A stretch of 44,701 bases of DNA, taken from contig JACRPZ010000082.1 of NCBI GenBank assembly GCA_016222905.1, positions 1-44,701 on the forward strand, read 5' to 3'. The notes below the pieces were generated by a model. The model was not told where the DNA came from. It ran no database searches and saw only the letters and a list, made by a program, of their open reading frames with translations. The position numbers and the translations under genes were made by a program. Below are positions 1 to 44,701 of the stretch, in pieces (the stretch's first letter is position 1; each line of letters starts with the position of its first letter). Source of the stretch: Nitrospirota bacterium (GTDB lineage Bacteria; Nitrospirota; Thermodesulfovibrionia; UBA6902).

Positions 1-126
1 ACTTCATATGTGCACCTCCTCTTAAATTTTAGGGGATATTAACACTATCACCCTGTTTTAAACATTAGGGGTTAGCTTTTTGCTATCGCCCTCAGGAGGT
101 GCACTCTTTTTCATGTTATCATTCCC
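1..126 (-). mobile_element. 5' end of an IS110-type element (left copy, truncated by window edge)
   Basis: This stretch is the exact reverse complement of positions 44562-44687. Read on the minus strand it holds a non-coding leader, a strong Shine-Dalgarno (AGAGGAGG) and the first bases of an ATG-initiated gene. The right-hand copy shows that gene to start MKYIGID, which resembles the start of IS110-family DEDD transposases. The shared sequence ends inside a REP-like palindrome (ATTCCC...), where the two copies diverge. The IS110 assignment rests on only seven residues plus the leader layout, so it is an inference. Confidence 0.6.
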
Positions 127-187
127 GCTTGTCGGGAATCTAACGGCAGAGAGTAACAAAAGATTCCGGACAAGCCGGAATGACAGA
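120..187. repeat. REP-like double palindrome; also likely fabF terminator
   Basis: Two related palindromes lie here: ATTCCCGCTTGTCGGGAAT at 121-139 and ATTCCGGACAAGCCGGAAT at 163-181. They resemble the ATTCCCG-type palindromes near 22300-22375 and 44548-44567, so this is a dispersed REP-like repeat. On the minus strand the second hairpin is followed by CTTTTGTT and lies just beyond the fabF stop codon, so it can also serve as a rho-independent terminator. The IS end abuts the first palindrome. Confidence 0.6.
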
Positions 188-210
188 CAAACAAAACTTA
201 TAAAAAGACC

Positions 211-1491
211 TTAAATAATACCATACTTCTTTACAACAACTGTAGCATTCTGCCCGCCAAAACCAAAGGAATTTGATAAGGCAGCGCGCACGGTTTTTAT
301 CCTTTTAATGTTGGGAACATAGTCAAGATCGAATTTCGGATCAGGGTTTGTCAGGTTTATCGTAGGATGAATCTCATCCCTGTTTACGCTCAGCGCTGTG
401 TAAACAAATTCCGGGCCTCCTGCTGCTGCTATCAGATGGCCTATCATTGATTTGCTCGAACTGATGGGAATATTGTAAGCATGGTCTTTAAAGACCTTTT
501 TGATAGCCAAAGTTTCAGCAGCGTCATTCAGTTTTGTGCCTGTTCCGTGGGCATTTATATAATCCACCTCGTCAGGATTTAGATCCGCGTCCTTCAGCGC
601 AGCTCGCATTGACTGCTCCGCACCCCGGCCATCAGGATGAGGCGCTGTCACCTGATAGGCATCCATGCTCGTTCCATAACCAGCTAATTCTCCATATATC
701 CTCGCCCCTCTCTTGACCGCGTGACTCTCCTCCTCAAGCACTACTATGCCTGCGCCCTCGCCCATCACAAGACCCGCTCTTTTTCTGTCAAAAGGCCTGC
801 AAATTTCTTCCGGCGGTTCAGAGGAGATAGCTGCTGCCTTAAGAAGAAGAAAGGTGATCAACCCCAAAGGGTTTATCATTGAATCTGCTCCGCCTGCGAT
901 TAAGATATCTGCTTCGCCTCTGCGTATCGTTCTGAAGCCTATGCCGATAGCCTGCGTAGCCGCAGCGCATGCTGAGGTTATAGTGGAGTTCGGACCGTGA
1001 AGACCAAATCTCTTCGCTATGAGTGACGAAGGCCTGCTTGAGTTATTCCGCATGGCGGATTCTCTGTGGAGCATACTGCATTCCCTTCCGAACTTCTCAT
1101 AATCAAACTTTCCGTCTGTGCCGGTCCATATTTGAATATCCTCAAGCCTGTTTATCCCAAGGCCTGCCGCAAATATGATCCCGCAATCTTTTATGCTCAC
1201 ATCATTATTCAGCAGCCCGGCATCATTAAGAGCAGACTTTGCTGCCCATAATGCAAAGAGGGTCCTCCTCTCGCCTTCCGCCTCTGCTTCTTCAGGAAAC
1301 TCCTCAAGTATCCTCTTATAATCGCTCTCCTTTAACTCTCCTGCTGCGCGAATAAGAGATTTGTCAGCCCACGGATAAGCAATATGCCTTATGCCGGATT
1401 CGCCCGCCAGCGCCCTCTGCCAGTTCTCCTCAAGCCCAAGCCCAAGCGGGGTAGCCAGGCCAAGTCCTGTTATAACAACCCTTTTCTTCAT
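211..1491 (-). CDS. fabF: Beta-ketoacyl-ACP synthase II (KAS II)
   Basis: This is a 426-residue condensing enzyme of the thiolase fold. It extends acyl-ACP with malonyl-ACP in type II fatty acid synthesis in the cytosol. The KAS II layout is complete: N-terminal VVITGLGLATPLG, nucleophilic Cys175 in SACAAATQ, His315 in NAHGTGT, Lys347 and His352 in SSSKSMIGHLIAAAG, and a glycine-rich C-terminal GFGGQNAT. The length matches FabF (about 410-430). It stands alone, divergent from the hydrogenase operon, with no acpP or fabG beside it, so it could serve a specialised acyl or polyketide route instead of housekeeping synthesis. The family is secure; the pathway role is inferred. Confidence 0.93.
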   Translation of the reverse strand: MKKRVVITGLGLATPLGLGLEENWQRALAGESGIRHIAYPWADKSLIRAAGELKESDYKRILEEFPEEAEAEGERRTLFALWAAKSALNDAGLLNNDVSIKDCGIIFAAGLGINRLEDIQIWTGTDGKFDYEKFGRECSMLHRESAMRNNSSRPSSLIAKRFGLHGPNSTITSACAAATQAIGIGFRTIRRGEADILIAGGADSMINPLGLITFLLLKAAAISSEPPEEICRPFDRKRAGLVMGEGAGIVVLEEESHAVKRGARIYGELAGYGTSMDAYQVTAPHPDGRGAEQSMRAALKDADLNPDEVDYINAHGTGTKLNDAAETLAIKKVFKDHAYNIPISSSKSMIGHLIAAAGGPEFVYTALSVNRDEIHPTINLTNPDPKFDLDYVPNIKRIKTVRAALSNSFGFGGQNATVVVKKYGII

Positions 1492-1584
1492 TATTGATAA
1501 CGTTCCTATGCGGTTACGTTTTAATATGCAGAATAGAATAACTGATAATCACGTTAATTTTAACAAAAAACATCTTTTTTGCTA

Positions 1585-1613
1585 TTGCAACGTAGTCCAG
1601 AATGAACTAAAAT
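1585..1613 (+). promoter_or_regulatory. Candidate sigma-70 promoter of the hydrogenase operon
   Basis: TTGCAA (1585-1590), a 17-bp spacer and TAAAAT (1608-1613) lie just before the first hydrogenase gene. Transcription would start near 1620, giving a leader of about nine bases before the ATG at 1629. No sigma-54 motif is visible upstream. Confidence 0.4.
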
Positions 1614-1628
1614 CTAATCAGGCGCTAA

Positions 1629-2675
1629 ATGATCTTCAGAATATTTAAGAAAAAAGAACTGAAAAGCCTGTTTGAAATCCTCGCTGAGCACAACAGAATT
1701 GTTGGGCCTGTTGAAACCGGAAGGGACAAGGATGGCAACCCTATTTATGCCTTTGATGAGGTGTCTGATTTTCATAGAATCAAATTAAATTACCCGACCA
1801 CAAAGCTGCCTGCTAAACGTTATTTCCTGCCCTTTCAGGAAGACCTCTCCACCTTCAAGATAGAGGATGACAACTGGCAGAAGAGTATTGATTACAATGC
1901 AAAGGAGCCTCTGATATTCTTCGGCTTGCACGCCTGCGATATAAATGCATTGAACAAGCTCGACAAGGTCTTGCTGCACAGCGTATATCCTATGCCCTAT
2001 TATGCCGCAAAGAGAAAGAACATGTTTATCATCGGCATTGACTGCGTTCCCCAGCCCTTCTGTTTCTGCCGATCTATGGGAACAGACACGGCGCTTCATG
2101 GATTCGATATGTTCATCACCGATCTCGGAGCAAAATATTTTGTCGAGATACTCACAGACACCGCTTACAACTTTCTGAAGAATATCGAAACAGAAGAGCC
2201 GAAAGAGAAAGACCACATCCTATACATGAAGGCTGCCGCAGATAGGAACAAAAAATTTACTGCGAAGATTGAAACCACCGACCTTGCCAAAATACTTGAC
2301 ATGGAATTTCAGTCGGATGTGTGGAAGCACTGGGGCGATATATGCCTTGCGTGCGGGACTTGTGCAAACGTCTGCCCGACATGTTACTGCTACGGCGTTG
2401 AAGAGACGGTAAGCATTGACCTTAAGAGCGCAAAAAAGACAAAGAGGCTCTATTCATGCAATTTAATAGACTTTGCCGAGGTTGCAGGCGGACACAACTT
2501 CAGGCCTGAGAGGCATACCCGCCTTAAGTACCGCTATTACCACAAGCACCGCGGATTTGTCGAAGCATTTGAGGAATCACTCTGCGTGGGATGCGGCCGC
2601 TGCGGAGAGTCATGCCTTGCCGGTATTAACGTCCCTGAGGTAATAGCAAGCGTGCGGGGAGGAAAGATTAAATGA
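1629..2675 (+). CDS. hydB: Group 3b NiFe hydrogenase (sulfhydrogenase) beta subunit, 4Fe-4S protein
   Basis: This 348-residue iron-sulfur subunit carries electrons between the flavin subunit and the hydrogenase small subunit. Two ferredoxin-type motifs are visible: C239-x2-C242-x2-C245-x3-C249 and C319-x2-C322-x2-C325-x3-C329. The N-terminal half has the conserved FFGLHACDINAL and CVPQPFCFCRS segments seen in HydB/AsrA-like proteins. The gene starts a beta-gamma-delta-alpha operon in the same order as the Pyrococcus hydBGDA sulfhydrogenase operon, and its stop overlaps the next start (ATGA). A related family is the anaerobic sulfite reductase A subunit, but the neighbouring NiFe subunits settle the assignment. 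Confidence 0.9.
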   Translation: MIFRIFKKKELKSLFEILAEHNRIVGPVETGRDKDGNPIYAFDEVSDFHRIKLNYPTTKLPAKRYFLPFQEDLSTFKIEDDNWQKSIDYNAKEPLIFFGLHACDINALNKLDKVLLHSVYPMPYYAAKRKNMFIIGIDCVPQPFCFCRSMGTDTALHGFDMFITDLGAKYFVEILTDTAYNFLKNIETEEPKEKDHILYMKAAADRNKKFTAKIETTDLAKILDMEFQSDVWKHWGDICLACGTCANVCPTCYCYGVEETVSIDLKSAKKTKRLYSCNLIDFAEVAGGHNFRPERHTRLKYRYYHKHRGFVEAFEESLCVGCGRCGESCLAGINVPEVIASVRGGKIK

Positions 2676-3580
2676 CACCAAAACTGAAATTTGTTGACGT
2701 CACTTCGCAACCTACAGATACTCAGAGACGGAAAAACGACCTCTCAAGTTTTGAATATACCCATCGCGCCGAGATCACAAGCGTATATCCGCTTACAGAT
2801 ATGGAGACTCTCTACCGCATACAGATAATCAATCCTGATGAACGGAGGCGTTTCAAATTCATCCCCGGGCAGTTTGTTATGCTTGAGATGCCCGGAATCG
2901 GAGAAGCGCCGTTTTCAATATCCTCCTCGCCAAGCATTCATGGAGAGGTGGAGTTATGCATACGCAAGTCAGGCAACCTTACTAACTTTCTCTCAAAGGT
3001 CGGCAGGGGCGCTGTTGTCGGCATCAGGGGCCCGTTTGGAACAGGATTTCCGATGGAGGAAATGCACGGACAAAACATACTTTTAATAGCAGGAGGGCTC
3101 GGCCTTGTGCCGCTGCGGTCGCCTATTTCCTATGTCCAGGAAAACCGGAGTCATTTCAAGGAAGTAAACATTGTATACGGCACAAAATCTCCGGCGCACC
3201 TCCTGTTTACGTATCAGTATGATGTATGGAGTAAAGACAATATCAATTTAAATATCATCGTTGAGAAGGCGGATAAATCATGGAGAGGCTCAGTAGGGCT
3301 CATAACAGAAACATTATTGAAAATACTGACAAACCGGGACATTGAGTTTTATCAGAACACATATGCCATTGTCTGCGGGCCTCCCGTAATGTTTAAGTTC
3401 GTCTGCAATATGCTGAACAAATTTCATATTCCGATGCAGAAGATGTTCGTCTCGCTTGAAAGACGCATGCACTGCGGAATGGGGAAGTGCTGCCGCTGTA
3501 ACGTGGGCTCCACATACACCTGCCTCAAGGGGCCTGTCTTCGATTACTGGACGGTCATGAATCTCAAGGAGGCTATTTAG
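2672..3580 (+). CDS. hydG: Group 3b NiFe hydrogenase gamma subunit, FAD/NAD(P)-binding
   Basis: This 302-residue ferredoxin-NADP reductase-like subunit is where the complex exchanges electrons with NAD(P)H. Residues about 30-125 form the flavin-binding barrel (PGQFVMLEM and APFSISSSP). Residues about 135-250 form the nucleotide-binding domain (LLIAGGLGLVPLRS, CGPPVM). The C-terminus carries a 2Fe-2S motif, C268-x4-C273-x2-C276-x7-C284, typical of the dihydroorotate dehydrogenase electron-transfer family. It overlaps the beta gene by four bases and is followed by a 157-bp gap filled by a dispersed repeat before the delta gene. The symbol follows archaeal sulfhydrogenase usage and is unrelated to the FeFe-hydrogenase maturase HydG. 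Confidence 0.9.
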   Translation: MTPKLKFVDVTSQPTDTQRRKNDLSSFEYTHRAEITSVYPLTDMETLYRIQIINPDERRRFKFIPGQFVMLEMPGIGEAPFSISSSPSIHGEVELCIRKSGNLTNFLSKVGRGAVVGIRGPFGTGFPMEEMHGQNILLIAGGLGLVPLRSPISYVQENRSHFKEVNIVYGTKSPAHLLFTYQYDVWSKDNINLNIIVEKADKSWRGSVGLITETLLKILTNRDIEFYQNTYAIVCGPPVMFKFVCNMLNKFHIPMQKMFVSLERRMHCGMGKCCRCNVGSTYTCLKGPVFDYWTVMNLKEAI

Positions 3581-3604
3581 GGAATACAATGCAGACATTA
3601 TTTC

Positions 3605-3717
3605 AGAAATCTCCCCTAACCCCTCTTTTTCAAAGAGGGGAAACACGTCGAAACCTCATATTGATATGTCTGAGGAAGTTCCCCCTTTGTAAAAGGGGGA
3701 TGAAGGGGGATTTTTCA
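3605..3717. repeat. REP-like palindromic repeat inside the hydrogenase operon
   Basis: Two hairpins are visible: CCCCTCTTT...AAAGAGGGG near 3620-3642 and TTCCCCCTTT...AAAGGGGGA near 3679-3702, followed by GAAGGGGGATTT. The sequence type (purine/pyrimidine runs of four to five G or C) matches common dispersed bacterial repeats and is related in style to the repeats at 40808-40866 and 41011-41078. It sits between gamma and delta genes and may affect relative expression. Confidence 0.6.
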
Positions 3718-3737
3718 ATAAATAAGGATAATCTGAG

Positions 3738-4517
3738 ATGAAAACGAAAGAAAATGAAGCAAAGACATATCTTGGCGTACCGCTTTACCGTCCGAGGGTC
3801 GCCTTCTTTGAATTTTCCTCATGTGAGGGCTGTCAGCTTCAGATATTAAACAATGAGGCAACCTTGCTTGATTTCCTCTCGCTTGTTGAGGTCGTAAACT
3901 TCCGCGAGGCAATGACCGAGAAATCCAATGATTATGAGATCGCATTTGTTGAGGGAAGTATTACAAGAAGTGATGAGGTAAAGCGTCTGAAGCAGATCAG
4001 AAAGAATGCGAAGATACTCGTCGCTTTAGGCTCCTGCGCCTGCTTCGGCGGGGTCAACCAACTTAAGAACAGGTTCAAGAATCTTGACTGGGTAAAGAAG
4101 CGGGTATATGGAAAGCATCCCATAGAAAGCGATATGGTCAGGGCTGTTGAGGATGTTGTTCCGGTTGACCTCAGAATATACGGATGCCCGATAAAAAAAG
4201 AGGAAGTGGAGAAGATCGTGCTTCACGTTGCATTAGGCAAATCAATTAACATCCCGAAGTATCCTGTGTGCATGGAGTGCAAGGCGAATGAGAACATCTG
4301 CCTCTTTGACCTTGGCGAGCCGTGTCTCGGGCCGATAACAAGGGCGGGGTGCGATTCATGGTGTCCGAATGAGAGGGCAGGATGCTGGGGCTGCCGCGGC
4401 CCTGCTGAAGACGCGAATGTTAAGCAGATGAAGAAGATAATGAAGGAGAAGGGATTTTCCGAACAGACCATTATGGAGAGACTGGATTGTTTCGGAGGTT
4501 TTCAAAAGATAAAATGA
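3738..4517 (+). CDS. hydD: Group 3b NiFe hydrogenase delta (small) subunit
   Basis: This 259-residue small subunit holds the electron-relay Fe-S clusters next to the NiFe site. Proximal-cluster ligands are recognisable in SSCEGC (C29, C32), ALGSCACFGG (C100) and YGCP (C150). A further eight cysteines between 178 and 219 (CMECKANENIC...C...C...CPNERAGCWGC) match the medial and distal clusters. There is no Tat signal, so the enzyme is cytosolic, as expected for group 3b. It overlaps the alpha gene by ATGA. A good Shine-Dalgarno is not obvious; AATAAGGATAATCTGAG precedes the start. Confidence 0.92.
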   Translation: MKTKENEAKTYLGVPLYRPRVAFFEFSSCEGCQLQILNNEATLLDFLSLVEVVNFREAMTEKSNDYEIAFVEGSITRSDEVKRLKQIRKNAKILVALGSCACFGGVNQLKNRFKNLDWVKKRVYGKHPIESDMVRAVEDVVPVDLRIYGCPIKKEEVEKIVLHVALGKSINIPKYPVCMECKANENICLFDLGEPCLGPITRAGCDSWCPNERAGCWGCRGPAEDANVKQMKKIMKEKGFSEQTIMERLDCFGGFQKIK

Positions 4518-5788
4518 AAAAGAGAGTGAACGTAAACATCAAACACCTCTCAAGGGTTGAGGGGCACGGCAATATACATATAAAGATCAGAAACGGAAAA
4601 TTGCAGGAAGCCCGGTGGGAAGTCATCGAGACCCCGCGCTTTTTTGAAGTAATGCTTGCAGGAAAGAACTGGGACAATGCGCCCTGGATAACCGGCAGGA
4701 TCTGCGGCATCTGTTCAATCGGCCACACACTTGCGAGCATCCGCGCAATAGAGAATGCGTTCAAGATCATTCCAGATGAACAGACGCAGAAACTCCGCCT
4801 GCTCCTTAAGCACATGGAGACCCTCCAGAGCCATTCCTTGCATTTATGTCTTCTTGCCCTGCCTGATTTTCTGAACGCGGGCAGCATATTTCCATTAATC
4901 AAATCCCATGAAGACGTTGTCCTCCACGCCGCAAAGATCAAAGGGCTTGCCAATGACATTTGTGACTGCATCGGCGGGCGCAGGATGCATCCGACAAGGA
5001 CAGTTGTGGGCGGATTTACAAAACTGCCGGAGAAGGAAGAACTCTCTCTTTTCAGCGAACGTCTGAAAGGCCTGACGAATGACCTCATGGCAGTGGCTGA
5101 TCTCTTCAGCGGATTAAAGGTCCCTGATTTCAGAAGAGAGACAGAGTACGTATCTTTGAAAGGCGAAGACCATTACCCATTCATCGGCGGAGACATTGTT
5201 TCCAGTGACGGAGTGCGGAAGCGTGAAGAGGAGTACAAAGAAGTAACTAATGAATATATTGTGCCGCAGTCAACGGCCAAATGGTGCCGTCTTTCAAGAG
5301 AGTCATTTGCGGTCGGAGCTCTTGCCAGGGTAAATAATAATTTTGAATTTCTTCACCCTGCCGCGAAAGATATCGCCGGAAGATTTGGACTTGTCCCTGT
5401 AAACCATAATCCTTTCATGAACAACATTGCGCAGCTCGTTGAAAGCGTCCACGTTGTCATGGATTCCATAAGACTGATTGACGAGCTGCTTAGTTCAACA
5501 TTCAAAGAACCGAGACAGGAAGTAAAACCGAGAAGCGGCAAAGGTGTCGGAGCAGTTGAAGTGCCGCGCGGAATTTTATATCATTGCTATGAGTTTGACG
5601 ATAAAGGAAAAATTTTGAGAAGTGACTGCGTCATCCCTACCGGACAGAACCACGCCAACATCCAGCACGACCTTGAGGCGCTGGCTGAGGAATTAGCAGA
5701 AAAGGGGAAAGAAAACAAAGAGATAGAATTGATGGCCTCAATGCTTGTCCGCGCATACGACCCGTGCATATCGTGTTCAGTGCACTGA
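4514..5788 (+). CDS. hydA: Group 3b NiFe hydrogenase alpha (large, catalytic) subunit
   Basis: This 424-residue catalytic subunit binds the NiFe(CN)2CO centre. The N-terminal motif RICGICSIGH supplies C64 and C67, and the C-terminal DPCISCSVH supplies C418 and C421. I chose the ATG at 4514, which overlaps the delta stop as ATGA; an in-frame TTG at 4487 is the only longer option. The protein ends exactly at the histidine of DPCxxCxxH (codon CAC followed by TGA). It therefore lacks the short C-terminal extension that a hydrogenase endopeptidase normally removes. No maturation (hyp) genes are in the window. Function: reversible H2 oxidation coupled to NAD(P), possibly sulfur reduction as in archaeal homologues. 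Confidence 0.93.
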   Translation: MKKRVNVNIKHLSRVEGHGNIHIKIRNGKLQEARWEVIETPRFFEVMLAGKNWDNAPWITGRICGICSIGHTLASIRAIENAFKIIPDEQTQKLRLLLKHMETLQSHSLHLCLLALPDFLNAGSIFPLIKSHEDVVLHAAKIKGLANDICDCIGGRRMHPTRTVVGGFTKLPEKEELSLFSERLKGLTNDLMAVADLFSGLKVPDFRRETEYVSLKGEDHYPFIGGDIVSSDGVRKREEEYKEVTNEYIVPQSTAKWCRLSRESFAVGALARVNNNFEFLHPAAKDIAGRFGLVPVNHNPFMNNIAQLVESVHVVMDSIRLIDELLSSTFKEPRQEVKPRSGKGVGAVEVPRGILYHCYEFDDKGKILRSDCVIPTGQNHANIQHDLEALAEELAEKGKENKEIELMASMLVRAYDPCISCSVH

Positions 5789-6013
5789 TTTGTTACTTAT
5801 GACAACTGATAGCTTAAAGCAAATCGTACTGTTTGCTTTTGTCTTCTGTTTTTGCCTTTTTGAAGGTGGCAGCAGGCCGTCCGGTGACTTGAAAAGCAGG
5901 TTGTCCCCTCGTTTTGAATTAAACTGCGGATCAAGATAGATAAGGTCAACACTCTCGTCCTTGATAGACTCTCTTAGCACTTCCAGGTTATCGCCATAAT
6001 ACAAGTCTTTCAT
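5777..6013 (-). pseudogene. 5' remnant of a site-specific DNA methyltransferase
   Basis: The minus-strand reading frame starts MKDLYYGDNLEVL and continues SVDLIYLDPQFNSKRGDNLLFKSPDG. This is the N-terminus of an N4/N6 methyltransferase of the beta class (usual motif DPPFNSKR). After about 45 residues the similarity stops and the frame runs through low-complexity sequence into the 3' end of the hydrogenase alpha gene. The second proline of the catalytic DPPF is replaced by glutamine. An intact enzyme of this type is several hundred residues, so this is a decayed fragment. It is unrelated to the mod gene at 19.7-21.5 kb except by family. Confidence 0.75.
5816..5845 (+). terminator. Possible rho-independent terminator of the hydrogenase operon
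   Basis: An AAAGCAAA/TTTGCTTT stem (5816-5823 and 5832-5839) with an eight-base loop is followed by TTGTCTTCTGTTTTT. It lies 28 bases after the alpha-subunit stop. The stem is AT-rich, so it is a moderate candidate. Confidence 0.4.
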
Positions 6014-6083
6014 GGAATAATTATACAACAATCAACCCGTATATAGGAGGTATTTATGGTAACAAATTTGAAATTGAAAGAAA

Positions 6084-6112
6084 CAAAAAGGGCGGGAAAT
6101 ATTATCCCGCCC
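6084..6112 (-). terminator. Rho-independent terminator of the IPTL-CTERM gene
   Basis: GGGCGGG (6090-6096) pairs with CCCGCCC (6106-6112) across a nine-base loop. On the minus strand the stem is followed by TTTTTG. It lies 25 bases beyond the stop of the minus-strand gene at 6137. Confidence 0.8.
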
Positions 6113-6136
6113 CTAAATGTTTTATGAAATTTACTT

Positions 6137-6979
6137 TTAACCTGTTATCTTCTTTCTCCTAAGATAATAAACTGACCCAACCCCTGCAAGCGCCATGAAG
6201 ATTATCATGCCCCATTCGTTCATGGTGGGGATTGTCGAAACATTTTCAAAAGCAAGTCCTTCAATTTGCTGCGCCCCAACCATAGTGCCAACATTTGTGC
6301 GCGAGCCATTAACCGGGGATACAATTGCCAATGTCATATCAGCTCCGCCTCGCCACTCCGCAACATAGAGGTCTCCTGTTTCAGGATCAGTTGCAAGCCC
6401 CAAGGGACCAATAGCCCCTGTCCCTATTAATGTTGCCGCGCCTGTAGTTGTATTAATTGTATATAGCCCGCCATCATCAAAATTTACACCATAAAGGGTA
6501 TTCCCGTTACGGCTGAAAGAGAGTCCTGCAAATGCACCCTGCACCCCAAAAGAGCCGATGACGGTGGCTGCTCCGGTTGTTGTATTAATTGCGAGAAGGT
6601 TGTCTCCAACGACATCTATGCCGAATAGCGCTCCGCTGGTTGGATGGAAAGCCAGCCCTTCCACAGTTCCTATTCCGAATGGGCCTATCACGGTATCAAC
6701 GGCACCAGTAGCCGGATCAAGGGTCACCAAGCGATTATTACTGTTGTCTGCTGCAAATAGAACATTGCCTGGAGAGAAGTCTAAACCATCTATAGTCAAT
6801 CCGGTAGCGCCGATATTTGTTACACCCGCTGTAGTTTCATCTATGATTGCAAGAAAATTCCCTCCTGTTCCGCTGTTTACTCCATAAAGGGCGCCTATTG
6901 CAGGCTCCAATGAAATAAGAAAAAAAGAAAGTGATAATATTGCTGTTAATATGACCCGCTTGTGAAAGTTACAATTCAT
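6137..6979 (-). CDS. Secreted repeat protein with IPTL-CTERM sorting signal
   Basis: This 280-residue exported protein begins with a signal peptide (residues 1-29, VILTAILSLSFFLISLEPAIGA). The middle is built of repeated units such as LYGVNSGTGGNFLAIIDETT, LVTLDPATGAVDTV and LYTINTTTGAATLIG, which suggest a beta-propeller of the DUF4394/quinoprotein-like kind. The C-terminus (about 250-280) starts IPTMNEWGMIIF, continues as a hydrophobic helix and ends YYLRRKK. This is a clear IPTL-CTERM signal, recognised by an exosortase/archaeosortase-type enzyme. No such enzyme is in the window. Function is unknown; a cell-envelope or biofilm-matrix protein is likely. It is monocistronic with its own terminator. 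Confidence 0.85.
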   Translation of the reverse strand: MNCNFHKRVILTAILSLSFFLISLEPAIGALYGVNSGTGGNFLAIIDETTAGVTNIGATGLTIDGLDFSPGNVLFAADNSNNRLVTLDPATGAVDTVIGPFGIGTVEGLAFHPTSGALFGIDVVGDNLLAINTTTGAATVIGSFGVQGAFAGLSFSRNGNTLYGVNFDDGGLYTINTTTGAATLIGTGAIGPLGLATDPETGDLYVAEWRGGADMTLAIVSPVNGSRTNVGTMVGAQQIEGLAFENVSTIPTMNEWGMIIFMALAGVGSVYYLRRKKITG

Positions 6980-7345
6980 AGAATTTTATTCTCCTTGCCC
7001 ATGTTAGATTTTGTAGACATAATTAATGATGTTACCATCCTGCCGTTTTATGATTAACAAGTTGTAAGAATAGAAACTAAACTGTCCTCTGTCTCCCCAG
7101 GTAATATATGGAATTAATTGATTCATGTCAAGCAAAAAATAAATTGTCAAGGCACTAATGAAGCGTTGAGTAATGTTTGTAATCTTGCATTCGCGGCAGG
7201 ATTCAAAAACAAGATAGCAGGAAGAACTTATTGAACGGTCGGAATTTTCGGGCAAAAATCCCCAGGTTGAGACTTATACCTACTACTCTTGAGAAACGGG
7301 CAAGACGTCAAGTTAAACATGGAGGAAAGTCAGGATTTTCATGAG
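6980..7345. other. Gene-free stretch between the IPTL-CTERM gene and the tRNAs
   Basis: No convincing gene is present. A minus-strand frame of about 83 codons would need a TTG start and has no recognisable product. On the plus strand a short frame near 7158-7230 reads EALSNVCNLAFAAGFKNKIAG then stops, and may be a gene remnant. Otherwise I see nothing. Confidence 0.4.
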
Positions 7346-7378
7346 GAAAAGAAAAAGGGGCTGCAGAATTGCAGCCCC
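7346..7378 (-). terminator. Rho-independent terminator of the tRNA operon
   Basis: GGGGCTGCA (7357-7365) pairs with TGCAGCCCC (7370-7378). On the minus strand the nine-base stem is followed by TTTTTCTTTT. It lies 12 bases beyond the tRNA-Glu 3' end. Confidence 0.88.
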
Positions 7379-7389
7379 TTGAATATGCA

Positions 7390-7467
7390 TGGCGTCCCCA
7401 AGGGGATTTGAACCCCTGTTACCGCCGTGAAAGGGCGATGTCCTAGGCCAGGCTAGACGATGGGGAC
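7390..7467 (-). tRNA. tRNA-Glu (anticodon TTC)
   Basis: The minus strand folds as a 78-nt cloverleaf. The acceptor stem is GTCCCCA/TGGGGAC, the anticodon stem-loop reads CGCCCTTTCACGGCG with TTC in the loop, the T arm is CAGGGGTTCAAATCCCCTT, and the CCA end is encoded. It follows tRNA-Lys with a two-base gap and precedes a terminator. Confidence 0.95.
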
Positions 7468-7469
7468 AC

Positions 7470-7545
7470 TGGTGAGCCGCGTTGGATTCGAACCAACGAC
7501 CCACGCCTTAAAAGGGCGTTGCTCTACCAACTGAGCTAGCGGCCC
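7470..7545 (-). tRNA. tRNA-Lys (anticodon TTT)
   Basis: The minus strand gives a 76-nt cloverleaf. The acceptor stem is GGGCCGC/GCGGCTC, the D arm is GCTCAGTTGGTAGAGC, the anticodon loop CTTTTAA carries TTT, the T arm contains GGTTCGAATCC, and CCA is encoded. It is the promoter-proximal gene of the tRNA pair. Confidence 0.95.
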
Positions 7546-7585
7546 TTTATAAAAGGGCAGAGTTAATGACCCAATAACGGCAAAT

Positions 7586-7594
7586 AGTATAGCA
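7586..7594 (-). promoter_or_regulatory. Extended -10 element for the tRNA pair
   Basis: The minus strand reads TGCTATACT 41 bases upstream of the tRNA-Lys 5' end. This is an extended -10 (TGnTATACT). The -35 region is weak. It lies between purA and the tRNAs. Confidence 0.4.
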
Positions 7595-7619
7595 AAAAGG
7601 GCAAAGAAAAAACAGACAG

Positions 7620-8966
<1,347 letters not shown>

Positions 8967-8980
8967 TCAACTCCTCAATA

Positions 8981-9074
8981 AAATATAGTAGATAGTAGTT
9001 GGTAGCCAGTAGTAAAGGGAAAGCATCTAATAATTTTCGCCCATAACTACTTACTACTAACTACTTGTTACTTT
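8981..9074. repeat. Imperfect inverted repeat between serA and purA
   Basis: An arm rich in TAGTAGTTGGTAGCC (8986-9014) faces an arm ACTACTTACTACTAACTACT (9045-9066) around a central A/T spacer. The arms are imperfect reverse complements. This is a REP-like hairpin, not a typical T-tailed terminator. Confidence 0.45.
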
Positions 9075-9077
9075 TTT

Positions 9078-10682
9078 TCACGCCGGCAGATGAATCTGCT
9101 TTACTGAAAGGACATTCGGAAGCTTCTTTATTTTCAACAGCATCTCTTTTGAAACAGGTGTATCAACGCTGACAACCGATATGGATTTGCCGCCCCGCTT
9201 TTCCCTTCCAAACTGCATCCGCGCAATATTAATATCATGCTTGGCAAGCACTGTGCCTATGCCGCCGATTACGCCCGGCTTGTCATTGTTTGATAGCATC
9301 AGCATTTCTCCTTCAGGCACAACCTCCACAGGGAAATTATCAATCGCTATGATACGGGGCTCCTTCTTTCCGTATAAAACTCCCGCCGCCATGCTCTCTT
9401 TTGAACCGGCCCTTATCTTGATGATTATCATATTGTGATAATCGCCTGCCTCGCCAGTGGTAATTTCCTTTATTGTTATGCCTCTTTCTTTAGCGATCAT
9501 GGGAGCGTTGATGAAATTCACCGTCTCTTCAAGGATCGGGGTCAAAATACCTTTTAAGGCTGCAACGGTTATAGGCTCCAGAGAAAGCCCGGCTACTTCG
9601 CCCCGGTATTCAATGGTGATAGCCTCGATCCCGCCGTCGAATATCTGAGAGAGAAAACTTCCCATCCTCTCCGCGAGATCTATATAAGGCTGCATGAGAG
9701 GAAGCGCGTCAGCGGAGACCGACGGGAAATTCACCGCATTTCGTATGGTCCCGTACAAGAGGTAATCAACAATCTGATGAGAAACCGCAATCGCAACATT
9801 TTCCTGCGCGTCCTGTGTTGACGCACCAAGGTGCGGGGTGCAGATGAAATTATCAAGCCCGAGAAGCGGGGATTCGCCCGGCGGCTCTTTCTCAAATACA
9901 TCAAGCGCGGCAGCCGCGATCTTTCCTGATTTCAAGGCATCGTACAACGCCTTTTCATCAACTATACCTCCGCGTGAAGCATTGATCAGCATCACGCCTT
10001 TCTTCATCATGCCAATGCTCTTGGCGTTTATCATGTTTCTTGTCTCATTTGTCATCGGCACATGAATGGTGATAAAATCCGATGTCTTTATCAGTTCATC
10101 CAGGCCTAAAATCGTAACGCCAAGGGCTTTTGCCTTTTCTTCACTGAGAAATGGGTCGTAAGTTATAACCTTCATCCCCATTCCGAGGGCTATCTTTGCT
10201 ACATGCGCTCCTATGTTTCCAAGTCCTACGATTCCAAGTGTTTTGCCATGAAGCTCCACTCCCATGAACTTCTTCTTTTCCCATTTACCCTGCTTCATGG
10301 AGGCGGTTGCCTGAGGTGTCTGTCTTGCCATAGAGAAGAGCAGCGACATGGTATGTTCTGCAGTTGTAACCGTATTTCCTCCCGGCGTATTCATCACAAC
10401 AATGCCCTTTTTAGTGGCGGCAATCTTATCAACATTATCAAGGCCTGAACCTGCCCTGCCGATAACCCTCAAGTTCTTTGCATGCGCAATAATGTCAGCC
10501 GTAGCCTTTGTAGCGCTCCGGACAACAAGGGCGTCATACTTGCCAATCTCTTTTTTAAGTTCATCCGGCGTCATGCCTGTCTTCACATCCACCGTCAGTC
10601 CTGCCTTTTTCAGTATGTCTACGCCTTTTTGAGAAATGCTGTCGCTTACAAGTACTTTCATATCCTTTTCCTTTTTAGCCAT
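9078..10682 (-). CDS. serA: D-3-phosphoglycerate dehydrogenase, long form with ACT domain
   Basis: This 534-residue NAD-dependent enzyme oxidises 3-phosphoglycerate to 3-phosphohydroxypyruvate, the first step of serine synthesis. The NAD-binding Rossmann motif GIVGLGNIGAHVAKIA and the catalytic region SRGGIVDE and CTPHLGAST are present. A middle (ASB-type) domain and a C-terminal ACT domain (about 455-534, MLSNNDKPGVIGGIGTVL) indicate serine feedback. The annotated start overlaps serC by eight bases. An ATG seven codons in (MKVLVSDS, 10661) has an AAGGA-rich stretch in front and is an equally good start. It is translationally linked to serC. Confidence 0.96.
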   Translation of the reverse strand: MAKKEKDMKVLVSDSISQKGVDILKKAGLTVDVKTGMTPDELKKEIGKYDALVVRSATKATADIIAHAKNLRVIGRAGSGLDNVDKIAATKKGIVVMNTPGGNTVTTAEHTMSLLFSMARQTPQATASMKQGKWEKKKFMGVELHGKTLGIVGLGNIGAHVAKIALGMGMKVITYDPFLSEEKAKALGVTILGLDELIKTSDFITIHVPMTNETRNMINAKSIGMMKKGVMLINASRGGIVDEKALYDALKSGKIAAAALDVFEKEPPGESPLLGLDNFICTPHLGASTQDAQENVAIAVSHQIVDYLLYGTIRNAVNFPSVSADALPLMQPYIDLAERMGSFLSQIFDGGIEAITIEYRGEVAGLSLEPITVAALKGILTPILEETVNFINAPMIAKERGITIKEITTGEAGDYHNMIIIKIRAGSKESMAAGVLYGKKEPRIIAIDNFPVEVVPEGEMLMLSNNDKPGVIGGIGTVLAKHDINIARMQFGREKRGGKSISVVSVDTPVSKEMLLKIKKLPNVLSVKQIHLPA

Positions 10683-11757
10683 TCTTCTTTTGAAATTCCT
10701 CCATAAACGAAATCAATTTATCTACGCCTTCCTCAGGCATGGCATTGTAAATACTCGCCCTCATTCCTCCTACGCTGCGGTGCCCTTTGAGCGTCACCAA
10801 ACCAGCTGCCTTTGCCTCTTCAAGAAATTTACTGTCGAGTCCGGAATTCTTCAGGGTGAACGGTATATTCATCCATGAGCGGTAATTCTTATCAACCGGA
10901 TTTTTATAAAAGCCTGATTTATCAATAGCGGCATAGAGTTTATCGGCTTTGCGTTTGTTCAGCCTGGCCATCGCATCAAGTCCACCCCTGTTTTTAATCC
11001 ATTCAAATACCAGACCGGCAATATACCATGCGTAAGTAGGCGGAGTGTTGTACATTGATTCGTTCTCCGCATGTGTCTTATAGCTGAACATCACGGGCGT
11101 TCCCGGAAGCGGCTCGTCTATCAGATCTTCTCTGATAATTACAATTGTCAAACCTGCAGGACCAATGTTCTTCTGCGCACCTGCATAGATTAGTCCAAAT
11201 TTGGATACATCAATCGGACGAGAGAGGATCGTGGATGACATATCAGCAAAGAGCGGAACATTTCCCGTATCAGGTATGGAATCAAACTCAACTCCGCCGA
11301 TAGTCTCATTCGGCGTATAGTGTACATAAGCTGCATCCGGATTAAGCTTCCATTCAGACCTTGCCGGCACGGTTGTGAAATTACTTGCCTCGCTCGTTGC
11401 AGCTACATTCACATTACAATAACGTTTGGCTTCCGCGATCGCCTTTTTTGACCATTGCCCGGTGTTTATATAATCAGCGGTATTCCTGCCCCTTAAAAGA
11501 TTCATCGGGATCATTGCAAACTGACTTGACGCACCACCCTGCAGGAACAGGATTTTATAATTATCCGGAATCTCCATTATTTCTCGCAGGTATGCCTCCG
11601 TCTTTTTTGCAATCGAAATATACTCCTTGCCCCTATGGCTCATTTCCATGACAGACATGCCGCTGCCGCGCCAGTCTGTCATTTCGGATGCAGCTTGTTT
11701 TAATACTTCCTCCGGCAGCATTGCCGGACCAGCGCTGAAATTATAAACTCTTGACAT
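10675..11757 (-). CDS. serC: Phosphoserine aminotransferase
   Basis: This 360-residue PLP enzyme transaminates 3-phosphohydroxypyruvate with glutamate, the second step of serine synthesis. The start MSRVYNFSAGPAMLP is characteristic. The PLP lysine is in YAGAQKNIGPAGL, and GHRSVGGMRASIYNA lies near the C-terminus. The length matches the family (about 360). It is the first gene of serC-serA-purA, with a leader of about 90 bases that contains a palindrome. Confidence 0.97.
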   Translation of the reverse strand: MSRVYNFSAGPAMLPEEVLKQAASEMTDWRGSGMSVMEMSHRGKEYISIAKKTEAYLREIMEIPDNYKILFLQGGASSQFAMIPMNLLRGRNTADYINTGQWSKKAIAEAKRYCNVNVAATSEASNFTTVPARSEWKLNPDAAYVHYTPNETIGGVEFDSIPDTGNVPLFADMSSTILSRPIDVSKFGLIYAGAQKNIGPAGLTIVIIREDLIDEPLPGTPVMFSYKTHAENESMYNTPPTYAWYIAGLVFEWIKNRGGLDAMARLNKRKADKLYAAIDKSGFYKNPVDKNYRSWMNIPFTLKNSGLDSKFLEEAKAAGLVTLKGHRSVGGMRASIYNAMPEEGVDKLISFMEEFQKKNG

Positions 11758-11798
11758 ATTCTCTTTCCATGTTTAATTGTGTGTTATGTTGAAAAATA

Positions 11799-11821
11799 GT
11801 GAATAAAAGTCTTTTATTCAC
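11799..11821 (-). promoter_or_regulatory. Perfect palindrome in the serC leader
   Basis: GTGAATAAAA (11799-11808) and TTTTATTCAC (11812-11821) are perfect reverse complements around a three-base centre. It lies 42-64 bases upstream of the serC start and downstream of a candidate -10 (TATAAT, minus strand, 11857-11862). It may be an operator or a leader hairpin. The rest of the 347-bp gap up to the aminopeptidase gene is AT-rich and shows no gene. Confidence 0.45.
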
Positions 11822-12104
11822 ATTCCTACATCTCTTCTGCAATTCACTCTTTTTAGATTATAATTAAAAAGGATATACAATAATACTGATTATGCCTGTT
11901 AAAGAAAGGGGCGTTGCCAACTTTGAAGGGTATCATTTCAGTCCTTATTTGTCAAGATACTAAATATTTCTTTAAACTAAGTATCAACATTACATTTCCC
12001 TTTCTTTTTGTATGGTTTTAGTTTAATTAACAGTTTCAACACCCTTATTCTTATTATTCTTTTTAAAAGATTAAATAAAGATAAAGAAGAAGAGACCACT
12101 TATT

Positions 12105-13205
12105 ATGGATAAAAGAAGAAACGCTATAGAAAATATTTTTAGAATTAATCTGAAAGTGAAGAAAAGGGAAAGAGTACTTATATTTACAGACAATGAACGT
12201 AACATACTGAATAAAATAGCAAAAAAATTTAAAAGGGCTGGGAATAAATTTACAGATGAGATCAGATTTGAATCGTACTTATCAACAAGCGGCCATGGAA
12301 AAGAACCTCCTGAAAAGCTATGGAAGGAAGCATTTGGAGAAAAAATACTGAAAGAACTGAAGAGAAAAAATTTACTAAATCCCCTTATTGCAAAAAAGAT
12401 AACAGAGAAAAAGACGAAAGAAGTTGAGAAGATAATAAAGCAATTCAAAAATGATGCAGCAGATGTAATAATAGCGCTCTCTCACTATTCAACAACCCAC
12501 ACACGTTTTAGAGATCTGCTTACAAGAATATGCGGAGCACGTTATGCGAGTATGCCACTCTTTGACGAAGAGATGCTCAACGGGCCTATGCAAATTGACT
12601 GGAATGAGATGTCAAAAAGTACAAAGGAGATAGCCCGCAGAGTGAACAGATGCAAGGTGATAGAGATAAAAACCCCAGACGGCACACAGATGACCTTTTC
12701 AAAGGAAGGGAGGAAAGCATACACTGATACAGGAATTATCACAAAATCCGGAGAGTTCAGCAACCTGCCGGCAGGAGAAGTCTACCTTGCCCCTCTTGAA
12801 GGAACTGCAAACGGAAGGCTTGTTCTTGATTGGGCGCCGACACGGAAACTGAAAAGCCCGGTTACGCTTTATGTTGAAAACGGCAGAGTCATAAGAATAG
12901 AAGGCAAGGAAATATTTGCAGAGTATTTAAAAGCAACCCTCGCTGAAAGGCCAGATAATTCAAATATTGCAGAACTTGGCATAGGAACGAACAAAGGAGC
13001 ATCAAGGCCCGACAATATACTGGAATCGGAAAAGATATTTGGCACAATACACATTGCGCTCGGGGATAACAGCTCCTTTGGAGGACAGGTAAGAACCCCT
13101 TTTCATCAGGACTTTATATTCTTTAAACCGACAGTGATATTGGTTTTTAAAAAAGGTAGAAAAATTCTTCTTGACAATGGTAAACTGGCACAAGAACGTC
13201 ATTAA
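12105..13205 (+). CDS. M29-family (thermophilic) aminopeptidase
   Basis: This 366-residue metallopeptidase removes N-terminal residues from peptides in the cytosol. The family's metal-binding region is intact in order: GEFSNLPAGEVYLAPLEG, IAELGIGTNKGA, IFGTIHIALGDNSSFGG and FHQDFIF. These supply the Glu, His and Asp ligands. The length is at the short end of the family (about 360-410). The N-terminal third is very lysine-rich and diverged. It stands alone, in an AT-rich region, divergent from serC. I am confident of the family; the substrate is unknown. Confidence 0.85.
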   Translation: MDKRRNAIENIFRINLKVKKRERVLIFTDNERNILNKIAKKFKRAGNKFTDEIRFESYLSTSGHGKEPPEKLWKEAFGEKILKELKRKNLLNPLIAKKITEKKTKEVEKIIKQFKNDAADVIIALSHYSTTHTRFRDLLTRICGARYASMPLFDEEMLNGPMQIDWNEMSKSTKEIARRVNRCKVIEIKTPDGTQMTFSKEGRKAYTDTGIITKSGEFSNLPAGEVYLAPLEGTANGRLVLDWAPTRKLKSPVTLYVENGRVIRIEGKEIFAEYLKATLAERPDNSNIAELGIGTNKGASRPDNILESEKIFGTIHIALGDNSSFGGQVRTPFHQDFIFFKPTVILVFKKGRKILLDNGKLAQERH

Positions 13206-13340
13206 CTGTTTTGATGTAGGACAAATATTTACAGAAAAGCACGGACTCTTTAAGCGATTTCACGCAATGGCCCTTAATATAGATAGGTGAAAATTATATA
13301 ACCTGATATTTTAAAAGGCTTATTTATATACAAAAAATAT

Positions 13341-13349
13341 TGGTATAAT
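13341..13349 (+). promoter_or_regulatory. Extended -10 promoter element
   Basis: TGGTATAAT is an extended -10 box 42 bases before the ATG at 13391. A GGGGG Shine-Dalgarno lies between. The -35 is poor. It probably drives the two small genes that follow. Confidence 0.45.
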
Positions 13350-13390
13350 CTTTGCGTATTGTAAATTACCTGAAACAAAGGGGGTGTTAA

Positions 13391-13711
13391 ATGCATCTGC
13401 TGGAAATAATATTTGGAATAGTAATGTCAGTAATGGGCCTTATATCCCTGGGCTATACATTAAATGCAAAAAGAAAATTTCCGGAGGGGAGCGAGTTGAA
13501 AGATATCACAGCTCGGCTCGTTGTTGTTATAAGCTTCCTGACATGCTTCTCTTTCTGGCATGTCATACGAGAGATATTTGAACTGAAGGAAAAAATCGGG
13601 CCGGTTATAGAGTATCCTGAATACTTTTTTATAACCATTGCTTTTGTGACTATCCTTATAACAGCAAAAGATATATATAAAACAGCACATAAATACGGGA
13701 TAGCAGAGTAA
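13391..13711 (+). CDS. Small three-helix membrane protein of unknown function
   Basis: This 106-residue protein has three predicted membrane segments (about 4-22, 44-62 and 79-95) separated by charged loops (NAKRKFPEGSELKDITAR and REIFELKEKIGP). AAAGGGGGTGTTAA precedes the start. I do not recognise the family. The next gene starts on the base after its stop, so the two are translationally coupled and probably act together. Confidence 0.7.
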   Translation: MHLLEIIFGIVMSVMGLISLGYTLNAKRKFPEGSELKDITARLVVVISFLTCFSFWHVIREIFELKEKIGPVIEYPEYFFITIAFVTILITAKDIYKTAHKYGIAE

Positions 13712-13948
13712 ATGAATAAACTCGCTCAAGATATTTATGATATATTAAAGGTGGAGCTCTCCGAGATCACCTCAAAGATGATATTAGAGGAGAAGTGCAA
13801 GAAAATCGGCAAGTGTTCAGACAGTGTAGCACGGGAAGATATGAAACGCCTCGTGCCTCTTATATTGAGTCCGGTTCTTCTATTTGGAGGAGAAAAAAGG
13901 GCCAAGACAATAAGAGAGAAACTTACCGTGATGGCAGAACCTTTATAG
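13712..13948 (+). CDS. Small soluble protein coupled to the preceding membrane protein
   Basis: This 78-residue predominantly helical protein begins MNKLAQDIYDILKVELSEIT and contains three cysteines or near-cysteine positions (EEKCKKIGKCSDS). A hydrophobic stretch LVPLILSPVLLFGG is followed by a basic helix. The family is unknown to me. It starts immediately after the stop of the membrane-protein gene and ends five bases before the convergent purB stop. Confidence 0.6.
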   Translation: MNKLAQDIYDILKVELSEITSKMILEEKCKKIGKCSDSVAREDMKRLVPLILSPVLLFGGEKRAKTIREKLTVMAEPL

Positions 13949-13953
13949 AGAGG

Positions 13954-15246
13954 TTATTTAAAGACTCTTTGAAATATATAGCTTACATTCTTAGTGTAAT
14001 AAGTCAGGTTGAATATATTTTCTAACTCTTCAGCAGAGATGTAGTTTTTTATCATCGAATCTTTCTGTAAAATATCTTTAAAATCTTTTTTATTCTGCCA
14101 GCTCTCCATAGCATTCTTCTGCACAAGGCTATAGGCATTCTCCCGGCTCATCCCTTTTTCCGTCAGCTTAAGAAGCACACGCTGGGAGCAGAATAGACCG
14201 TAACTGCTCTTGATATTCTCAAGCATCCTGTCTGGATAAACACGCAGATCTTTTAGTATCCCTGTCACTCTTGCCAGCATGTAATCAACAAGTATTGTGC
14301 TGTCCGGGATTATTATCCTCTCAACGGATGAGTGGCTGATATCGCGTTCGTGCCATAAAGGTATATTCTCCATTGCAGCTATTGCATTGGAGCGTACGAT
14401 CCTTGCGAGGCCGCTCAGGTTTTCAGAGCCTATGGGGTTCCGTTTATGCGGCATGGCTGATGAGCCTTTCTGCCCCTTTGCAAAGGGCTCCTCTGCCTCA
14501 AGCACCTCTGTCCGCTGAAGATGTCTGATCTCAACAGCGATTTTTTCTATTGAAGCGGCGATAAGCGCAAGGGCGTTCATGAATTCAGCATGCCTGTCCC
14601 TCTGGATGATCTGTGTTGAGACAGGGGCAGGTTTCAGTTTCAGTTTTTTGCAGACAAATGTCTCAATTGAAGGCGAAATATTGGAAAATGTGCCTACCGG
14701 ACCGGAGAGCTTTCCATAACTTATAGTCTCTTTTGCCGCCTTGAGCCTGACAAGATTGCGCTTCATCTCTTCGTACCAGAGCGCGAATGTCAGGCCAAAG
14801 GTTACAGGCTCGGCATGGATGCCGTGGCTCCTGCCCATCTGGAGGGTATTCTTATATTTCAATGCACTCTTCTTAAGGACGGATAAGAGATTAATTATGT
14901 CCTTGATGATGATGTCAGCAGCCTCTCTCATTTGAAGCGCAAGCGCAGTGTCGAGTATATCTGAGGAGGTCAGACCCTTGTGGATAAATCTCGAATCAGG
15001 CCCTACATATTCGGCAACAGATGTTAAAAAGGCGATTACATCATGCTTAACAGTCTGCTCTATCTTGTCAATCCGCCTGATATTGAAATTCGCCTTTTTC
15101 CTGATTACATCAAGGCTCTTCTTTGGAATCTCACCAAGTTCTGCCCATGCCTCGCATGCAGCGATCTCAACATCGAGCCATTTCCGGTATTTATTCTCCG
15201 GTTCCCATATCTTCGCCATTTCAGGTCTTGAATAACGCGGTATCAT
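13954..15246 (-). CDS. purB: Adenylosuccinate lyase
   Basis: This 430-residue fumarase-superfamily enzyme cleaves SAICAR and adenylosuccinate in purine synthesis. The start [20 protein letters not shown] is typical. The TSSDILDTA segment, the superfamily signature [17 protein letters not shown] and the [11 protein letters not shown] segment are all present. The length matches the family. It is convergent with the two small genes and is followed upstream by the restriction gene on the same strand. Confidence 0.97.
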
Positions 15247-15275
15247 AGGTTCTCCTTAAGTTTTTTGTTGTGTTT

Positions 15276-17786
15276 TTATAGATTAAACATTGTGTTAAGC
15301 CGGGATTTCCATTCTTCTTCATAAATAACCTGAAATTCTATGCCCCTTGAAAATTCTTTATTTAAATCTTTCCATTCTTTCTTTGTGCCGAGGTCATTGC
15401 AGAATTTGAATACGCTCTTTTTATAAGTGGTATCTTCGTTCTTTAAATGAGTCCCTTTAGTCTCGACCACAAAAACTTTGCTGTAGTCCTTACTCGGCTC
15501 ATCAGTTCTTGTAAAAATGAAATCAGGGTATATTTTATTCCGCTTCCAACCCTGAATGTAGTAATCCTGCCTTGACATATTTCTGTACCACCATAAGAGT
15601 TGTTCCTGCTTATCAAGATAAATTGCTACAGATTTCTCCATGTCATTAAAGTCTTCTTCAGGCATATAATCAAAAAGGCTGCGCTGCACTTCGGAATTAT
15701 CATCTCTTACAAGCTTCTTGCTCTGTTTTTTTATTCTTATGCTGTTCGGCAATTCATAGCCGCCTTTATCTGAAAGGAGAAAAAACCACAGTTTCTTTCT
15801 CTCCACCAACTCAACAAAGATTATTTCTGACAGCCTGTCTCTTTCTCTTTCAAGCTGTTTCTTCAATTCCTCAATAATGAAGACAAGATTATTGGCAACT
15901 TTTTGTTGACCATATTTTTTCAAAAATGCATCCACAACATCTTTTCCGATTTCATAAGCAGTCCAGGGGTTGGGCACTATGTCCAGCAATTGCCTTGTTA
16001 CAAAAACAGGCTCTATTTCCAAACCACCGTGTTTGATAACTCTTTTACGTTCTTCTATGACGGACTTTGCATCATCGCTTAATCCTACCGCAACCTCCTG
16101 TTCAACGTCTTTTAATTCTGACAGAGAGAGATTTTTGATTCCCGTAACATCCGCATCTTTCCAGTTTATTCTGCTTAGAATATCCATCTCATAATTGACT
16201 TCGCGCCAGCCGCCGTTTTCCTGAACAACAAATCTGGGCAAATATATTTTGCCTTTAAACATCTTGAACCTGTCCCTGATGCTGACGGTTTTTTCCTTTG
16301 TTGCCTCTTCGCTTTCCGTGTCCCCTTCCTTCACAGACACTCTTGATGCCAGATCGCCAAGCCCTTCATCTTCAAATCCCTTCTTGATATTATCCAGAAG
16401 AACTTTAGCCTTTTGCCTGTAACAAAAGACGTAGCTTTCATCAAGCTCTTTAATTTTTGTCTTTTTTGCCTTTGGCTGTCTCAGGATTCTTCCAACAAGC
16501 TGAGTAATGCTTAACTGTGAACCGGGATTGGTCAATATGGTGAGAATATATGCGAATGCACAGTCCCATCCTTCCTGAAGAGCCTGCTTGGTGATGATAT
16601 ATCTTATCGGACAATCTTTGCTCAACAGATCAAGGCCCTCAATATCATCCTTCTCGCTGCTTTTAATGGCTACTTGTTCTTCCGGGATACCGCATTGTTT
16701 GATGAGATAATCCTTTACATCTTCTGCATGAATATATTTCGTGCCTTTTTGGTCTTTGCCTGTGCGTTCAGCCTGAACAAGACAGATAGGCCGGATATAT
16801 TCGCCTGTATTTGCCTCATATTCTTTTGCTTTGGACTCAAGGGAATTCCTTTTCCCAACTGCTGCAAGCATAGTGTCTTTCCAGTTGACGCTTGCCTTAT
16901 TGGTGATATTCAGGTCGAGCTTTATCATATTTTCTCTGTTAAGCTCCTGACCGCTGATATTTACCAGACGATTTGTTTCTTTTGGAGGAGTGGCAGACAA
17001 TTCAACGATTATTGACGGGTTAAAGTTCCTGATGGTTCCTCTGGCGGTCTCGCTGTAAGCCTTGTGTCCTTCATCAACGATAATGACGGGTTTCAATATT
17101 CGCAAAGTATTCCCAAGAGATGTCTTGACTACTTTACCGAAGAAGTCATCAGATTTTCCAAAATGATCGAGGTTGGGAAATTTTTCTAAAAGGTCTTTGT
17201 TCCCTTTAACATCATCTTCTATCGGGAAAAATTCCGTAAAGCCGCCGCTGTCTTTGAATACTTTCAAAGTTTCTTTGTTCTGTCTAGCTGCAGAAGGCAG
17301 CATCAAAAGCATTATTACAAGATGTTCTTCAACATCAAGAGGGTTGAATTTATCCATCTTCTCAAGCACAAGTGTTTTCCCTCCGCTTGAAATATCCAGC
17401 GTCTGTCTGTACGGATGCTCCCGGTTTCTTAAACTGGCAAGGGTCTGCCTGTAAATCTGCGTTGTCGGCACTATCCATAAGACCAGCCCTGTCTGCTTTT
17501 TAAGATAAATCCTTTTGATGAGATCAACGGCATGACAGGCAAGTATTGTCTTCCCGCCACCAGTTGGAATCTTGAGATAGAAGTTGGGCAATGGTTCGTT
17601 TAGACCGTTTTTGCTTGAATGATAAAACGGACCGACAGCCTTTTCCCAGGCTTTAAGCGGATAATCTATTGCCAAGTCGGGATCAATTTTTATGGCTTTC
17701 TCATTCTTTGCCTTATACTCTGAAAGAGCATCAAGATAAATCTTTAATTGCTCCAATGTCTTTTTCTGGTATTCTTTAAGTTCCAT
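15276..17786 (-). CDS. Type III restriction enzyme, Res subunit (helicase-nuclease)
   Basis: This 836-residue protein translocates on DNA and cuts when two unmethylated sites are engaged. It has a superfamily 2 helicase core: Walker A PTGGGKT at 74-80, DEAD-box variant IIVDEGHKAY near 238, SATPP, and the later motif QLVGRILRQP. A C-terminal PD-(D/E)xK nuclease follows (D755 in YPDFIF; E775 and K777 in VVETKG). The length is in the usual Res range. It is the distal gene of a mod-AlbA-res operon. All motifs look intact, so the system is probably active. Confidence 0.92.
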   Translation of the reverse strand: MELKEYQKKTLEQLKIYLDALSEYKAKNEKAIKIDPDLAIDYPLKAWEKAVGPFYHSSKNGLNEPLPNFYLKIPTGGGKTILACHAVDLIKRIYLKKQTGLVLWIVPTTQIYRQTLASLRNREHPYRQTLDISSGGKTLVLEKMDKFNPLDVEEHLVIMLLMLPSAARQNKETLKVFKDSGGFTEFFPIEDDVKGNKDLLEKFPNLDHFGKSDDFFGKVVKTSLGNTLRILKPVIIVDEGHKAYSETARGTIRNFNPSIIVELSATPPKETNRLVNISGQELNRENMIKLDLNITNKASVNWKDTMLAAVGKRNSLESKAKEYEANTGEYIRPICLVQAERTGKDQKGTKYIHAEDVKDYLIKQCGIPEEQVAIKSSEKDDIEGLDLLSKDCPIRYIITKQALQEGWDCAFAYILTILTNPGSQLSITQLVGRILRQPKAKKTKIKELDESYVFCYRQKAKVLLDNIKKGFEDEGLGDLASRVSVKEGDTESEEATKEKTVSIRDRFKMFKGKIYLPRFVVQENGGWREVNYEMDILSRINWKDADVTGIKNLSLSELKDVEQEVAVGLSDDAKSVIEERKRVIKHGGLEIEPVFVTRQLLDIVPNPWTAYEIGKDVVDAFLKKYGQQKVANNLVFIIEELKKQLERERDRLSEIIFVELVERKKLWFFLLSDKGGYELPNSIRIKKQSKKLVRDDNSEVQRSLFDYMPEEDFNDMEKSVAIYLDKQEQLLWWYRNMSRQDYYIQGWKRNKIYPDFIFTRTDEPSKDYSKVFVVETKGTHLKNEDTTYKKSVFKFCNDLGTKKEWKDLNKEFSRGIEFQVIYEEEWKSRLNTMFNL

Positions 17787-17977
17787 ATAACGCCTTTTGG
17801 AAAATAAACTCGGCTAAACCACTTGTAAAATAAGGATTAATTTTTTATTTACTTTTGTCTCTGGCAAATGATATTAAGTTTTTCTAATTTTTAATCCCTA
17901 TCTTGAATTAGTAATTTATGATTAATAACCAATATATTAGCCAATATTTAATCTACTTGAAATCTAATTTTGCTAAT

Positions 17978-19657
17978 TTATTTTCCCCTGTCAGTTAGAA
18001 CCCACTTAGATGTTCTATCTGTGCCCATGTTTCTTATAAGATGAAGTCTCTTTCTCATTATTTCAGAGAGCAATCTGTTAATTTTATGCATTTTCTGCTC
18101 TGTGCTTAGGATGTCAGGAAGCTTATCCACCAATAATTCATTTATATCCTTTCGTGTGGCATGATCATATTTCCTTAGATACTCCATTATCAGTTCTATA
18201 TAGTGATTATCGTCAAGCCCCCTCGTCTTAATGTATCTGGCTTTTTGCCCGGTAACTGCCGCCAGTCCGGCTGATATGTAGACGTTAGGATATTTGCCCT
18301 CAATAAGCCCCTGTTTTTTTAAGAGAAGATTGTCTTCTTTCGGAAGACGTATATTTTTTTGCACCTTGTCAAGCAATATTACCGTAGAGAGGTCCAGGTC
18401 GGTTTTTCCAACCAAAAGCCGTGTATATTTTTCATCAAGTATTTTCCCATGTATTCTGACTATCACCCTTTCCGGTGTGCTTAAATTAAAATCAGGCAAG
18501 GGGAAGAAACGATTTTTTTGAGTAAGAAACATCCTCTTTATTCCACTTCCAATAGTATCAATCATATTAAGGGCGACCATGACGCGTGAAAGAAAAGGAT
18601 TTCGGTAAACCTCCGATGGCGCGTCTTGTCTTATTACCTGCTCAATGCTTCCCGGCATAAAACTGCCGACGTTGCTGAAAACCAATCCTTCAGGAGATTC
18701 TACAATGTTAATCCGCCCTTTTAACGTATAATCCTGATGGGCAATACAGTTGTGCAAAGCCTCTCTTATCACCCATGAGTCATATTGTGATATCTCCTTA
18801 GGGAAAAGAGAACCATCCGGCAGATGGCGGATAGTTATATTTCTTATTTTGGCAAAGACTTTTTCAATATTGAGGATAAACGGCGGGCCGAAATGAGCGT
18901 AATCTTGTTCAACGCCATGCTCATCTTTTAATATCCAGCTTATCTCAGCTACTGATGGAGAGAGAAAATGCACGGATTCTTCCTTGCCGAGAAGTATTAC
19001 GGCGCTATTAGTTATCTGTCCCTGAATAGTAAGTCGTGCCTTATTAAGAAAGGCAACATCGTCCCAGGCATCTATGTCTTTAGCAAGGTGTGGATGTTTC
19101 TGCTTATATTCTTCCCTCGCCTTCAGTATGGCTTCAGGACTGAGGTCGGCTGATGAGGCTTGTTGACAGATTTGTGCTGACCAGTCTTCGTTAATCTTTT
19201 TTTGCCATATCCGTCGTTCTTTTTCAGGGTGTTCCTTTAGTTTCTTTTTATAAGACCCGACTCTTACAAATGCTTCCCCGCTAAATTTTACAGGAATATT
19301 CCGGGCAGCATCAATTTCAAAAATCACTACCGGCAGATTGTCATAATCGAACTCATATATCCTGAAATCAATACGAGGGTCAAGCAGCCTTATAAGCCAA
19401 TTCTCAAGCTCTTCGTTGCCGGTCTTTGCCTGTCTCGGCTTGAAATTTGTTCCCCTTGCCTCATGAGTTTCATCCTCAATTCCGAAGATTAGATAGCCGA
19501 ACTGCTGATTATGGAGGCATGCACCATTTGAAAGCGCAGAAATATATTCTCCGATCTCCTGCGGTTCTGCATAATTAAGCTTGAACTCCACCCATTCAGT
19601 TTCTTTAGGAAGGTCTCTCAACTCATCTATTAGTGCTCTTAATTCCTGTTCATCCAT
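17978..19657 (-). CDS. AlbA_2/Schlafen-domain, RecG-like ATP-binding regulator in the type III R-M operon
   Basis: This 559-residue protein opens with an AlbA_2 (Schlafen-type) nucleic-acid-binding domain (about 15-135; TEWVEFKLNYAEPQEIGEYISALSNGA and GYLIFGIEDETHE). The middle resembles the C-terminal region of the RecG-like proteins grouped as COG2865 (IREALHNCIAHQDY, DTIGSGIKRMF). Residues about 480-555 are probably winged-helix (YDHATRKDINELL). Such proteins are often found beside type III R-M genes and are called putative DNA-binding regulators. It lies between mod and res with a 36-bp gap from mod and a 191-bp AT-rich gap before res. Its role, as regulator or additional defence effector, is not established. 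Confidence 0.82.
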   Translation of the reverse strand: MDEQELRALIDELRDLPKETEWVEFKLNYAEPQEIGEYISALSNGACLHNQQFGYLIFGIEDETHEARGTNFKPRQAKTGNEELENWLIRLLDPRIDFRIYEFDYDNLPVVIFEIDAARNIPVKFSGEAFVRVGSYKKKLKEHPEKERRIWQKKINEDWSAQICQQASSADLSPEAILKAREEYKQKHPHLAKDIDAWDDVAFLNKARLTIQGQITNSAVILLGKEESVHFLSPSVAEISWILKDEHGVEQDYAHFGPPFILNIEKVFAKIRNITIRHLPDGSLFPKEISQYDSWVIREALHNCIAHQDYTLKGRINIVESPEGLVFSNVGSFMPGSIEQVIRQDAPSEVYRNPFLSRVMVALNMIDTIGSGIKRMFLTQKNRFFPLPDFNLSTPERVIVRIHGKILDEKYTRLLVGKTDLDLSTVILLDKVQKNIRLPKEDNLLLKKQGLIEGKYPNVYISAGLAAVTGQKARYIKTRGLDDNHYIELIMEYLRKYDHATRKDINELLVDKLPDILSTEQKMHKINRLLSEIMRKRLHLIRNMGTDRTSKWVLTDRGK

Positions 19658-19693
19658 AATTGTTTTATTATTCAGTTGCGTACAAATTTCTAT

Positions 19694-21478
19694 CTACCCC
19701 TTCATCTTATATATCTCAAACGGCAGTTGACAGTATTCAATCCCTTTTAATCCGTGTCTCTCTATCAGCTCTGCGTCGTTCAGGTCGAGATATTTCGTCG
19801 GAGCAAAGACAAGCCGCTTTTTACCTTTATATACTCCAAGCTTTTTTGCCTCCTCAAGTGTGAAGGCAAGCTTTTTGAGTTTCTCTATATCCGGCTCATA
19901 GTAGAGGTATACTTCATAGTCTTTTGTATCGCCTATGAAGTTTTTGTTTCGCTTCACTTTATCGGGATTGAATTCATCCCCTGTGGCGGTGTAAAAGATA
20001 TATCTTGCAAGCTCTGTGTAATCAGGCATCTTCTTCCCTTCCAGAATACTCTCCATCTCAATCGGATCGCCAAGTTCAAAGAAACTGAAAGTTGCTTTGC
20101 CATTATTAAATTTCTTCCCATTCTCTGCAAGCTCTCTGACCCTATGCATAGGTATGTCAATTATTTTTTTAAGTTTCATGCCGTCTTTTAAAACATACGG
20201 CTTTTCAATAACCTTGCTGACAGTCTCACCTTTCTTAGGTCTATCAACTTCCTTGCCCGTTTTTTTGTTGATGTAAACTTTCTGCTTAATGGTTTCAGGA
20301 ATTTGTATCAGAATAAATCGCCTGTTGCCTTTATCTTCAGCATTCTGCTCTATAACAGCCTGAGCCGTCGTGCCGCTACCTGCAAAGGAGTCCAAAACAA
20401 TGTCGTTCTTCTTAGTTCCAATTGAAACCAAGTATTTGATAAGTTTGACAGGTTTGGGGTATGTGAAGGGACAGATACCAAAAATCTTTTTTAAATCTTT
20501 TTTACCATCGCCAGTGAAGGCAAGTTTGTAAAGCAATGTATTTGGTTTTTTGCCATACGAAAGGATTGTTCCATCAGCATCAATCTCTAAATGTCCCTTT
20601 TGTTCATTGATGTATAACTTATAAAAAATTTCCCATTCGTTGTCATCATTCTCGGAGAAGACAATTCTTCCCTCTTTAATTCTTCGTTTAAAAGTATTTT
20701 CATCACATCGCCAACGATGTTCATCGCCATCTAAGAATGTTCCATCAGGACACCCGATATCATAATGCAACCCCGGTCTATCACCAATGCTAAAATCGTT
20801 TAGGTTTCTTAGAGTGTGTTTTCCTCGAGTGGAAACATATTCATCATCAAGGCAATATGCTTTTAACATGGATTCAGTGGGGGGAACATTTAAAATTCTA
20901 AATGATAGATGGCTAATATTTTTGGCATAACATACGATGTACTCATGAGAAACAGCAATGTGAGAAGTATCATTGCCACCTCCAGAGTTTTTCTGCCACA
21001 CCATTGTCGCAACGTGATTCTCCGCTTGGAATACCTCATTCATCAGCATTATTAAATGGTTAATCTCGTTGTCATCAATACAAACAAAGATTACCCCGTC
21101 ATCTCTCAACAATTCCCTCAGCAACTTCAACCTCGGCATCATCATGCAAAGCCATTTGTCATGGCGGGTGAGGTCTTCTTTATCCACCACTTTACCAAGC
21201 CATTCCTGCATCATGGGACTGTTGATGTTATCGTTATATTCCCACTGCTCATTGCCAGTGTTGTACGGAGGATCAATGCATACAACCTTTACCTTTCCCG
21301 CGTAAGTCGGGAGAAGGGCTTTGAGGGCGATAAGGTTGTCACCATGGATTATGAGATTGTCATTCAGGCTGAGTTTATTTGTGAGGCTTTTGTCTTTCTT
21401 CGGGACAAGCTGATGATACTTTACAGACAGGTGGTGATTCTGGACAAACGTCTTGCCTTTAAAATTGAGCGTAGCCAT
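19694..21478 (-). CDS. Type III site-specific adenine methyltransferase (Mod)
   Basis: This 594-residue beta-class methyltransferase modifies adenine in the recognition site and gives Res its specificity. Motif IV DPPYNTG is at 69-75 and the SAM-binding motif I DSFAGSGTTAQAV is near 363-375, in the order expected of the beta class. The region between (about 150-340) is the target-recognition domain. The length suits Mod. It is the first gene of the operon, followed by the AlbA_2 gene and res. The more variable base composition around 20.5-21.0 kb falls in the recognition domain, consistent with exchange of specificity. Confidence 0.92.
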   Translation of the reverse strand: MATLNFKGKTFVQNHHLSVKYHQLVPKKDKSLTNKLSLNDNLIIHGDNLIALKALLPTYAGKVKVVCIDPPYNTGNEQWEYNDNINSPMMQEWLGKVVDKEDLTRHDKWLCMMMPRLKLLRELLRDDGVIFVCIDDNEINHLIMLMNEVFQAENHVATMVWQKNSGGGNDTSHIAVSHEYIVCYAKNISHLSFRILNVPPTESMLKAYCLDDEYVSTRGKHTLRNLNDFSIGDRPGLHYDIGCPDGTFLDGDEHRWRCDENTFKRRIKEGRIVFSENDDNEWEIFYKLYINEQKGHLEIDADGTILSYGKKPNTLLYKLAFTGDGKKDLKKIFGICPFTYPKPVKLIKYLVSIGTKKNDIVLDSFAGSGTTAQAVIEQNAEDKGNRRFILIQIPETIKQKVYINKKTGKEVDRPKKGETVSKVIEKPYVLKDGMKLKKIIDIPMHRVRELAENGKKFNNGKATFSFFELGDPIEMESILEGKKMPDYTELARYIFYTATGDEFNPDKVKRNKNFIGDTKDYEVYLYYEPDIEKLKKLAFTLEEAKKLGVYKGKKRLVFAPTKYLDLNDAELIERHGLKGIEYCQLPFEIYKMKG

Positions 21479-21522
21479 ATGACATACCTTTTTGTTTAAG
21501 AACGTTAAGGTTTTTGGTTGAT

Positions 21523-22248
21523 TTATCTTCCGTGAGCAAGTCTTTCAATGAGGTGATCGGGCAGACCGGCATGCCTCATCTTCTCCTGTGTTAATAATAT
21601 ATCATAAGATACGCGCTTTATTTCTGCGGAATCTTCAGTCAGCAAGACGTACGCAGCATCAGGATTGCCGTCTCTCGGCTGGCCGACACTGCCGGCATTT
21701 ATGATATACCTGTAGTTCTCCGTGATCTCTGCCCTGATATTAAAAGTGTTTATCTTTCCCTCAGGCGGCGCTTCAATTATGGCAGGAACGTGGCTGTGTC
21801 CTATGAGACATATTTTTTCGCTGAAAAAAGGAAAATTTTTGTACGCATCCCAGTTGGAAATCAGATAGTGCCACTTTTCAGGCTCTTTAGGCGTTGAGTG
21901 GACAAGACAAAGGTCATCATCTATCATCTGTTTGACTATGGGGAGGCTTGCAAGAAACTTCTTGTTCTCGTCTTTAAGGACAGCCTGAGTCCATTCTATC
22001 GCGGTTCTGGCGTGAGGGTTAAAGAATTCAGTGTCAGTCAGGCCGGCTGCGGCGAGGTCATGATTTCCAGCCAGCAACACCTGCGCCTTCTTCTTTAATA
22101 TCTCTATACACTCGTTAGGGTTAGGCCCGTAACCGACACTGTCTCCAAGAAAAAGAAGAGCGTCAAAGGACTCTTCTTCCAGCTTCTTGAGCACAGCTTC
22201 AAGTGCCTCAAGGTTGCCATGAACGTCTGCAATAACAGCGTATCGCAT
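21523..22248 (-). CDS. Metallophosphoesterase (YfcE/MJ0936-like)
   Basis: This 241-residue calcineurin-type phosphoesterase carries the full set of metal ligands: DVHGN (8-12), GDSVGYGPN, GNHD, LIGHSHVP and a C-terminal NAGSVGQPRDG. These enzymes hydrolyse phosphodiesters or phosphomonoesters with two metal ions. The substrate cannot be read from sequence. It sits 44 bases upstream of mod on the same strand and may be co-transcribed, but similar genes occur widely outside R-M loci. No clear Shine-Dalgarno precedes the start. Confidence 0.9.
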   Translation of the reverse strand: MRYAVIADVHGNLEALEAVLKKLEEESFDALLFLGDSVGYGPNPNECIEILKKKAQVLLAGNHDLAAAGLTDTEFFNPHARTAIEWTQAVLKDENKKFLASLPIVKQMIDDDLCLVHSTPKEPEKWHYLISNWDAYKNFPFFSEKICLIGHSHVPAIIEAPPEGKINTFNIRAEITENYRYIINAGSVGQPRDGNPDAAYVLLTEDSAEIKRVSYDILLTQEKMRHAGLPDHLIERLAHGR

Positions 22249-22271
22249 TAATAGAAAGGTTCTTCAGGTGT

Positions 22272-22407
22272 TGCTGAAAAACTATTTTTTAAGCTTTTTG
22301 CCGTCATTCCCGAATGTCTTAATCGGGAATCCATTCTCTTTTAAAAAAATGGATTCCCGCCTTCGCGGGTATGACGATTTATGGCAACAAAACAGATTTT
22401 TTCAGCA
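22272..22407. repeat. MITE-like inverted-repeat element with nested palindromes
   Basis: The outer arms TGCTGAAAA and TTTTCAGCA are perfect reverse complements 136 bp apart. Inside lie CATTCCCGA...TCGGGAAT and a hairpin ATGGATTCCCGC...GCGGGTATGACG, the same palindrome family as at both ends of the window. It has no coding capacity. It marks the left edge of the GC-richer segment that follows. Confidence 0.65.
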
Positions 22408-22700
22408 GCCTGTTAGTCAGCCGATAATAGTTTGTTGAAAGATGCATAAGATTATAACATGACCAATATTGCAAACAGCATATTAGTCAAGCATGACAGA
22501 GTTGCAATACTGGTTAGGCCATCTCGTTAGCGGTTATTTGTCGCAAATTCGTGGTATTGCGCAATGGCGAGTTGCCAAACAGAGGGCTGTATTCCCCGGG
22601 CTAAATTGGGAGGGGCTTTCATAGCCTACCTGAAACGCCGCGGTTGCCACATCCTGATTTTCGGCGAGCAATGGCAACGTGACCGTAGCCATTCCACGGC
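22408..22700. other. Unassigned stretch before the exported-enzyme cassette
   Basis: No gene with a clear start is visible. One plus-strand frame ends SCQTEGCIPRAKLGGAFIAY...GEQWQRDRSHSTA and could be a decayed gene, but I do not recognise it. The composition shifts from AT-rich to GC-richer within this stretch. Confidence 0.35.
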
Positions 22701-22728
22701 TTGACTTTTTTCAAAAGTACGATAAAAT
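22701..22728 (+). promoter_or_regulatory. Sigma-70 promoter of the exported-enzyme cassette
   Basis: TTGACT (22701-22706), a 16-bp spacer and TAAAAT (22723-22728). The predicted start near 22736 leaves a short leader that contains the AGGAGG Shine-Dalgarno for the ATG at 22763. Confidence 0.55.
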
Positions 22729-22762
22729 TATAACAGGGGAACAAAAACTAAGGAGGAGCAAA

Positions 22763-23353
22763 ATGAAAAATGTCACTGTTGGTTTATGCGTGATTGCGCT
22801 GCTTTTGGTGGGTTTCATGGCCTTGGGATTTGCGGAAGACCCAAAGGGCGGCTATTCGCCGGAAATGCGGGCGAAGATCGAGGAAATGAAGAAGGAGCTG
22901 AAGAAATTTACCGATGAGAGGGCGACGGTAGAGAAGAACATCAAGACCTTTGATGAACTGGATTTCGTTGTTTTCAGCAATCAGGAATGGACACGGCTGC
23001 ATGAAAGCCATTCAAAAGACGTCAAGGTCAACTGGCCTGATGGACATTCTACGACAGGCATCGAAAGGCACATCGAAGACCTCAAGGCGATGTTCGTGTA
23101 TGCGCCGGATACGAGCATCAAGGTCCATCCGGTCAAGTTCGGGTCAGGGGAATGGACCTCCGTGATAGGAGTAATGACCGGGATCTTTACCAAGCCCATG
23201 CCGATCGGCGACGGCAAGTTTGTTCAGCCCACGGGCAAGAAATTCTCGATCAACATGTGCACAGTTGGACACTGGAAGGACGGTGTAATGATCGAGGAAT
23301 ATCTGTTCTGGGACAATGCGACGTACATGAAACAGATTGGTATAGGGAATTAG
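22763..23353 (+). CDS. Exported SnoaL-like (NTF2-fold) protein
   Basis: This 196-residue protein has a signal peptide (1-22, VGLCVIALLLVGFMALGFAE). A mature NTF2-like domain of the SnoaL/ester-cyclase type follows: HESHSKDVKVNWPDGHSTTGIERH, then VIGVMTGIFTKP and WKDGVMIEEYLFWDNATYMKQIG at the C-terminus. The family binds small molecules in a conical pocket and often catalyses cyclisation or isomerisation, but many members are of unknown activity. The start at 22763 follows AAGGAGGAG; longer in-frame starts lack one. It is the first of three genes that all encode exported proteins. Confidence 0.8.
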   Translation: MKNVTVGLCVIALLLVGFMALGFAEDPKGGYSPEMRAKIEEMKKELKKFTDERATVEKNIKTFDELDFVVFSNQEWTRLHESHSKDVKVNWPDGHSTTGIERHIEDLKAMFVYAPDTSIKVHPVKFGSGEWTSVIGVMTGIFTKPMPIGDGKFVQPTGKKFSINMCTVGHWKDGVMIEEYLFWDNATYMKQIGIGN

Positions 23354-23422
23354 AAAGACTATGCTGGAGAAAAGATGATGGCACAGCATAAGATCGCGGA
23401 CCCTAACAAAGGAGGAAGAGAA

Positions 23423-24163
23423 ATGAAAACAGCAAAGACTTTTTTTATGACACTTTTATCCATGGCGCTTCTCTGCTCATTTGCATACTCTGAAACGCCT
23501 GCAGGTAAAAACCATGGGCCGAGTCCGCGGTTGTTGACACCGCAGAACTCCGCGCTTATTCTCATCGACCACCAACCCCAGATGGCATTCGCAACGCGTT
23601 CGATCGACGGCCAGACACTCGTCAACAATGTTACCGGACTTGCGAAGTCGGCAAAAGTTTTTAACGTTCCGACCGTCCTTACCACTGTCGCGGCAAAGAG
23701 CTTCAGCGGACCGATATTTCCGACAGTTCAGGCGGTATTCCCTAGCCTGAAGCCCATTGACCGCACGTCCATGAATGCCTGGGAAGACAACAATTTCGTT
23801 GATGCCGTAAAAAAGACAGGAAAGAAGAAGCTCGTTATGGCCGCGCTTTGGACGGAGGTATGTCTCGCTACCGCTGCCCTTTCAGCCCTTGACAACGGCT
23901 ACGAGGTCTATATTGTCACTGACGCATCGGGCGGCGTGACCACCGAAGCCCACGATATGGCGATTAAGCGTATGATCCAGGCAGGCGCCGTCCCGGTCAC
24001 GTGGCTCCAGGTATTGCTTGAATGGCAGAGGGATTGGGCAAGGCAGGAAACGTATGACGCCGTCCTTGCCATTGCCAAAGAGCACGGAGGTGCCTACGGA
24101 CAAGGCATCGGCTATGCAAAGAGCATGCTCGGAGAACACGCCGGCGAAGGGACGCCAAAGTAA
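23423..24163 (+). CDS. Exported isochorismatase-family cysteine hydrolase (YcaC-like)
   Basis: This 246-residue protein has an N-terminal signal peptide (FFMTLLSMALLCSFAYSE) and an isochorismatase-like hydrolase fold. Likely catalytic residues are Asp49 in SALILIDHQ, a lysine near 92 and Cys147 in LWTEVCLATAALSAL. These enzymes hydrolyse amide, hydroxamate or vinyl-ether bonds of small molecules. The ATG at 23423 follows AAAGGAGGAAGAG; a longer start at 23375 would hide the signal peptide. Export is unusual for this family, which is mostly cytosolic. It lies 69 bases after the SnoaL-like gene. Confidence 0.85.
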   Translation: MKTAKTFFMTLLSMALLCSFAYSETPAGKNHGPSPRLLTPQNSALILIDHQPQMAFATRSIDGQTLVNNVTGLAKSAKVFNVPTVLTTVAAKSFSGPIFPTVQAVFPSLKPIDRTSMNAWEDNNFVDAVKKTGKKKLVMAALWTEVCLATAALSALDNGYEVYIVTDASGGVTTEAHDMAIKRMIQAGAVPVTWLQVLLEWQRDWARQETYDAVLAIAKEHGGAYGQGIGYAKSMLGEHAGEGTPK

Positions 24164-24235
24164 CCTTAAACAGGTCTGCGCACCGGATTGCCGGCATCAT
24201 TGGGGTATCCGGGCAATCATTTCAGGAGGTGTGCT

Positions 24236-26212
24236 ATGCCCCACGGAATTACCAGACGGGCCCTTCTGGGCGCGGGAGCCGCCGGACTGCTCTCCCTTTA
24301 TGGTTGCAAAACACCGAACGGATTGACGCAGCGGGCAGATATGTCCGCGGACATTATTCTTTTTAACGGCAGGATCACTACGCGTATAGGAAGCGCCCCC
24401 ACTATATCGGCTGTTGCCATCAAGGACGGCCTTTTCACGGCAACCGGGAACGTCAGGGATGTCATGACCTTTCGGGGTGCATCGACGCAGGTGATAGACC
24501 TGCGGGGCAGGACAGTTATTCCAGGCCTGAACGATTCGCATACCCATGTAATCCGCGGCGGTCTCAGCTACAATCTGGAGCTTCGCTGGGACGGAGTTCC
24601 CTCTCTATCCGATGCTTTACGCATGCTGAAAGAGCAGGCGCAACGCACTCCCCCTGGCCAATGGGTCCGGGTTATTGGCGGCTGGAGCGAATTTCAATTC
24701 GCAGAGCGGCGCATGCCCACGATCGAGGAAATTAACGCCGTCTCTCCCGATACGCCGGTCTTTGTCCTGCACCTGTATTGCCGCGGAATATTGAACAGGG
24801 CCGCTCTGCGGGCCTGCGGCTACACGAAAGACACACCAAATCCGCCCGCCGGTGAAATCCAGCGCGACAAGTTCGGCAATCCCACTGGACTGCTCATTGC
24901 CCGTCCCAATGCCGGCATTCTTTATGCCACAGTCGGCAAGCAACCGAAACTGCCGCCCGAACATCAAATGAATTCTTCACGTCACTTTATGCGCGAGTTG
25001 AATCGCCTTGGCCTCACCAGCCTGGTGGACGCGGGCGGTGGATCGCATATCTACCCGGATGACTATGCGATCATCGAGGAACTTCACAAGCGGGGTGAAA
25101 TGACCGTGCGCATGGCCTATAACATCTTCACGCAAAAACCCAAAGAGGAAAAACAGGACTTCCTGCGTTGTATGAAACTGACCGCGCCCGGCAAGGGTGA
25201 CGATTTCTATCGTTGCAACGGCGCTGGAGAAATGCTGGTATACTCGGCAGCGGATTTCGAAGATTTTCTGGAACCCCGGCCCGATCTCCCTTCCGACCTG
25301 GAGAAGGACCTGAAAGGGGTTGTTTCGCTTTTGGCCGCCAATAAATGGCCGTTCCGCATTCACGCGACCTACGACGAAAGCATCTCCCGCATGCTGAACG
25401 TGTTCGAAGAAGTGGACCGCGAAATTCCGTTCAAAGACATAAGATGGTTTTTCGATCATTGCGAAACCATCTCTGACCGCAGCCTCGACCGTGTCAAAGC
25501 TTTGGGAGGCGGCATTGCCATCCAGGACCGCATGGCCTTCCAGGGCGAGTATTTCCTGGATCGTTATGGGAAGCTGGCAGCAGAGCGGACACCGCCGGTC
25601 CGGAAAATGCTTGAGCTTGGCATACCCGTGGGGGCGGGCACCGACGGGACACGCGTGTCCAGCTATAACCCATGGCTTGTCCTTTACTGGCTGGTTACCG
25701 GGAAAACTGTCGGCGGCGCCTCGTTGTATTCCGGAGCAAACCGCCTCAGTCGGGAGGAAGCATTGAAGCTCTATACCCAAGGCAGCAGTTGGTTTTCGGG
25801 TGAAAGCGGTAGGAAAGGGGCAATAGCCGTCGGTCAACTGGCAGATGTCATTGCGCTTACCGAAGATTACTTCTCCGCGCCGGAAGAGAAAATCAAGGGG
25901 ATCGAGTCGGTCCTTACCATTGTCGGCGGGAAGATTGTTTACGGCGCAGGGGAATTTTCTAACCTTGACCCGGCTCCACTGCCAGTGCTTCCGGAATGGT
26001 CACCCATAAAAGTTTATGGTGGGTATGGGGCGCCATTAGACGTTCGCAAAGCAGCTCGCGCCGGAGTCCCGATCCCACTGCACCAGCATTCTGCTGAGTG
26101 TGATTCGCACGGCTGTCTCCATTCTGCCCGCCAACTCCAGATTGGCATCCAAGCTGCGGCTCCCCGTTACGGTGATTTCTGGGGTTTGGGCTGCGACTGC
26201 TTCGCCTTTTGA
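24236..26212 (+). CDS. Tat-exported lipoprotein amidohydrolase (amidohydrolase_3, YtcJ-like)
   Basis: This 658-residue metal-dependent hydrolase begins with a twin-arginine signal (TRRALLGAGAAGLLSLYGC). The signal ends in a lipobox with Cys24, so the enzyme is probably folded before export and anchored by lipid. The amidohydrolase core shows VIPGLNDSHTHVIRGG (metal HxH), LVDAGGG, FRIHATYDES, WFFDHCE and VGAGTDGTRVSSYNPW. The C-terminus ends FWGLGCDCFAF, a two-cysteine tail seen in this subgroup. AGGAGGTGTGCT before 24236 fixes the start. The substrate is unknown; the neighbours suggest cyclic amides or related small molecules. Confidence 0.86.
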   Translation: MPHGITRRALLGAGAAGLLSLYGCKTPNGLTQRADMSADIILFNGRITTRIGSAPTISAVAIKDGLFTATGNVRDVMTFRGASTQVIDLRGRTVIPGLNDSHTHVIRGGLSYNLELRWDGVPSLSDALRMLKEQAQRTPPGQWVRVIGGWSEFQFAERRMPTIEEINAVSPDTPVFVLHLYCRGILNRAALRACGYTKDTPNPPAGEIQRDKFGNPTGLLIARPNAGILYATVGKQPKLPPEHQMNSSRHFMRELNRLGLTSLVDAGGGSHIYPDDYAIIEELHKRGEMTVRMAYNIFTQKPKEEKQDFLRCMKLTAPGKGDDFYRCNGAGEMLVYSAADFEDFLEPRPDLPSDLEKDLKGVVSLLAANKWPFRIHATYDESISRMLNVFEEVDREIPFKDIRWFFDHCETISDRSLDRVKALGGGIAIQDRMAFQGEYFLDRYGKLAAERTPPVRKMLELGIPVGAGTDGTRVSSYNPWLVLYWLVTGKTVGGASLYSGANRLSREEALKLYTQGSSWFSGESGRKGAIAVGQLADVIALTEDYFSAPEEKIKGIESVLTIVGGKIVYGAGEFSNLDPAPLPVLPEWSPIKVYGGYGAPLDVRKAARAGVPIPLHQHSAECDSHGCLHSARQLQIGIQAAAPRYGDFWGLGCDCFAF

Positions 26213-26392
26213 ACACGTATAAATAGGAAAGACAGTTAGACTCTATCTCACAAAAGGGACGACTTAGGGGCAGACTTAAATATTGAGATATATAACAAAA
26301 GGGACAGTCTGCGTTATTGAAACAAAAGCATGAAATATGCCGAAAATACATAATGGCAAAAAAAGCGTATCGTCCTTCTAAGTAATAATATG

Positions 26393-26420
26393 TTGCAAAT
26401 CTGTACAATAAATGTATAAT
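26393..26420 (+). promoter_or_regulatory. Sigma-70 promoter of the BrnT/BrnA module
   Basis: TTGCAA (26393-26398), a 16-bp spacer and a consensus TATAAT (26415-26420). Transcription would begin at about 26427, where an in-frame GTG lies. The ATG at 26412 would then be upstream of the transcript. Confidence 0.55.
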
Positions 26421-26939
26421 AAAGGCGTGAAGTTTGAATGGGACCCGCTAAAAAGCGCGGTCAACAATTCAAAACATGGTATGGACTTTGAAACAGCCAA
26501 GGACTTATGGCGAGATGAAGACCGCGTTGAAATCCATGTGCCATACCCTGACGAGGAACGCTTTATTATAGTCGGTAAACTCAATAACAAGCATTGGACG
26601 GCAGTTTATACGGTAAGAAACTGTAAAATTCGTATAATTTCGGTCAGACGTTCGAGGAAAAGGAGGTGCAGTTATATGACAGTGAAAAAAACAGCTAAGA
26701 CTGCTAAGGAGTTCGACAAACGTTTTGATGACGGTGAGGACATCCATCATCTTATAGATATGTCCAAAGCTACAATTATCCATCACGGGAAAAAAGTCAG
26801 AATCACCCTTGATATAGCGGAATCACTGGTAAATGATATTGACGACATCCGTAAACAGATAGGTGTGGATAGGGGTGCTTTAATAAAAATCTGGCTTCAT
26901 GAACGAGTGAAGCAGGAAAAAACGGCAAGCGTGGCTTAA
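26412..26939 (+). CDS. brnT: BrnT-type toxin reading in frame into its BrnA-type antitoxin
   Basis: Residues 1-83 match BrnT, a RelE-fold ribonuclease toxin: VKFEWDPLKSAVNNSKHGMDF, RFIIVGKLNNKHWTAVYTV and IRIISVRRSRK. Normally BrnT ends with its own stop and brnA overlaps or follows in another frame. Here the toxin frame continues without a stop into MTVKKTAKTAKEF, giving a 175-residue fused frame. In the alternative frame the same DNA reads EEKEVQLYDSEKNS then stop, which looks like a normal BrnT tail. A one-base loss near the AAAAGGAGG run would explain this. The real start may be GTG at 26427 because the -10 box overlaps the ATG. The toxin family is secure; whether a fusion is made is open. 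Confidence 0.78.
   Translation: MYNKGVKFEWDPLKSAVNNSKHGMDFETAKDLWRDEDRVEIHVPYPDEERFIIVGKLNNKHWTAVYTVRNCKIRIISVRRSRKRRCSYMTVKKTAKTAKEFDKRFDDGEDIHHLIDMSKATIIHHGKKVRITLDIAESLVNDIDDIRKQIGVDRGALIKIWLHERVKQEKTASVA
26676..26939 (+). CDS. brnA: BrnA-type antitoxin (internal start)
   Basis: This is an 87-residue antitoxin. The ATG at 26676 follows AAGGAGG at a normal distance, so it can be translated on its own even though its frame is open from the toxin gene. The N-terminal half (DDGEDIHHLIDMSKATII) should contact the toxin. The C-terminal half (KKVRITLDIAESLVNDIDDIRKQIGVDRGALIKIWL) is a ribbon-helix-helix DNA-binding domain that represses its own promoter in known systems. Confidence 0.78.
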   Translation: MTVKKTAKTAKEFDKRFDDGEDIHHLIDMSKATIIHHGKKVRITLDIAESLVNDIDDIRKQIGVDRGALIKIWLHERVKQEKTASVA

Positions 26940-26944
26940 GCGGA

Positions 26945-26983
26945 CAAATCAAAACAAATTGCCCCGCCACAAGCGGGCGGGGC
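26945..26983 (-). terminator. Hairpin ending the rpsF operon
   Basis: GCCCCGCC (26961-26968) pairs with GGCGGGGC (26976-26983). On the minus strand the stem is followed by AATTTGTTTTGATTTG. It lies between the convergent brnA and DUF507 genes and may stop transcription from both sides. Confidence 0.6.
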
Positions 26984-27053
26984 ATAAAAGCCGATCAACG
27001 ATTTTCAAACAACATACAGGATTTTTTTTACTTCGTGTTTTCAGGAAATATTC

Positions 27054-27332
27054 TCAGCCCCTGCCTTTTTTAGCTGCCTCTTCGTCAAAGAACTTCTGAT
27101 AAAGCACTTCCCACTCAGGCGATCCTTCATATATCTTCTTTGAGTAAGAACGGAGTTTTTGCTGAACCGACACATCAATATCTTTGGCTATCTTTACTTC
27201 CTCTGCGATAACCCTTTTTATCTCGCGTCTGATCAGGCTGTCGTCGGCAAGAGGAGCAATCGCGCCCTTATCAAGAAGCCCCTTATAGATAATATGGCTG
27301 AGATGGCTGATCTTTTCATCAGAAAGTCTCAC
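27054..27332 (-). CDS. DUF507-family protein (second copy)
   Basis: This 92-residue helical protein starts MRLSDEKISHLSHIIYKGLLDKG and has the DUF507 pattern: a short N-terminal helix pair, IRREIKRVIAEEVKIAKDIDVSVQQKLRS, and a C-terminal EWEVLYQKFFDEE. The function is unknown. It overlaps the first DUF507 gene by four bases (ATGA) and shares its overall plan, so the two are diverged paralogues that may form a heterodimer. Confidence 0.85.
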   Translation of the reverse strand: MRLSDEKISHLSHIIYKGLLDKGAIAPLADDSLIRREIKRVIAEEVKIAKDIDVSVQQKLRSYSKKIYEGSPEWEVLYQKFFDEEAAKKGRG

Positions 27333-27610
27333 AGGACTATGTTCCTCTCCATCACAAGTCTTTTCTTTGTCATCTCAAAGAGCCTGCGGTAATCAAGCCG
27401 CCCTTTCTCTATCTCGGAATCATGCTGCTTCAGTATCTCCCTCACTTCAGCGTTGAGCTTCTCTTCCACCATAAGTTCATTGAGCATCAGCTCTCCGAGG
27501 GCTTCCGCAGCCTTCTCTTTCGGCTCTTTTAATTCCACAAGCCCCTTCTTAAGGAGTTCCTCAAGAATCTTCTTTGACAGAAGAGATGGCTGGCTTTTAG
27601 AGAGCCTCAT
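27329..27610 (-). CDS. DUF507-family protein (first copy)
   Basis: This 93-residue helical protein starts [23 protein letters not shown] and ends DYRRLFEMTKKRLVMERNIVL. It matches DUF507, a small family of unknown function found in several deep-branching and delta-type bacteria. Its start overlaps the rpsR stop and its stop overlaps the next DUF507 start, so it is tightly coupled to ribosomal protein synthesis. Confidence 0.85.
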   Translation of the reverse strand: MRLSKSQPSLLSKKILEELLKKGLVELKEPKEKAAEALGELMLNELMVEEKLNAEVREILKQHDSEIEKGRLDYRRLFEMTKKRLVMERNIVL

Positions 27611-27870
27611 TACTTCTCTACAAACGGCAGGAATGCTATGTTCCTTGCCCTTTTTACAGCCATTGTCAGCTCTCTCTGATGCTTTGCGCAGGTGCCTGTC
27701 ATTCTGCCAGCTATTAACTTGGCCCTCTCAGTAATATAGTGTCTGAGAGTCGGGATGTCTTTATAGTCAATAAAAACAACCTTGTCCGCGCAGAATCTGC
27801 AGTATTTTTTTCTCTGAAATCTTCTGCCTTTGTATTGCAATTTTGACTCCTTTGGATTTCTGTTATTCAT
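27610..27870 (-). CDS. rpsR: Ribosomal protein bS18
   Basis: This 86-residue small-subunit protein binds 16S rRNA together with bS6. It shows [46 protein letters not shown] and [11 protein letters not shown]. The CxxC and later Cys suggest a zinc-binding (C+) form. It is the third gene of the rpsF-ssb-rpsR operon; rplI, which often follows, is replaced by two DUF507 genes. Confidence 0.97.
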
Positions 27871-27906
27871 ATTGTTTAATCCTTAAATTTTTATTGGTGG
27901 AAATTA

Positions 27907-28311
27907 TTAAAACGGCTCTAAATCCGTCGTATCATCAGGAGGCGTAATCTCCCCTTCTCCCGATGATGCGCCGGCGCCTGCATCGCCCCGGCCTTTTGAG
28001 AGAAAACGTATGCTTTGGGCAACAACTTCATGCCTGCTTCTCTTCTGCCCTTCTTCTGTCTCCCAGCGCCTCTCCTGCAGTCTCCCTTCAACGAGCACGC
28101 TCTTGCCTTTGTTCAGGTACTGTCCGCAGGTATCTGCCTGTTTGCCGAAGACAACCACATTTACATATGTGACCTCTTCTTTTGTCTCATCACCCTGTTT
28201 ATATTTGCGGTTGACAGCTATCCCGAAATTACATACGGAAGTGCCCTGAGGCGTATATCTCATCTCAGGATCTCTTGTGAGGTTGCCTATGAGAATGACT
28301 TTATTGAACAC
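27907..28311 (-). CDS. ssb: Single-stranded DNA-binding protein
   Basis: This 134-residue protein has an OB fold (MFNKVILIGNLTRDPEMRYTPQGTSVCNFGIAVNR to about 105) that coats single-stranded DNA. A short acidic tail follows, ending DDTTDLEPF. The tail matches the partner-binding tip of bacterial SSB, with EPF in place of the common IPF. It lies between rpsF (four-base gap) and rpsR in the conserved operon. Confidence 0.96.
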   Translation of the reverse strand: MFNKVILIGNLTRDPEMRYTPQGTSVCNFGIAVNRKYKQGDETKEEVTYVNVVVFGKQADTCGQYLNKGKSVLVEGRLQERRWETEEGQKRSRHEVVAQSIRFLSKGRGDAGAGASSGEGEITPPDDTTDLEPF

Positions 28312-28315
28312 CTTA

Positions 28316-28747
28316 CTATTCCTCCTCTTCGGAGATGTTCTCTTCCTGGGACTCTATGTCCTGCGGAATTATCTCTTCTTCAACAACCGGAGAGGCTTCT
28401 TTAGCAGCGGCCTCTGTTGCGGCTTTGGTCAAAGATGCCATTACCGCCTCGATCTGCTTCTTTTTCTGCAGCCTTACAACCATAAATTTGATTATGGTGT
28501 CGGTGACCTTACAGAAGCGCTCAAGCTCTAAAATGGTTGATGGCGGGGACTTGAAGAGCAGCAGGATGTAAATGCCTTTATCGTGTTTGTTTAATATGTA
28601 GGCAAGTTTTCTGGTGCCCCAGTTCTCGGATTTGAGGATCTCTCCTCCCTGCTTGGTGATCTTCTCCTTAACCTTCTCAACCGTCTCTTCAACCGCCTTA
28701 GTGTCAAGGCCGGGGTTAAGGATCATTATCTTTTCATAAAGATTCAT
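28316..28747 (-). CDS. rpsF: Ribosomal protein bS6
   Basis: This 143-residue protein pairs with bS18 on the small subunit. The S6 core is at 1-95 (MNLYEKIMILNPGLDTKAVEETVEKV, GGEILKSENWGTRKLAYIL, LLLFKSPPSTILELERFCKVTD). An acidic C-terminal extension ends ENISEEEE, as in many S6 proteins. GAAGGAGGTAACAG precedes the start. It is the first gene of rpsF-ssb-rpsR-DUF507-DUF507. The leader contains a small hairpin (CTGCTTTCAGCAG), but I cannot confirm an S6:S18 autoregulatory site. Confidence 0.95.
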   Translation of the reverse strand: MNLYEKIMILNPGLDTKAVEETVEKVKEKITKQGGEILKSENWGTRKLAYILNKHDKGIYILLLFKSPPSTILELERFCKVTDTIIKFMVVRLQKKKQIEAVMASLTKAATEAAAKEASPVVEEEIIPQDIESQEENISEEEE

Positions 28748-28886
28748 CTGTTACCTCCTTCTGGATTATTTTCTTCGCAAGTGCTGCTGAAAGCAGGATG
28801 TTTTGCGAAAGCAAGCCCCTGTATTTGTTTAAACAGGAGCAAAGAGTATATGTTTATATCATATCAGGAAAAAAAAATCAAATAAG

Positions 28887-28916
28887 TTGACCCTCTTAAG
28901 TTACTCTCCTTATAAT
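28887..28916 (+). promoter_or_regulatory. Sigma-70 promoter giving a probably leaderless mRNA
   Basis: TTGACC (28887-28892), an 18-bp spacer and consensus TATAAT (28911-28916). The ATG of the next gene is at 28925, eight bases after the -10, so transcription should start at or next to the A of the ATG. No Shine-Dalgarno can fit. Confidence 0.6.
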
Positions 28917-28924
28917 AGACTGCG

Positions 28925-29860
28925 ATGAACAGGACAAATCTTTTTCTTATATTATCCGCTTTATTTATTCTTCTGATATCTTCAGGCTGTTCACAGCAGG
29001 AGACTTCTAAAAAGGTGCACCTCGGCGATAGGGGCGTTGAGACTGCTGGCAAGGCAGAAGCACCCTCAAACGATACCCTCTGGTTTGGGTTTGACCTCAG
29101 GCTTGGCCCAAAAGAGGATATTAAGATATATGCGCCGTTTCTTAAGTATCTTGAAGAAACGACTGGGCGTCATTTCCGTATAAAGTTCACTGAAAAATAT
29201 GAGAATACCCTCAAAAACCTTGGGGAAGGGACAACTCAATTCGCAGCTATCGGCACACTCAGCTATGCAATAGGCCATGATATGTACGAGATAAAATATC
29301 TGCTGAGCGGGGTTAATCAGGAAGGTGATCCGAGATACCATGCAGCAATCATTACAGCGCCTGACAGCAAAATTAATGATATAAAGCAGCTGAAGGGAAA
29401 GTCTTTCTGCTTTGGCTCAAGGATGTCAACGCAGGGGCATCTTATCCCGAGAAAGATGCTGGAGGATGCTGGAATTACGCTAAAGGATCTGAGCCATTAT
29501 CACTATACCGGTTCTCATATTGACACTGTAAGCGACGTTTTAAAGGGTGAGTGCGATGCAGGCGGCATACAGGATGTGCTTGCAAACAGGCTTGCAGCCG
29601 AAGGGAAGATAGATATCATAGCTTTTTCCGAGCCTTATCCAAGCAGCATCATCGCTTACAATAAAGACGTTGACAGCGATACGGTCAGGGCTGTCAAGGC
29701 CGCACTTCTTGCGTTTGAGCCAAAAGGCAGACATAAAAGAATGCTCTTTGACTGGGACAAGACCGAAATGCCGCTTGGGTTTACAGTTCTGAACGAGTTT
29801 GAGATAGCCCGGGTAACCGCCCTTGCAAGAAAGTATGAATTGATAAAAGAGCAAAGATGA
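28925..29860 (+). CDS. PhnD-like periplasmic binding lipoprotein
   Basis: This 311-residue lipoprotein has a signal peptide ending in a lipobox with Cys22 (LLISSGC). The PhnD/phosphonate-binding-like domain of the periplasmic binding protein superfamily follows: LRLGPKEDIKIYAPFLKYLEETTG, FAAIGTLSYAIG, LKGKSFCFGSRMSTQGHLIPRKML and GECDAGGIQDVLA. No phosphonate transporter genes are present. The gene overlaps the histidine-kinase gene by ATGA, so it probably presents a ligand to the sensor. The ligand is unknown. Confidence 0.85.
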   Translation: MNRTNLFLILSALFILLISSGCSQQETSKKVHLGDRGVETAGKAEAPSNDTLWFGFDLRLGPKEDIKIYAPFLKYLEETTGRHFRIKFTEKYENTLKNLGEGTTQFAAIGTLSYAIGHDMYEIKYLLSGVNQEGDPRYHAAIITAPDSKINDIKQLKGKSFCFGSRMSTQGHLIPRKMLEDAGITLKDLSHYHYTGSHIDTVSDVLKGECDAGGIQDVLANRLAAEGKIDIIAFSEPYPSSIIAYNKDVDSDTVRAVKAALLAFEPKGRHKRMLFDWDKTEMPLGFTVLNEFEIARVTALARKYELIKEQR

Positions 29861-31269
29861 GATTAAGAACAAAGATAGCCTCCCTGACAATAGCGATCGC
29901 CCTAAGCGTTGCGGTCCTTATCCTTATCCCGGTAAGAGGGGTGGTTATGAATGCATTCAGAGCAGAGCTCGGTAAAAAAGCCGCATCTATTGCATCCAAT
30001 CTTTCTGACAGGATAGCAAACTTTATACTCCTTGGGGACCGGTATCAGACGGAAAAAGCCTTCTATGAGGTGCTGGAGAAGGAATCGGATCTGGAATATA
30101 TCTTTGTCACAGACGAGGAAGGAATTATGTTCGCTCATACTTTTGACAGCGGCGTGCCGGCCGGCATCTTCTCATGGAATCCCCTGAACGAGAGGGGGTC
30201 AAATGTACAACTTCTTGAGACTGAAAAGGGTGATATAAGGGATGTCGGGATAAATATATTTGAGGGGATGAAGGCTGAGCTTCATCTGGGGATAAGGGAG
30301 GACAGTTTAAAAGATACGCTTTTAAAGATGCGGTATTTGACTCTGCCTGTCATTGTTTTTGTAATACTCCTGGGTGTAGCAGCATCTATTGTATTGAGCC
30401 GTTTCATTACAAAGCCGTTGAGTGAATTTGCAGGATTTGCAAAGGTCCTCGGCAAGGGAGAGTTCGGCGGCAAATTAAAGGTTCGGTCGGGAGATGAGAT
30501 AGGGGAGCTTGCGCAAAGCTTTAACAAGCTCTCCATGGAGCTTAAGGCTGCGATGGAGAAGATGGAAGAGGCATATACATATACGCACCTGCTTCAGACC
30601 GAAAAATTGTCGTCCATCGGGCAGATCTCAGCAGGGCTTGCGCATGAGCTTAAGAACCCCGTAACGACACTTAAGATGCTCTTTCAGGCCTTCATGGAAA
30701 ATCCCGACATGACAAGAGAGGATGCCGCGGTCATAAATAAAGAGATAGAAAAAATAGATAATGTTCTCAACAGTTTTCTCGGTTTTGCTAAAGAGAAGAG
30801 CTTTCATTTTACAGAGATAAATATTGACAAGCTTATTGACCGCATCCTGTCACTTGCCTCCTTTGACCTTGACAGTTATAGTATAATTGTGCAAAAAGAT
30901 ATGATGGGCAGCCTTCCCGATATTATGGGAGACAGGGCGCTTCTGGAGCAGGTATTTCTGAACCTTGTCATTAATGCTATTGAGGCGATGCCTGACGGAG
31001 GAGAGATCAGGATATCCGGCAAGACAGATAATAATTTTGTGGATGTAATGATCTGGGATAAAGGCTGCGGAATACCGGCTGATCTGAGATCAAAGGTCTT
31101 TAATCCTTTCTTTACAACAAAGGAACACGGCACAGGCCTTGGACTTTCAATAGCATATAATATAATAAACGCTCATCGAGGCGAGCTCTTTTTTGACACA
31201 AACGAAGGGATCGGGACAGTATTTACAGTAAGACTGCCGAAAGCAGAACAGGCGAAAAATGTAGCTTAA
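29857..31269 (+). CDS. Membrane sensor histidine kinase
   Basis: This 470-residue kinase has two membrane segments (about 7-29 and 160-180) around a periplasmic sensor domain. A HAMP domain (181-233), a HisKA domain with phospho-accepting His263 (SSIGQISAGLAHELKNP) and a C-terminal ATPase domain (NLVINAIEAMPDGG, DKGCGIP, GTGLGLSIAYNI) follow. It is coupled to the PhnD-like lipoprotein gene and is followed, after a repeat, by an NtrC-type regulator. It probably phosphorylates that regulator in response to the bound ligand. Confidence 0.92.
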   Translation: MRLRTKIASLTIAIALSVAVLILIPVRGVVMNAFRAELGKKAASIASNLSDRIANFILLGDRYQTEKAFYEVLEKESDLEYIFVTDEEGIMFAHTFDSGVPAGIFSWNPLNERGSNVQLLETEKGDIRDVGINIFEGMKAELHLGIREDSLKDTLLKMRYLTLPVIVFVILLGVAASIVLSRFITKPLSEFAGFAKVLGKGEFGGKLKVRSGDEIGELAQSFNKLSMELKAAMEKMEEAYTYTHLLQTEKLSSIGQISAGLAHELKNPVTTLKMLFQAFMENPDMTREDAAVINKEIEKIDNVLNSFLGFAKEKSFHFTEINIDKLIDRILSLASFDLDSYSIIVQKDMMGSLPDIMGDRALLEQVFLNLVINAIEAMPDGGEIRISGKTDNNFVDVMIWDKGCGIPADLRSKVFNPFFTTKEHGTGLGLSIAYNIINAHRGELFFDTNEGIGTVFTVRLPKAEQAKNVA

Positions 31270-31281
31270 AAAGAGCAGTTG

Positions 31282-31383
31282 GCTACAGACTAACACAGAC
31301 TTTTTAAGCAGGGACAAAGGCACAAAGTAACAAAGGCAGAAGAAAATATAAAAACTTTATAGTCAGTGTAAGTCAGTGGCTAA
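31282..31383. repeat. REP-like inverted repeat between kinase and regulator genes
   Basis: A left arm GGCTACAGACTAACACAGAC (31282-31301) faces a right arm TAGTCAGTGTAAGTCAGTGGC (31361-31381), which is its imperfect reverse complement. Between them lies GGGACAAAGGCACAAAGTAA-type sequence. It has no coding capacity. Confidence 0.5.
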
Positions 31384-31412
31384 ATGCCGTTTTTTGGATA
31401 AGGAAATAGAAG

Positions 31413-32819
31413 ATGGAGAATATTCTTGTAGTTGACGATGAGGCGGGCGTCTGCCATTCCTTTAAAAAGGTTTTAGGCAGAGAAGGCTACAATGTCATAA
31501 CAGCTTCAAACGGCAAAGAGGCTATTGAAAAAGCAGGCACTGAGAACCCGGCCCTCGTTATTATGGACGTATCCATGCCTGAAATGGACGGCCTTGAAGC
31601 CCTTCAGAGGCTGAAGTCTTTATATCCCGAACTTACAATAATAATGATGACAGCCTATTCAACCACTGACAAGGCGATAACCGCCATGAAGTTCGGAGCA
31701 TACGATTATCTTATTAAACCGTTTGAAAATGCCAAGCTTATATCCCTTGTTGAGAAGGCGATGCTCCCGGGCAAAAAGGTTTTCCCTCTTAGCCCTGAAG
31801 AGAGCAAGAAGTGGGCTGGCGATAGGATTATCGGAAAGAGCCCGGCGATGCTTGAGATATATAAGAAGATAGGACAGGTTGCGGAGAGCGACATAACCGT
31901 GCTTTTAAGGGGGGAAACAGGCACAGGCAAGGAGAAGATCGCAAGGGCAATTTATGAGCACAGCAAAAGGAATGACAGGCCTTTTCTGCCGGTCAATTGC
32001 GCGGCTATCCCCGAGGCGCTTCTTGAGAGCGAGCTTTTCGGCCATGAAAAGGGGGCGTTTACCGGCGCAGAGAGCAGAAAGTTCGGCAAGTTTGAGCAGT
32101 GCGATAAAGGGACCATGTTTCTCGATGAGATAGGAGATATGCCCATGCCGCTTCAGTCAAAGGTCTTAAGGGTTTTGCAGGACGGATGTTTTCAGCGTGT
32201 TGGAGGAAGCGACTTAATTAAGACCGACGTGAGGATCATTGCTGCAACAAACAAGGACCTTGAGACTATGGCGAATTTGGGAAAGTTCAGGGAAGACCTC
32301 TACTGGCGATTAAATGTTGTGAGCATAACCGTACCGCCATTAAGGGAGAGGAAGGGTGATACTGAAGAGCTTGTTCATTACTTTGTTCAAAAATTCAATA
32401 GAGAATCAGGCAGCAATGTAAAGGGGGTTTTGCCGGAGGTGATAAAAGATTTTCAGAATTATGACTGGCCCGGCAATGTAAGAGAGCTTCAAAGCATTAT
32501 CCAGAGGGGAATGTTATTGTGCCAGAAAGATTTTGTCTCCCTTGATGACTGCGAGTGGCCTCCGGCGGAAGGCATTTCGGATATTAAAACAAAGGATATT
32601 GAAAGGATGCTATCCGATGCCGCGTATGTATTTTTTAAAAGAGGGGGAGCAAATATATATAAAGAATCGGTCACTGCATTTGAGCGTCTTTTGATCAAAA
32701 AGGCGCTTGACCTTAACAAGAACAATCAGGTGACGACCGCAAAGTTCCTCGGCATTTCAAGAAATACGCTTCGGGAGAAGATAAGTTCGGACAAGGATGA
32801 TAATCTGAGCAAAAAATGA
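31413..32819 (+). CDS. Sigma-54-dependent response regulator (NtrC family)
   Basis: This 468-residue activator has three domains. The receiver domain carries phospho-acceptor Asp52 ([10 protein letters not shown]). The AAA+ domain has Walker A GETGTGKE at 167-174, the sigma-54 contact loop GAFTGA at 214-219 and Walker B FLDEIGD near 237-241. The Fis-type helix-turn-helix is at about 435-460 ([21 protein letters not shown]). It is partnered with the kinase upstream. A near-consensus sigma-54 promoter begins 76 bases after its stop and precedes an amino-acid transporter, the likely target. Confidence 0.95.
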
Positions 32820-32894
32820 ACAGCATGTAAGGTTTTTGCACAGATTATAGCGGCATTCTCCTTATTTTCTCTGAAAATTCAATAGAGATTATGC

Positions 32895-32910
32895 TGGCAC
32901 TGATATTGCT
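32895..32910 (+). promoter_or_regulatory. Sigma-54 promoter of the amino-acid ABC transporter
   Basis: TGGCAC-N5-TTGCT matches the sigma-54 consensus with GG and GC in the correct phase. Transcription should start near 32921, giving a leader of about 100 bases before the ATG at 33024. Confidence 0.85.
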
Positions 32911-33023
32911 TTACTAAACACAGCTTCTTTGCGAGGCGATATGTCCCGTCAGTTTTCAACGAAATCAGCCGGCTTTATTTTTAAGCCTAAAACTAAAAAC
33001 CTTTACAGGAAGGAGAATTCAGT

Positions 33024-33890
33024 ATGAAGAGAAGTAGAGTTGTAGTCTTGATGGCAGCGTTGCTGCTTGTGTCGTTCATCTCTTACGCATCCGCAGAGAG
33101 CTTGTTAGACGAAGTTACAAAGAGAGGTACGGTCCGCATAGGGCACGGCAATTCAACCCCGCCAATGAATTATATTAATGACAAAGGCGAGTGGACAGGT
33201 TTTGATGTGGACCTCGGCAGCGCAATCGCTGAAAAGTTAGGTGTAAAGATCGAAAGGGTGCTGGTTGACAACAAGACAAGGGTGGCCTTTCTTGCGAACA
33301 GGTCAATTGACATCTCTCTGGCAAACATAAGCCAGACCAGGAGCCGTGAAGACCAGATGGACTACGCTGAACCGCCGTATTTCTGGACAGGCAAGATCTT
33401 TTATGCAAAAAAGAGAAAGATCAAATCAGTAAAAGACCTCGGAGGCAAGAAGATAGGCGTTGACCAGGGCTCAAACGCATTCACAGCAGCGCCGCAGGAG
33501 ATCGCAAAATATACGGACAAGAAGCCTGAGATGCTCTCTTTCCAGAACAGCGCGGAGGGTTTTCTTGCATTAAAACAGGGCAAGATTGACGCATACTCAC
33601 AGGATGCACAGATAATGGCCGCTGTAGCGGGAAGTCTCGGAGTAGAGTATGAAGCCGTGGGCGGTTCTATATGGAGCGCGGGCCTGTACGGAATCGGCGT
33701 TCCTGAAAACGAGAGCGACTTTAGAGACAAAATAAGTTTCATCATTCAGGACATGATGAAAGACGGGACATATGAGAAGATTTATCAGAAATGGTTTGGT
33801 CCAAAAGGGACCGCCCCGCTTTCAATAAACGCAAGGCCCCGTTTGCCGAAAGAGACTTACGGCGATATGCTGTATACATGGCCTGATTAA
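33024..33890 (+). CDS. Periplasmic polar amino-acid-binding protein
   Basis: This 288-residue solute-binding protein has a signal peptide (1-25, VVVLMAALLLVSFISYASAE) and a family 3 domain: VTKRGTVRIGHGNSTPPMNYINDKGEWTGFDVDLGSAIAEKLG, then LANISQTRSREDQMDYAEPPYF and DLGGKKIGVDQGSNA. It captures an amino acid such as glutamate, glutamine or aspartate for two permeases downstream. AGGAAGGAGAATTC precedes the start. It lies under the sigma-54 promoter. The C-terminal 20 residues (GTAPLSINARPRLPKETYGDML) extend beyond the core domain. Confidence 0.9.
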   Translation: MKRSRVVVLMAALLLVSFISYASAESLLDEVTKRGTVRIGHGNSTPPMNYINDKGEWTGFDVDLGSAIAEKLGVKIERVLVDNKTRVAFLANRSIDISLANISQTRSREDQMDYAEPPYFWTGKIFYAKKRKIKSVKDLGGKKIGVDQGSNAFTAAPQEIAKYTDKKPEMLSFQNSAEGFLALKQGKIDAYSQDAQIMAAVAGSLGVEYEAVGGSIWSAGLYGIGVPENESDFRDKISFIIQDMMKDGTYEKIYQKWFGPKGTAPLSINARPRLPKETYGDMLYTWPD

Positions 33891-33918
33891 TATCAGAGCT
33901 TAGAATTAAGAGTAAATT

Positions 33919-33960
33919 CAGAGAGGCACGGAGAATATTTCCTGCCTCTCTGTTTGCATT
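33919..33960 (+). terminator. Partial terminator/attenuator after the binding-protein gene
   Basis: CAGAGAGGCA (33919-33928) pairs perfectly with TGCCTCTCTG (33943-33952), followed by TTTGCATTT. It lies between the binding-protein and permease genes. In such operons a leaky hairpin commonly keeps binding protein more abundant than permease. Confidence 0.6.
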
Positions 33961-33992
33961 TAGTGCTGTTGACGGGGTAATATTTACAAACC

Positions 33993-34730
33993 ATGAAGTT
34001 CTTCAATCTAAGATATGACTTCGACTGGAGCATCCCCTTCAGGGAACCTTACCTTGGCTGGCTGATTACCGGCGTAAAGCTGACACTCCTGATAGCCATT
34101 GTCACAGCGATAATGTCCTTGCTTATCGGAACAGCGCTTGCCATAATGAGGGTTTCGAGATTCAAGTTCCTTAATATACCTGCTAAAATATATGTTGAAA
34201 TCGTAAGAAATATCCCAGGCCTCTTCTGGCTCCTCTTCTTTTATTTTATATTTCCCCAATTGCTGCCGTTCGGACTGACGGACAAGATTAATCAATACGC
34301 GTATTACTCGGTAGTAGCAGGCATTCTCGGCCTTACTGTTGATAATTCCGCTTATGTTTCCGATATTGTCAGGGCAGGGATTTTGGCTGTGCCGAGAGGA
34401 CATATAGAGGCTGCTGTCTCATCAGGGCTGAACAGGCTCCAGCAGCTGCGATACATAATTCTGCCGGAGGCATTCAGGACCATACTCCCGCCGCTCGGCA
34501 CAAGAATGATACATAATTTCAAGAACAGTTCTCTCTGCATGGCAGTAGCGGCTCCTGAACTCACTTGGGCAACTCAGCAGATTGAATCAATAACATTCAG
34601 GGGGCTTGAGGTTACCTTGCTGGCAACAGTCTTTTATGTAACCATTGCGCTTTCAATGGCGATGATAATTATCAGGCTTGAGAAGAAATGGAAAATAGAT
34701 ATGACCAGCATTTCCAAAATGAGGACATAA
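33993..34730 (+). CDS. Polar amino-acid ABC transporter permease 1 (GltJ-like)
   Basis: This 245-residue inner-membrane protein of the HisM/GltJ family has about five membrane segments. The ATPase-docking EAA loop is near 143-163 (GHIEAAVSSGLNRLQQLRYIILPEAFR). The PGLFWLLFFYFIFP segment is typical. No convincing Shine-Dalgarno precedes the ATG. The second permease starts on the base after its stop. Confidence 0.92.
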   Translation: MKFFNLRYDFDWSIPFREPYLGWLITGVKLTLLIAIVTAIMSLLIGTALAIMRVSRFKFLNIPAKIYVEIVRNIPGLFWLLFFYFIFPQLLPFGLTDKINQYAYYSVVAGILGLTVDNSAYVSDIVRAGILAVPRGHIEAAVSSGLNRLQQLRYIILPEAFRTILPPLGTRMIHNFKNSSLCMAVAAPELTWATQQIESITFRGLEVTLLATVFYVTIALSMAMIIIRLEKKWKIDMTSISKMRT

Positions 34731-35504
34731 ATGGAATTTTTCTTTGAGCAGCTCGCAAACTGGAAGTTCTATCTTATCGGCGGTTTTCCAAAATATCCGT
34801 TAACCGGACTCACTCTGAATATCGTCCTTGCTTTTCTTTCTATTGGCATAGGACTTTCTTTTGCAATAATTCTTGGCTTGGGGAGGATCTCCAGCAGATG
34901 GTACATTCGTCATTCATGCGGAGCCTGCGTAGATGTTGTGAGGTCAACCCCCCTGCTTCTGATCATATTCTGGTTTTATTTCTTCCTCCCGGTAATAGGG
35001 GCAAAACTTTCGCTCTTCTGGTGCGCTGTTATCTCTCTTTCGGTCTACGCCGCTGCTTATCAGGCGGAGATAGTAAGAGCAGGCATACTTGCAGTGCCTA
35101 AGGGGCAGATGGAGGCGGGATTATCTACAGGCATGTCGAAACCTCAGGCGCTTATAAGCATTATCTTCCCTCAGGCATTCAGGATGATGCTCCCTTCTTT
35201 TGTAAGCTTCTTTAACTCTATGTTCAAAAATACCTCTACGGTTTATATCATCGGGATCGTGGATCTTACGCGCACAGGCATAAATATAAGTCAGCTCAGG
35301 CCCAACAGGATCTATGCGGCATACGCATGCATGGCAATAGGATTCTGGATTGTATGTTATGCGCTTTCTTTCGCAGCTCAAAAACTCGAAAAGAGACTCG
35401 GCATACTTGATTACGAATCCTATAAACCGGAGATATGCAGAGAAGATCTTGTCCTGCTGCCGCTGCCGAAGGCTGTTAAGAGATTTCTCATAACACAGAA
35501 GTAA
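34731..35504 (+). CDS. Polar amino-acid ABC transporter permease 2 (GltK-like)
   Basis: This 257-residue partner permease has VRSTPLLLIIFWFYFFLP, an EAA loop GQMEAGLSTGMSKPQALISIIFPQAFRMMLP and later membrane segments. It forms a heterodimeric channel with the first permease. No ATPase (GltL) gene follows. Instead there is a cytochrome remnant and a toxin-antitoxin module, so the ATPase must be elsewhere or has been lost. Confidence 0.92.
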   Translation: MEFFFEQLANWKFYLIGGFPKYPLTGLTLNIVLAFLSIGIGLSFAIILGLGRISSRWYIRHSCGACVDVVRSTPLLLIIFWFYFFLPVIGAKLSLFWCAVISLSVYAAAYQAEIVRAGILAVPKGQMEAGLSTGMSKPQALISIIFPQAFRMMLPSFVSFFNSMFKNTSTVYIIGIVDLTRTGINISQLRPNRIYAAYACMAIGFWIVCYALSFAAQKLEKRLGILDYESYKPEICREDLVLLPLPKAVKRFLITQK

Positions 35505-35561
35505 CCGCCGCTTAAACAACTTGTCTGACCATGATCTCAGAAAGACCCGCAAGCCGTTAGA

Positions 35562-35681
35562 CCTGAGGCTGAGGCGAGGATGCCGAAGTTTAAATTCAAG
35601 GATTGGGAATTTGAGGCGTTGAGCAATTATTTCATGACGCTTAGAAGATACAGCTTTCTGCAGATCAAAAGAAGCGAGTAA
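35562..35681 (+). pseudogene. C-terminal remnant of a cytochrome c
   Basis: A plus-strand frame reads PEAEARMPKFKFKDWEFEAL then SNYFMTLRRYSFLQI and ends KRSE-stop. This resembles the end of a class I cytochrome c, where the axial methionine lies in RMPKF and is followed by a helix ending in YFMTL. The haem-binding CxxCH part is missing upstream. The last 38 bases recur at 36329-36366. Confidence 0.55.
35643..35680 (+). repeat. 38-bp direct repeat, copy 1
   Basis: This segment begins AGAAGATACAGC and ends GAAGCGAGTA. It matches 36329-36366 at 36 of 38 positions; both differences are C/T. It is the 3' end of the cytochrome remnant and flanks the toxin-antitoxin module on its left. Confidence 0.85.
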
Positions 35682-35684
35682 ATG

Positions 35685-35975
35685 TTACCGGAGTTTTTTA
35701 AGCAGCTTTTCAGCGTCTTTTTTATGAGTTACGGCAAGAATGATAACATCATCTGAAAGGATTTTATAATATGCGCGGAAATCCCCGCTTCTTAAACGGT
35801 ACAGCGGCGGGTTATATCCGCTCATCTTCTTTATCCTGCTTTTGCCGAAGGGCAGGGGAGATGTCTCAAGATAGGATTTTATGTCTTTTGCAAGCTGGAG
35901 GGCATCATTCGTTTCAAGCCTTTCAATCTCCCTTTGAGCTTGAGGGCTGAAGATGACTCTAAATCTTTTTTGCAC
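35685..35975 (-). CDS. RelE/ParE-family toxin
   Basis: This 96-residue toxin has the RelE fold: KRFRVIFSPQAQREIERL at the N-terminus, then IKKMSGYNPPLYRLRSGDFRAYYKI and VIILAVTHKKDAEKLL. RelE types cut mRNA at the ribosome and ParE types poison gyrase; the sequence does not separate these. It overlaps its antitoxin gene by 17 bases, with antitoxin first as usual. Confidence 0.87.
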   Translation of the reverse strand: MQKRFRVIFSPQAQREIERLETNDALQLAKDIKSYLETSPLPFGKSRIKKMSGYNPPLYRLRSGDFRAYYKILSDDVIILAVTHKKDAEKLLKKLR

Positions 35976-36231
35976 CGCGTTTTTCCAGCCTCTTGATCAG
36001 AACGTCTGCTTCAATACCTCCGTTGCGGCTGTATGCAGAAAAAGATTCTTCAATTCTCATTTTAAAGCCGGGATCGTTCTCAATAAGATAATCTGCAAGG
36101 TCTTCTTCTGTAATATGATGAATCACCGCGGTAGGTTTGCCATAGGCTGTAATAATAACATCCTCTTTTTCAGATGCTTTAAGTATTTCCATTGTCTGTT
36201 GTTTAAGTTCTTTTACACCTGCAAAACGCAT
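35959..36231 (-). CDS. Phd/YefM-type antitoxin
   Basis: This 90-residue antitoxin starts MRFAGVKELKQQTMEIL. The N-terminal Phd/YefM DNA-binding domain (EDVIITAYGKPTAVIHHI) is followed by a C-terminal toxin-wrapping region (GFKMRIEESFSAYSRNGGIEADVLIKRL). The start at 36231 is preceded by GGAAGGGGTAAA. A longer frame to 36291 runs through the operator and is unlikely. Confidence 0.85.
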   Translation of the reverse strand: MRFAGVKELKQQTMEILKASEKEDVIITAYGKPTAVIHHITEEDLADYLIENDPGFKMRIEESFSAYSRNGGIEADVLIKRLEKRGAKKI

Positions 36232-36252
36232 TTTACCCCTTCCGTTCTTAAT

Positions 36253-36270
36253 GTTACACAATAGTGTAAC
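36253..36270 (-). promoter_or_regulatory. Operator of the toxin-antitoxin module
   Basis: GTTACACAATAGTGTAAC has perfect seven-base arms and lies 22 bases upstream of the antitoxin start. A second weaker dyad, GTAACTATTAC, overlaps its right side. The spacing fits autorepression by the antitoxin. Confidence 0.65.
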
Positions 36271-36328
36271 TATTACGTAAGGAAGTGTCAAACAAGATAA
36301 AAAATAACTCCAACCGAATGACTTCTCA

Positions 36329-36366
36329 GAAGATACAGTTTTCTGCAGATCAAAAGAAGTGAGTAG
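36329..36366 (+). repeat. 38-bp direct repeat, copy 2
   Basis: This is a near-identical copy of 35643-35680. It keeps the same encoded ending (RRYSFLQIKRSE-stop); both base differences are synonymous AGC/AGT serine changes. It lies to the right of the toxin-antitoxin module, 38 bases beyond 36291. Confidence 0.85.
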
Positions 36367-36463
36367 AAACTCCTGTAACTTTCCGAGATAAATTATTATA
36401 ATGATTATGTCTTGAGCGTCAGGAAAACTATAATAAGTAATACTAATTAAAATTAATCAAGAT

Positions 36464-37675
36464 ATGGACATTGAAAAATTATTGATAAAGCGTTTGTGGA
36501 TCATTCTCTTAGTGGTGCTGTCATTAAACGCTTGTAAAAAGGAGATTCAAGTTTCTGGTGAAGATTACAATATACACATTCTTCATCTCAATTACATGCG
36601 TTTTGGAGAAGAAGGGATTGGTTTCAACTATGCCTCTGAAAAATTCCGTCAGGAGGGTGAAAAATTTATTCCTTTAATTACAGGTAATTTAGCTGAGAAA
36701 GACCCTTTCCTTGTTATGTCAATCAAAGAACTTCTAATGAAGATGCCTGAAACGGCAGAAACCCTCCGTGCTCTCAAAGAAGTAGCGAAGTATGAATCTC
36801 AACTCTTGGAGAAATATTCTCGCTTTCAGGAAAAATCTGGCAATCCTCGCGAATTAGTTTTTGATGATACTGTACACTGGTATCATCGTGGGGAAACCGC
36901 AGCGAAACTTATTGACAATGGGACTCTTCCTATAGCAGACCTATTTCCGCTTCTACAGAGTAAAAACGTAGATGACCAGAGAACAGCTATAAGTGCTTTG
37001 AGTAAAATCGCTAATATAGAATATATTCAAAAAAAGATCGGCTTGATAACAAAAATAAATTCAAAACGAATAACTGAGCAATCAAAGAAAATTTTGATCC
37101 CGTTATTTTTTCAATTATTTAAGTCGCCTGATCCGGAGATAGGAAGACGCGCGGCACTGATTCTCGGATGGTTCGAAGATGTTGCTGTGGTTCCTGAATT
37201 GATTAAGCATATTCCATACGTAGATCCGTTTGTGCAGGAAGGCATAGTAGCGGCATTGGCTGTAACAAAAGACTCCAGAGCCATTGACCCTTTGCTTGCT
37301 TTATTGCGAAATGGGAGTAATCTTTATATACGTGCGAGCGCAGCAGATGCTTTAGAAGAATTTCAAAATCCTACTACAATTAAATCTCTGTTTGAAGCTC
37401 TTTCAGATAAAGAGTGGCTCGTACGCTTACATTCGTTAATAACACTTGAATCATATCAAGATTTAAAAGTGATTGATCCTTTTGTCAAAAGACTTTCTGA
37501 TGAACATGCTGAAGTTAGGGTAGCGGCACTTAATGCATTGGGAAAGTTTGGAACGATCTCTTTGAAAGATACAGTCTCAAAATATCTCAATGATTCTGAC
37601 GAAGAGGTACGTACGGTAGCTGAGCAAGTTATCTACAAATTTGAACACGGGGAGTGGCCTGAAAGAGGGGACTAA
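36464..37675 (+). CDS. HEAT-repeat lipoprotein
   Basis: This 403-residue protein has an N-terminal signal with a lipobox (Cys24 in VLSLNAC). From about residue 155 onward it consists of HEAT/PBS-lyase-type helical repeats: LLQSKNVDDQRTAISALSKI, DPEIGRRAALILGWFED, DPFVQEGIVAALAVTKDSRA and LYIRASAADALEEFQNP, plus two more. Such repeats mediate protein contacts. Residues 30-150 are not recognised. No operon partner is visible. The function is unknown. Confidence 0.78.
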   Translation: MDIEKLLIKRLWIILLVVLSLNACKKEIQVSGEDYNIHILHLNYMRFGEEGIGFNYASEKFRQEGEKFIPLITGNLAEKDPFLVMSIKELLMKMPETAETLRALKEVAKYESQLLEKYSRFQEKSGNPRELVFDDTVHWYHRGETAAKLIDNGTLPIADLFPLLQSKNVDDQRTAISALSKIANIEYIQKKIGLITKINSKRITEQSKKILIPLFFQLFKSPDPEIGRRAALILGWFEDVAVVPELIKHIPYVDPFVQEGIVAALAVTKDSRAIDPLLALLRNGSNLYIRASAADALEEFQNPTTIKSLFEALSDKEWLVRLHSLITLESYQDLKVIDPFVKRLSDEHAEVRVAALNALGKFGTISLKDTVSKYLNDSDEEVRTVAEQVIYKFEHGEWPERGD

Positions 37676-37744
37676 TTTCAATTTCTGTATTTCTCCCCTT
37701 ATTGATAAACATTATAACCATTTTCAGATATCTCATGCTTCCTC

Positions 37745-37781
37745 TTGACAAAAAACCCTAAATAGGATAAAAATAGTCTTA
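37745..37781 (+). promoter_or_regulatory. Promoter with overlapping Rrf2 operator
   Basis: TTGACA (37745-37750), a 17-bp spacer and TAAAAA (37768-37773) form a promoter. TAGGATAAAAATAGTCTTA (37763-37781) is a dyad (TAGGA...TCTTA) of the kind bound by Rrf2/IscR-type regulators and covers the -10. Transcription would start near 37781, leaving at most about four bases before the ATG. Confidence 0.6.
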
Positions 37782-37784
37782 ATT

Positions 37785-38180
37785 ATGCGAATAACCCGTG
37801 AGACTGACTATGCCATCAGGTGCATCCTCTACCTTTCAGAACTTCCGGACAAGGTTGCAATGGCAGGAGAGATCGCCGAGGCAATGAAGATACCGAAGAG
37901 TTTTCTTGCAAAGATCCTGCAAAAGCTTACAAGAGCTAAGATTGTCCATTCGTTCCGAGGGGTGAAGGGCGGGGTCAGGCTTGCAAAAAAACCTGAAGAT
38001 ATAAGCCTGCTTGATGTGATCAATACGATTGAAGGTGATGTAGGCATGAATATATGCGCTGTCAACGAAAAGGCCTGCGACCAGAGCAAAGAATGTTCGG
38101 TGCATCATATATGGATAGAGATCAGGGAAGCGGTTGAAAATATACTAAAGAGATATAATTTTGAGAATTTGCGGAAATGA
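37785..38180 (+). CDS. Rrf2-family regulator, probable Fe-S sensor
   Basis: This 131-residue winged-helix regulator starts MRITRETDYAIRCILYLSELP. It has the Rrf2 DNA-binding domain (EIAEAMKIPKSFLAKILQKLTRAKIVHSFRGVKGGVRLA). Three cysteines (NICAVNEKACDQSKEC) are spaced as in IscR/NsrR, where they bind a cluster that senses O2 or NO. A dyad over its own promoter suggests autoregulation. It lies 70 bases upstream of ccoN on the same strand and probably controls the cbb3 operon. Confidence 0.9.
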   Translation: MRITRETDYAIRCILYLSELPDKVAMAGEIAEAMKIPKSFLAKILQKLTRAKIVHSFRGVKGGVRLAKKPEDISLLDVINTIEGDVGMNICAVNEKACDQSKECSVHHIWIEIREAVENILKRYNFENLRK

Positions 38181-38250
38181 GATACAATGATAATTGACGG
38201 AATGCGGGACAAAAAAATCCGCATCCGAAACTGGGAAGGGGGCAGGTAAT

Positions 38251-39660
38251 ATGAATGATTATCAATATGATAATCAGACTGTGCGGGGCTTCATCATCTC
38301 ATCAATCTTCTGGGGAGTAGTGGGGATTCTTATAGGCCTCTGGATATCCATCCAGATGTGGGCGCCGTCGTGGAATATCGCGCCGTATTTTACCTTTGGC
38401 AGAATGAGGGTGGTGCACACAAACGGACTCGCGTTCGGGCTTGGGATCGGAGCGATCTTCGGCATCTTCTACTACATTACAATGAGGCTTTCGAGGAGGC
38501 CGCTTCTATTTCCCAAACTCGCAAGATTTCATCTCTACCTTTTCAATGCGGCAATCACCCTTGCCGCATTGAGCCTCTTTGCAGGCATGAACCAGTCCCT
38601 TGAGTACGCAGAGCTGGAGTGGCCGCTGGATATAGGGGTGGTTATCTTATGGGTCATTTTTGCGGTCAATATCTTCGGCACTATAATCAAACGGAAAGAA
38701 GAGCAGATGTATATATCGCTCTGGTTTATAATCGCAACTGTTGTGTCTGTTGCCGTGCTTTACATAGTAAATAACCTCTTTATTCCGGCAGGCTTATTCA
38801 AGTCTTATCATCTCTTTGCAGGCGTGAACAGCGCTAATGTTGAATGGTGGTACGGTCATAATGCGGTCGGCTTTATATTCACAACGCCTATACTTGCAAT
38901 GTTCTACTACTTCCTGCCAAAATCCACCGGCTTGCCGATATTCAGTCACAGGCTGTCCATTATCTCATTCTGGTCTATAGTTTTTGCATATCTATGGACA
39001 GGTGCGCATCATCTTGTCTACACGCCGCTTCCAAACTGGATACAGACCGTTGCGATAGTCTTTACCATGTTTCTGATAGCGCCTTCATGGGGTTCTGTGG
39101 TAAACGGCTTTTATACTGTGGCGCCTGACTGGTCCAAGATGAGGACGAATTATCTGACAAAATTCTTTATTCTTGGCATAACCTTTTACGGTCTCCAGAC
39201 CCTGCAGGGGCCTACGCAGGGATTAAGGGTGGTCAGCCAGTTGATCCATTACACGGACTGGGTGCCGGGTCATGTGCATATGGGGACAATGGGCTGGGTG
39301 ACGATGGTCGTTGTCGCCTCTGTCTACTACATAATACCGAAAATATATGATACGGAGATATACAGTGAAAAGATCGCGAACATGCATTTTTATCTCGTAT
39401 TAATCGGACAATTGATATTTTCAATTACCATGTGGATAACGGGAATTCAGCAGGGAGCTCTGTGGAAGGCTGTAAACCCTGACGGGACATTGAAGTATAC
39501 ATTCATCGAGACCCTTGTGAAGAACTATCATTTCTGGCATATGAGGACCCTCGGAGGGATCATCTTCACAGTGGGAATGCTCTTCTTCATCTATAACATA
39601 TTTATGACGATCCGAAAAGGCAAAGCACTGTCGGCCATAAAGAGAGAGGGGGTGCGGTAA
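38251..39660 (+). CDS. ccoN: cbb3-type cytochrome c oxidase subunit I
   Basis: This 469-residue membrane subunit contains the low-spin haem b and the haem b3-CuB site where O2 is reduced. Histidine ligands are visible in MRVVHTNGLAFGLG, WWYGHNAVGF, TGAHHLVYTPLP and VPGHVHMGTMGW. About 12 membrane segments are present. GGGAAGGGGGCAGGTAAT before 38251 marks the start, not the earlier in-frame ATG at 38194. The stop overlaps the next start as TAATG. Confidence 0.95.
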   Translation: MNDYQYDNQTVRGFIISSIFWGVVGILIGLWISIQMWAPSWNIAPYFTFGRMRVVHTNGLAFGLGIGAIFGIFYYITMRLSRRPLLFPKLARFHLYLFNAAITLAALSLFAGMNQSLEYAELEWPLDIGVVILWVIFAVNIFGTIIKRKEEQMYISLWFIIATVVSVAVLYIVNNLFIPAGLFKSYHLFAGVNSANVEWWYGHNAVGFIFTTPILAMFYYFLPKSTGLPIFSHRLSIISFWSIVFAYLWTGAHHLVYTPLPNWIQTVAIVFTMFLIAPSWGSVVNGFYTVAPDWSKMRTNYLTKFFILGITFYGLQTLQGPTQGLRVVSQLIHYTDWVPGHVHMGTMGWVTMVVVASVYYIIPKIYDTEIYSEKIANMHFYLVLIGQLIFSITMWITGIQQGALWKAVNPDGTLKYTFIETLVKNYHFWHMRTLGGIIFTVGMLFFIYNIFMTIRKGKALSAIKREGVR

Positions 39661-40592
39661 TGGCAGGAGCAATTTACAGAAAACCAATACTGTTTGCGAT
39701 AGTCTCAGCAATTGTTATCCTGATTGGAACTGCGGTTACCATGTTTATCCCTATGCTTACCCCTCAGATGCACCCAAAGCTTGAAAACCTGAAGCCCTTT
39801 ACGCCGCTCCAGCTTGCAGGAAGGGACATTTATCAGAGGGAGGGCTGTAATAACTGCCATACGCAGACCGTGAGGCCTTTAAAGACAGAGGTTATGCGAT
39901 ACGGTGAATACTCAAAGGCCGGTGAGTTTGCTTATGACCATCCATTTTTGTGGGGCTCCAAGAGGACCGGGCCTGACCTTGCAAGGATCGGCAAAAAATA
40001 CCCTGATATGTGGCACTATAAGCATTTTGAAGATCCGAGGGCATTCTTTGCGGAATCCAATATGCCTTCCTATGGATGGCTGAAGGGTAGGAGCCTTGAT
40101 CCTGAAGATATAAAGAGCCACATGGATGCTTTAAGCTTCCCTTATACTGCCGATGATATTTCCGGCTTGAGCGGCAAGGACGAGATGGATGCGCTTGTGG
40201 CATACATGCAGGTCATCGGGATTGCTGTCACTAAAACTGCTGCTTCCGAAGCCAAGCCAAGGGTCAAAGCAGAAGAGCCTGAAAATCCGCTTGCCGGAGA
40301 CCAGAAAGCGATTGAACTTGGAGAAGAACTCTATGAAGGGAACTGTGAGATGTGTCATGGTGAACATGGCAAAGGAGACATCGGCCCCAGCCTTGTTGAC
40401 AATATTTTTCTTTATGAAGAAGGCGACCTTGCTGATGACGATTATTTTGAGATAATAAATAACGGGACATCCGAGGGCATGGTGGAAGAAGGGCGCACTG
40501 CAAAAGGCGGCATGCCTTCGTTTAGCGACCAGATGCAGAAGAATGAGATATGGTCGGTCATATCTTACATAAGGTCTCTTCAGAAAAAATAA
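39660..40592 (+). CDS. ccoO: CcoO fused to a second cytochrome c domain
   Basis: This 310-residue protein has one N-terminal membrane anchor (8-32), then the CcoO mono-haem domain (CNNCH at 63-67, axial Met135 in SNMPSY). After a linker (about 190-210) comes a second class I cytochrome c domain (CEMCH at 229-233, KGGMPSFSD). CcoO is normally about 200 residues with one haem, and the second domain corresponds to a haem domain of CcoP. It carries electrons from soluble donors to CcoN. It is directly coupled to ccoN and followed by a separate CcoP-like anchor. Confidence 0.9.
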   Translation: MAGAIYRKPILFAIVSAIVILIGTAVTMFIPMLTPQMHPKLENLKPFTPLQLAGRDIYQREGCNNCHTQTVRPLKTEVMRYGEYSKAGEFAYDHPFLWGSKRTGPDLARIGKKYPDMWHYKHFEDPRAFFAESNMPSYGWLKGRSLDPEDIKSHMDALSFPYTADDISGLSGKDEMDALVAYMQVIGIAVTKTAASEAKPRVKAEEPENPLAGDQKAIELGEELYEGNCEMCHGEHGKGDIGPSLVDNIFLYEEGDLADDDYFEIINNGTSEGMVEEGRTAKGGMPSFSDQMQKNEIWSVISYIRSLQKK

Positions 40593-40604
40593 GGAGGAAA
40601 AATC

Positions 40605-40790
40605 ATGGCAGAAGACCTCGATAATATAGCGTCATTTGAGGCAAAGGAGACATCAAGAAAACTGCCGGTCGGCTGGCTGATACTCTTCTGGGGGCTCATA
40701 ATCTGGGGCATTTATTACTTTGTTGCGTATACTCCTGCGATAAGCGGATGGAGCCAGGAGAAGGCATACGAGGAGTCAATAAAGAAATGA
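40605..40790 (+). CDS. Free-standing CcoP-like N-terminal membrane anchor
   Basis: This 61-residue protein has one membrane helix (VGWLILFWGLIIWGIYYFVAY) flanked by a short acidic N-terminus and a C-terminal SGWSQEKAYEE. The pattern matches the N-terminal anchor segment of CcoP (FixP N-domain), but no haem domain follows. AAGGAGGAAAAATC precedes the start. It is 12 bases after the ccoO fusion, so this operon carries the anchor and the haem domain on different polypeptides. Confidence 0.75.
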   Translation: MAEDLDNIASFEAKETSRKLPVGWLILFWGLIIWGIYYFVAYTPAISGWSQEKAYEESIKK

Positions 40791-40807
40791 CCCCCTCTGC
40801 CTAAATA

Positions 40808-40866
40808 ATGGCAGAGCATCCCAAAGTTCCCCTTCCTTGAGGGGAGGGGATTAAGGGGAGGGTGAA
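40808..40866. repeat. G/C-run palindromic repeat, copy 1 in the cco operon
   Basis: The repeat reads TTCCCCTTCCTTGAGGGGAG followed by GGGATTAAGGGGAGGGTGAA. It forms a hairpin and is nearly identical to 41029-41078. The 32-codon gene at 40879 lies between the two copies. Confidence 0.7.
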
Positions 40867-40878
40867 TAGGAAATAGCT

Positions 40879-40977
40879 ATGGATATATCAATTGTTGCAA
40901 CAATAGGCTTTACTGTCTTGGCAGTCATCGGGATTGCAATCATCTTCTTTGCTTCCTGCGGCTGCAAGAAGAAGTAA
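40879..40977 (+). CDS. 32-residue single-helix membrane protein
   Basis: The frame encodes MDISIVATIGFTVLAVIGIA, then IIFFASCGCKKK. It is one membrane helix with a CGC motif and a basic end (positive-inside). It has no strong Shine-Dalgarno (AATAGGAAATAGCT). Its place among cbb3 genes suggests a small accessory subunit, but I do not recognise a named family. Confidence 0.5.
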   Translation: MDISIVATIGFTVLAVIGIAIIFFASCGCKKK

Positions 40978-41010
40978 AGTTGATGAATATTCTAAAAATG
41001 AACCTCCCTG

Positions 41011-41078
41011 CGGCAGAGAACGCAGGGTATCCTAAAAGTTCCCCTCCCTTGGAGGGGAGGGGATTAAGGGGAGGGTAA
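41011..41078. repeat. G/C-run palindromic repeat, copy 2 in the cco operon
   Basis: The core TTCCCCTCCCTTGGAGGGGA and GGGGATTAAGGGGAGGGT repeats copy 1 at 40808-40866 in the same orientation. A further related half (CCCCCTCTCCCTCAAGGGGA) follows at 41092-41111. Confidence 0.7.
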
Positions 41079-41137
41079 AATTCTTATTGAAACCCCCTCT
41101 CCCTCAAGGGGAGAGGGAATACCAACAATAAAAGACC

Positions 41138-41281
41138 ATGAATGAACAATCTGCTGCATATTTTATATTCGGCCTTGTACTTGTAGTGCTGTTTGTGGTA
41201 ATAATCGCTTTTTACTACTCCAAAAAGAGGCATAAAAAAGTCGAGGAGCCGAAGTATAAAATGCTTGATGACGACGAGTAA
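41138..41281 (+). CDS. ccoQ: CcoQ-like small membrane protein
   Basis: This 47-residue protein has one membrane helix (YFIFGLVLVVLFVVIIAFYY), a basic stretch SKKRHKKVEEPKYK and an acidic end LDDDE. This pattern matches CcoQ-like cbb3 assembly or stability proteins. It overlaps ccoG by 14 bases, so the two are translationally coupled. Confidence 0.7.
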   Translation: MNEQSAAYFIFGLVLVVLFVVIIAFYYSKKRHKKVEEPKYKMLDDDE

Positions 41282-42470
41282 GAAGTTCCGGCCGTGGAGA
41301 AGGCTCGCGGGCGCGCTTGAGGCTGTAATAATTCTCGGCATCCCGTTCTTAAAAATAAACGGCGAGAGCGCACTGAGATTTGATATCCCCTCCTTAAGAC
41401 TTCACTTCTTTGGTTTAACGCTCTGGATGGAAGAGTTCTTTATACTCCTAATAGCCGTGATCTTCCTGACCTTCTTCTTCCTGCTTATTACATTGCTCTT
41501 CGGCAGGATATGGTGCGGCTGGCTTTGCCCGCAGACTGTGATCTCTGACCTTACACGGTTTGCGGAGAAGGCAAAGGGGCTTGCATATAAACTTGGCGCA
41601 TATTCAGCGGTCTTTCTGATAAGTGTTATCGTTTCCGCAAACCTCATTTGGTATTTCATTGACCCGTATGAATTCATCCCGCAGGCAATGGAAGGCAGAC
41701 TCGGAGATGTCACATGGGGATTCTGGATAACCCTTACGGGGATAATCTTTCTGAACTTCATTCTCCTCAGGCAGAGGTTCTGCGCGACCATATGCCCTTA
41801 CGCTAAACTTCAGGGCGTAATGTATGACGACAAGACACTTGTCATCGCTTTTGATACACGAAGAAAAGAAGAGTGTATGGATTGCGGGGCGTGTGTCAAA
41901 GCATGTCCTGTAAATATTGACATACGAGAGGGGATGAGCAACGCCTGCATAAACTGCGCGCAATGTATTGATGAATGCGCGGATATGATGGGGCACAGGG
42001 AGAGGAAATCCCTTATCAGCTACTTCTTCGGACTGCCCGGAGGGACAGGGAAGATACTGCGCCGGAATGCGGTGATGCTTGGTTCCGTCGCCGCAGCTTT
42101 TCTTGTTTTCTTTGCATATCTTTTATTTTCGCGCGTCGCTCTTGATATGGTCATTCTGCCGAACTACTCATTCCCTCCAAAGATTACCGAAGACGGAAGG
42201 GCGGTCAACTCATATATTTTATCTCTGAGGAATACCGGCGGGAAGGATATTGCTCTCAAGGTTGACGTCAATGGGATTTCAGGCTCAATCGCCATAATTC
42301 CTGAGGGGGATATTACAGTGGTTGCTGGAGAGTTAAAGAAAATCCCTCTTTACATCACGGTCAAAGACTTTAATGAGAAGGCGTTGAAAAGCAATATTTT
42401 CATATCTGTTAAATCAATAAAAAGTGATAAACTAAGAGTAACGAGAAGGGCTAATTTTATATTTCCTTAA
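41268..42470 (+). CDS. ccoG: Cytochrome c oxidase accessory protein CcoG (FixG/RdxA)
   Basis: This 400-residue membrane protein has about five membrane segments and two 4Fe-4S motifs (CMDCGACVKACP and CINCAQCIDEC). The polyferredoxin-like CGWLCPQTV and CATICPYAKLQG segments precede them. A C-terminal Ig-like periplasmic domain follows (NYSFPPKITEDGRAVNSYILSLRN and later). CcoG reduces copper for cbb3 assembly in studied bacteria. The ATG at 41268 lies inside ccoQ. No ccoI, ccoH or ccoS is in the window. Confidence 0.93.
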   Translation: MTTSKKFRPWRRLAGALEAVIILGIPFLKINGESALRFDIPSLRLHFFGLTLWMEEFFILLIAVIFLTFFFLLITLLFGRIWCGWLCPQTVISDLTRFAEKAKGLAYKLGAYSAVFLISVIVSANLIWYFIDPYEFIPQAMEGRLGDVTWGFWITLTGIIFLNFILLRQRFCATICPYAKLQGVMYDDKTLVIAFDTRRKEECMDCGACVKACPVNIDIREGMSNACINCAQCIDECADMMGHRERKSLISYFFGLPGGTGKILRRNAVMLGSVAAAFLVFFAYLLFSRVALDMVILPNYSFPPKITEDGRAVNSYILSLRNTGGKDIALKVDVNGISGSIAIIPEGDITVVAGELKKIPLYITVKDFNEKALKSNIFISVKSIKSDKLRVTRRANFIFP

Positions 42471-42599
42471 AAGAGCAGATGAAGGCTTCATTTAGCACAT
42501 AACAGGCATTATTGGGATAATAGAAAGATGGGATGTGTCCCTAATTTGCTTTCTGAAAGGGTATGGAAACGATTACATGAGAATAGGATGGGCATGTAA

Positions 42600-44015
42600 A
42601 TGAGGACTACACTGCGAATTATTATCTTTCTTTGTTGTTTTCTGCTTTCAGGTACTGATTGTTTCTCAGGTGAACCGTGGAAGTTTAAGAAAAGCTATGA
42701 AAGTAAACAATTGACAGAAAATCCTTTCTTTCTGATGACCGCCGCTGATATAAATAAAAACGGATTTAAAGAACTGATTGTGACAGATTTTGGAAAATTC
42801 GGAGATCACATTGAAGAGAGGAAAGAGTGGACGAAGGATTGGAAACATGATAACTTGTTTGTCCTTGAGTGGAATAAAGATACACTTAAGACCAAGTGGA
42901 GCAAACAATGGGACATCAGTAATATGAAAGCAAAGGTATCATACAGACATTTTCGTGCATTTGAGGCACGGCAAATAGTTTCATGGCAGGTTGGAGATAA
43001 AATAACAGTCGAAACAATCCCGCCTTATCTCGGACTTGAATGGAATAAAGGCGAATATATTTTACATGAGCAACAGGGCCTTTTTAATGCAGAGCCGCTA
43101 ATTGGGAGCTATGTGTTTCCATGGTTGAGCGCATCCTGTTACGAAACATTCTATTCCGAAACATTTCCAAATAAACCAGCATGGCCACAGGAATGCCTTG
43201 TGGGCATTCGTAATTTTTCCGGAAAGGGAAAGAGAATAGTCACTGTGCTTGAAGAAAGAACTGGGGATAAAGAATACAAACAAACTTTACGCGTTAGAAA
43301 GTTTGAAGCTGGTTATCCAATTGAGTGGGAGCAAAAAGGCAACACAAAATATAGCTGGTGGAGTCCCGGCAGAGAGATATTCGTTGATAGGCTTAATATG
43401 GAATCAACCAGTGGTCTATTAATACTTGAAGGAGGACGGAATGGAGGTTGGAATTTGTTTGATCGGGATGAGAAAAACAATAACTATCGTATTCAGAAGT
43501 TTAAAGGTGAAAAATGGTATGGACTTATGTACGACCTTCCCGAAGTTTATCTCCGATCTACTCAAAAGAAAGGCGTAGAAGAATATTGGTATTATCGTAT
43601 GGTGGAAATCAACCCCGAACAGGATATATTTTTTTCAATTAAGAAAGTAACTCTTAAGCCTGACCTTACAGGTTTTACCGAGGATGACATTGATTTTTCT
43701 CATAATGAAAACTTTATTGGAGTAGGTTTCTTTGATCTAAAAGATATTGATAATGATGGCCTTGATGAAATCATTCTCGTTGAAGAAACAGGCAAATACA
43801 GACGCGAAGGAGAAGAAGATATTGTCTATTCTGACGTAAAAGATTACATCAAGATTCTAAAATGGGACGGCAAGGAATACAAAACCATGTGGGTAAGCCC
43901 GCCATATACAAAGAGAGGCACAAAGTTTCTTGTGGAAGATATCAAGAACTCCGGCAAAAAACAGTTGATAGTAATGACGAGTAATGAGACTATTCAGATA
44001 TGGGAGAGACAATAA
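42600..44015 (+). CDS. Exported FG-GAP/VCBS-like repeat protein of unknown function
   Basis: This 471-residue protein has a signal peptide (1-24, IIIFLCCFLLSGTDCFSG). Two calcium-loop-like segments typical of FG-GAP/VCBS repeats are visible: AADINKNGFKELIVTDFG near residue 49 and LKDIDNDGLDEIILVEE near 381. The rest is rich in Trp, Lys and Tyr with beta-strand patterns. A beta-propeller-like extracytoplasmic protein is likely. It is monocistronic as far as can be seen. Confidence 0.72.
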   Translation: MRTTLRIIIFLCCFLLSGTDCFSGEPWKFKKSYESKQLTENPFFLMTAADINKNGFKELIVTDFGKFGDHIEERKEWTKDWKHDNLFVLEWNKDTLKTKWSKQWDISNMKAKVSYRHFRAFEARQIVSWQVGDKITVETIPPYLGLEWNKGEYILHEQQGLFNAEPLIGSYVFPWLSASCYETFYSETFPNKPAWPQECLVGIRNFSGKGKRIVTVLEERTGDKEYKQTLRVRKFEAGYPIEWEQKGNTKYSWWSPGREIFVDRLNMESTSGLLILEGGRNGGWNLFDRDEKNNNYRIQKFKGEKWYGLMYDLPEVYLRSTQKKGVEEYWYYRMVEINPEQDIFFSIKKVTLKPDLTGFTEDDIDFSHNENFIGVGFFDLKDIDNDGLDEIILVEETGKYRREGEEDIVYSDVKDYIKILKWDGKEYKTMWVSPPYTKRGTKFLVEDIKNSGKKQLIVMTSNETIQIWERQ

Positions 44016-44078
44016 AGGTAAAAATGTTAAAACTACAGGGGGATAGAGACACATCCTCTATTACTTGTGCTCCATGCC

Positions 44079-44141
44079 TTGCTTTTTCCCGATTTGTACG
44101 ATACCATATTACATGGTAATATTACCAAATATTATGGTAAT
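44079..44141 (+). promoter_or_regulatory. Promoter and multi-site operator of the winged-helix gene
   Basis: TTGCTT (44079-44084), a 17-bp spacer and TACCAT (44102-44107) form a candidate promoter. Overlapping and following it are ACCATATT (44103-44110), the perfect palindrome GGTAATATTACC (44115-44126) and a repeat of ATGGTAAT (44113-44120 and 44134-44141, 21 bp apart). The arrangement suggests several bound dimers on one DNA face, consistent with autorepression. Confidence 0.55.
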
Positions 44142-44150
44142 GGAGATATT

Positions 44151-44465
44151 ATGCTTGAGGCGCTTTTTGGAAACATCATTATAGAGAAGATACTCCTCTT
44201 CCTCAATACTTATGGAGAGGGTTATCCGCTTGGGATGGCAAAGACCTTTGAAGAGCCGGTAAACAGGATCCAGCAGCAGCTCAGGAGACTGGAGGAAGGC
44301 GGCATTGTGGTCAGCCGTCTTGTAGGCAGGGTGAGGCTTTATACTCTGAACCCGAGGTATCCTTTTCTTAAAGAACTGAAGGCGTTAATTTCAAAGGCGT
44401 ATAAATTTCTTCCAGAGGATGAGGAGGAGAAGTACTACCGCAGGCGCACAAGGCCGCACAATTAG
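44151..44465 (+). CDS. Small winged-helix transcriptional regulator
   Basis: This 104-residue ArsR/MarR-like winged-helix protein begins MLEALFGNIIIEKILLFLNTYGEGYPLGMAKTF. The recognition region is EPVNRIQQQLRRLEEGGIVV and the wing SRLVGRVRLYTLNPRYPF. The basic C-terminus is YYRRRTRPHN. Short proteins of this type often accompany nucleotidyltransferase or toxin genes. None is visible here, but the window ends soon after in an IS end. GGAG six bases before 44151 supports the start over an in-frame ATG at 44067 that would lie in the operator. Confidence 0.78.
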   Translation: MLEALFGNIIIEKILLFLNTYGEGYPLGMAKTFEEPVNRIQQQLRRLEEGGIVVSRLVGRVRLYTLNPRYPFLKELKALISKAYKFLPEDEEEKYYRRRTRPHN

Positions 44466-44499
44466 CAGACATATGGCCTGCCTAAAAACTCAGAATTTG

Positions 44500-44567
44500 T
44501 CGTTGTCCGGCTTGACCGGATAATCCAGCACCTATTAAAAAGACTGGATTCCCGCTTTCGTGGGAAT
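44500..44567. repeat. REP-like palindromes at the right IS junction
   Basis: GTCCGGCTTGACCGGATAAT near 44507-44526 and ATTCCCGCTTTCGTGGGAAT at 44548-44567 are the same palindrome family as at 120-187 and 22300-22375. The sequence shared with the left IS copy begins within the second palindrome. Confidence 0.65.
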
Positions 44568-44701
44568 GATAACATGAAAAAGAGTGCACCTCCTGAGGGC
44601 GATAGCAAAAAGCTAACCCCTAATGTTTAAAACAGGGTGATAGTGTTAATATCCCCTAAAATTTAAGAGGAGGTGCACATATGAAGTATATCGGAATTGA
44701 T
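44562..44701 (+). mobile_element. 5' end of an IS110-type element (right copy, truncated by window edge)
   Basis: It comprises a non-coding leader of about 113 bases after the REP palindrome, a Shine-Dalgarno AGAGGAGG at 44666-44673 and the first seven codons of a gene (44681-44701, MKYIGID). YIGID at the N-terminus is typical of IS110-family DEDD transposases. The leader holds GTGCACCTCCT (44584-44594), an exact complement of AGGAGGTGCAC (44668-44678) over the Shine-Dalgarno, and direct repeats AGGGCGATAG/AGGGTGATAG. In IS110 elements such non-coding ends can encode a bridge RNA; this is not shown here. Confidence 0.6.

Follow-up and report, generated by a model that had tools for sequence, protein, structure and literature searches.

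A cbb3-type oxidase locus of Nitrospirota with a two-haem CcoO and a haem-free CcoP anchor

Gene content of the oxidase locus

The cbb3-type (C-family) reductases carry out high-affinity O2 reduction and pump protons. A locus for an enzyme of this type lies on contig JACRPZ010000082.1 of a Nitrospirota bacterium (assembly GCA_016222905.1); the 44,701-nucleotide stretch analyzed here is referred to as the window. Open reading frames (ORFs) and Pfam matches give the gene order Rrf2, ccoN, ccoO-cytochrome c, anchor, 32-residue ORF, ccoQ/fixQ, and ccoG, all on the forward strand (Table 1). The Rrf2-family protein is probably the regulator of the oxidase operon, and an Rrf2 gene lies upstream of ccoN in 25 of the 30 neighborhoods with a strong ccoO match, the window counted. 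The start of CcoN is taken as the ATG at 38251 (the automatic ORF list begins at TTG 38194). Its histidines 56, 203, 253, 254, 333, 341, and 343 are invariant in six aligned CcoN sequences, two of them from Gammaproteobacteria, and inspection of the sequence places Tyr247 six residues ahead of His253, at the position of the known helix-7 tyrosine of cbb3-type oxidases. With its haem and CuB histidines and this tyrosine, CcoN falls in the C family.

Table 1. Features of the cbb3-type oxidase locus in the window
Feature	Position	Strand	Basis
Rrf2-family regulator (probable), 131 aa	37785..38180	+	Pfam Rrf2, 127 bits
CcoN, catalytic subunit, 469 aa	38251..39660	+	COX1, 336.6 bits
CcoO part of fusion: TM helix (about 9-33) and first haem c domain, CxxCH at residue 63	39660..40160	+	FixO
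Extra cytochrome c domain of CcoO, CxxCH at residue 229, Met285 conserved	40290..40592	+	Cytochrom_C
Haem-free CcoP membrane anchor, 61 aa	40605..40790	+	FixP_N
Conserved single-TM peptide, 32 aa, MDIS...FT...KKK	40879..40977	+	Same ORF in related loci
FixQ/CcoQ, 47 aa	41138..41281	+	FixQ, 34.3 bits (cut-off 29)
CcoG/FixG assembly protein, 401 aa, overlapping FixQ	41265..42470	+	FixG_C, 50.7 bits; Fer4 domains

An earlier reading of the DNA made without database searches (herein the sequence-only reading) had correctly delimited two genes of 310 aa (39660-40592) and 61 aa (40605-40790), both on the + strand, and had described the first as CcoO with a second CxxCH domain and the second as the membrane anchor of CcoP alone. 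Both descriptions hold. That reading did not mention the 32-residue ORF, FixQ, CcoG, the Rrf2 gene, or the existing NCBI family model for a CcoO/cytochrome c fusion (NF011054). In the 310-residue fusion, Pfam places FixO at residues 5 through 166 (E = 2.6e-70, 236.8 bits) and Cytochrom_C at residues 219 through 307 (E = 1.8e-16, 61.7 bits), and the chain has two CxxCH motifs; the protein is a mono-haem, membrane-anchored CcoO with a second haem domain added. In searches of the PDB the CcoO part matches 3mk7_B (E = 6.5e-57), and the extension finds class-I cytochromes as well as haem domains of CcoP. Across 21 sequences C229, C232, H233, and M285 of the extra domain are invariant, as are M135 and M285, one per haem domain; a CxxCH and a conserved Met in each domain form the sequence pattern expected for His/Met haems. 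An AlphaFold2 model of the fusion from a 24-row alignment (mean pLDDT 67.5, pTM 0.47) has a helix at residues 9 through 33 and low confidence in residues 64-110, 195-205, 235-254, and 273-282, and at this middling quality the relative facing of the two haem domains cannot be read from it. Foldseek with this model returns five matches at E ≤ 0.001, all CcoO chains of cbb3 structures, followed at weaker scores by class-I cytochromes.

The only Pfam match of the 61-residue protein is FixP_N (PF14715; 34.3 bits against a gathering cut-off of 24.9), and it contains no CxxCH. It can be aligned with the N termini of CcoP proteins, and a profile including one- and two-haem CcoP matches 3mk7_C. The pN/pS of the anchor is 0.31 (15 sequences, leaving out L056, L057, and L072; synonymous sites near saturation), which points to evolution under constraint. 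No CxxCH occurs between the start of the anchor and the start of ccoG in any of the three forward frames of the window; with no haem motif past the anchor, a frame-shifted or broken ccoP is ruled out.

Several curated models place the locus at a distance from the classical enzymes. The scores fall below the equivalog cut-offs for ccoN (TIGR00780, 514.6 bits against 583.15), ccoO (TIGR00781, 198.4 against 200.65), and ccoP (TIGR00782, where the anchor scores 28.0, far from 179.95), which marks the lineage as divergent as far as these sequences tell; CcoG likewise scores 247.7 bits with the ccoG model (cut-off 316.7). NCBIfam NF011054 aligns with the fusion end to end (model positions 2 through 292 of 294) at 420.4 bits, under its curated cut-off of 447.

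A search of the whole genome (estimated completeness 100%) with the FixP_N profile gives one match, that of the window, ruling out a second CcoP. The three Cytochrome_CBB3 matches of the genome are the fusion, a 119-aa lipoprotein-like cytochrome (P0002, contig C41), and a two-CxxCH protein that adjoins a second COX1-family gene on contig C82. The proposal of two c-type haems in place of the usual three is thereby supported, as a full CcoP is found nowhere else in the genome. As the enzyme has no haem-bearing CcoP, it is a variant of the cbb3 class and not a classical member.

Distribution of the layout and of a small membrane peptide

The sequence-only reading had also proposed a survey of this arrangement across Nitrospirota. 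In a phylum sample of 198 genomes, 37 have a FixP_N match at E ≤ 0.001; a strong FixO match (E ≤ 1.3e-60) is found in 30, all of them among the 37, and all 37 neighborhoods, the window counted, were inspected. A two-CxxCH extended CcoO with a bare anchor (layout D) occurs in 17 of the 198 genomes and hence in 17 of the 30 that have CcoO. Another four of the 30 pair an extended CcoO with a one-haem CcoP (layout C), eight have a plain CcoO and a one-haem CcoP (layout B), and one has the classical layout. Among the other seven neighborhoods, four encode giant CcoN-CcoO-cytochrome fusions of 944-982 aa with three CxxCH, each with a haem-free anchor of 50-74 aa downstream (layout E); the remaining three have weak FixP_N matches with no usual ccoO alongside. 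Four further FixO matches of the giant-fusion type (G088, G049, G169, and G183) lie outside the inspected neighborhoods. Each of the 17 layout-D genomes has a single FixP_N match and so no second CcoP anchor at the threshold used.

A scan of a genome collection (at least 80 loci) revealed extended CcoO in four loci among the matches listed: L072 (a Nitrospirae metagenome-assembled genome, MAG) and L074 (Anaeromyxobacter oryzae) have layout D, and L073 and L075 have layout C. A. oryzae is a named strain with a complete chromosome in the collection. From the phylum of L074 (193 genomes sampled, 93 with FixP_N) we inspected L074 and 16 other matches of E = 1.3e-6 or weaker; layout D is present in 16 of these 17 loci, herein Anaeromyxobacter-type (L074 included), and in L231 the start of CcoO is cut by the contig. 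The remaining locus, L230, is distantly related and combines a two-CxxCH CcoO with a haem-free anchor. In the phylum of L075 (a Desulfuromonadales MAG; 198 genomes), 26 genomes match NF011054 at E ≤ 1e-40. The nine matches of at least 339.8 bits comprise seven with layout C, the genome of L075 among them, and two with a bare anchor of 68-70 aa (L236 and L242); the next five have a plain CcoO, and the last twelve form a distant group with a two-CxxCH CcoO, in which a haem-free anchor of 87-94 aa is found in six and none lies within the available stretch in the other six.

The window genome is a single draft assembly of 90 contigs, which lends itself to the suspicion that the arrangement reflects decay of ccoP or faulty assembly in this single genome. 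Against this, the layout recurs in the phylum sample, in L072, and in the 16 Anaeromyxobacter-type loci, the anchor is constrained, and no CxxCH lies between anchor and ccoG in any forward frame in 18 of the 19 loci checked; the exception, L051, has a CKLCH string directly ahead of the fixQ frame, outside any cytochrome context. The layout is no error, nor is it confined to the window genome, and the layout counts refute an artefact or decay, to which we give practically no credence.

In 14 of the 18 Nitrospirota-type layout-D loci (the 17 and L072) the anchor is followed by an ORF of 29-35 codons with the consensus MDISIxATIxFT...L...KK, as in the window. L046 retains just a damaged-looking remnant, the contig of L043 ends ahead of the position, and L048 and L049, a basal pair that also has no FixQ match beside the anchor, have no such ORF. 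All 16 Anaeromyxobacter-type loci have a similar helix, which ends the anchor protein at its C terminus in 13 and is encoded by a separate ORF in three; scores with the peptide profile lie between E = 1e-13 and 0.38, and the weakly scoring members are assigned by position and visual similarity. As the profile was built partly from loci later found, these counts give presence and not independent discovery. The same profile has no credible match in six-frame fragments of loci of other layouts.

The pN/pS of the peptide is 0.41 (14 sequences; synonymous sites near saturation). The best Pfam match of any family member has E = 0.013; the family profile has two matches in the PDB (E = 4.3 and 6.4), neither a cbb3 chain, and its comparison with the anchor alignment (probability 2.1%) does not suggest that the peptide arose as a duplicate of the anchor helix. 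A physical tie to the oxidase is given by the Anaeromyxobacter-type genomes, in which the peptide is fused to the anchor. We propose the 32-aa peptide as a candidate new small oxidase subunit, apparently undescribed in the literature searched. CcoM, a 36-aa subunit of the P. stutzeri cbb3 enzyme (PMC10433244, in excerpt), is likewise a tiny cbb3-associated protein; in the comparison of the two, the peptide of the window matches no PDB chain at E < 4, about 30 residues being too short to exclude kinship.

Phylogeny of CcoN and of the extra haem domain

Two midpoint-rooted CcoN trees of 53 and 68 rows were built. L057, whose CcoN is cut, was left out of both, as were 10 of the 16 Anaeromyxobacter-type loci and 62 of the 80 genome-collection loci; the second also omits L049, L052, and L064, takes in only part of the 26 NF011054 loci, and carries a long-branch warning for distant rows. 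In both, layouts B, C, and D together with the Anaeromyxobacter-type rows and L076 and L078 make up a single clade, separate from the classical enzymes (support 100/100 and 99/98). Within it, layout D and six Anaeromyxobacter-type rows form a clade (99/91 and 100/92), around which layout C is paraphyletic on several branches. The two bare-anchor loci from the phylum of L075 each branch from within layout-C genomes, away from one another and from layout D (L242, 98/92; L236, 94/49); they fall separately, and two changes are forced by well-supported branches. If layout C is older, as midpoint rooting suggests, bare anchors arose at least three times in the clade.

A midpoint-rooted tree of haem domains (77 rows, 95 columns; six of the 16 Anaeromyxobacter-type loci and a selection of the 80 genome-collection loci, leaving out layout-E domains and L049) unites the extensions of layout D and the Anaeromyxobacter type (96/91). 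Adjacent is a mixed clade (97/83) that joins the six layout-C extensions to the CcoP haem domains of layout B and to those of layout C in four of six cases; four small soluble cytochromes and two one-haem CcoP also belong to it. Classical CcoP domains fall elsewhere (97/94), grouped with those of L073 and L075 and with eight one-haem CcoP from other phyla. Approximately unbiased (AU) tests do not reject a single origin of all CcoO extensions (p = 0.16; 0.0635 without L073 and L075), nor do they establish one.

The phylogeny of this domain, which the sequence-only reading had named as a check, separates the extension from classical CcoP domains; the tree is weak and does not point to a source for the domain. 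A transfer of a haem domain from CcoP to CcoO, also proposed there, is not favored: extended CcoO also stands beside a haem-bearing CcoP, in four loci of the Nitrospirota sample, in L073, and in seven of the nine best NF011054 matches from the phylum of L075, and such genomes surround layout D. Counter to this, the haem-domain tree is short, and CcoP haem domains of sister layouts are also found in the mixed clade adjoining the extension. Because loci with both an extended CcoO and a haem-bearing CcoP are paraphyletic around layout D, the most economical order is gain of the extension first and loss of the CcoP haem second; the simplest reading is that CcoO had an entry haem of its own before CcoP lost its haem and kept its helix. 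With roots at midpoints, the direction of change is inferred, and this history requires losses of the extension for the plain CcoO of layout B, L076, and L078.

Electron entry and relation to known oxidases

In R. capsulatus, electrons pass from cytochrome c to the CcoP hemes cp1 and cp2, then to the CcoO heme, heme b, and b3-CuB (PMC7876108, partial text). That the entry path is changed at our locus had been proposed from sequence, and is supported as the natural inference from a CcoP without haem: apart from the CcoO haem itself, the operon in the window encodes no c haem other than that of the second CcoO domain that could receive the electron first. We consider it probable that the locus represents a distinct cbb3 lineage with both c haems on CcoO, entry via its C-terminal domain, and CcoP as a structural helix, the CcoP haem having been lost after the extension was gained. 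A periplasmic donor cytochrome c would give electrons to the C-terminal haem domain of CcoO; the other CcoO haem and then haem b would relay them to the b3-CuB site of CcoN, the predicted site of O2 reduction. The persistence of the bare helix argues for a structural role; it may pack against other subunits and be needed for assembly or stability, accompanied by the ~30-residue membrane peptide and CcoQ. The ancestor would have had an extended CcoO and a one-haem CcoP, with three c haems; a single loss of the CcoP haem domain would account for the Nitrospirota/Anaeromyxobacter clade, with separate further losses in two other genomes.

Candidate upstream partners in the genome are a cytochrome b gene (C29) and the lipoprotein-like cytochrome P0002, which adjoins a FixH-like gene (named by eye) on C41. 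P0002 also speaks for a split CcoP, in which the haem domain would have become a small independent cytochrome c docking on the bare anchor, with three c haems kept. P0002-related genes lie downstream of ccoG in L038, L040, L042, L056, and L057, and four of these, the soluble cytochromes of the mixed clade, group with CcoP haem domains of sister layouts. However, a search with P0002 matched 13 of the 198 genomes, eight with layout D (its own included), three with layout C, and two with layout B. At E ≤ 1e-18 this cytochrome is absent from nine of the 17 layout-D genomes, including G158, G162, and G176 of the same family. P0002 has its own signal-like N terminus with a lipobox-like Cys, and in three layout-C genomes (G156, G152, and G023) its match is the CcoO extension and not CcoP. 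We regard a split CcoP as unlikely; with the candidate missing from so many layout-D genomes, the donor is not fixed.

Those three matches would fit a different origin, in which a soluble cytochrome c was captured by fusion to CcoO and acts as a tethered shuttle like cytochrome cy, making the CcoP haems dispensable. The AlphaFold2 model has a linker of ~17 residues, partly of low confidence, between the two CcoO domains; this is short compared with the 69-residue linker of cytochrome cy (PMC7876108, partial text), and the haem-domain tree keeps the extension of the window outside the soluble group. Such a capture seems to us improbable, and we retain entry via a CcoO extension that preceded the loss of the CcoP haem.

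The locus shares with classical CcoNOQP (P. stutzeri, 3MK7; R. capsulatus, 6XKW) the ligand histidines of CcoN, the CcoO domain, the CcoP anchor, CcoQ, and CcoG, and differs in the second haem domain of CcoO, the haem-free CcoP, the extra ~30-aa peptide, and two c haems rather than three. The one-haem CcoP oxidases (layout B; Bacteroidota, Chlorobi, and other loci) also have two c haems, but the second is on CcoP and not on CcoO. NF011054 (PRK14486), matched over its full length, is named "putative bifunctional cbb3-type cytochrome c oxidase subunit II/cytochrome c"; the model says nothing on CcoP, and in the phylum of L075 seven of its nine matches of at least 339 bits adjoin a haem-bearing CcoP. 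Nitrospina gracilis has a fused CcoN-O-P oxidase of 954 aa (PMC3578206, in the portion available). In this fusion and in the 944-982 aa fusions of L058, L062, L063, and L069 the haem domains are gathered on the CcoO chain, as in the window, and in the latter four a separate haem-free FixP_N anchor adjoins, again as in the window; unlike the window, fusions of the N. gracilis type have three c haems on one chain fused to CcoN, and their CcoN is distant. One magnetotactic Nitrospirota genome has ccoN, ccoO, ccoP, and a second ccoP copy with no ccoQ, according to the part of PMC10278575 consulted, which gives no domain detail. A haem-free stand-alone CcoP anchor or layout D was not described in the literature searched, which covered few subscription papers. 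The CcoO/cytochrome c fusion is thus already known (NCBIfam), and the stand-alone haem-free anchor, its repeated origin, and the peptide appear undescribed in that literature.

On balance we favor the existence of a cbb3 sub-class across Nitrospirota and Anaeromyxobacter, arisen independently elsewhere, in which CcoP is a structural helix, electrons enter on a di-haem CcoO, and a ~30-residue subunit is encoded by its own gene or fused to the anchor. In the classical enzyme CcoP both conducts electrons and holds the complex together, two roles that are difficult to distinguish; this layout pulls them apart. Since the haems have gone and the helix has been kept more than once, the helix should have a function of its own. 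As a FixP_N match may be a bare helix, an annotation of "CcoP present" is not enough for a haem inventory of a cbb3 oxidase, and small subunits like the ~30-residue peptide can escape annotation. These claims look testable in culture via A. oryzae.

Peroxiredoxin-like gene in the oxidase operon

In three same-family genomes with the same arrangement of cbb3 genes as the window, namely an extended CcoO followed by a bare, haem-free CcoP anchor, a peroxiredoxin-like gene lies between the anchor and fixQ (L045, L046 and L051; see the table). In all three loci an in-frame TGA occupies exactly the position expected for the peroxidatic cysteine (FYPADFTFV[TGA]ATEFA), and the frame continues past it to the end of the protein; the product is likely a selenocysteine peroxiredoxin.

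Positions of features outside the window
Feature	Locus	Position	Strand	Remark
Peroxiredoxin-like gene	L045	from 6718	+	family assigned by eye
Peroxiredoxin-like gene	L046	from 5890	-	family assigned by eye
Peroxiredoxin-like gene	L051	from 6499	+	family assigned by eye
Copy of ccoG end	L232 (contig C41, same genome as the window)	200-276		86% over 77 nt against window 42421-42497
Second COX1-family gene (458 aa) and neighbours	L070 (contig C82, same genome as the window)	9610-12716

Haem-free anchors in other cbb3-like layouts

In four loci from the phylum sample (L058, L062, L063 and L069), CcoN, CcoO and a cytochrome are fused into a giant chain of 944-982 aa that has three CxxCH motifs, and in each of them a FixP_N anchor that lacks haem comes next as a protein of its own; for the similar Nitrospina enzyme, the available part of the published account (PMC3578206) does not mention such an anchor. 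The distant cbb3-like group comprising L230 and L250-L261 has a CcoO with two CxxCH motifs, and L230 and six of L250-L261 also encode a haem-free anchor of 87-94 aa that carries an extra N-terminal hydrophobic stretch.

The ccoG end and contig C41

A rearrangement that also duplicated a small segment seems to have split the oxidase operon of the window. The end of ccoG, together with the opening bases of the gene after it, recurs on C41; there the copy precedes a FixH-like gene, a gene for a lipoprotein-like monohaem cytochrome c, and a frame resembling TauE/UreH. In Anaeromyxobacter oryzae (L074), FixH-like and TauE/UreH-like frames directly follow ccoG (names assigned by eye in both). Downstream of ccoG in one Nitrospirota genome (L056, 3310-4004), a small soluble cytochrome c is present as two adjacent copies.

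Regulator and second COX1-family gene

The Rrf2 regulator of the window (37785-38180) contains the cysteine pattern CAVNEKACDQSKEC, like that of the Fe-S cluster (NsrR/IscR-like) members; the oxidase may therefore respond to NO or Fe-S status. The second COX1-family gene, on C82, is accompanied by genes for a 221-aa protein with two CxxCH motifs and a Fer4_5 protein, and this system may be an enzyme resembling nitric oxide reductase. Many genomes of the phylum (198-genome sample) have weak FixO-type matches that cover the model from about position 102 onwards.
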